In this document: one piece after another, positions 1 to 64,000 of the stretch | Numbering within the stretch: the first letter of the stretch is position 1 | Layout: the number at the start of each line of letters is the position of its first letter | DNA from: Watersipora subatra | Lineage: Eukaryota > Bryozoa > Gymnolaemata > Cheilostomatida > Watersiporidae | Length of the DNA stretch: 64,000 nucleotides | Assembly: GCF_963576615.1 (NCBI RefSeq) | Contig: NC_088715.1 | Location: 64,061,981 to 64,125,980, forward strand | Reading direction: 5' to 3' | Made by a program: the position numbers and the translations under genes | Notes under the pieces: model-generated | Databases searched by the model: none | What the model saw: the letters and a program-made list of their open reading frames with translations, nothing else | What the model was told of the DNA's origin: nothing

Positions 1-2327
1 AAATATGGACAGTGGATTTTAAACATGAATACACACACTTTTTATAAAACTGCCATGATATAAGCAAAGCTGAAAGATTTATGACTCTGTATAAAAAACT
101 TTCAAAATGCAGAACCATGACAAAATGACACAATGTTTGTTGTCTGCGAGGGATTTGTGTACTCGTGAGGAATAGAGTTTCATTGCATGTTGCGTCCATC
201 TCTAAGCTGGCTGAAAGAGGCTAATTAACAGCAAGCTAATGAGCCTTCTAATAACGGATGAAGAGAGTGTACTAGCTATAGTATTATATAACCATTGACA
301 GAATCCGGCAACAGCTGATATCTTCCCGTTATTCTAGCTGCAGAGCTTCAGCGTGAGAGCATACAAGAATCCTGGGCTAAAACATTTCATGCGTATGACA
401 TAGTACAATTTTGGTTTTAAAATGGTCGAATTAGCTATAATATATTATAATATTATATTATAATGTATTACTCCATAAAAGGGCTATAACAATTAATAAA
501 ACACAGATAGGCTTGAATTTAACATTCATATGATTTGCCTTGAAGGAAGGTTTCTTCCTGCAGTCTTTTACCTTATCTATATGTGTATATATATAATACA
601 CATATAGATGTCTATATATAATATATACACAGAGAAACAGGAAACATGAGAACAATACCAAGCATTGTCATTACATGACAGAAGTATGCTACTATTATGT
701 GTGTATATAATTATATATATAATATATATATACACACATATTTAATAAATAAATAAACATGTACATATGCACAATAAATAAAGATAATGTATTTATTGTG
801 CAGCCCATAATCATTTGTATAGAAAAAGTGTTTTATATACGGTGCCACAAAAATAAATAAAAAGGTCTTTTACCATAACAATTTTAATCCTGAAGAAAGC
901 AACTTATTTTAATAATTTTGAATTTTGTTTATTTAATAAGTAATGACTCCACCATTGTTCCTACATAAAAACAAATCAATTGGTATAAGTTACTTACCTG
1001 CGGTCTACCTGCAGACACTAATACTAGTTGATAGGATGATTATTAGTAGCCCTCCTTTATTCTGCTGCCATAACTCACTTCTAAGGTTTTCCTGCTGGGT
1101 GTCAGCGACGTCATGTTATAACTTGATGCGCTACTGATTTGAACACTACAGAGCAGCAGGACTAAAACTTGTTCAAACATCAATTATATATGTGTTATAT
1201 ATATATAATATATATATATGTGTTATATATATAATATATATTATATATATAACACATACATATAATATATATAATATATATATTATATATATAACACATA
1301 TATACATAATATATATATATAATATATATATTATATATATAACACATATATATATATTATATATAACACATATACATATACATGTATATATCTATATTAT
1401 GTATGTAATGTTTCTAAACATACTGGAAAGTCACAGCTATTATTTTTCCAAGAAGCGGCTTATATGTTTAGTAGATGTTAGTATGTCTGATGCAATGTTC
1501 CTGTTAAGTATTTGAGCGTTATGTTCCCAGCAGTACATTTTTGTGTTTCCTTCCATTAGACAGTGTTACCTCAGTACCAGAACTTGAACTTACCGCCGCT
1601 CAAGTTATTCTGAATCTACAGACATGCTTGTTCATCTAGACCACATGCTAGTTTGCTTTTCTTTAATGAAATGACAGTCTGACTGTGAATCAAGCGCTAG
1701 CTACAAACCTAGGTTGGCTGTCTGACACATAATACTGGCTCTTGGTTGCGAACATTTAAATTGCACACTGCTCAGGTTTTCTAAAACTCAGCGCCAGTTA
1801 AACTATACCTTGTAGCTATTTCTTAGACAGTACAAAGCTGTTGGAGACAGAATGGTGAATGCTGACTTCGCTGTTAACCATAGAATGGTGAATGGCGAAT
1901 GCTGACTTCACTGTTAACCATAGATATGAAGCATGAAGTTGACCTTGACCTTGAACCCCTACCACGTTCTGCTCAGTTTTATTATAATATTTTTATTATC
2001 ATTTCATCTTTAATATATATTATATAAATAATTAAGTAAATAGTTTGCTATTTATATATATTTTATGAATAACTGAATAAATAGTTTGCTATTGCAATCA
2101 CCCAACTCAATAAATGAATACAAAGCAACATAAAGTTCGTATGACAAGAAATCAGGGCTCATTATTGGGACTTTTCTCAGCAAAGTGGATAAGTTACCTA
2201 TAAGTTATGTTATGATATACATATAATATAATAAAATATATACAATCACGTGATGCCGGATTACACAATCAGACCACTAGAAGCACATGTACTAACTATA
2301 ACTCCTTTGTGTAGCTGACTTGCTGTG
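1..2327. other. Non-coding flank with AT-rich DNA
   Basis: No exon with matching splice sites and phases is visible. The stretch is AT-rich, with short alternating TA/TG tracts near 575-745 and a long palindromic TA array at 1186-1400. A small near-duplicate containing GAATGGTGAATG and GCTGACTTC lies at 1851-1925. On the minus strand an AATAAA reads at about 1993-1999. It could be the polyadenylation signal of the minus-strand gene ending at 2328, giving a 3' untranslated region of roughly 330 bases; this is inference. Confidence 0.5.
1186..1400. repeat. Palindromic TA/GTTATA microsatellite
   Basis: About 215 bases made almost only of A and T. TGTGTTATATATATAATATA blocks face TATATTATATATATAACACA blocks, so the array is both tandem and inverted and should be able to form cruciforms. 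The open frame across it (Ile/Tyr/Thr-rich) is a repeat artefact. Confidence 0.9.
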
Positions 2328-5300
2328 TTAATTTTTCCCAGACTGTTGTCTCGTCCTTCTTTTCATAACAAGCTCTTTTTGCCAAGGAGGTAATTCTGGC
2401 TTGTTCAACTGCTCTCCTTTCTGCTAAAATGGTGATTATAAACATGTTTTCTTAGACATTTTTACAACCAGCTGCATTTAGTCATGATATTATTTTTCAG
2501 TGTAAATGCTTTCATAATCATGAGATGCAAATAGAGCAACACGCACCAGTACTACATACATGTATGTACAACAATTAGCATCCAAAGAATATTACAATGA
2601 AACACTATCACTTGAATTCTCAAAGAGTTGTCTAACCCTAGCATGAGAAGACAATTTCTAATAAATATCTGTGCAAGTTTTGCATGAAAAGGGAGGCATA
2701 ATGCTGAGGCTTTAGTTGTATTCTTGATAAAACCAAATCTTAAGTGCTAAAAACTGCATTTATACTTCAATATTTTTTTTCTTCGCCAAGTAGATTATCA
2801 ACTTTGTCAGTACCTGATTGCTACTAGTAACAGTTGAAACGAGTCTTTTCTCTCTTCGCCTCTCTGAAATCTCTCGCATCCACTCAGGAACACAGGCTCG
2901 TCTCTCTTGCTCTATTCTCTCAAACTCTTTTCTTTTTCTTATTTCTTCCTCCTTTTTCTACAAATAACAGGTTGTACTACTGCACATAGTAAACTAGACT
3001 GACACCATATAGCAAGTTCTCATTCTACTACTACTGCATTAGTTTGTGAAATATTATGATAACAAGTTACTTGAAAGCCTTGGAGATGGAGCAATGAAAG
3101 TTTAAAACAGTCTGCTATAAAATGCATAGATGGCAGCATAGTACTAATTGCAAGGAGAGTACAAGATAGTAGACAATTGCTGGATGGAATTGAATGGTAT
3201 AATGAGACAAACAGGCAGCAGGAAATGAAACACATACGGGCTCACAGCAGTATTTGAGAGGCCTTTTTCAAAAAGTGAGTTGGTAGGAAAATATCTCTCA
3301 GAAGTGTGTTACAACTGTGAACAAAAACTATTACAAAAATTATCATTTTTATTACAAAAAGAGAGCAAAGCAGGATGCAAATCCTTTACATTTAAATTTA
3401 CTTTTATTTAACATACACAACATTTACTATTCTAACCTTAAAATGAAAGCGTTTGTTTACTTCTGTGTGTGCTAGAAGTAAGTCCATGCTATATATACCT
3501 ATGTACATACATATTTACATGTGTTATACCTGGACATACGATGAACAAACCAACAAACACTTGGATATATATATTTAGACTGTGATTTGTTTCAAAAAGG
3601 ACAAGAAACCAAAAGCTTGGTGTCATTTTAATGCTCACAATTTTCTGTTTTTCTTATTTTACTAGTTTTTAAAAACAATCCTTTGGCTGTCGCTAAATGT
3701 AACTGTTACATGTAAATATTTTTTACTAAATGCTATTTTGAAAAACAAATATTTCAACTGTCAAAAATGACAGAATCTCTACTGCTAGAAAACTAGAAAC
3801 GTCAAACATTTAAGAAAACTTCAACAAATTTAACACAATAGCTTAAAAGAAAGAGTTACCATCTATCAACTTTTGCTGACGTTTTATAAATACTGAGCAA
3901 ATCTCATCACCTGCATTATGCAATTATGAAAAATAAATTTTTATTCTCAAATAACATCACAGAAAAGTGTACATTTTAAAGATTAAAATGGTGTAAAACT
4001 TTATTTTATTTCAGTTGGCTATATTGGGCTGATTGAGTTTTATAGTTCAAGTGAACGGAAATTATGAACATTATTGCGTAGTCTTATACGTTTGCCCTGT
4101 GTTTAGCAGCCTGAGTTGAGATATGAAGCATAAGATTATCACTAGAGGTTTCATGAATATTTTAAGTTTGCTATAATAACATAAACAATAGAATTCATCT
4201 AGTACTAGCTTTAGTTAGTAGTAAATTTTTAATTCAGCATTAGACTACTAACCAGCAATAGAGATCATATTTAAAGGTTGACGTCTGCAGACTGTTATTG
4301 AGACAACACAGACTCATAGGGTTTTAATTTATTGTCTAGTCAAAGGGTTTTCGTTAAAATTGTTTTCGTCTGCAATAAACTCAGTCAAGAGGGCCATAAG
4401 CTATTTTATGATGAAAAAATGGAAGTGTTAAAAAACTTTGCGCCAAATCATTATCATCCTTAGAATATGCAAATGTTTTGGCCTGTCTTGGTAATTAAAG
4501 GTTGCTCAAAACAAATATGGATAGCAATAAGGAAACTGCATATTCAGTGATTTTTAATCTACTAGAGCATGCCCTGGGCCCCCAGTTGCCCAACCCTGGA
4601 CTAGAGCATGCCCTGGGCCCCCAGTTGCCCAACCCTGGACTAGAGCATGCCCTGGGCCCCCAGTTGCCCAACCCTGGACTAGAGCATGCCCTGGGCCCCC
4701 AGTTGCCCACCCCTGGACTAGAGCATGCTAAGATTTTCTTTTGCTCTAGTAACTATCTACTCAATAGCCAAAGTAAAAGTATACCCTAACAAGTGGGTAG
4801 AAAAAATGTGGAGTCACCTTTCCCTACCATATAGAGATGCACCACTTGACAATTCTTCTTCTGCAATTCAGAAACTCTCCATGTTGGAATATCAGGGGTG
4901 ATGTTGGTAAGACCTGTACGACATACAGAACTCAGATAAATTACTAAATGTATTAAAATTTCTCTGATCTCTAAGCATTCCCCCGCAAAATGAAATACTA
5001 GATAATACTAGCTCTTTTATATATAATTAGTCAGGCACTAAGCAGAAAGTCAGTAGCTGTGCTTGGATAGTAAACACTAACATATTCAAAAACTTGTGAA
5101 ATCTTTGTTTTTACTTTAAATAATGTATGACACTTGGTGTCCATGTGAAAAGAGGCTTTTTAAGAGACCCCCTCGAAATGAGCTGTCATCTGGTTAGTTT
5201 TAAGCGGGTGCACAACTGATGAGCAGCTTTATGTGAGAAAAGATAAGTGATGGGCACTGCTGCCATTTGCTTTACAAGGTGACTTTGCCCGACGAACACA

Positions 5301-7678
5301 TGCAATTTTCATTTCAAATCATATTTGATGCGATAGACCAAATCGTTCTCAGCTGAAAGTAGTAGCAAAGATACAGAAGATACAGCAACATATTAGCTAT
5401 ATTTACTACTATTAATAGAGATATAGCCAATGTCAGATGCTACGATAGAGACATAGCCAATGTCAGATGCTACGATAGAGACATAGCTAATGTCAGATGC
5501 TACGATAGAGATATAGCTAATGTCAGATGCTACGATAGAAATATAGCTATTGTCAGATGCTACGATAGAGACATAGCTAATGTCAGATGCTACGATAGAG
5601 ACATAGCTAATGTCAGATGCTACGATAGAGATATAGCTAATGTCAGATGCTACGATAGAAATATAGCTAATGTCAGATGCTACGAGAGAGACAAAGCTAA
5701 TGTCAGATGCTACGATAGAGACATAGCTAATGTCAGATGCTATGATAGAGACATAGCTAATGTCAGATGCTACGATAGAGACGTAGCTAATGTCAGATGC
5801 TACGAGAGAGACAAAGCTAATGTCAGATGCTACGAGAGACAAAGCTAATGTCAGATGCTACGATAGAGACATAGCTAATGTCAGATGCTATGATAGAGAC
5901 ATAGCTAATGTCAGTTGCTAGGATAGAGACATAGCTAATGTCAGATACTACGATAGAGACATAGCTAATGTCAGATGCTACGATAGAGACATAGCTAATG
6001 TCAGATGCTACGATAGAGACATAGCTAATGTCAGATGCTACGATAGAGACATAGCTAATGTGAGATGCTATGATAGAGACATAGCTAATGTCAGATACTA
6101 CGATAGAGACATAGCTAATGTCAGATGCTACGATAGAGACATAGCTAATGTCTCGATATAGCTAATAGGTAAGAACATGAATTTATTAATGATTACGAAT
6201 TGAGTGGATCAAGTTGTTAATGATTACGAATTGAGTTGATCAAGTTGTTAATGATTACGATTTGAGCGGATCAAGTTGTTAATGATTACGATTTGAGTGG
6301 ATCAAGTTGTTAATGATTACGACTTGAGTGGATCAAGTTGTTAATGATTACGATTTGAGTGGATCAAGTTGTTAATGATTACGATTTGAGTGGATCAAGT
6401 TGTTAATGATTACGATTTGAGTCGATCAAGTTGTTAATGATTACGATTTGAGTCGATCAAGTTGTTCATGCCGAAGAGATATTAGAAGGTGGGCAAAGTG
6501 TCTTGTAAATGTAAAATTCTCTAAGCAAGGTTCTGCTTTCCGGCATGGCTTGAGCGCATTTGGTAGAAAATAGTAATAGCAGCAGGTGTTGACAGTTGGC
6601 AGCAGGTATTGACAGTTGGCAGCAGCTGTTGACAATTCTGATGCTGCATAGTTGCTGACTAAAATTGCTAAAGTATTTGGTACAAAATAGAAATTCATTT
6701 GGGTGGTCAAGTTAAACAATTAGGATATCCTACAATAAATTTCGATAGACGTCTGCCCACCTGGAATCGTTGTGTAATACTCCCAAAATGGAGCAACATT
6801 GGGACCAAAAAGTCCATATCGGGCACACGACTTGGAGGAGTCCATTTCTTTTCTTGAGGTAGACGCTCGACGACTCGAAACTCTCCCACTAGGGTGTATT
6901 TCTTCTATTCGCTCGTAGTTGTGTCTTCTCATGCGGTTAGGGGATACGGAAGAAGATCGGCCTTGCGATGGAGCTAAGAGAACTATCGGGAGGTATGACG
7001 GAGTCCCACTCACAAGTCTCGAGCTCTTAGGCCGAGCGCAGGCAACAAACTCACTTGGATTTGGTAGTAAATATGAGGTTTTTATTTTTACAGGTGATCT
7101 CCTCTCTTTGCTCCTGCTTCTAGTCTCATTCGACCTGTATCGATTCACACAGGACATCATCATTCACACAGGACCTGTATCGATTCACACAGGACATCAT
7201 CATTTACACAGATTTTCACAGCATGAGCAAATATCTTCTTGTTAAATATATTTATCATATATAACATATTTGGAGCTTTTATAAAAGTTTATGAAAAATC
7301 TGGTAATAAGATATAGCTCTTGATATTTCCAGAAGCGATGTGCTTAGACAGTTAGTCGACCACTAATGACCACCAGTACCCATAAAACATTTTTGATCTT
7401 CAAAAATGCTCCATCTGAAACGCAATTGTGCTGGTGCCTAAATCTACAGCAATGACATACCTATTTAAAGTCTTCACCAATCCTTTCTATGCTACTGGCT
7501 GTTGCTGCCTGTTGCCTGTTGTCACCTGTTTACACTTATCAAATTCACAGACTAAATCTTTGTAAATTACCTTATGTTCAGTTGCTCAGCACCAACTTGT
7601 CTACGACCTTCTGGTATTGTTAGATCTCCTGTTCTGGTTGTGCAGTCACTGTAACGGCTTGAAGTAAATTTCTTCATA
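2328..7678 (-). CDS. Protein with repeated Pro-x-Trp basic motifs (3' part of gene)
   Basis: Five minus-strand exons join with matching phases: 7678-7571, 7134-6761, 4913-4828, 2957-2814 and 2423-2328, ending in TAA at 2330-2328. They give about 268 residues of a basic, charged protein. The 374-base exon is Ser/Arg/Lys-rich. Three motifs of similar layout follow, each in its own exon: DIPTWRVSELQKKN, CVPEWMREISERRREKR (after a Glu/Arg/Lys run that looks helical) and ELPPWQKELVMKRR near the C-terminus. Pro-x-Trp followed by a basic or acidic residue, a hydrophobic pair and Arg/Lys is typical of espin, taperin and phostensin-like actin-linked proteins, so a cytoskeletal role is possible but unproven. 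The first exon has an ATG one base after its acceptor-like AG; whether this is the true start is unknown, and a possible further 5' exon ends near 9404. Introns carry four minisatellites. Confidence 0.72.
4562..4727. repeat. 39-base minisatellite, 4 copies
   Basis: Four near-identical GC-rich 39-base units, each with CTAGAGCATGCCCTGGGCCC, followed by a partial fifth. The array sits in an intron of the minus-strand gene, about 100 bases beyond the donor of the 4828-4913 exon. Because 39 is divisible by three, both strands stay open; these frames are not genes. The composition is far more GC-rich than the surroundings. Confidence 0.95.
5412..6152. repeat. 30-base minisatellite, about 25 copies
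   Basis: Units of 30 bases with the core GTCAGATGCTACGATAGAGA and the spacer CATAGCTAAT, with scattered substitutions and one shortened unit near 5835. The array lies in the intron between the 6761-7134 and 4828-4913 exons of the minus-strand gene. The minus-strand frame of 149 residues (repeated VASDISYVSI) is a repeat artefact. Confidence 0.95.
6183..6466. repeat. 31-base minisatellite, about 9 copies
   Basis: Direct repeats built on GTTAATGATTACGATTTGAG, then a TGGATCAAGTT-like remainder. It follows the 30-base array after only about 30 bases but has an unrelated unit. It ends about 300 bases from the donor of the 6761-7134 exon. A short three-copy repeat (GCAGCAGGTGTTGACAGTTG type) lies at 6576-6634. 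Confidence 0.93.
7131..7216. repeat. 40-base duplication covering a splice acceptor
   Basis: A 40-base unit starting CCTGTATCGATTCACACAGG occurs twice in tandem, with a partial third. On the minus strand each copy reads GTGAATCGATACAG followed by GTC. The inner copy is the acceptor of the 7134-6761 exon, so the acceptor is duplicated 40 bases upstream in the intron at about 7174. Confidence 0.8.
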
Positions 7679-9104
7679 CTAGATTGAAAAAAGGAAACAT
7701 ATTGAAGTCTTCAAACAGCAAGTTACTGATGTTAATAGCAGATATATTTGTTGCGGTTTTATTGAGTCATTTCACTGGCTGTTTACAGGCAGTTGATTAA
7801 GGTAAAAAGGGCCATTCAAGCAATGGACCTAGCAAGGGCTCTACGGTCACACAGTGTGGACCAGCGGGTGAGACCTATATATGACTCATGACATTCCAGG
7901 CCAACACAAGGCAAAGGTAATCAAGTGCATAGCTAGAGATATTGGGCAGACAACTCTGGTAAGTAGTGGAGCACTTGCCAAATGAGAAAATAAGATTCAA
8001 TGAAGATTAGTGGGTTCCAAGAATAGAGCAGAAAAAGTTGAACAACTTTCATGTTATGACTGGCTTGGTAACTACAGTTGTTTTCTAAATATTTTTATTT
8101 ACTTGGCAGCCTCAAAGTCAGGGCTGCTAGACAATGGTTTTCTGCTTTCTTACCGAAAAGCTACAAACTAACCAATAGAAGAGCTTAGCAGAGATTTTAC
8201 CGGTCAACATTTCTGTGTTAGTTAACAGCGTTTCACATTCTCTAGAATAATTTATATAAGGAAAGAAAAGTTTGGTGTAGGTAGATTTGAGAAGGGAAGT
8301 CGGAAGTTTTTTGCAGGTGATGGGTGCGGTAAATCCGTGTGTGTAAGCCGCCACCATGTATAGGTCGCAACTCAAATTTTTAAAGGTATTTTTTATTTAT
8401 AGGTATATAGCGTGTATTAGCCTCACTCGCTGATTTTCTATTCATTTAATAAACTTACTTTAACCCATGTGAGTTAATTGCCAAGTTCACCATCTCTATT
8501 TCTCATCATACACATGTGTTGGCTGAAAAAGTGACTATCGACCAGTGAGTGTTCTCACCTTTGTGGAGAAAGTGTTATGCCTTCAGCAAGCCACAGTAAA
8601 CAAGTACAAGTACAAAACTAACCTACACCTTTTGTCACCGTGAACGGCCAAATATGATGTCGCATTTAAATTTAAGTTGTGAATTTACGTTTGGAAACTA
8701 GGGTGCCAACTAAAATGCTGCCGCAGTTTTTTTACATCAATGAAAGGTGACCTGATGAATGGAATCAAGCGCCAAAGATATCACCTGACAGCCCTTGAGA
8801 TGTCGCATGACAGCACTAAAGATGTCACATGACGGCACTAAAGATGTCACATGACAGCACTAGATATGTCACATGACAGCATTAGAGATGTCACATGACA
8901 TTACTAGAGATGTCACATGACAGCACTAGAGATGTCACATGACAGTGCTACAGATGTCACATGACAGTGACCACCACTAATGACCTCATTGCATGAGCAC
9001 AAGTACCGGATATTTCCTGAAGTTTTATTGTTGAATAATTTATTTTTAGCTTTTGCTCATTCTAAAAAGTACCTTAACCCTAAACAGAGTAAAAAGTTTA
9101 CAAA
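7679..9104. other. Intergenic or upstream intronic DNA
   Basis: No supported gene. Small open frames lack flanking splice sites or protein-like composition. The only clear structure is the 22-base repeat at 8796-8974. Confidence 0.4.
8796..8974. repeat. 22-base minisatellite, about 8 copies
   Basis: Units carry GATGTCACATGACAGCACTA with variable last bases. TCACATGA in each unit is a near-palindromic E-box-like core (CACATG). No gene overlaps it. Confidence 0.9.
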
Positions 9105-9390
9105 TATAATTTTTAGACTGTTTATACAAGCCGCACCCCAAACTTTAAAATAAAACTCTAGGTTTATGGGTGCGGAGTATACATGAAGATTTACGGTGTA
9201 TTGAAAAATGAACCTCAGTAAACTCACAGAATTCTCTGGTAAATTGGTTATGTTACACCTCAAATCTCTCATCAAATAATTTTCATTTTGTTTTATTTTT
9301 CCATAACCCATTAATTTAACAAAGATGCAGTGACTAACTGATAACAGGCACAGCAGTCAAAGACTGCCATCAACTAGTAAGAGAATATGA
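9105..9390 (+). repeat. Dispersed repeat, left copy of an inverted pair
   Basis: About 285 bases match the reverse complement of 12848-13128. Shared landmarks are TTTTTAGACTGT, AAGCCGCACC, CTTTGTTAAATTAATGGGTT (reverse) and GGTAGTCTTTGACTGC (reverse). Within it, 9128-9208 is itself a small imperfect hairpin: GCCGCACCCC against GGGTGCGG, ending in a GTAAATC...TATAC-type terminus (read in reverse). That resembles the ends of small pogo/Tigger-like non-autonomous elements. The family assignment is tentative. Confidence 0.7.
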
Positions 9391-10254
9391 ACGAATTGGT
9401 TTACCTGTTTAGATGCGTAGTCCTCCTCTGAGGCAGTGCTGATACCTGTTTATCTGTCCGTGCTTAATACATCTGCTGTCGGACAATCCTCCCGTGACCT
9501 TCTATTGAACTGTCAAGAGAATATGCAGTGATATAATGAATAGAAGAGGTGAAAGCAGATGTTCCTAAGATAACCTGCTATTTGATGTCACAAAAGCCTT
9601 AACTTCAATCTGACACTCTTGAGGCTAACACATCAGATGAGTATCAAAATATCAGTTGTTAAACAACCTATGCACTTCAAATTGCAACTTTTTTGACATA
9701 ATAGATTTTTTTTATTTCTGATGATTCAGTTATAAGTTCCTGACTGTTCAACTTGAAACTTTGTTTCATCGCATTTGTTAGGCTTACTTCTAGAGTTCTT
9801 GTTCAATTCAAAGAGTTCTATGGACTCAATGATTCAAGGAATAAATTCGGTCTATAAATATCACGAGACAATAATTCTTAATTTTTATGATATATTATAC
9901 GTTATTAATCATAGGCTTTATAATTGATAGGTATAGTGCAACCTAGTTTATTTTATAGCTCGTTAGATTTCAAAATATTCAACCTTGGACATGATAGCAA
10001 ATTCAGTCGATGGCGCCTTCCACTGCTGCCTTTGTTTCTATCTGTTCACAATCTCCTATGAGCCTTTCCAACGGGTTATCAAGTCTTCACTGTAACACCA
10101 AATAGAGGTTACATAATAAACTTGTACTATATATATTGTATAATATATGTGGTTCATGAATAAAATAAAAATAGATAGTCACAGAATATTGTTCAGCGTT
10201 TAGGATTTGTCACAGCAACACTTTATAGCAACTGTGTTTAAATGACAAATAGAT
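9391..10254. other. Unassigned DNA with a possible 5' exon
   Basis: On the minus strand a segment ending at 9405 reads QVSALPQRRTTHLN and is followed by GTAAAC. Its phase would fit the exon starting at 7678, giving a Ser codon at the junction. The upstream limit is uncertain because a stop lies about 35 bases further up. A second segment at 10084-10003 reads LDNPLERLIGDCEQIETKAA and runs to a stop, but it has no phase link to either side. I do not call either as a gene. Confidence 0.3.
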
Positions 10255-10665
10255 AGAAAGACATATAGATGAAAAGATCACGAAGGAGGGAGGTTTTTTA
10301 AAACAAAAGGGAAAAAGTGGGACAAAAAATTAAAAAAAAGTGTTGAGAATGAAAAAAGTTGGAGATTGTAGGGAAAGCATAAGTGAGCAGTAGTGTAAGT
10401 CTAGGGAAAAGATAAGATAGGAGAGAGGAAAGAAGAATAAGTAGATGAAAGCGAGAAGAAGACTAGGGATGATAAGGGGGTGGTAAAAAAGGGTGGAAAT
10501 AGAGAAAGGGAGTAAAGAAGAAAAGTAGAGAGAGCATGGGAAAGGGAGGAAAAGAGAAGGACAAGGAAAAGAGAAACGATGGTGGAGAAAGAAATGGAAA
10601 GAGAGAGAAGTAGTGCAAGTGAAAAGGGAGGAGAAAGCAGGAAGAAGAACGGCTAAAAGGAAATG
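10255..10665 (+). repeat. Long purine-rich tract
   Basis: About 400 bases in which the plus strand is overwhelmingly A and G, in irregular GAAA, GGAG and AGAGA patterns rather than a fixed unit. Such strand asymmetry can form triplex DNA. No reading frame is meaningful here. Confidence 0.85.
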
Positions 10666-12847
10666 GCAGCTCTGCCAGTTAGAGTACTAGGCGCATTGAC
10701 AAAGTGATTACACAGACTGGTAATGTTGGGGTTGCCCACCCAAATAAGTTGAACTTGCAAAGTTGCCGACTTACAAGGTTTAAAAATGTTTAAATAGAAG
10801 AAACTAATAATTCTTACATCAAATCTACAAACAGTTGAAACCAGTAGACGCTATAAGATATTACTCAGCATTTCTAATTAAGTGCTACGAAAACCTTCAT
10901 CAGCGAGCTGATTGGAGAGATGAAAAAGAAAGCAAAGTTTCAATCCTAACCTATTTCATCACAGATAGTATCTATTATTCTAACTTGTCAATAGAGAGCT
11001 CCATGCAGGTTCTAAAGGCTTGTCGTATTCCCTTTGTGATTAGCTGGCAGCTTTCGTAGCTTCTCAGGTAATTAAATCTATTTGTGGAGATGAGAGGCAG
11101 CAGTGATTATTAAACCAGCCGTAGAAAGTCTCTTGAGAGCTTTAGTCATGGCACTCAAATTGCTTTGCAAGGTTATTGCATGGCTTAGTTCTAAAAATGT
11201 ACCTGATAAACTCATCACAACCAGCGAGCCTGTTATTTCACAAATGATTTCTAAATATAGTCTGAAATGTTGACCCCAGTTTAGAAATACCCTTCTCTCT
11301 ATTTTAATAGGCAGCATTATAAAACACATAATATATAACCAGTAGAATAACCGCCGATTAAATTATAAAAATATGGTATCACATATTTTAAAATTCTTCA
11401 ATTGTTTTTATTAAACTATTTGACGAACTAATTAAACTCGTCTACGATCATAGCCCTATTAACTATACTGTATATTTAGTAGGTCTATGTCTACGGTACT
11501 TAAAGAAACTGAGTGACAGAGTGAGAACTCGGTGACGTACGTACCAAACCATTAAGTGTACATATTCCTTGGAAAGAGACTATAGAAAAAAATTAACAAA
11601 AACTACTTCCAAGTTTGATTTTGCATTTAGTTTTATTTCTCAAGAAAGTAACCAGCTATGACCGCTTTACATAATGTTGTTTTATAAGCAATTGCTGGCT
11701 ATTCAAAATAATGAATCAAATAGCGACTTTTTAGCGTGGAATACGTGTGATGCTGGGCTAGCAGTATTAATGTCTTGAGTTAATATTCTCATGATCTGGG
11801 CTAGCACTAATAATATATAAAAGGCAACCTGTGCAGTTACGTTGAATTACTGAAAAAGTGTAGCTGCCTTATCGTAAACTAATGACAATGTAAATGCTCA
11901 CACCAAAGGGAGTAATAATGTTGCAGAGTTAAAAAATATATATTATATATATATATTATATATATATATATTATATATATATTATATATATATTATATTT
12001 TCAACTGAAAGAATTAATATAGTCTACGTATGTTCATACAAGCTGTGATACAAGCTGCGAAGTTGAACTTTGGGCGGAGGGAATATAACACGTCTGCCAT
12101 ATAAACAGATGATGTTAAAATTTGCTAATGAACAATATGATGGAACTATGTTCATACTGCAGAGTTCACCTGAGAGATTAGGTGTGTCTTGTAGCACTCA
12201 TCTTGTGATATATTGAAGAGCCTGAGGTTTCATATTGTGGGCACTCGCACCATAGACACTCGCATAAGAAGTTGTATATTGTCAGTACTATGTAAAGTTG
12301 TACCATTTTACATAGAGGTAGAACTGTAGAACTTTTTATAACTAAGTTTGTTGTCATAGATATGCATACTATTTTCACAGAGCTATTATTTGTCCACTTT
12401 TTTGTTTAAACAACACTCATATCAATCCTCAAGCTTTTTACATATTTTATGCATTCAGTTCCAACATTACCATATTAGTTAAGCTATTCATTAGCTTTTT
12501 AGTTAGGCTTTAGTTTCTTTGTGTTACTCTCTTTTATGTTGCTGTTGCACACTGCTTTTTAGTTAGTTTACTCGCTGTGGTACCTTGTGGAAAACATGTT
12601 GTAAAATATGACTATTGATTAGCACAATAAAGATTGCTCATATATATAACTCAGGTTAAGTTTGAGAGTACATCTTGCGTATATGTTACTTTAGACCTGT
12701 ATAAAGTGATGGTGGGAGAGCGCTCTCACTAAACAAATGTACATACCATAACACCTTAGTGTAAAACCAAATTCGTTACGTCTACTTAAATCAAGGACAA
12801 CAGTCATAAAAACACAGTCCTCCTTTGCATTTGGTTTATTACTAAAA
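10666..12847. other. No supported gene; AT array at 11934-11998
   Basis: The open frames here are short and lack convincing splice context. A pure TA/TATAT microsatellite of about 65 bases occupies 11934-11998. Nothing else is recognised. Confidence 0.45.
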
Positions 12848-13128
12848 TTATGGCCAAATAATAGTTGATGGTAGTCTTTGACTGCTTTGCCTGTTACTAG
12901 TTAGTCACTACATCTTTGTTAAATTAATGGGTTATGGAAAAAGTAAAACAAAATAAAAATTATTTGATGGAAGACTTAGGATACAACATACCCATTTTAC
13001 CAGAAAATTCTGTGAGTACATTTTTCAATACATCGTAAATCCCCATGTATAATCCGCACCTATAAACCTAAAGTTTTATTTAAAATTTGGAGTGCGGCTT
13101 GTATAGACAGTCTAAAAATTATCGCTGT
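12848..13128 (-). repeat. Dispersed repeat, right copy of an inverted pair
   Basis: Reverse-complement partner of 9105-9390, about 80% alike by eye, separated by 3.5 kb. It carries CGTAAATCCCCATGTATAAT followed by CCGCACC, a typical end of a small terminal-inverted-repeat element, and then AGTGCGGCTTGTATA on the other side. Confidence 0.7.
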
Positions 13129-13452
13129 AAACTTCATAGAATGCCATTTAAAATGATGAAAGCACCCAAGAAACAGATAGATACCGAGGTTCATTGCAGC
13201 AGGCGGCAACTATTAAGCTACCGGGTTTGAGAAAGTAGCTAGGAATCGTACAATCAGTTCCAGTTCGATACCTAGGCAAGAAATCTAATCGCGAAAAGTA
13301 CAGTGTGGCAGCATTTTATGTAATAGTGGTTCATCATTATTGCTATTGTATGAGGAGTACTTGGTGATTTGTTCACCCTTATAAATTCACTAAGCCTACA
13401 ATTATTTTGGTGGTCCAGTAGAGTTTGTAACATCAGCTAGCACAAAGCAATT

Positions 13453-16400
13453 TTGAGCTATATTACACTACCTGAAACAATATACATGTATATATTCAAC
13501 TTACTTTATCTTCTAGCTCGCATTGTTCACGGTAACGTGGTTGCACCCCGTTACGCGGTGTTAAAGCGGTTTCTGACCTATGTTCACTCTTCTATCGACT
13601 TCATTTTGCTACCTAATCTTGATAAAATTCTACCGGAATCTATTAGTATAAAACTTTTTTAACCATACTCGAAACCATTTCTCACCTCAGTGGTTTATTG
13701 GCCTCCCAATCTTTCTGTTACATGATCAGACACATTTGAAAATTATATAGCAGATTGTAAAGACACCTGTAATGACCTTATTATCCTAGGTGACCTTAAT
13801 ATAAATCTAAATGCACCCAATATTAAACTTTATATTTTAAAACAACTGGATCTGGTTCAGTTAGTCCAACAAAACACTCGAGTCCAGAAAAAAATCTCAT
13901 TTACTTATTGACCACATATACACAACAAAATCAGATAACATTCATCAATCAGGTGTACTCAGACTGGTATGACTGATCATTATCTAATTTTTGTACCTCC
14001 CCCAAGTTCGCCTCAACTACAGGCCCTAAACACGTCAAAAACTAACATGTTTTGCCTGGAAAAGCTTCTCAACTCGAGCTTTTTAAGAAGAATTGAAAAG
14101 AGCTGTCTGGCTATAGACTTGTCACATTCATTTACTTCTCTGAACTCAATTATCTTGCATCACTTAAAGATCGAGTCCTCAACTATTTCTCCTGGTCAGA
14201 TCGAGTCCTCAACTATTTCTCCTGGTCAGATCGAGTCCTCAACTATTTCTCCTGGTCAGATCGAGTCCTCAACTCTTCCTCCTGGTCAGATCGAGTCCTC
14301 AACTCTTCCTCCTGGTCAGATCGAGTCCTCAACTCTTCCTCCTGGTCAGATCGAGTCCTCAACTATTACTCCTGGTCAGATCGAGTCCTCAACTATTTCT
14401 CCTGGTCAGATCGAGTCCTCAACTCTTCCTCCTGGTCAGATCGAGTCCTCAACTCTTCCTCCTGGTCAGATCGAGTCCTCAACTCTTCCTCCTGGTCAGA
14501 TCGAGTCCTCAACTATTACTCCTGGTCAGATCGAGTCCTCAACTATTTCTCCTGGTCAGATCGAGTCCTCAACTCTTCCTCCTGGTCAGATCGAGTCCTC
14601 AACTCTTCCTCCTGGTCAGATCGAGTCCTCAACTCTTCCTCCTGGTCAGATCGAGTCCTCAACTATTACTCCTGGTCAGATCGAGTCCTCAACTATTTCT
14701 CCTGGTCAGATCGAGTCCTCAACTATTTCTCCTGGTCAGATCGAGTCCTCAACTCTTTCTCCTGGTCAGATCGAGTCCTCAACTATTTCTCCTGGTCAGA
14801 TCGAGTCCTCAACTATTTCTCCTGGTCAGATCGAGTCCTCAACTATTACTCCTGGTCAGATCGAGTCCTCAACTATTACTCCTGGTCAGATCGAGTCCTC
14901 AACTCTTCCTCCTGGTCAGATCGAGTCCTCAACTATTTCTCCTGGTCAGATCGAGTCCTCAACTATTTCTCCTGGTCAGATCGAGTCCTCAACTATTACT
15001 CCTGGTCAGATCGAGTCCTCAACTATTTCTCCTGGTCAGATCGAGTCCTCAACTCTTCCTCCTGGTCAGATCGAGTCCTCAACTATTTCTCCTGGTCAGA
15101 TCGAGTCCTCAACTCTTCCTCCTGGTCAGATCGAGTCCTCAACTATTTCTCCTGGTCAGATCGAGTCCTCAACTCTTCCTCCTGGTCAGATCGAGTCCTC
15201 AACTATTTCTCCTGGTCAGATCGAGTCCTCAACTATTTCTCCTGGTCAGATCGAGTCCTCAACTATTTCTCCTGGTCAGACAGCGAAATTCTGAAAAATA
15301 TGGAAAAGAGAGGTAAACTTACAAGCACTTTTGGAACGAATATAAAAAACAGGGAAATTACACGGCAAATCTGATACGTAAACATAAGAAACTTTAAATT
15401 TCTAACTTAGTTTCAGTGTAAAAAGCAAACGATAAGCAAAGCAAGAAGCTGTAGCAAGTTATGCGCAACACTAACAAAATAACACTAACCCAGATATGTC
15501 ATCAGAAACTGATACCCGAAAACGCTCATTGGGTAATGCGCTTAACAAGCATTTTGTCAACATTTCTAGAAGTTGAAATATCGAAAACGAATGCAGTTAG
15601 ACTCCTATTTCGTAAATCTATTCTCACGCTTCAGATACTATCTCATTTATACATACACCCGATGCAGTAAACATACTGCATTGCATTCGTTCAGACTAAG
15701 CTACAGGTATTGACAATATCTCAACTCAAATTATTTGCGAATCACTGCCATTCGTAAGCATGCCGATCACAGATATTATTAATAGAGCTATCAAGGAAGC
15801 AACTTTACCTGAACTATGGAAAACTGCTATGGTTACCCCTCCACACAAAGGCGGTAATAAAAATAACTTATCTAATTATGGACCCATATCTGTACTTCCC
15901 ATACTTTCTAAAATTTACAAAAGACATATACACTGTGCTTCAAATACACTTAGGCTACATAGCAACAAAACTATAAGCAGCTTACAGTCAGGATTTGGAA
16001 AAACCACTCTTGCATGACTAACATCCATCATCTCTACTCCACTTGGTCAAACATAAAAATACTTTAGTCATCATCTTTCTTGACTTTCAAAAAGCTTTTG
16101 ACATGGTTAATCATAATATCCTTATTTCAAAACTTGCAGACATAGGAATAACTGGTAAATTTCTTGATACCATCAGGTCATACCCGAATGGACGACAATT
16201 AGGTGTAAAAATAGAAAATATCTGCTCAGATGCTTTTCATATAGCTACTGGCTTTCCACAAGTTTCTATTCTTGCCCCCACACTGCCTCAAATTTTTATA
16301 AATGTTACCACTTTAAAGCTCACCTCATGGCTATGCTGATGACAACGCATTCTCTATATCTGAAACTGACCATTCATTCCTCCAATCTAAAATAAATGCA

Positions 16401-16735
16401 GACCTAACACTTATCCAACAGTGGTGAATGACAAATCAAATGTTTTTTAACATCTCAAAATCTCATTATTTCCTCGTAAATCCACCATTGAATTTCCCTC
16501 TGACAATTTCTATATTCGACAGTACCCTAACAAGACATTCTACTTTTAAACTACATGTACTTGGCTTTATGATCAATGACTCTTTATCATGGCTAGATGA
16601 CGTCTCATTCATTTCAAATAAAATATCATCTAACCTACGTTCATTTTATAACATTCGTCATCTTATGAACTTTGAGACTGCCAGACTGTATTACTATAAT
16701 TTTATTTGTTCTTATTTTATATATACACAGTCAAC
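13453..16735 (+). mobile_element. Degenerate LINE (CR1/Jockey-like non-LTR retrotransposon)
   Basis: ORF2 remnants lie in order on the plus strand in several frames. Endonuclease pieces come first: VYWPPN near 13700, IILGDLNIN near 13780 and TDHYLIFV near 13970. Reverse transcriptase follows at 15760-16750: LPELWKTAMVTPPHKGG, NYGPISVLPILSKIYK, FLDFQKAFDMVNHNIL, a GFPQVSILAPTLPQIF block where intact elements have GxPQGSxLxPxLF, then the catalytic YADDNAF at about 16333 and LHVLGFMINDSLSW. Frames change several times and stops are present, so it cannot encode a working enzyme. The endonuclease plus this reverse transcriptase layout fits the Jockey/CR1/RTE range; the exact clade is not decided. 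A 1.1-kb minisatellite separates the two domains. No clear 3' tail or target duplication was found. Confidence 0.85.
14169..15280 (+). repeat. 30-base coding minisatellite, about 37 copies, inside the LINE
   Basis: Each unit is ATCGAGTCCTCAACT plus a variable TATTTCT/CTTCCT/TATTACT block plus CCTGGTCAG, and encodes IESST(IS/LP/IT/LS)PGQ. All copies keep one frame, so a 441-residue frame runs from the end of the endonuclease remnant (TDHYLIFV) through the array. Variant order shows a higher-order unit LP-LP-LP-IT-IS of 150 bases repeated three times at about 14259-14708. The very low divergence implies recent expansion within an old, broken LINE. Confidence 0.95.
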
Positions 16736-16739
16736 ATAT

Positions 16740-18849
16740 AGTCAAGTATAACACAGGCAATACACAGTCAGTAGCCATTTCCACCAGCAGCATATCGGCA
16801 GGATCCACTTCCAGGAAGTGGTTGCCACCTTAACCAAATGGTCTAGGTCGAATGTCACTGACAAGTCCATGGCTGGCATGGCAGTACCTATGTCATTGCA
16901 ATAGCAATAGTTATATAGAGGGAAGTGTTGAGGAGTGGAGAGTGAGATAGCTAGTGGTGAGCTAGAAGAAGATAGCTTCCAAGAAAAACAGACACTTGGC
17001 CACATTAAACTACTATTGTAGAAAAAGACATTAGCTATATGCAGTAGGGGTCCTCCAAGCCACACAGACACTTGCCACAGAGAGAGACATAGATTCGTCA
17101 AAGTATATGTATATTCACCACAAAGACTAAGGATATCGTTGGGTTGTGCTCTGCATATAATACAAGAGGTACGACCCTTAGTTAAATAAAAACTCAACAT
17201 TTGAGTTATATCAACGTGAGCGAGTTGCGCACATTGATGTTGCTTTTCCTTAGAAGATACATGCCATTTGAAAGTTGAAATTGTAGTTTAGAGAATATAT
17301 TAAAAGATAAAGGTGTTTATTTGTTAAGAATTAAATTGCTATGTAAATAGACCATTTCTATCAAATGACCAAAGAACTACAGTTGCTATCGAGATTAAAG
17401 CCTTTAATCGCAACGGCTTGTACAATAACTAATAGGTTCTTTAAGAGTTGTGACCTCCTGTTTATAGGTTTTTGTTTAGCTCTAAATCCTCAAATCCGTG
17501 CAAATATGGTAAGAAGGGTTGCTTATAACGTCGAAGAAGTGCACTGTTGAAAGCTCAGACCACTCGATCTTATGAAGTGTGTATATATGGAGCTATAATT
17601 GTCATTTCGTATCAATTCCTATTCGTAGTTAAAATAATTGCGTAGCGTCTTATTGCTATACTGTCTTCACATAACAAAGAGTAATGATGTGCAATCTGCG
17701 GGAGTTGTGGAGAAAGAGCTTCACATGTTTTGCGAAAGTCTATGGCAAAATATGAAAATATTCGTTTATTGCATTGCGTGGTCTAGTATAACTACTTTAT
17801 CAAATTTTTTAACTCTTGTTTCATCGCTGAGTTGCAAAGGGTACGTAGGAATGGTCTCAACGTTCTCAATAGTTATCTTATTTGCTATATTATAAGAAAT
17901 ATCATCTAGTTAGGTATCTCTTTATGGTGTACCATGCAAAATCTTGATGCTTGAGTCATCCTGATCTTAATGTAAATGCTGGAGTGCATTATTATTACAA
18001 ATCACTAAAAACTTCAAATTTATTATCACATAAATAAGTTAACTTGGCAATGTTAGTTTGCGAAAGGCTATGCTGCGCGTTAGCTGCGTGAGAGTTCTAT
18101 CTGAATAAAATAAAAAGTAACCTGAGTTGCTCATATATCAGAAGAACAGGCAATTATCGCTAATACCAGAATACATACAACTAGGTTAAAAAGCTTGCTG
18201 CTTAATGCATACTTCATTTCCAATTTAGTTATCATCACAGTAAGACTATCTGTTAATTCAATTATGTAGTATAGGCCAATGTAGCAGCTTTGTAAATTTT
18301 TAGTCAGTTAAAATAAAGTTAATAATATGCCTTGAACTTCAATTATTAATGTACTATCTTGAAAAAAAACCTTGAGACCGGTGATTTCTTATTTGAAAAA
18401 TATGCAAAATGCTTAGCACTCGTCATATCGTCTAAATCTTGCTACATTATTTTCTACTTCTACTACTTTAATGAACATCTTCTGGCTTCCTAGTATAGCA
18501 ACTAACTGCATCTATACAAATAAGGTGCCATATGGTAATAAGTTTCTTGGAGCTTGTGTGAAATGCTCACGACAAAATGAGATTGCAACAGATACTTTAC
18601 TCAATAAATGTCAGTCAGAGCAGTCAGACAGTAGCAAAGACCTATTATTTAAACATCACCATTGATATACATTTGAGGAAGAGACAAGCTGTTAACATAA
18701 GCACTTCATTTGTATGACTCCGATCCTTGTCATTGCGGGTGGCATCTTGAACATAGATTTTCCTTATTTCCAAAATGAGTAGGCCTATATATTTTTGCAG
18801 AGCTTAAGGATCTCTTCAGGGTTTTGTTTATATAAATTGTTTGTTGCAG
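16740..18849. other. Region between the LINE and the first recognised CatSper exon
   Basis: A 152-residue minus-strand frame (16742-17200) begins at the edge of the LINE; no family is recognised. Plus-strand frames at 17365-17550 and 17638-17895 have hydrophobic stretches and nearby GTAAG or GTACG sites, but their phases do not join to the exon at 18850, which needs one base left over. The 5' exons, start codon and promoter of the CatSper gene should be here or further upstream but are not identified. Confidence 0.35.
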
Positions 18850-21800
18850 GTTCTCTAGGGATACGCAGCCACTGCTTCAGCTTTTACCAGCGCAGTTTAT
18901 CTGGAACCAATCCGTAAGTGTCTATTTGAATTAAGCTAATGTCTCTGCACATGTCTGTAAGCAGTACACATTAGATCTATTTATTTGTAATCACTTAAAT
19001 TTTAACTTCAATTGTTTTATAACGATATTTTTTAGTCAATTTGATCTATATAGCTATTTCAAATATTTCAGCGTATATGGTTTTTATGTTTTTTGCCTCT
19101 GTTGTAGTATGTGGAAATAGTACAGGACTTCAAAGATGTTGTATTTGCAACTGACCCATGTGATCGTGCTAAGATGGCTTATGCTCCTATCAGGTTCAGT
19201 TATTTATGCATGATAAAGGCTTTGGATTTTATGAATTTTAACATCCTCATCATTATGTGATGTGTGGTAAAAAAATCTTTGCAAAACATGCTCTTACGTA
19301 GCTTTCTGTTTCAGTGGAGCCCATCAGGGTAAAGTGCTTGCCACTTCAGACGCTTTTCAAAAGACCTCAGTTGTGCTGCATATAGCAGACAGTTTAATTG
19401 GCGTGAGTACTAAATCACTGCTGCTGATACATGAACCAAGCATTGTGATCAAAATCTGCTTCAAGACTGAGTTTTTTTAAACTTATAGATTATGGTTAGT
19501 GCTTTTACACCACTGCCATTTGTTAAAAGCTTATTGATTGGCAAGAAGATTACAGATTTTAGTAATTGTCTTTCCTTGTGTGATCGTATATTAGCAAAAT
19601 TGGCTTAGTGCATATTCATGCACGATTAGCCTACATTGAACCTGCTGTACTATAACCAAGCATTTTCCAAGAATCATTTTTGGTGTACCATATGTATATA
19701 TCATATGATTCTCAGCATAGCTTGGCAAATACAGATCATTATTACTCCTTTACAGGGTAGACCTACTCTAAGCCATTTGGTGTTTCTCTCTGGAGGTCTC
19801 CTGACTATTATAAACAATGAAATATTTATTTTCGATTTTCACTCCTTCCTGGCGAAGAAAACAAAAGGTAAGCATTAACAAAAGGTATTAAAGGTTACTA
19901 TAATTTTGACTTATATCTGATGTCTTTTTAAATTTACATTCCAATGCTGCATTTTAAAACTAATAATTAATAATTTTACGATCTTTTAAAGGTTGCATGA
20001 CAGCATTTAAAAATTATTTCTATTTGTACCAATAAAATAATGAAATTTAGTATTTCACCTTTGATTCAGATGTGAAAACGCAAAAACCAGTTTTGGAGCT
20101 AAAAACAATACATGTAAAATCTAAGCTGTGACAAATGGTGATTACTTTTTTGCAAAACTCAGACTATGGAATTACGACATCACTGTCACTGATTAGCAAA
20201 TGCGTGAGATAACAACTCTTCTGGCGGCGGCCATTCTTATAGACTTCCATTTTTAGTTGCCATACTATGTTGTTATGGTTACCCAATATGGCTAATAATT
20301 ATAACGCAAAGTCAAAGCATATTCCATAAATACGGAAAAAGTCTGCGCTTTGTTTATTTACTCTCCATTAACTTTAGAGTGGTGATAAAATTACACCAAT
20401 TGTCTTGTACTTACATCTTGTGGAATACAAGTTTTTTTTTCGTACAGGTTGGAAATTTAAAAAATCATCTCTAAAAATTAGCTAATCATCTGCTTGCAAT
20501 CTATCAATGCTCTGCTCTCACGAATAAATACATTGAATGGGCAATCTTTAGATAATCTAGTTAATAAAATGAGCAGTTTTATTATAATTATCTAAGGTTG
20601 CAGCTGTTTTCAGTCAATAACTAGCAAATGCCGCGAATTTTTCTGTTCATGGCTGGAGGATGTTAATAAAAACCTGGTATTTGGTTGAAGTTATGCAGAA
20701 GTATTATTAAAACCACAATCTGTAATGCTATCTAATGTCGTTATTACAATTAAAATTTGTGTTGTCATTTAACATTTAACACTTAGTTACATCCTCTGCT
20801 ATTAAAACAATTATCGTATATTTCGAGTTTTACAGCAACAGCGATGTTTTTTTTTGTAAAAGTCATAGAATTACAGTGTAATGGTTTGATGGTTTACATG
20901 GGTTTTTAATATCTTTGCACATATCGCAACCAATTGAATATTTATTCAAGTATAAATTAAATTTATGAGGTCAAGGTTGCGAACAGGAATTGAGTTGATG
21001 AATCTAGATGCACTAGGCTTCCTGGTGCTACTACATGAAACCTAGCCCTGTGGGATAGTGATACCACTGTTTGTAAAATATTTTCTAATTGTAAATCTGG
21101 TTTATGAATTGTTTAAAATTTAAACTAAATGGTGGGCTTATTTTTGGTAATATTTATGGATGTTATCAGTTTGTTCTGAATATCATGTGCCAGAAACAAG
21201 ATCGATTACTTTACCTACTGATATATTTGTGACCAATTTTAACAATGCAATGGAAAAAAATGACCTTATTTGTGATAATGCAAAAGTTTGAAGTTTGATT
21301 AATAAAATTATAGTATCATCTCATCTGCCATATACATGTATATTGTCTTCAACCATTACTAATAGTAAAACAGGAAATAAAGCACTTCATCGTGATTTAA
21401 TGGTTTCATTTACTATGGTACATGTTTGAATCTTTGTTGGTCAACAAATGGTCAAAATGGAGGCAGATCAAATACAAACTTATGGCAGATGACTGCTTGT
21501 AATCGAGCTGATTAGAGATCTGCTATTATATGTAAGCCACAACCATAGACTGACTTAGTCGTCTTGAATGACTTCAAGATCGACAGAGAGAGACCAGTTA
21601 GTGAAGGGTTGGCTATTTTTGCTGTAGGCATACAAAGAGCCGATGGAGTGGATATGTTGAGTGTGCACGAGTGCTGTGCTGTAGATTACAGCTGCCAGGT
21701 TTGGGGTAATGTTGTGCTCGCCTACAAACTGTACTCTTCCACAAGAGAGTTCTACTACTCACAAGATGGTGGACTTGGGTTTTCCAAAGCCACAATAAGC

Positions 21801-24800
21801 CCTACACATTCGGTTTGTTCTCAAATTCTAGAAAGTTCTATTTTATGTAGCTGTCATTTAGTATATTTTCACAACTTTTTAAGAACCTAGCTTTGCTGAT
21901 ATACTAACATAAGAAGCTTGCTCATTGCAAGCCAACAGATATTTGCTGTCAATTTTGCTGACTCTGTTGGTATGATTTTTAGTAATTACTTTGTCTATAG
22001 ACAAATTAGTATCATTTTTCTAAATCAAGCAAAGATAGCATAATTCTATTGTGTTGGGCTGTAGAGGATTGCTGATACACTGTGTACCAAGCTTTAGTGT
22101 CAGTGAACCTATTCTGTTTTGGATTAATCTTAAAATTTAACGCTTTGGTTGCAGTATAAATTACTGAGCTCTACCGTGCTGGCAGTTGACCTTACTGCTC
22201 TGTTCCTCGCTGAGGATGTGCAGACATCAAAGGTAAGTTCTTCATCTGATTTTTGATCTTATGGATTAAAGTCAAAGCTCGGCTTACAATCATCTAAATC
22301 TCAGTTTTTAGACATACAACCTTGAACTTGAGCCAATATGTGTCTTGACACCAGGAGTGATCTACATACCCATCACTGTAGTTTTTTGATCAGTACATAT
22401 GTACCCGTGTTTCCCCCACATAATTTGACTTTCTAAAATGTTTGAAGAAAGTAAAGCCGTGCTTTGTACCTCTTTTTAAGTTTTAAAGCGATAAATCTCG
22501 AGAAAGCTAGTCGTAGTAGCGATAGCTGTAGAAAAAGGAAGATAGTAATGCTTTTCGTAGAGATGAAAATCCAACTTGTAGAAAAACAAAGACAAGACTT
22601 ATGGGATCAACTCTTTCGGAAATTTACAAAACCATTTAGTAGTGATCACAAGAAAGTAAATGTGATTTGGAGCCTGTCGCAGTAGTGGAGAGACTGAATG
22701 GGATACTTGTAAGAGTAAACATGTAAAGAGGCTGAATGTGATACTTGTAAGAGTACACATGTAAAGAGGCTGAATGTGATACTTGTAAGAGTAAACATGT
22801 GAAGAGGCTGAATGTGATACTTGTAAGAGTAAACATGTAAAGTGGCTGAATGAGATACTTGTAAGAGTAAACATGTAAAGAGACTGAATGTGATACTTGT
22901 AAGAGTAAACATGTAAAGAGGCTGAATGAGACACTTGTAAGAGTACACATGTAAAGAGGCTGAATGTGATACTTGTAAGAGTAAACATGTAAAGAGGCTG
23001 AATGTGATACTTGTAAGAGTAAACATGTAAAGAGGCTGAATGTGATACCTGTAAGAGTAAACATGTAAAGAGGCTGAATGTGATACTTGTAAGAGTAAAC
23101 ATGTAAAGAGGCTGAATGTGATACTTGTAAGAGTACACATGTAAAGAGGCTGAATGTGATACTTGTAAGAGTAAACATGTAAAGTGGCTGAGTGAGATAC
23201 TTGTAAGAGTAAACATGTAAAGAGGCTGAATGTGATACTTGTAAGAGTAAACGTGTAAAGAGGCTGAATGAGATACTTGTAAGAGTAAACATGAGAAAAA
23301 ATATTTACTAAACAAGCAAAGATATATACATAAGCAAAGGGATCATTTTATATTACAGCTATTCCATTTTTAAATTTCTTGTTGCAAATCATGACAACTT
23401 CGGTCCCTGGATTAATTATTACTTTATATATTAAATTTCTTTACAAAAAAGTGTTTTTTAACTTTAATTTCTAGTTTTGTCAAATGCATTATTTTAAATG
23501 CACGGTTGGTCACACGCTTGGCTGATAACCTGAATGTATCGGTTGGATTCCTGTACAGCGCAACATTTTTCCTAACGCTCTTTGCTTGGTTTCGGATGGA
23601 CACAGCTTTTGTTATAGGAAATATTTATTCCTACGTACCACTTGCTCGATATACGAAGTACATCTCAAAATGGATTAACTTGTATACCACGGTTTGGCTG
23701 CGTTTGAGTTACAAATGATAGCAAGTTGTAAGTTATGTGTATGTTGTAAGACTTGTGTGCACTCATTGTTGCTTAGAAAAGTAGTCTGTTTCTCTGCTCC
23801 ATGTCAATAATAAGCTAGGTTTGTTTGGTAAATGTGGTAAAAACTGAAGTGTTTTCCCCAAGTATTCATGACTGAAACTATATATTTCTTTAGAAGATGG
23901 CAAAACAAAATAATTCTGTTACGCTATTGCTTAATAATAGTCAAAACTGTATATTGGTGGCGAATACGTAGTTGTTTTTGGTGTCGGCAGATGCCGATGG
24001 TCTCCCTTGTGCTGTAATTGAAGAGTCCCAAAAACATGACAATAAGTTGCCAAAGTAGCGAGGTCTTGTGAGTGTCTCATAATTGTCATAGCCATTGCTA
24101 TTGTTTGTAAAGTTAGCTCTGATTGGCTCTTTCTGTTCACAGCTGCTGCTGCTCACCATACCTCTCAACGGTTTCATGCATGGGCAGGCCAAGGCTCCGA
24201 ATAGCTCTGTGATCCTGCTGTCAGAGTTTGATTCGTATATACCTGGAGATTTCATACACATGCTGCAGTTACGCTCTGACTTCTATTCTTTACTTTTATG
24301 GGACCGGCACGGGATTCTTTACAAGCGAAGGCTGGGTGGGTGAGCCATTGCCCAGCCTTTTTCTTTTAACCATTCCTATCTGTTGAGAAAATTAGGATTG
24401 TCTTTTTAGGTTTCTTGAACTTGGAGTTTAATGCTGAACTGTAAACTAAAAACTGTTTTTTGGATTTTTTATGCATAGAATGTACGTCGTATACAGTAGT
24501 GCACACGAGGCACCCAAATTCTAATTGTAGAAGCTGAGTTTATGAATAAGAGTTTAGGCAATGTTGTCATAGCTGGTTAGCTGTGGCGGCGGAAATGTCA
24601 CTCCTCCAATTGATAACATATTACTGAGACACTAACTTTCACCTTCCAAAAACCCATTTCAAAAAGTAGCTAGGGTTACTTAACCACAATAATTCTACTT
24701 CTCCATTCCTTACTTTGTTGGTGACTCCCATATATTACAAGTTTTCCTTTCCTAGATGTTTGAAAAAATAACTCTAAAATTATATATAATTGGTAAATTG

Positions 24801-27800
24801 CGGTTTTGAAATAATAATTAATATTTTAATTATTATTAAATTTAAATTTTTTTTAGTTTAGACTGATATAAAAGTCCTCCAGTCAATATTTATTTTAGCC
24901 CTAGTTCTAAGCTTTAAAAAGTGTAAAAAAAAGTTCAGCTCGATGCAAATTTTCTGAACGCACGCTGCCATCGGAAGGGAGGCTCTATATAAAACAATGC
25001 TTACACGATTGTCTGTACTCTTCTAAGTTTCACTCTGGAGTTAGCATTTTTGATACCCCGAACTCAGGTAGAAGCTAAGTGGAAGAGTGACAACAATTGC
25101 CAATGTTAATGACAAAGTACATTTGGATTTTCAATTAAGGCATTAGGCATAAGATTTACCTGCTATATTGACTATTGTACTTTCAATAGACTCCACAAGT
25201 ATTGAATCTTTGCTCGTTATACCTCAAATTATGACTAGCCGGTGAGGAGCATAGCTTATTGGAAAAAACAATTTCAGTGCCATGGTGAACTCAATAAAAT
25301 GCGCCCATTTCTGCCGCCAGTTCTCGGAGCTCAACGCAAATAGGCTTGGACCACGTTGCATCCACTCTCCTTCCTCCACTCAGTGTAGAAGTACAGGAGC
25401 CTTTATTTTAATTGGATTACATGATGGTAAATGACAACCGAGTTGGTTAAGGTCCTTTTAGAATAGATACATGGCGACGCATCAGGCCTGAGATACCTTA
25501 GACTACTATAACTGGATGATTGCCTTCATTGCAAATGCATTCGGTGTATTCTAGTTGCACTGGATTCATTTGTAGGTCATTGATAAATTGATTACTGTGT
25601 CAATCACGTGTAGCTGAAAGAGGATAACTCCAAGTTTATGAAAATGAAATTGTTTTGTATTAAACTGAACAAATACATATTACACACCCAATTTTAAGAT
25701 ATTCGGTAATTAGAGATTTTATCACGCGCAACCTTTAAGGGTATGCATAAAGAATGGCTTATTGTTTGAAATTGCATTAAAATCTACTTTACACTGGAAA
25801 TTTTTCCTCTGTTGACGTGCCCCAAGTGTTTAGCAACTCATTTAGAGGTCCATAATAAAAATTGTTTGTTTGGTTTGCTGACTTTAGATTTGGAAGGTGT
25901 CAGAATCGTTGTGCACAACAGTGGAAGCAACTCTACATTTCTTCCTAAAGAACATACTCGTCTTGCTGATACTAGTAAGTACAGTATAATTTCTATATGT
26001 CGAAGCCTAGGTAGGCCTAGTAAACCTATTTCATGTCTCCAGAAACTCAATACATCCATGTTTGAATTTTTAGTTATCTATTAACAAAATTTAAGCAATT
26101 AATATAAATATATTTTATAAAATAAATAAGTTTATAAATATAATCGTTTATTTATGATTATATATATTATTTATATGTATTTTTATAAATATATAGATAT
26201 ATTTTATAAAGTATATTTATATATTTTATAATATAGATTTCATATATCTACATACATGGATATAAAATAAGAAATTTTATACCTATAAATATCAGTGTTT
26301 GTCTGTCATCTGTCTGTCTGGTTATAGCGATAGTTTTAGGAATGAAAAGTCTGCTTCGCGGAGGATTTGAACTCAAAACCTGCATTTCTGTGGACAGGGG
26401 AGTTAATCACTATAATACTACAATGACCTTGCCGTATAGCAAATTGTTAGGTCACATACTTATGCAGCGCTGGCAAAAATACTAGCATGATTAACTATCT
26501 TGAATCAATTTCATTTAAAAAATTTTCATTTGTGTGACTATTGCCAATTTGTAATTTAATATGGGTTTACGTAGTACACTACCATGCAAAATTTCTCTTC
26601 TTCAGCAGATGAGTATTTAGTTCATTGCGTTCATCACGGAAGCTCATTACAGCGTTTGTATTGTGTATTATCTTACTCATTTTTGTTCCATTGAGTTCCA
26701 CGCATTCGTGATGAACATTCTCTCTCCGCTTGGCCAGACAACAAACATTTTTTACCCTCGCGCTTGAGTGATGTATTTAATTTGAATTAATTGTACCAGC
26801 ATCGCTGCATTCAATATTTTGACTTATCACAGCTTCTACAACATCAGTTATCCTTTTTATACACACACTTCTATTTACTCACTGTTATTATTAATTCAAC
26901 TTATTCATTATTTTTATTCTATTATCTCAGTTTGTATTAATTGTATCAGTATCAAATATTTTTATTGCAGTAGAACAGACTGTAATTGTTTCGCATTTAA
27001 ACACTTTTACTGTTTTATTTTTTCAGTAAACATTTTTGATCTGGCACAAAACACCTTTCTCATAATATTTAGTTTTAGAGGATTACTATTTTCATATAAT
27101 AAACAATATACATTACAAGTTGTATAAACTTTCAGTGGTTGATATGCTTACTGGGGAGCCCGCCACGCTAAAAAATGTGTAATACACCATTTTTTACCTC
27201 TTGGTGGTGTGGAAATGACAAAAGTAGGGTCAGCCAGCTTAAACACACTGCCCAAATATAAAAATAATCAAATATATAAATAAACGACTTCATTTAAAAG
27301 TTAAAATTGATAATTTTGCATGCTAAATAAAAATGAATTTTTCGTGCAAAAACTTTATTACCTGTTCAACACCAGACATTTAACGAGTATGTATATATAT
27401 ATATATTTATCTTTGATATATACAGTGCACCCCGAGTTACGTCGTCCCTGCTTTACGATTTTTTGCCTTACGATGTAGAACGTGGTGTTTTTTTCGTTCA
27501 GTCGTTAAGTCATTTTTTTCGCCATTTGACACCAACAAAACTTTGTTCAAATTTCCAATTTGGTGATCGGTGTGCTGCCATAAGTCGGAGTTACGGAGAT
27601 GCCAGTGTGCTATTCGCCGAAATATTTTTCGCACGCCTGAAAGGGATACGATGCTCTCTCAATTCAGCATTCTTCATGTTTCGTAAAACGATTAATTAAA
27701 ACGATGACAAAATCGAAGGTTAGTTTAGTAAAATACATACTAAAACTTAGCTTTAAGTGTGTGTTTAGTACTCTAAATTCATTTAAGTTAAATTAAAAGT

Positions 27801-30800
27801 TTATATTATACGTCCACCTTGAAGGTAAGACTTCCATATGGTACGGATTTTACACAGTTATGTTACATTTTAGTGCAGATCGTGATCACTAAATACGCTG
27901 AAGTTACTGTACCGCGTTGCATTTTGATAGGAGCTGAATGTAGGTACTTCTTTTCAGATCCAGACCATGATGAAACACTCGCATTACATCTGGATATTTG
28001 CAGCAATCTGTATTTGAAACTTTATACTTCATCGAGAATGGTGAAGCATCATCAGAATAACTCAGTGTACTGCGCTTTTGTAAACGGACTTTGCATTTTT
28101 CAATTACTAAGTTCTATTTAATTAATATTAACATTTGAAAAGTTTACCTCATCAAGCTTTGCTGATTACAGCTATTTTACACTGTTTTCATTCAGAATGA
28201 TGTAAACCTAAAAAATATTGTTTTAAATAACATATTACTTGTACACTCCATGTTCTTAAATTATGTTACAGACTCCCTTGGAGAGTTTCTCATGATCACA
28301 TCTCACAACCGACTTTTATACGGGAGAGAATCATACATACCTGAGGCTACTTATGTATGTATTAAATTGTTCTATATTATTTGTAGTAGTAGGTTTGGTG
28401 GAAGGAGTAGATACTTGGAATGTTTCTGTCACACCATTCTGTTGCTGCTTTTAAACATGTAATTATATTAGTAAGTGGGGTGGCAGCATTTCACATTCTG
28501 TGCATTTTAATCTAATGCATTCTAATATGCCTAACAGGAGTTTTATTTTTACATTATACAGAAGATTTGCCTTGAAAAATATTTATTTCTGCTGTGTAAT
28601 CGTTAGTTGGAACTCCTCACAGTTTCATCCTTGTTGCAACAATTTCCTGCAGTCGAAATGTCTCTAATCCTCCTTTCTACAAGTAAAATCAATGCCTTGA
28701 TCCAACATATCCATGCATTTTTAAAGTAAACATTAAATGAGGTGCCACAGCGGCAAACCTATCCATGCATTCACTGTAGTACAATGTGTTGCTAATGACA
28801 TAGTTAATCTCAGAATTGTAATGAGATTAGATATTTCTAGTCCTGCACCACCTGAGTAATTGATTCTTTCCTCCTCTCATTCTACGAAACATGATGTGGT
28901 ATTGCTAAAGGCATGTCAGCCTTTTTAATGGAAATTTTAGTAGAAACTAATTATAGAGTAGTATTTATAACTAAGAATGTGTAGCCGTGTATCTGGTACA
29001 ACTTAACTAACAGGCATTGTTTGTGAGGGGTCAGATTAGTAACCTGCATCTAGATATATATTTCTCAAAGTTGGCCGTATGTGGGTGTGTCCAGCTATAG
29101 CTATTAAAATCTGGAAATTGGAATTCCGCGTTCTGATGGATTTGAACTCACAACGAAGGCATCCACAAGTTTTTTTATTTAGGCGCTTTACCACTGAGCT
29201 ACATAAGGCATCTTGATCAATGACGGTCTCATATTCACCGTATGCACACGCTAATTATTTTAGCATTGTGCCCACACGTTACGATGCCCCTGTTAAGAAA
29301 TGTTTTTCGTAAGGTTCAATTACTACATCTGGGTTCAAGCCACTTCTTCTCATGCGGAAAATTATATTATCTCCGTAGGAAGAGCTTTGAAATTCTCTCT
29401 CCGTTCAATCAGACAAAGACAGTACAATATCTCACTTTTACATTTGAACCATTATCGAGAGGTACCAGTATTGTCGTATTCAAAGTTTTGATGGATAGCT
29501 TCTGGTTGAACAGCAACCTTTTTTATATGCACGCTTCTATGCACGAATTGTTATTATTAATTCTGCATATTCAGGGTTTTTATTTTGTTTTCTCAGTTCG
29601 TTTTTATTTTGTTTTCTCAGTTCGTTTTTATTTTATCATTGCCGAATCATCTCTTATTGTAATTGTAGAAAAACAGACTTAATTTAGCTATTACTTGCTA
29701 ATTATTTCACATTTATATCTAAACTCTTTTATAGTTGCTTTATTTATTTTTAATTTATTTGACCTGCACAAAACACTTTTCTCATGATATGTAGTTTGAA
29801 AGTTAGAATGGCAAATGTTATATGTTAAATACAAATCAATTTTATGTCCAAAGACTTTTTTATTACCCGGGCAACGCCGGGTGGCACAGCTAGTTCTTTA
29901 TATAGCTGAATTTGATAAACGATACTAAAGCCAGTGATGAATGAAAGTAGATAAAGATGTTATACTGATTACTATTATACTATGTTATCATGGTATATAC
30001 CATATTATATGTTATATAATATATTTAATGCACACACATGATGCACACGCTTCACGAAGGCACAATCAGTTTATTTATGTATAGTGCACATTATATTGGT
30101 ATAAGTTTAGACGTTAGTATTTCATCAGGTTGTTTACGCAATTCAAGTACAGTGCACCCTCAGGATACGATTACTTTGATATAGGATTTTTTTATTTTAC
30201 GAGTTGGAACATGATGATTTTTTTACCTCACCATATGAATCTTATTTCGCTAAACGATTGCAACAACATTTTCGCGCGAGTTCAAATTTAGCAGTCGGTG
30301 TGGTATGCTTATTATATACGTCAAAATAACAAAGACGCCGAATTGCTGTTCGCCGAGAAAGATTTTTTTACTACCTGAAAGAGACATGATGACCACTTTC
30401 TCTGAGTTCAGAAATTCTCGTATGTAAAACAGTAATATTTTCCCTTTAAAGCCAGTAGCAAAGTTAGAGCTGCAATCCCTTCAAACAGAAGGTCAGTGGT
30501 CAGACAACTTCTTTTAACCTGCTAACAATAATCCACTTCATTACGAAAGCATCGGTCGGGCTTTCTTGCCGACTTGGGTTGAAAAAGATTTTAATGAGAT
30601 CGGCTAAAATGATATAGTTATAGGGAAAACAAAGACAGACACTGGTAGGTGATAAAATCTTAGTGATAAAAAGTTGAAATTCAGTAAATAGTCAGAAATA
30701 CATACTAAAACTTAGCTTTAAGTATGTGTTTAGAAAGCTTAACTTATTTAAAGTGAATTAAATTATTATATGTTATTATAGTATTATATATTATTACATG

Positions 30801-33800
30801 TTATATATTATATATATTAAATTTACATGTATATTATTTTATATAATGTATATATAAATATATATATATATATGTATATATATATACATGTATATTTCAT
30901 TACTCTTTTGATTGATGTTTTGTATATCAAAAGATGGACATCTCACTGTATGTGTCACCTTTTAACGAAACCTTGTTTACAACCGTGTGCGCCTTTGACC
31001 GGTATCCTAATATAACTTCTAGCAGTTTTTTATAGTCAGCTAAGCTGTTGTACAGACATCAGTCAAGATCTGTAGTCAGCGTGTTCTTGAACATGTGAGA
31101 CCTTAGAGAAGACAAATCCATATTTTTTTTAACCGAAAGGTGCATCTTTCGTAAACATCTTCTAGCCTCTTAATTCGTTATGATTCCAATTTTCTTTTTT
31201 ATCCAGGTAACCAATTTGACCTTTACCCTTTCCAACTCGACGGTGATGGCGTTTAATGATGGTGGCGATGTGGTGATATTGAGCCCGGCTGACACAAACA
31301 AAGTTGATCTTTACTCAGCTCGCTACTTGTCCACCATCCACCTGCCAGACGAAATACTAAAGTTGAGCAATATAGCTCCTTGCCCTGTAAGTCACACCAT
31401 AGATACTAGCACTGTCATAGGTTCATGTCCTCTAAGTCACACCATAGATACTAGCGCTGTCATAGGTCCATGTCCTCTAAGTCACACCATAGATACTAGC
31501 GCTGTCATAGGTCCATGTCCTCTAAGTCACACCATAGATACTAGCGCTGTCATAGGTCCATGTCCTCTAAGTCACACCATAGATACTAGCGCTGTCATAG
31601 GTCCATGTCCTCTAAGTCACACCATAGATACTAGCGCTGTCATAGGTCCATGTCCTCTAAGTCACACCATAGATACTAGCGCTGTCATACGTCCATGTCC
31701 TCTAAGTCACACCATGGATATTTGCGCAATCATAGGTCCATGTCCTCTAAGTAACACCATGGATATTAGCGCTGTCATAGCTCCATGCCCTGTAAGTCAC
31801 GCCATAGATACTAGCACTGTTATAGGTCTATGCAGTGGAAGTCATTTCCTAGCTCTATATTAACTAAGTCATACCATAACCTGTTGCTCACTGCTGATCA
31901 TAGGCCATGGATATCTTATAACATCAACTATGTAGTCATGGCTTACTTACGAGGTCACTGTTCATGGTCATGGCTATACTCAAGGGATAGCAGTAAATGG
32001 TATAGATACATCACAATTTGATAAGCCAAATAAAATATTTTTTCTTATTTTTTGCGCAACCTTTATTTTTTTACGCCAGTGGTCTTATTTTACTATATAT
32101 CCTATGTATATGTACTATATATACTATATACCTTACGTATCCTATATACCTTACTTAAATATACTGAAGAGCTTGTATGTATGCTGCTACAAATGCCAAT
32201 GTCAGACATATTTTGGCTTTGAAATAAATACTACGCAGTGTTGAGTAGTTGTCTATTCTTTTCTATTCACTGATTGTTCATTGCCTGCTCAGTCTCCTGA
32301 ATCACCATGACCTACAATTCTACTGTCTCTCTTCATATCTCATTACTCAATGGTCTGCTTTGAATGGTTCCCCATTTCTGCTGAACATTTGATCGTGAAG
32401 TCACTGTAGCCTAGCATACTTGACAAAGTTGCTAATGCAAACAGAACTATTTACTAAAAGTTTGTCTCTCAAAGCGCTGAGTGGTGGATATGTTGTATTT
32501 GCTATACTGGTTGTCTTCATCTGCGTACATATGCATGATGTGAGTCTATAGCAGTAGTTCTTAACCTTGTTGGACATACTGAACCCCAACCAGTTTCATA
32601 CACACTTTCACCTAGCCCTTTATTGAAAAATAAAATATGATTATTTTCACATTCAAGAAAGTTGCATGCTTAACTGGTGCCCGAGCTGAAGTGCATTAGC
32701 ATCACTGCGTTCGAAGAATGAAACTATTACAATGCATGGACTCACAACAAATTACATATCTTTTCATAAAGACATGAACTTGCATATCATTTTGACTTCT
32801 GTTGTTGCCTTTGAGAGACCAGTTCAGAAAAGTGTGGTTTTACTCTCATGTCATTTTTAAAGCAAAGTTTGACCCTTTTCGTCATTTTTGTGTCCAGCAT
32901 CCTCGGAAAAGATTGCTCGCAGCGGTATGTTTCAACTAATGGAATAAAAAATTTCCAGGGCTTTCTTAGCAATACCAGGATATTTTAACATTTTTTGCTC
33001 ATCACTTTTATGTCTTGATCTCCCGCAAACCCCTTTGGTCTGTTCTGTTATTTCAGTACCAGAGCTTGAAGGCTGACCGGCTCCATCACTACTATCTCAT
33101 AGACATCCATGGCAGTGTTGATCTCATTACTATAGTATACACAGATGAAATGAGCAACATATCAATAGCGGTACGTGTTCTCAGCTTACACGGCTTTCAT
33201 ATTTATTTTTTTAGTTTTAAATCCATCAGCAGAGATCCCATAGACACTGTTGCTTTGAAACATGTTCTGTCAAAGTTGATGTAAGATTATGAACAGCGCA
33301 GCCGTTGACCTCTACAGCCATGAACTTGGTGTTGAAGATATGTTTGTTCGTATTGTTGAAAGTCAGACTTGTGCAATCATAGACATGTGCAGTCATGAAC
33401 ATGTGTGGTTGTAACTACATTTAGGTAATTGATGTGTATACCCTAGACATGTGCAATCATAGACATATTCGATGTCATAAGAATTTATAATGACTCACTA
33501 AGGATCACATATTTATTCAGGTACAAACATCTGCTGGTCAACGGTTACAGCTCTACAACTCCATATCCCACACTCCAACGAAGCAAGGACTCATATCTCA
33601 TGAGATGGTAAGCCTAGTTTACACAATACTATTATATAGGTTGGATCTGAATGTGTCAGATAAACATGTTTTTGTTCTCCTTAGATTGAACATGACATTC
33701 CCATTCAACAACGGTTGCATTTCAATAAAATTGTTATTTATACTGGTTAGTCATTGAGAGTTATCTCGACTTGTCTTTTAGTGGAGATAACTCCAACCTA

Positions 33801-36800
33801 AAGATGTTGTCTTGAAGTTGCTGAATTTGTAATGAATTTTACAGCTTTTTATCATAGTAATCCTTCTCCTTGAGACACCAACTTTTATGGACAATGTCAG
33901 TGTATGCACTTATGTAGTCGTAGGGCAACGTACCGCCATCAGTCTGGTGAAATGTGGTGGTTCTTCAGTGGTTTGGCACTGAATACTGTTATATGGCTGT
34001 TATAATGGCTGTTATACTCACCATTGTACTTGTCTTTTGTATTTGGTGAACAACCAGAATATGTCTGTGGGATCATATTCTTGTCTGCAGCTATTAAGCT
34101 TTTTCAAGTTTCCTGCTTTTTAATTGACAATTATAGACACATTAGCTGTGCTTCCCGGTGTTGCCCGGGTAATAAACATCAGCATATAAACAATGAGAAG
34201 TAATGAGAGCTGCCTGCCACTTGCTATTAGCCTGGCACATTGCCAATGGAAAATTTGAGTACGCTTAATAATGTGAGCCAACAGCTTCTCGTGACATTAT
34301 GCTATGAGCCTGTGTCATACGCAAAGCCGTTGGGTATTTGTTCCTATATAGCGACATATATCAGCTAGTGAGGATATCAATCTCTGTGGCCTAAATGGTA
34401 CAGCGTCGAACTTGCGAGTGGGTGGGTCCGGAATCAAATCTTCTTTGGCGCGAATTATTTATTCCAAGATTTTAAGATCTATAGCCCGAATGCATACACA
34501 CATATGACATACTTTGAGAAATACATATAGATGTGATATAGATATATATGATATATATATATATGATATAGATATATAATATAGATATAGATATATATAA
34601 GATGTGACACTGTACGTAAATGTGATCTGAAGATGATAAAATTGAGTATTTGAGTGACTGGTTGTTTCCCAACAGAGGACTCGCGCTGTGCCAAAGCGTG
34701 CCACTTACCTCAGCCTACTTTCTCGTGCTGATCGTCCTTTGGAGTCAGGACAAGGTACAGCGTTACGAGTCGTCACTTCTTCAACTAGCCTCTCATGTCC
34801 AGAAAACTCCCAGAATGTCGCACACATTACTCTCGGCTGCGAGAAGGGAAAACGTCTCGTTATTAATAGGTATAGTCTTTACTGATTTGCTCTGTCTTTT
34901 AGCATTGTATAATTTTTGCCACATTCACAATAGTATAGACTATAGAGCAATATATTATAGCTTTGTTGGATTCTGTAACTTTGAAAACTATATAAGTCTT
35001 CTGCTGTCTTACATGACCTGTAATTGTGTAAAATGCATCATTTGTAATTACGTTTGCAGAGAGCCGGGACTGTGCGACAAACTGGCACATTCTGCCACTT
35101 ACGAGATACCAGCGTAAGTAACCCTTGATGCAATTAATCCTTTGTTATTTATAAATAATTAAATATATATATAATATCTTTTGTACATGTTGATATATTT
35201 ATTTGCATATTTATATAATTATATATTTTTATTTCTATGCAAATAATCTACTAATTTATACATTTGTTTACATTTATATATATATTAATTATATTCACAT
35301 ATAAATAGCATATAAGTGTATATATGTTACTACCCATGTTATACATTTGACATGTGATATGGTAGTGACAGAAGGCCCAACATTATATAATCACATTTGA
35401 TAGTTGAGTCAACTTGCGGTCATATCTTGGGAGCAAGCAAGGAGCCGGTGTACAGAGTGGTTGACTGGTAACATAAATGCTTTTAAAAACTATTTAACTT
35501 TTAAAAGCTATTTAGCTCTCGCCAATAAAAACATCAAACTCCGGTTTAGAAGAATATTCCTCAGTTCTGGTTAAGGGTGCTTGTAGATTTCCATGAAAAA
35601 TAACTAAAAATATTTTCTATAGAGTGAGGGTAAGAGATAAGAATAAACTAGGAGTTATTCTCTTCATGTAAATTTTAACAAAATATGATTGACAGTAATT
35701 ATTCTATCAAATAAAGAGCGACTTACAAATGAATTCAATAACATCATTTTTAGCATTCACCAAATGCATTTGTAATATGGCAAGTGTTTTATTGTCATAG
35801 CCTACAATCATCAACTGGTTATTAAGATCTCCGACCACTGTCAATGAAGCCTCCATTTTTGTGTACCGTCGTGCATTCTGATCAAGATAAAAACTACAAG
35901 TTCTACATTTGTGAAAAATACGTGATTGGATGTATTGATGCAGCATTGTTTCATTGATGATTAAATTCATAGAGCAAACGATGTATAAATTGCATGCGCC
36001 CAACGTGTCTGCTTTACTCTTAAGCCTGACGTGTCTACCGAGTGTAGAGCTCGAGCCCTACACTCGAGCTCTACGCATTGGGAAACTTGAGCACTTAATG
36101 TTTTAACTGTAATAAAGAATTCCAAGGTGATTCACTGAGATTTTTCTCATCCTCAGTCTTGACGGATGCCATGTGTGGGTCTCGCTGTGCCGGCTGACAT
36201 CCTCTTATATTCGAGTTAAAGCATTCTTGTTACCGGTATGTTATCTAGCTGAGTATTAATCACTTCTTGTCTGCAAGAAATTTATTTTTCAGATATGGAT
36301 GTTATCTATATTTTCAGAGAGTTTTACGATGATGACCAGGGCAAGTATGGGGGGAAGCAGGCCACAAAACCTAAGACAGTCACATATAACTTCAGACGAT
36401 ATGGCTGTGCCAACAAAACCTACTACAATAACCCTTTTATCTTTGATCTGCATTTGTAAGTCTTCTTTGTTACCTGCAGCCGTTTTTGCTTGCGACTTCT
36501 TGCAAAACTTCATGTATTCGATTTTCCTTGTCTATAGGGGCTTGATTTGAACTTGACCTCGGTGTCACCTGAAGTGTTGTATTTAGTTTTGTTTTGAGAA
36601 ATTTATGTATTTGCGTCTATTCCTTTGCTACGAAGAGAGTTTATGGCAGGACAAGCAGGTATGAATTGTTAGTCACTATTATTAACTCGGGCCATTGCAG
36701 GTACCAGGATGCTACCTACCTCGGGCCCATGAAAGGGGACTACGTAATCTATGAAGTAAATGGAGTAAACAAGTTTAACTACAGTCTAACGCTAAACACT

Positions 36801-39800
36801 TCTGGGTGTGCAGTTCGACCACAGACATGGAGGGAGATGTTGTTGTCTGCTCCAGATAACGCGTCAATGGATGAAGTCTGGACCCGGAAGGTATGCAAAT
36901 GCTAGTTTTCAGTAGCATCATATGCATGTCGTCATGGTGATCGTATAGGTTTTGCTTTGAATTTTTTAGTTTAATTATTTTCCGGAGAGTATTTCTTTGC
37001 TGTCCCCTAGCTGGTTGAAAGTATGTGAACTCAAGCCATTACCTTTGAGTGTCGGTGGTGAACATGGCATGACTTCAATGGATTCACCAGTTTTTAAGGC
37101 ATCTCCCTTGAAATAAACTTTACTGATAGTTTTGAAAATTTACTTTGCATATCCGCGTCTATATAATTTTCATGCTTTCATGCTTTTTCAGCAATACTTC
37201 AACTCAGATATTATCGTTTGTTGATTTTTTATGGATTTGACTCTCTCTCTGTTAAAAACTCATCAATGTGATATCCAGGTCATAATGGAAGTGCCTTCGG
37301 TTGCTGTTTTTGTGAGTCGGTTATTAATTGTAAGTTCTTTCTACTAAACCGTCTGTTTAATCTTATAGAACTATAGGAATTGTAACATACTCTATGATAA
37401 CCACCCTCGTAAGTAAAAATCATCTTACGCTTGTTTAAATCTATGTTTTTAATTGCTACGTTCATATGTTCTATTTATTCATTTATCTGTTGCTCTCTCT
37501 CCTTTTCTCTCCTTAGGACCTCGCTCTATCTCTCCCTTCTGATATCTACCCTTCGCTTCCTTTTCTCTCTTTAGGACCTCGCTCTATCTCTCCTTCTGAT
37601 ATCTACCCTTCGCTTCCTTTTCTCTCTTTAGGACCTCGCTCCATCTCTCACTTCTGATATCTACCCTTCGCTTCTTTTTCTCTCTTTAGGACCTCGCTCT
37701 ATCTCTCCTTCTGATATCTACCCTTCACTTCCTTTTCTCTCTTTAGGACCTCGCTCTATCTCTCCTTCTGATATCTACCCTTCGCTTCCTTTTCTCTCTT
37801 TAGGACCTCGCTCCATCTCTCCCTTCTGATATCTACCCTTCGCTTCCTTTTCTCGCTTTAGGACCTCGCTCTATCTCTCCTTCTGATATCTACCCTTCGC
37901 TTCCTTTTCTCTCTTTAGGACCTCGCTCTATCTCTCTTTCTGATATCTACCCTTTGCTTTCGTATTGTGATGTTACCTCTTTGCTTCCGCATTTATTTTG
38001 TAAGTTGATCACTTGTTACCACTTCCTGCATTGTTAGTTTAAAGACTGCAGCTTTCTTACAGGGAACCAGCTATACTCTGCACAACCTCAAGATCCGTAC
38101 GAAATTCTGAATTACGATAACGGCAACTATCTGACTTTTACCAAAAATGGTTTCTACATTTTTGAAATTATTGTTGTGGACAATGAATACAGGTGAGTAT
38201 TCAACCAGATGCTGTACAATTAGGTCAACCATTAGATGTACTTGGATTATCGATGTTCACAAATGTTGTTCTAACATGTTGTAGCCTGTGTGACTTGAGG
38301 GCGCATCTAGCTGTTGAGGTTTTTGGGGTGCAGCCCGAGGTGCCGGTAGGATACTTTTGGATTATGGGTGGAAGTCTAGGATGCTTGCTAATTTTGATGC
38401 TAATCATCTTTATTATTGTTAACGGTCGACGACGACTTCGATTAGCAGAGGAGAAGGAGATGAATGTCATTGAAGCATTTGACGATATTGTAAATGAGTA
38501 AGTACCTGCCGTATTTGTCATTCTCTATGGTTTACACTCGTATGATTCTAAATGAGTTGTAGCTGTAGCACTTGAGGCCACTTGTTTACGCTTGTCTTAG
38601 TTTCAGTTTATTTGTGGCCCGTGCTGTTGCAGATCATGCGTTCTTCTAATCTTGTTCAATAATTTTGGGATTTTGACCAGAGCAGTCAAACCTTTACTTA
38701 CACTTTCCTCAACACCCCCATTTGCTCGCATACAAACTAGTATTTATTAGAAAATAGAATCTGAGCAAGTATTCGGCTCTACATCCAAAGTAACTTTCAA
38801 CATTCACAGTTTTTTAAACTATGCAGTTTTATACGCACGGTCAAGAGCTGATGAAAATCTACAATAAAATGCAAAAATGTAACGATAACATATATATACA
38901 TGTATATGCAAAGCTAGTTTGAAGCTTCACATCTAGAGTTAGCTATGTTTTTGAACTCTACTACGACATCTACCGCTGAACTTAGCCATCGTTGAGCTTT
39001 TATTTTCATTCACATAACTTTAGGGTAACGGAAAATCTTTGTTGTTGCGTCCACTAAAGAATTGTACCATCTTGGTTACCATACTTTTTTTATCTTTGTG
39101 CTGAGCACCTAGTGATCAGAGGAACCTGTAAATAGACCCATTCTTCAAGGAATCCCATGCAAATTAGTAGTTTTAGTTTGATTATTGTAGTGTCTAGATG
39201 TTTTGCAGGTGTAGTTAATGGGAAATATAAAAATCCATTTTGGCATAGCCCAGTATCCTTACAATCTGGATCATAGGCTTGGCTAAATAAAGTCAATTTT
39301 TTACAATGACGCTTTTACTGAAGCTGTAAAAAATACCATGGGTAATAGCTACACTTGATGACAGATCTTGCTAGTCCTTTTTCACGATACTTTTTATCAA
39401 GTCACAGATTTTTAATAACACCTACACCGGCTGTGATGTTAGCCAAAAAGCAATACATTCATAGCTATTTTCAGTAATTAATTTTTGTTGGACGAAGACT
39501 ATTGCATTTTTTCTTATCTGCAACTTTCAAAGTGCAAAAAGATGTACCTATTGCTCATGGAGATAGAGACAGGAATGAAATGAACTACTATAAATGAACA
39601 CTGCCTTCAACCTGCTGCCAATGAAAGCATTATTCTCCCCTTGTCAAAGCTTGCATTAGTGTTTACGTCTAGAAGCGACATCAACCTGTTTATGCGACCT
39701 TCACTCAATACCCCGTTACTGCACTCAAATGCTTGCAATCAACCTGAAGTCAGGTTTCAATTGAGGCGTTTTTGTAATTGAAGGCTATTCTTGGCAAACG

Positions 39801-40109
39801 TATTGGCTGGCTTGGTGGATTTGGCAGTGTTCCAAAATTTGATTTTACTTTTAGTTATTTTATAGGCGTTCACATGAGTTAATTTATTATGTGCGTCTCA
39901 CCTTTTTAAAGCCTAGTAGAAATATACAGTTTGGCTCTAATTTTTGATGTATCTATTTTAGACACTTAACAGAGGAAGTGCTAGTAAATGGACTCCCTGC
40001 GATTTCGATCTCACCTGGTACAAATAGACGAGGCACAATGTTGCGGACTAAATACTCAATATCGAGACCTCGACATTCCATGTCAGTTAAAAAAGGTTCC
40101 AACGGATGA
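18850..40109 (+). CDS. CatSper auxiliary subunit, delta/epsilon (CATSPERD/CATSPERE) family
   Basis: Twenty-one exons join in phase: 18850-18913, 19108-19193, 19315-19402, 19756-19867, 21598-21812, 22155-22232, 24143-24335, 25888-25974, 28272-28354, 31207-31386, 33057-33170, 33521-33607, 34676-34869, 35060-35113, 36157-36235, 36322-36455, 36701-36890, 37369-37408, 38063-38192, 38285-38497 and 39962-40109 (TGA). They give at least 855 residues; the 5' end is missing. The N-terminal two thirds (LVFLSGGLLTIINNEIFIFD, FLMITSHNRLLYGRE, VVILSP) look like beta-propeller blades. The C-terminal half carries family hallmarks: LGCEKGKRL, FRRYGCAN, DYVIYEVNGVNKFNYSLT, SGCAVRPQTW, NYRNC, DPYEILNYDNG, GFYIFEIIVVDNEYSLCDLRAHLAV. 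A single transmembrane helix (YFWIMGGSLGCLLILMLIIF) precedes RRRLR and a basic, Ser-rich cytoplasmic tail. Family members are single-pass subunits of the sperm calcium channel. Delta versus epsilon is not resolved; starts of the exons at 21598 and 36322 are chosen by phase. Confidence 0.85.
19868..21597. other. CatSper intron without recognised elements
   Basis: AT-rich intronic DNA. I see no tandem array, transposon end or exon with suitable phases. Confidence 0.5.
22683..23295. repeat. 37-base minisatellite, about 16-17 copies
   Basis: Direct repeats containing AGGCTGAATGTGATACTTGT followed by AAGAGTAAACATGTAAAG. The unit is 37 bases, which is not a multiple of three, yet all three minus-strand frames remain open (238, 218 and 164 residues). 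The frames cycle through the same 37-residue pattern (LTSITFSLFTCLLLQVSHSA type). These are repeat artefacts in a CatSper intron. Confidence 0.93.
23296..24142. other. CatSper intron, remainder
   Basis: A plus-strand frame near 23473-23718 follows a CTAG acceptor-like site, but its phase does not fit between the exons ending at 22232 and starting at 24143. Those two join directly in phase 0. No repeat is recognised. Confidence 0.45.
24336..25887. other. CatSper intron without recognised elements
   Basis: AT-rich, with no long tandem array and no transposon ends that I can see. The donor at 24336 (GTGGGT) is weaker than a competing GTGAGC four bases on; phase requires the former. Confidence 0.45.
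26085..26240. repeat. AT-rich simple sequence
   Basis: TATAAATATA/TTTATATAT-type low-complexity DNA directly upstream of the dispersed repeat at 26285. Confidence 0.7.
26285..27385 (-). mobile_element. Dispersed repeat with tRNA-like segment, copy A
   Basis: It shares several blocks, in order, with 29060-29895: GGATTTGAACTCA at 26363, TTATTATTAATTC at about 26885, GTAGAA-ACAGACT at about 26968, GCACAAAACAC-TTTCTCAT at about 27045, and a TTTATTACC end at about 27354. Read on the minus strand, GAGTTCAAATCC matches a tRNA B box, with a degraded A-box-like stretch about 40 bases before it. This suggests a tRNA-derived SINE or a composite. This copy is the more diverged; its outer end lacks the GCCGGGT motif seen in copy B. 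Confidence 0.6.
27424..27815 (+). mobile_element. Pogo/Tigger-like DNA transposon fragment, copy A
   Basis: It begins TACAGTGCACCCCGAGTTAC, a start typical of Tigger-class terminal repeats, directly after a TA run. It shares GTTCAAATTT, a CGGTGTG block, GCTATTCGCCGA-type and CCTGAAAG blocks and AATACATACTAAAACTTAGC with 30148-30775. No opposite terminal repeat is seen, so both copies look truncated or internally derived. No transposase frame remains. Confidence 0.6.
29060..29895 (-). mobile_element. Dispersed repeat with tRNA-like segment, copy B
   Basis: On the minus strand an A box (TAGCTCAGTGGTA, 29201-29189) and a B box (GAGTTCAAATCC, 29149-29138) are spaced as in a tRNA gene, but the cloverleaf is not intact. 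The other end, at 29861-29892, reads TTATTACCCGGGCAACGCCG followed by GGTGGCACAGCTAG. The same motif occurs inverted at 34141, so it marks one end of the family. It lies in the intron after the CatSper exon at 28272-28354. Confidence 0.65.
29896..30147. other. Intronic AT-rich spacer
   Basis: Separates two mobile-element remnants. It contains TATTATATGTTATATAATAT-type sequence and nothing recognisable. Confidence 0.4.
30148..30775 (+). mobile_element. Pogo/Tigger-like DNA transposon fragment, copy B
   Basis: It starts TACAGTGCACCCTCAGGATA and is co-linear with 27424-27815 in many short blocks, ending with the shared AATACATACTAAAACTTAGC. It holds about 200 extra bases (around 30450-30690) absent from copy A. 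No transposase frame survives. Confidence 0.6.
30765..30900. repeat. TA-rich microsatellite
   Basis: TATATA/ATGTATAT tracts with TATATACATGTATAT palindromes. The isoleucine/tyrosine-rich open frame over it is an artefact. Confidence 0.85.
31375..31835 (+). repeat. 45-base minisatellite containing the exon's splice donor, 10 copies
   Basis: The unit contains TCCTCTAAGTCACACCATAG and then ATACTAGCGCTGTCATAGG. The first copy spans the end of the CatSper exon (APCP) and its donor, CCCT followed by GTAAGTC. The last copy, at 31786-31800, again reads CCCT followed by GTAAGTC. The eight inner copies read CCTCTAAGT and lack GT at that point. Because 45 is a multiple of three, the exon frame stays open through the array (CPLSHTIDTSAVIGP repeats). 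Use of the last donor at 31792 would add 135 residues in frame. Confidence 0.92.
31836..33056. other. CatSper intron
   Basis: No repeat array or transposon end recognised; AT-rich, with a few TATATA runs near 32090-32160. Confidence 0.45.
34141..34465 (+). mobile_element. Dispersed repeat with tRNA-like segment, copy C (inverted)
   Basis: Begins ATTAGCTGTGCTTCCCGGTG followed by TTGCCCGGGTAATAAA, the reverse complement of the end of copy B. About 250 bases on, a tRNA-like stretch lies in the same relative orientation as in copy B: GTGGCCTAAATGGTACAGCG at about 34388 and GGTCCGGAATCAAATC at about 34426. It is shorter than the other copies. An AT microsatellite (34520-34605) follows. Confidence 0.6.
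35150..35335. repeat. AT-rich simple sequence
   Basis: TATATATAAT and TTTATATAATTATATA tracts in the CatSper intron after the exon ending at 35113. Confidence 0.7.
35336..36156. other. CatSper intron with a short perfect hairpin
   Basis: Contains a 12-base perfect inverted repeat, GTAGAGCTCGAG at 36044-36055 and its complement at 36063-36074, with a 7-base loop. Otherwise nothing is recognised. A minus-strand 98-residue frame at 35707-36003 has no splice or family support. Confidence 0.5.
37497..37955 (+). repeat. 57/58-base minisatellite of acceptor-like units, 8 copies
   Basis: Each unit begins with a pyrimidine run, CTTCCTTTTCTCTCTTTAG, then GACCTCGCTC and TCTGATATCTACCC. Each copy is therefore a good match to a splice acceptor (polypyrimidine tract, TAG, G). 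The array lies in the CatSper intron between the 40-base exon (37369-37408) and the exon at 38063, whose own acceptor is TTTCTTACAG. The plus strand is strongly pyrimidine-rich throughout. Confidence 0.92.
38498..39961. other. Last CatSper intron
   Basis: A 1.46-kb intron. The upstream exon could instead end in a stop by read-through (GAG TAA), because the donor GTAAGT follows GA in the codon. Splicing to 39962 completes a Glu codon and adds 48 residues. No repeats are recognised. Confidence 0.5.
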
Positions 40110-41893
40110 ACAATGCGTTATGTTGAGCAGGTTTTGTATTTCCTGGGGTAGTTGCAGCCTGTTAGTTGAAACGCTCTATTTCAAAGTCTGACAATTTTTT
40201 ACCATGAATCAGCTTTCTAAGCTATGTACCCACTGTATATAGTTCTTACCGACGGTGACCTTCCTTTTCTATCTGGTTGGGCTACTCCGGGTGCCGCCGA
40301 ACATGACCATTCCTCCTTCTTGAGGTCTAGTATCAAATCATGAAAGCAATTTTTAAGCTATGGTAATATTGCAGTTTTTATAGTCAAATATAATGGATAC
40401 GCTATTTAAAAGATATTTTTCTGATAATTATCTGATTTTCGCTGTATAAATTGTGGAACGAGTTGTGTCATTTGAATACCAGTAATCTGTCGCATTACTC
40501 TATCGACGTAACTGAAGTGAATGTAACGTGACAGTCACAAAATACTACACCAAACTATTATTTATGAAAAATTGTGTTGAAATTGGATGGTGCTGAGGTC
40601 TTTTTAAGTGACATCTTTCTTTGTAACACACCTACTAGGGACTGATGAGGACATGTTTGGTGGCCAGTTTACTTTGAACAAGATGACTACGATGCTCAAA
40701 AGTGCTAAATTAAGGTCGTGAAAAGTGAGGAAAGTGCAAGGATTTGAATTTCTCAGTAACCTGACCTATGGGTCAAATTATAATCCATTATGTATATTAT
40801 CTATAATCACTGTTAAACTACAACACACGAGGTGAGAGGTTGCACATGATTAGGAATATCAGACCAGATATCAGAGGAACATTTTCCTTCCGAATAGCTT
40901 GACTCGTATAATATCGACTTGAATAGTATCTGTCCTTTCGTAGTACGTAACTTGCCCTATCGAATGTTTAACCTGCTGCATATAAAACAAAGCACTTGAC
41001 ACCTACAATCTGAGCCACCCCTCAACAATAAGACATTGGTGCATCGCATGCGAGCGATAAAATGTGTGTGATGAGAGACCTGATGGTGCTTCAATATGTG
41101 TATATCATCTGAATCAGTCTGCTAATTTGCATTTTTCAACTTGACTGCATGACTATAAAATAAGTTCAATTTTGTTTTAATCACAGGTTTTGCTACCCAT
41201 GCTAGATAGTGTACATAACTGCCAGCAGAGTAAAGGAACTCACAAATGTGTTATTCTATTTTTTCGAATCTAAGAATGTGTAGCTGTGAAACTCAGAACA
41301 TTCTCATTTGAAGAACACTATTTGCAGTCTGTAATAATTGTGAAAGTCCTTAGGAGATATTGCTCCCATTTATTATTTGATATAAAAACTGAAGTCATAT
41401 ATTGCATCAAAAATCATTGTCTTCATGACCAGCCATTTCTGGTAGTTGTAATCTTCCTTGAAAAAACTCCAGTATTAAGTGAGAACAGTCGATGTTTATG
41501 TCGAAGGAAAATACATAAAGACATGGACAATTCTGCAATGAAAGGCAGCTAACGGCAGGTTTACATATATTAATTTAGATTGTTCTAACCATTAACTAAG
41601 AGATGCCTTGGTGAGCCGGATAGTCTACCATATGGTAATAAAATCGTACAGAATCTCAAATATTGGGATGTGCTTTCGTTGAGATTATGCTCTTTTGTGA
41701 TGTATAGGTATTACAAGGTGAAGTGGACCTAATAATATTTTTTATCTAAACTACACGCTGTACAAATCAGGATGGTTCCCAAACAACTAACATGACAATT
41801 GTGCAGAGATTTAACGGCAAGTTAATGCGTCATAGTGATGCAAAGATGACCTGATTGTAATAAAGGTCATTGGCAAACAGTTCTTCGACTGAA
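40110..41893. other. Intergenic region between converging genes
   Basis: Lies between the 3' ends of the plus-strand CatSper gene and the minus-strand gene ending at 41894, so both 3' untranslated regions should be here. I see no exon pair, array or transposon end. A minus-strand AATAAA at about 41370 could serve the minus-strand gene. Confidence 0.4.
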
Positions 41894-44800
41894 TCAGACA
41901 TAAGTTTCTTTGGAGTTCTCTACCTCTTTTACCCATCTAGGTCTCTTTGTGGATGAAGGCTGACTAAGAGAGTTGTCCTCACATTCTTCTACATTCGACA
42001 GATCCACACCTTGTTCAGCATATCTATCTGTTGAAATATATGAACTGAGCTGCAGAACATGAAAATTTCAGTCAGCAATGCTGGTAGGCCAGTAGTGGGC
42101 TAAAGTAGCTAGGTATGCTCGGCTACTACCATGACAGCTAAATGTGGTGGTAGGAAATATCCTAGGAGGATGCAATGAGATCCGCCATTGAAACTAGAGT
42201 AGAGAATGATCTATCCCCGACATTTTAGAGATACATGTATATCATTCAACTCATGTCTTTATAATTTCACACAGAATAAGTTGTCCTCAGTAACACTGCT
42301 ACAGGTATTACAACTGAACTAAAGAGCACAGCATTATTTTGGAACCACAGAACAACAATAAAACTAATCCTAGCCTAATTTCCATAGACTTAGATGTCTT
42401 ATACTCGAGTCCTGTTTTGTCTCGTTTAGCCCACCAGTGGTCGCTGGAAAGATTACTATCTCTACATAGACAACAGATATTATGTGTATGATATGACTTG
42501 ATGGTTAGGGTGTTTGACTCCAAATTGCCAGGCAGATGATCAAGTCTCATGTAACTTAGATGGGAACAGAAAGAGCACTAGTTGGGGTGATAGGGGATAC
42601 ATATGCTGATACATCTATAACACTATTATAACACGAGACAACCCGAGAGTCTGCTTGAGCCTGCAATTAAAACTTAGCTTAGTAGCTTAAAGATTGTGTG
42701 GAGTAGGATGAAATGGCGAATGCTGGGGCCACAAAATATGTTTTAGTGGTTACTATGATTTAGTTGCAAATGAAATGAAAAAAGTAAAAATAGAAAAATA
42801 TGTAAACAAATATAATATCAACAGGAAGGCACAGAGCTCTCACCCTTCTTTTACCACAAAATTAAGGTGAGATCAGTAAGAGCTACATATTTCTCACAAG
42901 CAAGTTGAAAAAGCAATCCATGGACCTCTAAACTAATAAGTGATGACTCTTTGCTGCAGGAACTCGAAAACCAAAACAACTAATCGCAGTTCTTCAGCTG
43001 TTATCCGTTACGGTGTAACAATTGAAAGAGCAGCGTCAGCTTCTGTACTGAACCTCAACAAAACAGTAGCAGGCTGATGCTCCTCAAACGGCAGTAAGTA
43101 CTGGTATAATACAAGTACACTGATGAAAAATAACATTGAACATTTACAAGCTATAACCTTGCCAATACTCGCTACTCACCAAGGTTCATGCATTATAGTT
43201 TACAAGTTTGTTTCCTACATTTGTAACTGAAACATCTCACAACTACAACTTAAGTCGTATAAACATACAAAGATAATGATACATACATAATGATAATACT
43301 CAGTCTATAAGCAACACTGTCTGTAAGAAGCAAAATTCATAAACTCACCTGTTGAACATGTTTCCGTAGGAATTGTGTTGGTCACAACTAAACGAGACTG
43401 CATCTTTCCCCTTTCACTGCTGTGAGTCACATCGAAGTTTTGTTGAAGGGGAGAGCTCTTTACTTCCTTTTCTTCTGGGTTATGGCCGATTGCTTCACTC
43501 GTCTCCTTTTCTTTGTCTACTCGTCCAAGAGCAGGCGCTTCACCTCCACCCCCTTCATATGTTTCTTCTGCCTTGTTATCTAGGTTAAAGACAAGAGCTT
43601 TATCCATCTCACCTTCATCCCTCTCCCTCAATTTGCCATCTGATGCAGGGCCGAGCATAGCAGCCATTGCACCTTTCCCTATTTTCTCTGTGTGAAAGTT
43701 TTGAGACGAAATAAGTTCTTCCACTTTTGTTTCGTCTCCACTTGTTGATGGACTTACATCTCGCGTAGTTTCCTCCCCTGTTACTTCCGTTTCCGGCTTC
43801 GATGTGATATTCTCCTTTATGCAGTTCTCTGGTAGACTTGGTTCCAAAGGCAAGTCTGCTCCGTCGCTAAATGTGGTAGCTGTGCGTCTCATAGAGGACA
43901 CAATGCTCCCCATCCTTGGCTGAGGGAACCTGACACCGGAGGTGTTAGATGTGGAGATAGGATTATCAGTGGCACCTGACAGGGTAGTCCGTATACTTGT
44001 AGGTACTCGACGCTTAGGGGGCTTTGGTGGCGTCTTAACAATCAGAGGAGCATCCTCTAAATACAGCTGCAACCGGAGACAGTAAAATGATTCGTGTCAG
44101 AAAGAGCCCCAATGTCGGCCAGCATTTACCAAGTTTCATTTGCCCACTTCCCAACCGCATTAACATTCAACTATAATGATGTATGATCGGGTTAGGGTTT
44201 CTGTTCTATGCCTTGGGCTGCTACCTAGTAACTAGTAGTGAGCTGCTACCTAGTAACTAGTAGTGGGCTGCTACCTAGTAACTAGTAGTGAGCTGCTACC
44301 TAGTAACTAGTAGTGAGATATTAAATGTACGGCAAAAAATAATTTCGTCTGTTGGTTAACATTGAACAATAGATACTGATGTGTATTCACACCATTTAGC
44401 TAGCGCTATAAGACAAGGGAGGTGACTCGTAGAATAAGTCTCAACATGGCGGGTAACTAAGAGACTAGATAGGAACGGTGGCCTTCTACAGTGATATGAT
44501 TGGTTGATATGATTAATTGATGGAGCAGTATAATCAGCGGAACAAAACCTCGTAGAACTAGTAAAACTAGCCTGCAATCAGCTGAGGTAAGGGTGGGGAG
44601 GCTAGTCGAATTCAAATGATGAAACAATGATTATAATGTAGAACAGTTGCTATGAACTCAAGTCAGTATCACAGGTAAGTCTTATTGACTTCCAGTAGTG
44701 TCACAGATAAGTCTCACAGACATTGAGTAGAGTCACAGGTAAGTCTCACAGACTTCCAGCAGTGTTACGCACATGTTTCATAGACTTATAGTAGACATGC

Positions 44801-45941
44801 CTCTTAGCCTTACAGCAAACACAAAGGCATAAACAAGAGCAAACACAGGACTCCATAAAACCATCACTAAGGTAACTAGAAATGTGATGCCAGCGTATAC
44901 CAGTGATGATGACAACATTCTAACAGTTACTTTGCTGGTGTTTAGGTGTATTTAGTATTGTCGAGAGTCTGTGCTTACTTTGCTGGGCTGCGATGGGATA
45001 TGCTCGTAGCTGGTCAACTTCTGACCAAAGCTCGAAATACCCCCAATAGAGGCACTTGTGGATGATGGAGGAAGTGACTCCACAACTGTCTCTCTGTCAG
45101 AGGGATCTACCGTAGGAATGGGTGGAGCTATCCAGAGGCTGATGAAAGATATGACAAGGTCAGCATGGTCAAACACGGTGGACACCGACACGAGAACTTA
45201 AACAGTAAAGGTAACTAAACTGCCTGCCAGATATGAACTTCAAGTTGCACGATGGCTGCAGATTTTTAGACACATTCGAATCACTAGAGTTCTAACATTA
45301 GCAAACCTTTTTAATATGCGAGATGCTAGTGATAATGACGACATATAATGATATGACAACTCCAAAGTAGAGTTAATCGGTCGCAAAAACATAATCACGC
45401 GTATGACACGCTTGAAGCTAGTTTTTTGGTTCTTCTATTTAAACATATGGCTGAATGTTATAATTTTGGAAAAAAGGAACATTTGTTGTAAAATAAGAAT
45501 GTACCATTTTGTTGCTGATGTTATCTTGGTTTATGAGAAGCCAAAAAATTTTGGGCTTAGATCTAAGAGGTTTCAAAGCTTCCCAAGAAGTTTTAATATA
45601 AGGCATTCATACAAATAGACAAGCATCTCGTGTGTTTAGAGAACCAACAGAAGATGTACAAAATATGAAATGGTAAGCTGTTATGCGAATAGACCAATGT
45701 ACTGAGAACTGAAGCTGATGCAATTCTGAGGTGTTAAAATATGAAAAGGTGCTAAAAGGTTGTAACATAACCTTAAATCAGAGCAGAAATTGAAGAGATA
45801 CTGTACATATAAATTGCTCCTAAAATATCAAAGCAGTTACCCGCTGCCGACAGCATCCTTAGGGAGGTCTGTAGCTGAATCACGACTCAAGTTAAGAGCC
45901 GGAAGTGGAGAGGAATAAAGATCAACACCCCGGTAATATTT
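41894..45941 (-). CDS. Unrecognised disordered Pro/Ser/Glu-rich protein (3' part of gene)
   Basis: Four minus-strand exons join in phase: 45941-45841, 45138-44979, 44066-43349 and 42027-41894 (TGA). They total about 370 residues; at least one more exon lies upstream, joining in phase 0. The order of features is KYYRGVDLYSSPLP, LWIAPPIPTVDPSDRETVVE, a serine-rich linker, PPKPPKRRVPTSIRTT, then about 200 residues rich in Glu, Ser, Thr and Lys, and a final RPRWVKEVENSKETYV. PPKPPKRR is a possible SH3-binding or polybasic site. I recognise no domain; the composition suggests a long disordered tail, perhaps of a cytoskeletal or signalling protein. Exon calls rest on phase agreement at three junctions and clean GT/AG sites. 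Confidence 0.75.
44212..44314. repeat. 25-base minisatellite, 4 copies
   Basis: Units GCTGCTACCTAGTAACTAGT plus AGTGA in an intron of the minus-strand gene. CTAGTAACTAG is itself a short palindrome. Confidence 0.93.
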
Positions 45942-46021
45942 CTAGAAATAGAACATGAAAATTTTTGAATAACTTGAAAGTGACTTGAGAGGCAAACGTT
46001 GACAAACCAGCAGATGGTTGA

Positions 46022-46197
46022 TAGAGTTAATTACAAACAGCTGTGACAAGCGCTTCAGGTACCTAACAGATTTCACTACAGGCAGATGTGACAAGTGTTT
46101 CAGGTACCTGACAGAGTTAACTACAAGTGGTTGTGACAAGCACTTCAGGTACCTGATAGAGTTAACTGAGCAGAAATGACAAGCGCTTCAGGTACCA
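46022..46197. repeat. 45-base imperfect minisatellite, about 3.5 copies
   Basis: Shared core TGACAAGCGCTTCAGGTACC with a variable remainder (AGAGTTAACTACA). It lies just upstream, in minus-strand sense, of the exon starting at 45941. Confidence 0.85.
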
Positions 46198-46737
46198 AAT
46201 ATTTAGTGCCCAGCTTGTATTTGTAACAGACAGATGTAATATAATTACAAGGTAGTCGTAAATTTTGCTATATAAGTTGTTATATAGAGTGAAGATGGAA
46301 TTACAAGCTAGTGTTTGTTCATACTTTTGTTCTACTTCATACTACTGTTAATTATGAAGTGAGTCGCTAAGTGATGCGCCCATGTTGGTACTTGGTAGAT
46401 TCGGTAATGGACCCCGGGCTACCTACATATCATAGTTGAAGACAGTGTCAACATATAAGAGCAATAAAAATGTATTCTTATTTACTGATGAGCTTGAAAC
46501 TGAAATTCAAACTCTTCCCTGGATGGCAGGGAAGAGTTTGAATAATGATAATAGTAGCGGTGTAAACAGGGTAGGAATTAGAACTATTAGTACTACACTA
46601 CATACCTGGGGTAATGTTCGCTTGTTCCATTTTCTCGTGAATTTTTTAAAGTAAGCCCTAAGCTTTGTGTCTGAAAGTGTGCTGACATCTTTTCCTGTCT
46701 ACAAGCATAGCAAGACCGCCATATGACATATGTATAT
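46198..46737. other. Spacer with a perfect 16-base hairpin
   Basis: ATTCAAACTCTTCCCT at 46505-46520 is followed by the 7-base loop GGATGGC and the exact reverse complement at 46528-46543. Nothing else is recognised. Confidence 0.6.
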
Positions 46738-47205
46738 ACCAGCTAATAAAATACCACTACTATTACATACCAGCTAATAACATACCACTACTATTACATA
46801 CCAGCTAATAACATACCACTACTATTACATACCAGCTAATAACATACCGATACTATTACATACCAGCTAATAACATACCACTACTATTACATACAAACTA
46901 ATAACATGCCACTACTATTACATACCAGCTAATAACATGCCACTACTATTACATACCAGCTAATAACATACAACTACTATTATATACCAGCTAATAACAT
47001 ACCACTACTATTACATACCAACTAATAACATACCACTACTATTACGTACAAACTAATAACATGCCACTACTATTATATACCAGCTAATAGCATACCACTA
47101 CTATTACATACCAACTAATAACATACCACTACTATCACATACCAACTAATAACATAACACTACTATCACATACCAACTATCTAACATACCAGCACTATTA
47201 CATGC
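46738..47205. repeat. 31-base minisatellite, left part
   Basis: About 15 units of 31 bases containing CATACCACTACTATTACATA and CCAGCTAATAA. The same array resumes at 47925 after a transposon. Confidence 0.93.
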
Positions 47206-47209
47206 TAAC

Positions 47210-47921
47210 TACTATAAATTCTGGCATATAAGTCGACCTGGCATTTAGTTCATGGTCTAAATTTTGGTTTAAAAATCCTGGTTTCGACATGTACCTGCTG
47301 TATGAGTCAACATCCTTCTTTGATCGTTAAAAGGCAGCCTGAATCTTAGCGACGTGCAATTGCTAGGAAACAGGCGATGCGTAGCTGAAGAAATGGTATT
47401 CAAAAACACTATCCGCAAAAATGCCCACGTTTTTTGTGCCGCCGGCAATACGTACAACAATTAACAAAAGAACGAGAGATGACAGTTTCAGTGAAGACCA
47501 TAAGGCACAGAAAACAATACTTCACGATCGTATTGGCCCACCTCCCTAATAGAACGAAACTGCCACCTCTGATAATATTTATGTTTTTAACAGAAAAGTC
47601 ATGTTGCGAGATAGATTTCTGTCAGGAATCATGATTCGTGTATAAGAAAAAGGATGGATGGACGATCATGGATGTGTCAAATGGATTACCGAAGTGTGGG
47701 CTTATGGGCAGATACTACGAAAAAAGCATTAAATTAGAAAAGAACATGTTATTCCGAAAAAGAATCCTAGAGATGACTACTTGAATGGTGAAGAATGGGA
47801 CCTTGTGTCAAGTCAATCTCATGTTGAGTAGGATTACTAGTATTTTACTATTTTTCGAGGATGGATTTTTAAGCTTTAAAAGTTCTGTCAAATCTTACTT
47901 ATATCCCGGAATTTACGTAGC
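47210..47921 (+). mobile_element. Pogo/Tigger-like DNA transposon remnant
   Basis: The ends are imperfect inverted repeats: left CTATAAATTCTGGCATATAA followed by GTCGAC, right (reverse complement) CTACGTAAATTCCGGGATAT. Inside, the plus strand encodes a DDE transposase fragment typical of pogo/Tigger/jerky-like proteins: MTVSVKTIRHRKQYFTIVLA, RTKLPPLIIF, and, in another frame, GWMDDHGCVKWITEVW. About 700 bases remain of an element that normally carries a transposase of 400-500 residues, so it is internally deleted and frame-broken. It sits within a minisatellite. Confidence 0.82.
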
Positions 47922-47924
47922 TAG

Positions 47925-48298
47925 TATCCCACTACTATTACATGCCAGCTAACAAACATACCACTACTGTTACATACCAGCTAACAAACATAGCACTACT
48001 GTTACATACCAGCTAACTAACATACCACTACTATTACATACCAGCTAACAAACAGCAATACTGTTACATACCAGCAAACTAACATACCACTAGTCCACCA
48101 CTATATTACATACCAACTAATAACATACCACTACTACGACTACATACCAGCTAACTAACATACCACTACTATTACATACCAGCTAATTAACATACCACTA
48201 CTATTATATACCAGTTAATAAACATAGCACTACTGTTTTTTACCAGCTAACTAACATACCACTACTGTTTCTTACCAGCTAACTAACATACCACTAAT
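47925..48298. repeat. 31/32-base minisatellite, right part
   Basis: About 12 units, many with CCAGCTAACTAACATACCAC, one base longer than most left-hand units. It continues the array split by the 47210-47921 element. Confidence 0.92.
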
Positions 48299-48640
48299 AT
48301 CGTGAGTCTAAACAAAAATAGCGGCAAATAAATCCACGAAACTGACTGTTTCACTTATCCAGATTTTAAGTTCATGCTGCCGACACCAGAAGTCTTTACT
48401 GGACAGCAAATCTACAAAGAAAACCCGTAATTGTGAGGTATATCATTAAAGTGCCTACTAATAAAATGCATGACTATAATTTTGGCGGCTGCTATACAAT
48501 TATTCAAATGATTCGTTGAATGAATAGTTGTGAAAAGTTTATTGATAAATCTGCCTTCATGTCAGTTTACATCACACTGAAACCATAGCAACCATAAGCC
48601 TGTCGTTATCTTATAAAGCCTAATTGCAGAGGATTCCACA

Positions 48641-49175
48641 TTATTTATTCCGAGTTGTCAGCTCCTCCAAATATTGGCACCACTTACTCTGCTGTTTCTT
48701 AGCGCTCAGCAGTTTCCGTTTTTGCTGGTTCAGCTTGGTTTTAGTAACATCCCTCAACTTGGCGCCGGGTGTTGCTGAAAAATGCAAAAAGTAAGCAAAT
48801 TGATAAACGAGTAACTTGAAAAATGTTTTCACGTTGATGATGACATATCAGTGCCTAAACTCAAACCTTATTGCGTTGAAACGTTAACGTTGTCCCAGTT
48901 ATAAACTGGTTAATAAACACACGGCTTAGGCTAAAGATTAGAAATTTGGCATGAGGTCTTTGACGGTGGTCTACAAAGCAAGACTTACCAAATTCTTCTG
49001 CAGAAGTACTTTCTTCAGAGCTTTCAGAGTCCTCTGCAGTTTTGTCAAACAAAGAAACTGAGTCATGACCAACGGGCCCTCCTAAAGAATCTAATCGTGA
49101 AACAAGTTTAGGTCTTCGAGGTGTTGGGGATTATGTAGGAGATGATGTAGGTGTGCCACTAAAACGGATATCTGT
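48641..49175 (-). CDS. Unrecognised conserved-looking protein, C-terminal exons
   Basis: The last exon, 48774-48641, encodes TPGAKLRDVTKTKLNQQKRK, a coiled-coil-like basic stretch and KWCQYLEELTTRNK, ending TAA inside AATAAATAA, which may also act as a poly(A) signal. It joins in phase to an exon ending at 48989 (GTAAGT donor) that reads PTPRRPKLVSRLDSLGGP, then FDKTAEDSESSEESTSAEEF, an acidic serine-rich patch with casein-kinase-2-like sites. Upstream the same frame continues RFSGTPTSSPT but is cut by TAA at 49133-49131. Either the exon begins after this stop (a CGAAG acceptor-like site lies just downstream of it), or the stop is a real disabling change or a sequencing error. Family not recognised. 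Confidence 0.55.
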
Positions 49176-50655
49176 GAGTTGACGACATGCACACCTTTTT
49201 TCAACCCAAACTAATTAAAATATTACATATTAAAAATAACAAACCGGATAGTATACAGAACCTTCAATAAAACTCTGGAATTTGTTTTAGTAAACCATTC
49301 GAAGTAGTGGCCAAAGATTACCTTGTTTTTTTAAACTTCAGCATGTTACGATATAATTTGAGAAATATCTAACTAATGCGCGATATCGTTCGCCCATACC
49401 ATTACTAAGTGTATGTTATTAAGTTTTGTACTTTAGCAACGGCATATTTTATTCCTAACAATAGTCCAGCATTATTTAGTTAAAAGGAAACATCATGTCC
49501 CGCACTTCCAATCAAATTTTCGCTTTATGACGTTTTATGATTACAACCAATAGGAACTGTAAAACGTGATATTTGGCCAATGTCAGAGTTCGCTGCATTC
49601 GGCTTTATTTTTCTGACCGTTGGCATCCAAGAGCTAAAGCACATTGCTGCATGAAATTCAAAACTTCTTCACCCTTAACCATTCATGAAGTAATCGACTT
49701 TCTCCGCAGCATCCTAGCTGGTTACGACTTTGTTGTACATTGTCGTATCATGAAGTAGTTATTAATCGGTGGCGCGAAATAAATCAAATTTACTAATACA
49801 TTGTTGTATTTAAAAGTGGCAAACGAAAAATGTAAACATCAAATACCACTATTGAGTGTAGATTGCAGTTTATCATTTGACTCACATACTATAAAGCGGT
49901 TTTGTGTTATTTTAACGTGCAACACTAGCTTAGTAAAGCACTAGTGATTCGTATATTTTAAGTTTTCTGGAACTGGCTAATGTCAGTTAATTGTTTTGGT
50001 ACTAATTTTCTTGCCTGTTTATTTTCAATATTGATCTTAGTAACTCTTGGCACAGTAACAGAGACCAATACCCGATTCACTTGTGAATGATGAAATCGGT
50101 GTTCAGTATTTCAGAGCAGCAATTTAGCTAAAATCAATAAAGGTGTCAGCTAGCTGCAAGCTGTCAGAAATAAATCCGTTGTATTATAAAAAGCGTTTAC
50201 CCTTGTGAATAGCTTGCTGCTGCGGTTTGCTTCATATACAGAATATTAACTTTAACATGAGTTATCTAATGTTTTTAAAAATTTTTATATAGTCTTTAAG
50301 AAAAGAAAATAATTAACAGTAACAAAATGATGAGTTATTTGCATATACGTACTGTTTACAATTCACGAATTGTGATAAGTTACAAAACGACTGAATATAT
50401 AGAGTTAATTAAAGATGAAAAACTACAAAACAACTAACAAAATAACATTCTCGGAGAAAATCTTTCAATTGTAAAGAGAATAGACTTTCCAAATTGTTTC
50501 CACAAGTTTAAATAAAGTCTACTTAAAAAGTTACAGTATATAATAGCATGTCTTTAAATGCAGTTTTCTGTAGTATCTCTCAACATAAACAGTGAAATGA
50601 GCTCATACCATGAAATGATTGATACAATGCATGCAATTGATACAATGGTACAGAT
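49176..50655. other. Putative shared upstream region of divergent genes
   Basis: Lies between the minus-strand gene (48641-49175) and NUP50 on the plus strand. It probably contains the 5' end of one or both, but I cannot place a promoter element with confidence. A 61-residue frame at 49573-49758 has no splice or family support. Confidence 0.35.
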
Positions 50656-50844
50656 ACAGACCTGCCAACCCAAGAGTGGGGCAATGCGTGAGATTTGGTT
50701 TTGGGGCAGTTGATGTATCAATGATAGTATATATACAGTTGTGGAAATTGGGGCAAAAATCTCACGCATTTCTCACGCATTTTCATTTTTTCTTTGGGGT
50801 GATTGCGTGAGTCTCACGCCCAATGCGTGAGAGTTGGCAGGTAT
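50656..50844. mobile_element. hAT-like MITE with 8-base target duplication
   Basis: Inverted ends: left ACCTGCCAACCCAAGAGTGG, right (reverse complement) ACCTGCCAACTCTCACGCAT. Repeated TGCGTGAG/CTCACGCA motifs lie inside. GTACAGAT flanks the element on both sides (50648-50655 and 50845-50852), an 8-base target-site duplication as made by hAT transposases. It is 189 bases long and non-coding, so it moved with enzymes supplied elsewhere. Confidence 0.85.
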
Positions 50845-51353
50845 GTACAGATATTACATCCTATAGTCTATTCTCTCCAGCAACGAATAATTTGCTCTAG
50901 CTTGTCACTAATTAACTTTTAAATAATATTGTAATTCCATTTTGATTCGAAACAGCTCTTTTTTCAACCACTAGAGTGATGAATAGGGCATAATGCTGGC
51001 TTATGATGAATTTAATATTTTCAGGCATCTTTCAGATGTGATTTGTTTACTCTAAGTGGAATTAAAACATTAATTTGAGAATTTGGGTAGCGCAAGACTC
51101 GCTGCATTCTTTTTTGTTTGAATATATTTGCAAATTTGTTAATAAATATAATAATATTGATTAACAAAATATAAATAAGTTAATGAAAAAACTTGTAAAC
51201 TATTATTTATAAATTAGACTTATATATTGCTTTCTTTTATTTCCTCGTCAAAAAGCGTAAGTTTAAAGCAGTCTCGTAAACCAATTCTGTTGCTAGATGC
51301 GTTTTTCAGTTTTGCGATACTATGCATTATAACTGTCATATTTGCAATATTAG

Positions 51354-54222
51354 ATGTCCAATAAGCGATCAGCCACAAGTCAGCTTCACCAGGATAATTG
51401 GGATGACGAGGAAGAGCAAGAAGAAGCTGGAGAGTTTAAGCAGGTTGTACATAATTTCCTGTCAAACACCAGCAAGACCTTCACAACCATTTTTAAATTT
51501 ATCGTTCGCTACCTGACTTTCATTTGTATTTTATTCATTGTATTAATGTATTTCATTCACGCTAACCCAATTATGATTGTTACATGTTTGATCTAGCTAA
51601 AATTGAAATCAGGTTGAAAGAAATTAGAATTACCAAGTGAAATAAGTTCATGTTGCCTTCTGATTTAATTGGAGTTTTTGAAATTATTAGGCAGATGCAT
51701 CAGAGCTAAAAGAAAGGGTTATTAAGAAAGCTAAGAGACGCGGAGTTTTGAAGGAAGATTTAGCTGATAAACCTGCTCTATTTACTGGTTTTCAAGGTAC
51801 TTGTTTTTTTGTAATAAATGACTGCTGGCAACAACATGTTGAGAGTCGGAGATGTTCCTCATCAATTTACTTGTTCTGAGATTGTCTAGGTTATTTTTCC
51901 AACTTTTTGGAGGTCAAGCGATATTTTATAAGTAAATTCATGCCCAGTCTAGCAGACAAAAACATTCTGCCAGTTGTGAATAGATCTATCCTCATTAGAG
52001 ATGTACCTTGATTTGTAGGGTGTGTGGAGTTATCTGATCCTTATTTACCTTTTGACAGTAGGAGCATGTTTGTGGAGAGGTGATTAATATACCTGTGTTG
52101 AAAAGTTAGTTCTCCTCATGTGGTTTTTAGAGAAACTATTGGCTTTAGTTCAACTAGTTAGCCACCTTTAGCCTAGCCCTTGATTCAAAGTGCCATATCT
52201 TGTTATAGTCTCACTTTCCTCTTCTCTCTAGGTTTTGGCATTCCTCTAGCGCAGAATCCTACATTTTCCTTCAACAAAAAAGAGGGTGAGACAACTTCTG
52301 CTGTTAAGTTCTCTCCTCTAGCCACATCTAATGGTGACTCCAACTCCAGTGTCTCGGTAAGGTAACTAGTTTCTTACTATCTCATTGTCTATTGTCTAAG
52401 TCTGTTGTATAAATATATTGTCTAAGTCTATTTTCTAAGTCTATTGTCTAAGTCTATTGTCTAAGTCTATTGTCTAAGTCTATTGTCTAAGTCTATTGTC
52501 TAAGTCTATTGCAAGCTTTGTAAAGGCATTCTCATGAAAAGATGCTCCGACTAGCTAGTTGCCTGAGAAAACATGAGTGGGCTGAGTTTTATTCATCTTG
52601 CAGTGTAGTTGGTATTGCACTTATGTGTGCATTAGTAGTTACTTGGGAACATAAGTAATATCAATAAATCGCCTTAAATTCATTCGGTCAAAAATATAAT
52701 ACTTTAACAGTTTTCTACTTGACACTTGGAAATTATCAAAATCATAAATAACTATTGACAGCTTCGATTTTATAACGATTGGACAAATTTTGCTATTTAT
52801 AGACGTGTTCATGTTAAAGACTGTTATTGTTATACTGAGTTCATGTTAGAGACTGTTATTGTTATACTGTGTTCATGTTAAAGACTGTTATTGTTATACT
52901 GAGTTCATGTTAGAGACTGTTATTGTTATACTGTGTTCATGTTAAAGACTGTTATTGTTATACTGAGTTCATGTTAAAGACCATTATTGTTATACTGTGT
53001 TCATGTTAAAGACTGTTATTGTTATACTGAGTTCATGTTAGAGACCGTTATTGTTATACTGTGTTCATGTTAAAGACTGTTATTGTTGTACTGAGTTCAT
53101 GTTAAAGACCGTTATTGTTGTACTGAGTTCATCTGGATTCAATACCTTTTGAAAAATTACGATAAAGTTAGTAGCAAAGTTTATGCGTGTACTACTAAAT
53201 CAGTAATTGGGGGTGTTACTAGGTATTTATGGGTTCTTGACATATTGAAACTATTTCGCACGTAACAGCCTTATGTACAGCGGGTGCATAAAAGCTATAG
53301 CAGCCATCAATGCTTGACTTGTTAATAGCTAATATTTTGCTAGTAATGTTGTTGTCAATCACTCATCAACTTTGCACTTGTTGGTATTCTCTTTTAGGTA
53401 TCGGAGAATATAACTAGTTCAACAAAAGAGAAAGTAGATGTCAACAGATCCAAGTTTCTTGCTGCATTGAAGGTCAGTTTATATCACAAATACCTGTTTT
53501 TTAAGCCCATGTTTATGGTTTATATTATCACAGTGTTAGTAGTAGAGTCACTAGTAGTCCAGTTTGAGTATCAGTACTTAGGACTATCTCAAGAAGATTA
53601 CTACTATAACAAATGAAGAGTTGAGAAAACTTATCAAATGGTGAATAAAGATATGCTCTGTTTACTGTACGTGTACAATATAATATTTAGTTTATACAGC
53701 ATTATATTACAATATTTTAAACCTAAAAAGATAACACCAATTAAGTTGAAAAGTGTTAAAACAGTCACATGGTATATAACGGAATTCTACAAAAAAATTA
53801 CCTAAAGATTCTACTGCTTGATGTTATATATCCTTTTCTATAATCACTGAACCGCTGAGCAGCCATGGTTCAGGATCGTATGTCCTTTAGTATAATCCTT
53901 GTATCAGGCATATTGATTGGTTTCAAATTTATCACTATTTGGATTTGTGGCAGTTTGATCTGAACATACTCAGGTTGGTGCCATATATATATATATAAAA
54001 ATTGTTTCCTCACCCCGGATACCCCGTATGGGTGGTAAATTCTGCTCTAACTCGGGTCTCCTACCAGAGACCTGGGAGTTTGAGCACTCGCCTCAAGATC
54101 TTAGCTGTTCCCAATAGCGCACTTTTCTGCAACTCACCTGAGTTGATTGTTGTTGGTATTTGGGCAAGCCACATTTTATGCGCCGGTGTTATTGCGCCCA
54201 GTGCTCCAATGACACCAAGTGC

Positions 54223-54270
<48 letters not shown>

Positions 54271-57200
54271 TCAAACATGGATAACTCGCCCACGGATAGC
54301 TCGAACACATGGTTAACTCGAACAATTTCTTTGGTCCGTTCCCACTTAATGATAAATTGCTATAGATAACTCGACCTCAACTCTGTTAACTCGAACAATT
54401 TTTTTCCCAAAGGCTACCGAGACGGTTGTTATCGCTTTAGAAAATCAGTTTATTCCATCCAAGTCATAGAGGTAAACCTCAACTTTTCGTAAATCATAGG
54501 CGTCGTTATTACCACCGTCGGCAAAATATTTTTGTCAACGTCTTTTCTAAAGGTTTGGTGAATTTTGATTTTTACCAAACATCCACTTAGCGATCGCCTT
54601 TCGGAAGCATGGAAAAGTGAGGTGACCTTCGCATAAACTTCAAGAAAAATCGGCAAAATTGATCTCGGTTAAAACGCTCAAAAGAAAAAGATGTCTTTTC
54701 TTCTGAGCATTTCAACAACGATCAAGTTTTGCCAATTTTAATCTAAAAAACGTCCTGGCAATAACATCACCTTAAACAACAAAACAATCTCAAGTGATAG
54801 AAAACTCTCCTATACTTCTTGATAAAAATAGTTTTAAACTTTACATTAGAAGCATGTAATTTGAAACAAGCCATTTATGCTTTTGATTTCTATTATAGTT
54901 TGTATATGTGCATGTATCTACTAATAAATAAATAAATAAATACATGGACTTGTGACAGTGCTCTGATAACTTGAACGCTCTGATGACTTGAACACTTTCG
55001 CTCGGTCCCGTGAAGTTCGAGTTATCCATGTTTGACTGTATATATATATATATATATATATATATCAACATCCATTCGTTTACTACTAGTGTTGCACAAT
55101 TTACCTGCTGCGCCACTTTCACCAGAACAATTACAAGAGCTGACAACCTCTCAGGTGAAAACAACATGTTGGTTCTGCAAAAACTAATTACAATATTAAG
55201 TTACTCTATAAACAACTAATCAAATTATCGAAGACAAATCAGCAAATGTAACTACATTTTGATGGGCAACTAAACACACGAGGTTAGAATTATACAAGCA
55301 AATTTTGCATTATTGGACGGTAATCAAGTATCTTTGCAGAAGATGAAATTTGGGCAACAGGGATGAAGTAAACACTTAGGCAGTTCATCCGTTGTGAGAT
55401 TTGCATTGTATGTCAAATACATCGCATGTCAGAGAAAATATTCTCACAAGAATACAAATCGGTTCGTTTAATTCGTTTCACAGCCTAAAGCCTCATGATA
55501 AATAGATCAAGTAAATTTGAAATTGAAACAAATCATTTGTATAATATAATACTGAGCAAAGATAATAAACTAGACCAGAAATTCCACTGTCATACAGCCC
55601 ACGACAAAAGTGATATTGGAAAAAAGAATGGCTACTGTTGGTTGAGAAATGCAATATTAGCAGTCAAATGGCACTGCAGTGCAATAGGATAACTGCAATG
55701 GTAGCTGTAATGTACTGGGTGTGGGTGTTATTATATACAACAAACAGCAATAATGAAAGGAAAAGATTATATGTTTATATCTCTCCCCCTGCAATAGGAG
55801 AAACGCAATATTGACCAATATTAGAAGTAAAATGCACTGATATTATTAGAATAACCAATATTATTAATATAGTAATAATATAAAACCAATGCACAATTTT
55901 CTTTACATTTCAAAACGTCATAGCTAACAATATCAAGAAGTGATATTTAATAGATTTTTAGAAAATCTATTTAAAAAAATTTTTGGTCATGACAAACAGC
56001 AATAATAAAAGGAAAGGATTATATGTTTTTATTTCTCCCCTGCAATAGGAGAAATGCAATATTAGAAGTAAAATGCACTGATATTATTAGAATAACCAAT
56101 ATTATTAATATAGTAATACAGTAATAATAGAAAACCAATGAACAATTTTGTTTACATTTAAAAACGTCATAGCTACCAATATCAAAAAGAATTTCCAAAC
56201 TTATAATTAAATATCGTAATCTCATACAAAAGTATTTCAAAACGTCATAGCTAACAATATCACAAAGTTGTGATATTTATATAGATTTTTAGAAAATCTG
56301 TTCTACGTAGTCATTGTTCTGTAGTCATCCAAACTTATAATTAATTATTGTAATAATCTCATTAGAACCGTTAGAAAAAATATCATTGTCATTTCCTTTA
56401 CATAAGGAATGTTGGACATCAGTTAGAATACCAATGTATGTACTCAAATGTGTCGGCAAATAAAAATGAAAAAATTGAAATCGACAAAAATGAAACGATT
56501 TCTGTACTCCTACGTTAGTTACCGAAACCTTCGGCAATTCGACAATGCTATAGACTGGTAAAAAGTGCACGTTATTTTTTCGTGAAATGCGCAAGACTTA
56601 ATCGTTCTATTATCTGTCGCTCGGCGTTTCAATTTCCGGTCTTAACTTTTATAAAAGTGAGGCTTAGCAAGTTTTAATAACTATTTTCGGTCAAATTAAT
56701 CTGTCTATTTGTGTATAATCCGATCAGATTGGTGGGTTTTAAGAGAATTTCGATAATTTACAAAGACTTGGTAACATATTTCAATAGGCCTAAATGTGTT
56801 TTTTATCGTTATTATACTTTAACTAATCTACAAAACGATGGTTAAATTTGTTGATGAAATTTTCATACAAGGGTTCGTCTCATTGTTGATGAATAATTTT
56901 CGTAAGTTATGTGCACATGCATTTATCATAAAAACTGTCAAACTTCGCTCTGCTCGTTTGGTCATGGGACTAGATTATACATTAAAATCAAACATGAAGT
57001 AATGAGGTAGTAATCTACCATATAATCTATCTAATACTGTAGTAATCTACTTTCCACTATGAAAGACAACTTTCAATAAACCTTATGCTGCATGTGAATC
57101 TGTTCCCGTAGGCGGGTAATGCAGCTAGTAATCTATAAAGAGTTTTTATCTTCACCTTACCAGAGACACAAGTTCTCTCAACTGTAGGCTCAGTTAACGC

Positions 57201-60200
57201 TTAGCAGGTAGTGATAAAGCAACCTGGTGTCACTTAACCTAGACTAGCTCAAGTCGTAACTAACTCGATATTTATTTATTTTTACGCTTGACTTTTAATT
57301 GTTGCATTGTTAACTTTTTTACTTATAAAACTGCGAGTATTTGTATATGTAAAGATGTTTATATGATGTATATGTCTATGTAAAGATGTTTATATGAAGT
57401 ATATGTCTATGTAAAGATGTTTATATGAAGTATATGTCTATGTAAAGATGTTTATATGAAGTATATGTCTATGTAAAGGTGTTTATATGATGTATATGTC
57501 TATGTACAGGTGTTTATATGATGTATATGTCTATGTAAAGATGTTTATCTGAAGTATATGTCTATGTACAGGTGTTTATATGATGTGTTTGTCTATGAAC
57601 AGGTGTTTATATGATGTGTTTGTCTATGAACAGGTGTTTATATGTTGTCTATGTAAAGACGTTTATCTGAAGTATATGTCTATGTACAGGTGTTTATATG
57701 ATGTGTTTGTCTATGAACAGGTGTTTATATGATGTGTTTGTCTATGAACAGGTGTTTATATGTTGTCTATGTAAAGACGTTTATATGAAGTATATGTCTA
57801 TGTACAGGTGTTTATATGATGTATATGTCTATGTACAGTTGTTTATATGATGTATATGTCTTTGTACATGTGTTTATATGGTGTATGTGTCTATGTACAG
57901 GTGTTTATAAGATGTATTTGTTTATGTGTATATGTCTATGTACAGGTGCTGAATGAAAGTATGCTAAAGTGGTTGACAAGCCATACAGAGAAGAATCCTT
58001 ATTGTTTTTTCACTCCTGTTTTCGCTGACTATGACAAGCATCTTTCAAGCCTCAAGCAGCGTTATCAGTTTGAGCAAGGAGACGCCAGCTCTAAGAATGT
58101 AGTAGACATCTCTGAGGTTAGTCTTTGAATATTTCTTTGCAGGAGCTTTTGGATAATTTTAGTGTTATTATCTTCATTCGCTTTTATATTATTAGGATAG
58201 ATTGATATTTCGCTTCATCATTGCGGACATAATTAATTGCTGAGTCTTCCAGCTAAGCTGTGCACAAAATGTTGGTATTACTCATATTACCGTAGTAACC
58301 CTTGTGGAAGAAATCTCAACTAAGCATCATTTTGACAGTATCCAGCCAAATTAATCACTAAATGCACATCTGTTTTTCCTATATATCAGGCTCATTGTGT
58401 TGATTGGTTATTAGCAGTGCTTTTGTATCACTCGGATACGATTGGCTCGTACAGATATTGATTTGTATCACTCGAATATGATTGGCTTGTACTAATATTG
58501 ATTTGTATCACTCGGATATGATTGGCTCGTACTGATATTGATTTGTAACACTTGAATATGATTGGCTGGTACTGATATCAATTTGTATCACTTGGATATG
58601 ATTGGCTAGTACTGATATCAATTTGTATCACTCGGATATGATTGGCTAGTACTGATATCAATTTGTATCACTCGGATATGATTGGCTAGTACTGATATCA
58701 ATTTGTATCACTCGGATATGATTGGCTAGTACTGATATCAATTTGTATCACTCGGATATGATTGGCTAGTACTGATATCAATTTGTATCACTCGGATATG
58801 ATTGGCTAGTACTGATATCAATTTGTATGACTCGGATATGATTGGCTAGTACTGATATCAATTTGTATGACTCGGATATGATTGGCTAGTACTGATATCA
58901 ATTTGTATCACTCGAATATGATTGGCTCGTACAGATATTGATTTGTATCACTCGAATATGATTGGCTCGTACTGATATTGATTTGTGTCACTTGAATATG
59001 ATTGGCTTGTACTGATATTGATGAGACCACTTATTGCGTTTTACTTGGAGCCAAAAGCATGCCATCGCTATGACTCTTTTCACAACTAAAAATATCAGCA
59101 TGTTTGCTTGCCCTGCGCAACCACCAGACTGTTACTCCTTGCCAAACAGCACCCTAGCGCAGTGACTTATTTGGCTAAACATCTTGTGAAAACAGGCAAA
59201 CTTATTTCTATCAGCAGTAATCTACAGTAATAACTTATAATCATTTGACATGCTTGAACATGAGCAGCAGGGAACATGAATGATGAACAGGAAGTATTGT
59301 TATAGCGACATAGTTGACTATCAACTTGGCTAACTAAGAGAAACACATGAGCAACTAGTGTTATCATCGTGTCGTTTAGTTTTATTCAAGGCCTTTGCGA
59401 AGCCTTGCTAAAGATGGCTTAACATTTGTTCTAAAAACCAGCCCTACACAAATACTGTACCGACAGCTTTTAACAGACCTCAAGTCCGCATTGCTTAGGT
59501 ATTTAGGTCTATTATGTACAGCTGTTTGGGTATATCATCTCTTCATTAAACCCTTTTGAGAGTCAACAAAATTTATTACTACTTGATTTATACGAATTAA
59601 GTGTAATCTTTTACAACGCTATGGATATAAAAACAGCTTATTTTCTAATTTTTCACCATATATGATTGTAGTAAGAATGCATGGGCAGTAAAAGTGGTTA
59701 GTACCCGACATTTGAATGCATCAAAGTTGGACCCACCTAAATTTAGTTTTGGCATAGTTGGTTTGTCAGCTTTGAAATTGTGAAATTGTTGTGCCTTAAT
59801 TTTAAATCTGTTCCATTTTCAGTGTCTTCCTTTTATCAGCTTTAAATATTTGTAGCAATTCCATTTGGTATATTTTCAAATTGTGCTTCAGCCAGAGTAT
59901 ATAACAGCCAGAGTATATAACATCCAGAGTATATAACAGCCAGAGTATATAACAACCAGAGTTTATAACAGCCAGAGTATATAACAGCCAGAGTATATAA
60001 CAGCCAGAGTATATAACAGCCAGAGTATATAACATCCAGAGTATATAACATCCAGAGTATATAACAGCCAGAGTATATAACAGCCAGAGTATATAACAGC
60101 CAGAGTATATAACTGGCTTAACTTAATACTAGGATCTACTTTCTCTATGTCCATTCAACAGTCCAGCTGTTCACGTTTATCTCACTTTTTGATGTTTACA

Positions 60201-63200
60201 GACTGCTGTCTAAATGATTCTAAACTTTCCATCACAAACACTATAATGCTGCTGTTTTCACAATGCAGGCTGATGCCACCGAATCTCCCAAACCTAGTTC
60301 GACTGCTGCCATGATCAGCTCAGCTACAACTCCTGCCACATCAATCGCTGTCACAAGTCCAACACCGCTTTTCACTTTTGGAACTACTAAGAAGGTTGAG
60401 GTGGATTCTACGTGCAACGCAGAGCAGGGAGACAATTCAAAGCAGGAAGACAACACAGAGCGGGGAGACAACTCTAGAGAAGGAGACAAACCGGTCTCAT
60501 CTCTTTTTAACTTTGGCACCAAGTCGTAAGTTAATTATCTATCAGTCGCTTCCGCCGTCGGTGTTTGTTCAGAGTTTTTCATTAAGATCGCAAAACTTTG
60601 CAGTTTTTCAGTCATTCCAGCTTTGAAACTTTATGTATTCAATGTTCATGGAACTCATTAACTCTTTCGCCACCATCAGCCGTGTAGTCCATGTATTATC
60701 GTATAGGTCATATGTCCACGGCTCATGGTCGTGTACTACACCGTTAGCCGTGTAGTTCATGTATGATCGTATAGATCGTATGTTCACGGCTCATGGTTGT
60801 GTAATACCCCATCAGCCGTGTAGTCCATGTATGATCATATAGGTCGTATGTTCACGGCTTATGGTCATGTACTACACCATCAGCCGTGTAGTCCATGTAT
60901 GATCGTATAGGCCGTATGTTCACGGCTCATGGTCGTGTACTACACCATCAGACGTGTAGTCCATGTATGATCGTATAGGTCGTATGTCCACGGCTCATGG
61001 TCGTGTACTACGCCATGAGCCGTGTAGTACATGAGCCGTGTAGTACACGAGCCGTGTAATACATGAGCCGTGTAATACATGAGCCGTGTAATACATGAGC
61101 CGTGTAATACATGAGCCGTGTAATACATGAGCCGTGTAATACATGAGCCGTGTAGTACATGAGCCGTGTAATACATGAGCCGTGTAATACATGAGCCGTG
61201 TAATACATGAGCCGTGTAATACATGAGCCGTGTAATACATGAGCCGTGTAATACATGAGCCGTGTAGTACAACTCGGCAAAGCGTTCGTGTCTGGCCGAG
61301 AGTCGTGTGTTGCAGCTTTAGTTGACTTCGTACAAAACATTTATGATTAGTGAGTAGTTAATTAATTTGTTTGTCATTTATGTACACAAGGTTTGTGACT
61401 TCAATGAAAGAAAATAATTATCTGTATGCATTGAACTAATGGAAAATATGTTCACAGCCCATCCTCAGAGTAATTTTACTTATCAAAAACTATTTTTTAT
61501 CACAATATCTTGTTAGTAATAACCAGTAGTGTTGGACGCATTACAGCAATGGAGATTTGACCAAGTGTAGATCAATGGACTTTGGGGATCATTAAACAAT
61601 AGTTCTACTGAGAGTGATTATTTTACTTTTAGCTGTAATAATATTAATAACTCGTCCAACTCGGGCAATCTCTCGGTAGTAGTTAATATGACCAAAAAGG
61701 GTCTGAACTCTTTCTGCAACACAGCTGTGGCACTTTTATGGCATATGTAAAATTTTATGCCAATTAATTTGGTGCCAAAACATCTTTTATTGACAGTGTA
61801 GTTCACAAATGTGCGTACTTGTCAAATATTAGGTTTTACTGAAGATGTAGTTATCTTCTGGTAAAGAGATTAATTTGGTTATAAAAGAGTTGAAGCTGTA
61901 ATCTCTAGGTGGTGAATTTTTAAGCCAGAATGCCTCAGTAACTGGCCTGTCAGTGAGTACTGTAGTACCATAACAGGCCATCCATGACAGAAAGATCAGG
62001 GAGGGTGTAATAGTCCTCCAATCAGTTTGTTTTGTAAATACTTTCCTCGGGACCAAAGTACAGTCATACTTCAACTTACGAGCTTAATGCGTTCCGAGAC
62101 TGAGCTCGTATGTTAATTTACTCGCATGTTGGTGCAATTTATTTATATATAGAACAATTAAATATATATTGATTGGTTTCCACACTCTAAAAAATGCAAA
62201 TAAAACACTCAAAACAAGATATTGTAACAGAAAGAACATGTTGGTTATTTTCCTAACTTACCACATGCTTTCAAAAAGCAACAATTAAAAAATAATGCAA
62301 GGAAATGTGATTAATTAAAATGTAAAATTATATACATACAATAGCAGCGAACGCTAGCATTTGCCAGGGAGGGAGATATAAGTTATCCTTCATTACGACA
62401 GTTGGCTTTGATAAATCTGGATTTTATCAATGTCTTAACAGACAAACTTAGAAGCAAACCTAAAAGCAAACCTAAAAGCAAACTTTCATTTTCAACTTAA
62501 CGTAATTAAAATTTCTTCGGCGTTCATAGTTTGAAGTTTCTCGCTGGTTAGCTAATTTTTCCTTTGTTTCGCTTTCACGACCAGCCGGCCGTTTTAAGAT
62601 AAACCTATCTAAGGACATTTGCCTTTGTCGCCTCATGTCGCGATTAGGACGAACACAGGTGTCGTCACAAAGGGTTAATGCACGACCACTAGCCAACTTG
62701 TCCGAATGTTTATTTTTATAGTTTTGATAGATAGCACCCGGCCTTTTCACATAGCATCGTTTCTGTACACTGTCACCGGCCAATTGTTTATCTTTTAACC
62801 GATGTCTGAGCAGTCTCTCCATAAGCGGTCGTGAAGATCGCTGTGCCGTTTATAAACTATCGTTAGTCCTTTTGCGAACTAAATGCCCTGAATATTATTT
62901 TTCTGTTTGATAATTGTGGATGTATTTCTGTCAAATTGCTGAGCTAGCTCAATCACGCATATATATTTCGCATATTTTTCAATAATTTCCCGTTAAATAT
63001 CAACTGTTATCATTCGCTTTTACTTTGCATTATTTTTCATTTTACTGGCAAACTTTCGGTCAACACGCAGTACTTTTAACTCACATAATTCTGCACTGAA
63101 AATCGCGCGCAAAAAATCACTACAAAAGTATAACCTGAGCAGTTGAAAAATACAGAGTGATGCTGTGCTCATAAAACACCTCCGGCATACTTGGCAAGTG

Positions 63201-63853
63201 ACTCACGTGCTTGTATCTCAAACATGGCTCGTATGTTAGTGCTAACACTTGCTTAAAAGCAGGCTCGTATCTCAAGTTTCTCGTATGTTGGAGCACTCGT
63301 AAGTTGAAGTATCACTGTATTTCATGATTGGATGTCACAGAGGTTCTCTCACATTTTAATAGAGTTTGTCAATATCTTTATTGTGAACTGGTTGCAGTTC
63401 TCAGCATGTTATTTGATATCATTTCTGTTACATCCTCCGCTGCAAACAACATACACAGTTCTGGAAAATTATGTGTAGGATTTCCATCACCTTGAAACCT
63501 TACCAGTGCCCCTGTAGCCTGTACTCCTATCTCAAAGTGCAAACTCTCTACTAGCTCATTGCATTTTTAGCTCGCCACCTAAAACAGACAAGGCGCCGAT
63601 TAAACCTTTCTCATTTCTCTCACAACCTGTCAGTGGTACGAGCAAGAGCGACAACAATAGCATTGCTGCCAGCGAGGAAAAACTTGCTGCCACATCAACA
63701 GCCCCCATGTAAGTTTTTCTGCCAGGTACTGTTTTAACTCGTCTCTGTCAACTACCGTGGTATTCTATTGGTTAAGCCTTGCCTTCTTCAACAGGTTCTC
63801 CTTTGGTACGAAGGCACCAGCAAACACCTCTTCTGTCACAGGCTCGATATTTG
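51354..63853 (+). CDS. NUP50: Nucleoporin Nup50, N-terminal and FG-repeat part
   Basis: Eight exons join in phase: 51354-51443 (ATG), 51691-51796, 52232-52356, 53398-53472, 57946-58116, 60269-60525, 63571-63708 and 63795-63853, continuing past the window. The N-terminus, MSNKRSATSQLHQDNWDDEE, then EEAGEF and VIKKAKRRG, matches the conserved Nup50 start that binds importin-alpha. The exon at 57946 (LNESMLKWLTSHTEKNP, then FTPVFADYDKHLSSL) matches the conserved middle segment (Nup50 has a WIVKHVNxNPLCDLTPIFKDYEKYL-type block). FG motifs follow: FTFG, FNFG, FSFG. Nup50 works at the nuclear basket, in importin-alpha recycling and as a partner of Nup153, and usually ends with a Ran-binding domain, which would lie downstream. 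The first donor is a weak GTTGTA. An AG directly before the ATG suggests a 5' untranslated intron. Introns are loaded with tandem arrays. Confidence 0.93.
52391..52512. repeat. 13-base minisatellite, about 9 copies
   Basis: TCTATTGTCTAAG units starting 35 bases after the donor of the third NUP50 exon. Confidence 0.93.
52807..53130. repeat. 32-base minisatellite with dimer structure, 10 copies
   Basis: Units of GTTCATGTTAAAGACTGTTA followed by TTGTTATACTGA. Copies alternate between GAGTTC...TTAGAG and TGTTC...TTAAAG types, so a 64-base dimer is the repeating block in the middle of the array. Intronic, in NUP50. Confidence 0.92.
53473..54225. other. NUP50 intron
   Basis: No exon or transposon end recognised. 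A short TA run is at 53985-53998. Confidence 0.45.
54226..54267. repeat. (TA)n microsatellite, left of the insertion
   Basis: About 42 bases of pure TA that resume at 55039-55066 on the far side of the transposon. Confidence 0.95.
54268..55038. mobile_element. Mariner/pogo-type non-autonomous element
   Basis: Perfect inverted ends of at least 21 bases, starting CAGTCAAACATGGATAACTC, at 54268 and, reversed, at 55038. Both are flanked by TA, as Tc1/mariner and pogo elements require. The ends continue with GAACA/ACTCG-type subrepeats (GATAACTCGA, GTTAACTCGAAC). The 771-base interior has no transposase frame that I recognise. It lies in the NUP50 intron between the exons at 53398 and 57946. Confidence 0.9.
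55739..56305. repeat. Tandem duplication, about 254-base unit
   Basis: ACAAACAGCAATAATGAAAG at about 55738 recurs with small changes at about 55992. The following blocks (CTGCAATAGGAGAAA, ATGCACTGATATTATTAGAA, TAGATTTTTAGAAAATCT) repeat in the same order. The second copy carries extra internal sequence near 56160-56240. Confidence 0.85.
56306..57335. other. NUP50 intron
   Basis: No array, exon or transposon end recognised. Confidence 0.4.
57336..57950 (+). repeat. 31-base minisatellite containing an NUP50 splice acceptor, about 19 copies
   Basis: Units of about 31 bases with GTTTATATGATGTATATGTC and TATGTAAAGAT or TATGTACAGGT. About ten copies read ACAG followed by GTG. The last of them, TGTCTATGTACAG then GTGCTGAATG, is the acceptor and first codon of the conserved NUP50 exon at 57946. 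Earlier units mostly read AAAGATG, so the ACAGGTG variant has spread within the array. Confidence 0.92.
58117..58430. other. NUP50 intron segment
   Basis: Plain intronic DNA after the donor GTTAGT; nothing recognised. Confidence 0.4.
58431..59020. repeat. 40-base minisatellite, about 15 copies
   Basis: Units contain ATGATTGGCTAGTACTGATA followed by TCAATTTGTATCACTCGGAT. The central copies are almost identical, while copies at both ends share CTCGTAC/GATATTG variants; homogenisation from the middle would give this pattern. Intronic, in NUP50. Confidence 0.93.
59021..59888. other. NUP50 intron segment
   Basis: No exon, array or transposon end recognised. Confidence 0.4.
59889..60113. repeat. 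16-base minisatellite, 14 copies
   Basis: CAGCCAGAGTATATAA units with occasional CATCC or CAACC variants. All three minus-strand frames are open (LYTLAVIYSGCYILW type); these are artefacts. Confidence 0.95.
60683..61014. repeat. 68-base minisatellite, about 5 copies
   Basis: Units include GCCGTGTAGTCCATGTATGA, TCGTATAGGTCGTATGT and CCACGGCTCATGGTCGTGTA. Intronic, in NUP50, 160 bases after the sixth exon. Confidence 0.92.
61015..61268. repeat. 16-base minisatellite, about 16 copies
   Basis: GAGCCGTGTAATACAT units directly abutting the 68-base array. The unit resembles the GCCGTGTAGTCCATG part of the larger unit, so it probably arose from it. Confidence 0.94.
61269..62060. other. NUP50 intron segment
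   Basis: Short minus-strand frames are present but without support. Nothing recognised. Confidence 0.4.
62061..63317 (-). mobile_element. Tigger-like DNA transposon, internally deleted
   Basis: Inverted ends CAGTCATACTTCAACTTACG (62061) and, reversed, CAGTGATACTTCAACTTACG (63317), one mismatch, each followed on the outside by TA. Subterminal GCTCGTATGTTA/CTCGTATGTTGG repeats lie inside each end. On the minus strand near 63000-62880 a CENP-B-like helix-turn-helix remnant reads REIIEKYAKYICVIELAQQF followed by DRNTSTIIKQKN. A later minus-strand frame (62822-62472) includes MSLDRFILKRP, like the C-terminal tail of Tigger transposases. The central DDE catalytic region is absent, so at 1257 bases this is a deleted, non-autonomous copy in the last NUP50 intron. 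Confidence 0.87.
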
Positions 63854-64000
63854 GTATGTTTATCTTTTCTTGGTCTGTTTAGAAATGCTGAGACTAGGCT
63901 TGAGTGTTGAGAGCTGACTATTTGTGTGACTTCTGTGTAGTGTGCCCTCCTGTCATAACTGATCTCTGTTGATCAGTGTGCCCTCCTGTCATAACTAATC

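Follow-up and report, generated by a model that had tools for sequence, protein, structure and literature searches.

A 45-bp minisatellite across a putative exon–intron boundary of a CatSper delta-like gene in Watersipora subatra

Tandem repeats within genes are familiar from coding VNTRs, e.g. those of mucins, in which the unit length is a multiple of three and the reading frame stays open. Human introns have reportedly also arisen from tandem arrays (the work of Zhuo et al. in PNAS, 2007), which, to go by its title, are a source of alternatively spliced introns. In human segmental-duplication genes, internal tandem repeats are located at exon–intron boundaries and are either kept or spliced out (De Grassi and Ciccarelli 2009, PMC2812944). 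The paper reports 27 intron modifications, with nine of the ten coding ones in frame (its table 2), and for 66% of the intron modifications a transcript carrying the repeat in the exon was found as well.

Here we describe a minisatellite at an exon end of a CatSper gene of the bryozoan W. subatra, which is a further example of an exon–intron-boundary minisatellite, ordinary in kind. Its units lie across the boundary as in the human cases (PMC2812944), but its inner units lack the donor GT, and whereas the human cases have transcript support and paralog copy-number variation, this array is known from the sequence of one assembly. With the coding VNTRs of mucins it shares a unit that is a multiple of three and an open frame, yet its pattern of change looks neutral and its translation is putative. 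In contrast to introns newly formed from arrays, as ascribed to the study by Zhuo et al., the CatSper case proposes a second donor for an existing intron. A search of one literature library returned no paper combining CatSper, CatSper-delta and tandem repeat, and the available portions of PMC4039745, PMC2746811 and PMC2586383 do not describe such an arrangement.

Gene identity and exon structure

The analyzed window is a 64-kb stretch of assembly GCF_963576615.1 (784-Mb genome), located on contig 8 at positions 64,061,981–64,125,980; all coordinates below are window positions unless stated otherwise. Splice-site scores stem from a generic position matrix that was typed from general knowledge and not trained on this genome. 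The following exons were accepted.

28272–28354, forward strand: probable upstream CatSper exon (SLGEFLMITSHNRLLYGRESYIPEATY) from the gene-model script, ending in phase 0, weak donor (3.5)
31207–31386, forward strand: exon of 60 codons, phase 0/0, ending KLSNIAPCP; acceptor 13.6, donor 7.4, delta alignment
33057–33170, forward strand: downstream exon (YQSLKADRLHHYYLIDIHGSVDLITIVYTDEMSNISIA) starting in phase 0; acceptor 9.0, donor 8.3, delta alignment
36701–36890, forward strand: CATSPERD/E C-terminal domain exon, PF22850 E = 2.9e-9
37369–37408, forward strand: 40-nt exon NYRNCNILYDNHP, which brings the flanking exons into frame and matches NYRPC of epsilon
38063–38192, forward strand: CATSPERD/E C-terminal domain exon (PYEILNYDNGNYLTFTKNGFYIFEIIVVDNEYS), own acceptor score 9.2
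38285–38501, forward strand: most downstream coding exon found; it includes a hydrophobic segment and ends with the stop TAA (38499–38501)

An automatic exon chain over 17–39 kb called 38 exons, mostly noise; it gave the accepted bounds for exons 28272–28354, 33057–33170, 37369–37408 (in another frame) and 38063–38192, and called the remaining accepted exons in pieces or with different bounds. No further exons could be settled between 33170 and 36701 or upstream of 28272.

Exons 36701–36890, 38063–38192 and 38285–38501 match PF22850 with E = 8.9e-23 (81.3 bits versus a cut-off of 27.4), in line with an earlier reading of the sequence alone that had named a CatSper subunit gene. By this domain match, the window gene is a CATSPERD/E-family auxiliary subunit. 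Inclusion of exon 37369–37408 improved the E-value against epsilon from 3.2e-16 to 6.8e-18 and that against delta from 2.1e-11 to 7e-15, leaving the C-terminal exons slightly nearer to epsilon. A second CATSPERD/E gene on contig 7 (~911–913 kb, reverse strand, locus L068) matches epsilon at 8.5e-23 and delta at 3.7e-12 and is by these scores a clear epsilon candidate. When window exons were compared with this contig 7 region by tblastn, recognizable matches came from the C-terminal exons only.

The middle exons were searched against 177,635 sequences of solved structures (E ≤ 10). Exon 28272–28354 aligns to CatSper delta AFLVAEDHLYYGSQSYMGTYV, and the query composed of exons 28272–28354, 31207–31386 and 33057–33170, joined via the proximal donor described below, retrieved CatSper delta as its sole match in this set (9ubw_G, E = 0.61; 7eeb_G, E = 0.73). 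As both entries are identical over the aligned stretch, they count as one observation, whose E-value is weak when taken alone. The alignment is collinear over 108 residues and gapless at the junction (IAPCP/YQSLK versus LQPCN/VELLE). The two-exon query alone gave no match at E ≤ 10, nor did, at the same threshold, a query with 135 residues inserted at the junction, the latter being partly an effect of gap costs. The window gene thus probably encodes CatSper delta or a delta-like subunit, a label that is not certain, because the C-terminal domain alone is slightly nearer to epsilon.

Organization and origin of the array

Tandem Repeats Finder places a minisatellite at 31372–31832 (period 45, 10.2 copies, 93% matches, score 768), and its head-to-tail 45-bp units fall within the unit lengths of minisatellites or VNTRs (~10–100 bp). 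Ten full units occupy 31372–31821 and are followed by a decayed eleventh of ~22 bp, reaching to about 31843; its first 22 bases are identical to the common unit at 16 of 22 sites, the remaining 23 bases at 7 of 23. The last 15 nt of exon 31207–31386 are the start of unit 1, and the repeat hence overlaps the exon–intron boundary, with 15 nt exonic and the remainder past the proximal donor. The boundary itself is placed at 31386/31387 by the sequence together with the weak CatSper delta alignment and is to be read as putative.

31372–31843, forward strand: 45-bp minisatellite, 15 bp exonic and the rest intronic by the proximal donor definition
31387–31392, forward strand: proximal donor CCT/GTAAGT in unit 1, at the gapless CatSper delta junction, score 7.4
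31417–31776, forward strand: units 2–9, with CTAAGT at the donor position; units 3–7 identical
31792–31797, forward strand: distal donor CCT/GTAAGT in unit 10, nine bases equal to those of the proximal donor, score 7.4

Units 1 and 10 read CCT/GTAAGT (at 31387 and 31792) and units 2–9 CCT/CTAAGT. Units 1, 2, 8, 9 and 10 each deviate from the common unit. At the level of sequence, a single exon is therefore provided with two usable-looking donors, at 31387 and 31792, which both score 7.4 because their bases from −3 to +6 are identical. The frame of exon 31207–31386 is open through all units up to a stop at 31861–31863, so that splicing from the distal donor would lengthen the exon in phase 0 by nine units or 135 codons, from 180 to 585 nt. 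The would-be insert contains 10 cysteines and no N-glycosylation sequon. The sequence-only reading had put the array at 31375–31835, with GT in the first and last copies, CT in the eight between, and an open frame, which the distal donor would extend by 135 residues. The array is real, although its coordinates were shifted by 3 bp at each end, and the GT/CT pattern and the in-phase extension were described correctly. The further claim that the minisatellite multiplies a splice donor holds for the donor sequence as such, but GT donors are confined to two of the ten units.

A genome search that leaves out simple repeats and highly frequent words found the array at a single place and no other copies; a dispersed repeat family as its source was rejected on this ground, within the same limits of the search. 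Between units 1 and 10, 3 of the 45 sites differ; at positions 5, 12, 16 and 40 the two agree with each other against all of units 2–9, one of these four linked positions being the donor G. As the eight CT units carry one linked set of states, a single change explains the split between GT and CT units, and the switch from GT to CT was probably one event. Selection on the GT/CT pattern was considered and rejected, since the four linked states in the CT units need one change only. The identity of units 3–7 suggests a recent spread. From these patterns we infer a lineage-specific array and the following order of events. A 45-bp junction stretch, comprising 15 nt of the exon end and 30 nt of the adjoining intron start, would have been duplicated. 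The donor of one copy would then have mutated from GT to CT, and this copy would have been multiplied by recurrent slippage or unequal exchange, with the old GT donor kept in the end units.

Frames and splice sites in other arrays

Coding constraint was sought in the differences between units. The 15 distinct changes relative to the common unit comprise 11 nonsynonymous and 4 synonymous ones, compared with a neutral expectation of ~73:27 (P(S ≥ 4) under neutrality = 0.60). An excess of silent changes between units, as a sign of protein constraint, was accordingly not found among these 15 changes, a number that gives low power. The substitutions among units look neutral.

The open frame was compared with those of 67 arrays (period ≥ 15, at least 3 copies) in 316 kb, consisting of the window and loci L007–L070; this set includes one duplicate from overlapping loci, and one long array may be split in two at the L069/L070 boundary. 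Frames are open throughout in 81 of 402 cases for all 67 arrays and in 19 of 120 for the 20 arrays of at least 400 bp, or, with the CatSper array excluded, in 18 of 114 (16%) for 19 such arrays. We therefore rejected the open frame as evidence for coding. The period is divisible by three in 29 of the 67 arrays, and of the 210 donor-like hexamers in the window, 105 precede a phase-0 frame that is open for ten codons. A 37-copy array of 30-bp units at window positions 14168–15280 has all three forward frames open.

Overlap of arrays with splice sites was surveyed at 60 exons of kinases and ion channels, taken as the 30 highest-scoring matches for each of two domains and thus not a random sample. 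Arrays with a period of at least 10 cover 13.6% of the window versus 6.5% of the flanks of these 60 exons. At the 60 loci, 20 donors and 24 acceptors were callable, and arrays touch two of the former and one of the latter: the donor at L016 is genuine, the donor call at L058, inside an array, is ambiguous, and the acceptor at L063 is doubtful. With so few junctions surveyed, the overlap of arrays with splice sites can be accounted for by chance, given the observed array density, and shows no excess. Both the open frame of the CatSper array and its position at a splice site are not unusual in this genome.

The genuine case, at L016:2015–2329, belongs to a kinase that we take to resemble OSR1/SPAK. 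Its array of ~45-bp units begins exactly at the exon donor, and the next exon (GTPCWMAPE) follows at 2604 in the right phase. It resembles the CatSper array in unit length, in starting at a donor and in that several units keep the donor, but differs from it in having no exonic bases and in retaining GTGAGT in five of seven units; its later donors shift the frame or come after a stop. Splice-silent growth, in which only dead-donor units expand, was rejected as a rule, as this array with its mostly intact donors opposes it.

Units with GTRAGT on either strand occur in 7 of the 67 arrays compared with 2.7 expected from mononucleotide shuffles; minisatellites in this genome are possibly enriched for donor-like sequence, which we regard as a lead only. 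A scan for three spaced CAGGTAAGT gave 446 matches on both strands versus 74 for the reversed control; these are matches rather than array counts, and the 100 matches listed all come from two arrays. An array of 28-bp units on contig 1 (3480598–3483294, reverse strand) has the consensus donor CAGGTAAGT in each of its at least about 97 units, and the consensus of a 32-bp-unit array at window positions 44665–44795 likewise includes CAGGTAAGT.

The CatSper gene itself contains a second array, with possible acceptors in place of donors.

37500–37959, forward strand: second array, in the CatSper gene intron before exon 38063, with eight acceptor-like sites

These sites (e.g. TTTCTCTCTTTAG/GACC, a pyrimidine tract plus TTAG/GA) score 10.8–13.4, and the acceptor of exon 38063–38192, at 9.2, is below all eight. 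Their spacing is 57 or 58 bp, which means that the frame is not kept, and no likeness to the acceptor of exon 38063 was seen by eye. They may be a chance product of the CT-rich unit. The presence of this array makes the CatSper gene a good place to seek unusual splicing. Elsewhere in the window, positions 16022–16339 hold a reverse transcriptase fragment (PF00078, E = 2.7e-9) that is probably a retrotransposon remnant, and the reverse strand of 43305–44096 has a 263-codon open frame with no Pfam match at E ≤ 1, perhaps a long exon.

Splicing outcome and significance

We favor, with moderate confidence, an array that grew from a CatSper delta-like junction whose proximal donor is mainly used, the distal donor being a relict that maybe gives a minor isoform. 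Most transcripts would be spliced from the proximal donor at 31387, the array being lost as part of the 1.67-kb intron; the site at 31792 would persist as an intact remnant, from which a minor in-frame isoform extended by 135 residues may arise. Preference for the proximal site is suggested by its junction, which is the one matching CatSper delta, so that splicing most likely removes the array within the intron. The distal donor could nevertheless be used, because its nine bases equal those of the proximal one. The same identity from −3 to +6 counts against a proximal preference, as the sites themselves favor neither donor. In two-exon test constructs, moreover, the one of two equal donors that is nearer to the following acceptor often wins, which would favor 31792.

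Substantial use of both donors as alternative 5′ splice sites, with subunit length tracking copy number in 15-residue steps, draws on their nine identical bases, on both being in phase and on all units being open. It also has a precedent in the human intron modifications with an additional repeat-keeping transcript (PMC2812944). It would demand an exon of 585 nt rather than 180 nt, the units bear no sign of constraint at the protein level, and an open frame is expected in about 16% of frames anyway; we consider such substantial use of both rather unlikely. Human boundary minisatellites often give both kinds of transcript, and a minor long isoform, as allowed by the preferred account of mainly proximal splicing, would therefore be unsurprising. 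The sequence itself gives no sign that the extended form is produced or of any importance. The array might alternatively be a constitutively exonic coding minisatellite, with a real distal donor and the GT of unit 1 as a silent leftover. The frame is indeed open throughout, and a donor GT is absent from the eight inner units and retained in unit 10. GTAAGT is, however, intact in unit 1, the substitution pattern looks neutral, and CatSper delta of known structure has no insertion here, if the weak alignment is followed, which together make constitutive inclusion improbable. Use of the distal donor in testis, adding a 15-residue repeat rich in Cys, Pro, Ser and Thr whose length differs between males to form a hypervariable ectodomain, we regard as highly improbable.

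The copy number or the GT/CT pattern could partly result from repeats collapsed or mis-joined during assembly. Five identical units are collapsible by assemblers, and the assembly contains one matching place, hence a single haplotype of the array. As the array is only ~470 bp long, units 1, 2, 8, 9 and 10 are distinguishable, and the contig is chromosome-sized (65.6 Mb), we give an artefact hardly any credence. What stands of the sequence-only interpretation is the gene family, the two equal in-phase donors and the extension between them; its functional reading is opposed by the neutral-looking units, by the weak but gapless match of the proximal junction to delta, by the GT/CT pattern that one change before expansion explains, and by the donor-anchored array in the unrelated kinase gene. 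Main use of the proximal donor with minor use of the distal one is the outcome that we infer from the sequence.

With its many minisatellites and at least one further donor-anchored array, this genome is suited to a genome-wide test of how arrays affect splicing. Should the short form be the only product, the CatSper locus would be a clean case in which a minisatellite has grown over a splice site, mostly by dead-donor units. Production of the long form would mean that a fast-mutating repeat alters the exterior of a sperm calcium channel in 15-residue steps, a route by which a fertility protein could change rapidly and which can be tested directly, with peptide LSHTIDTSAVIGPCP as the marker of that form in sperm. 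Were the ectodomain indeed hypervariable, this part of the sperm channel would be open to selection at fertilization.
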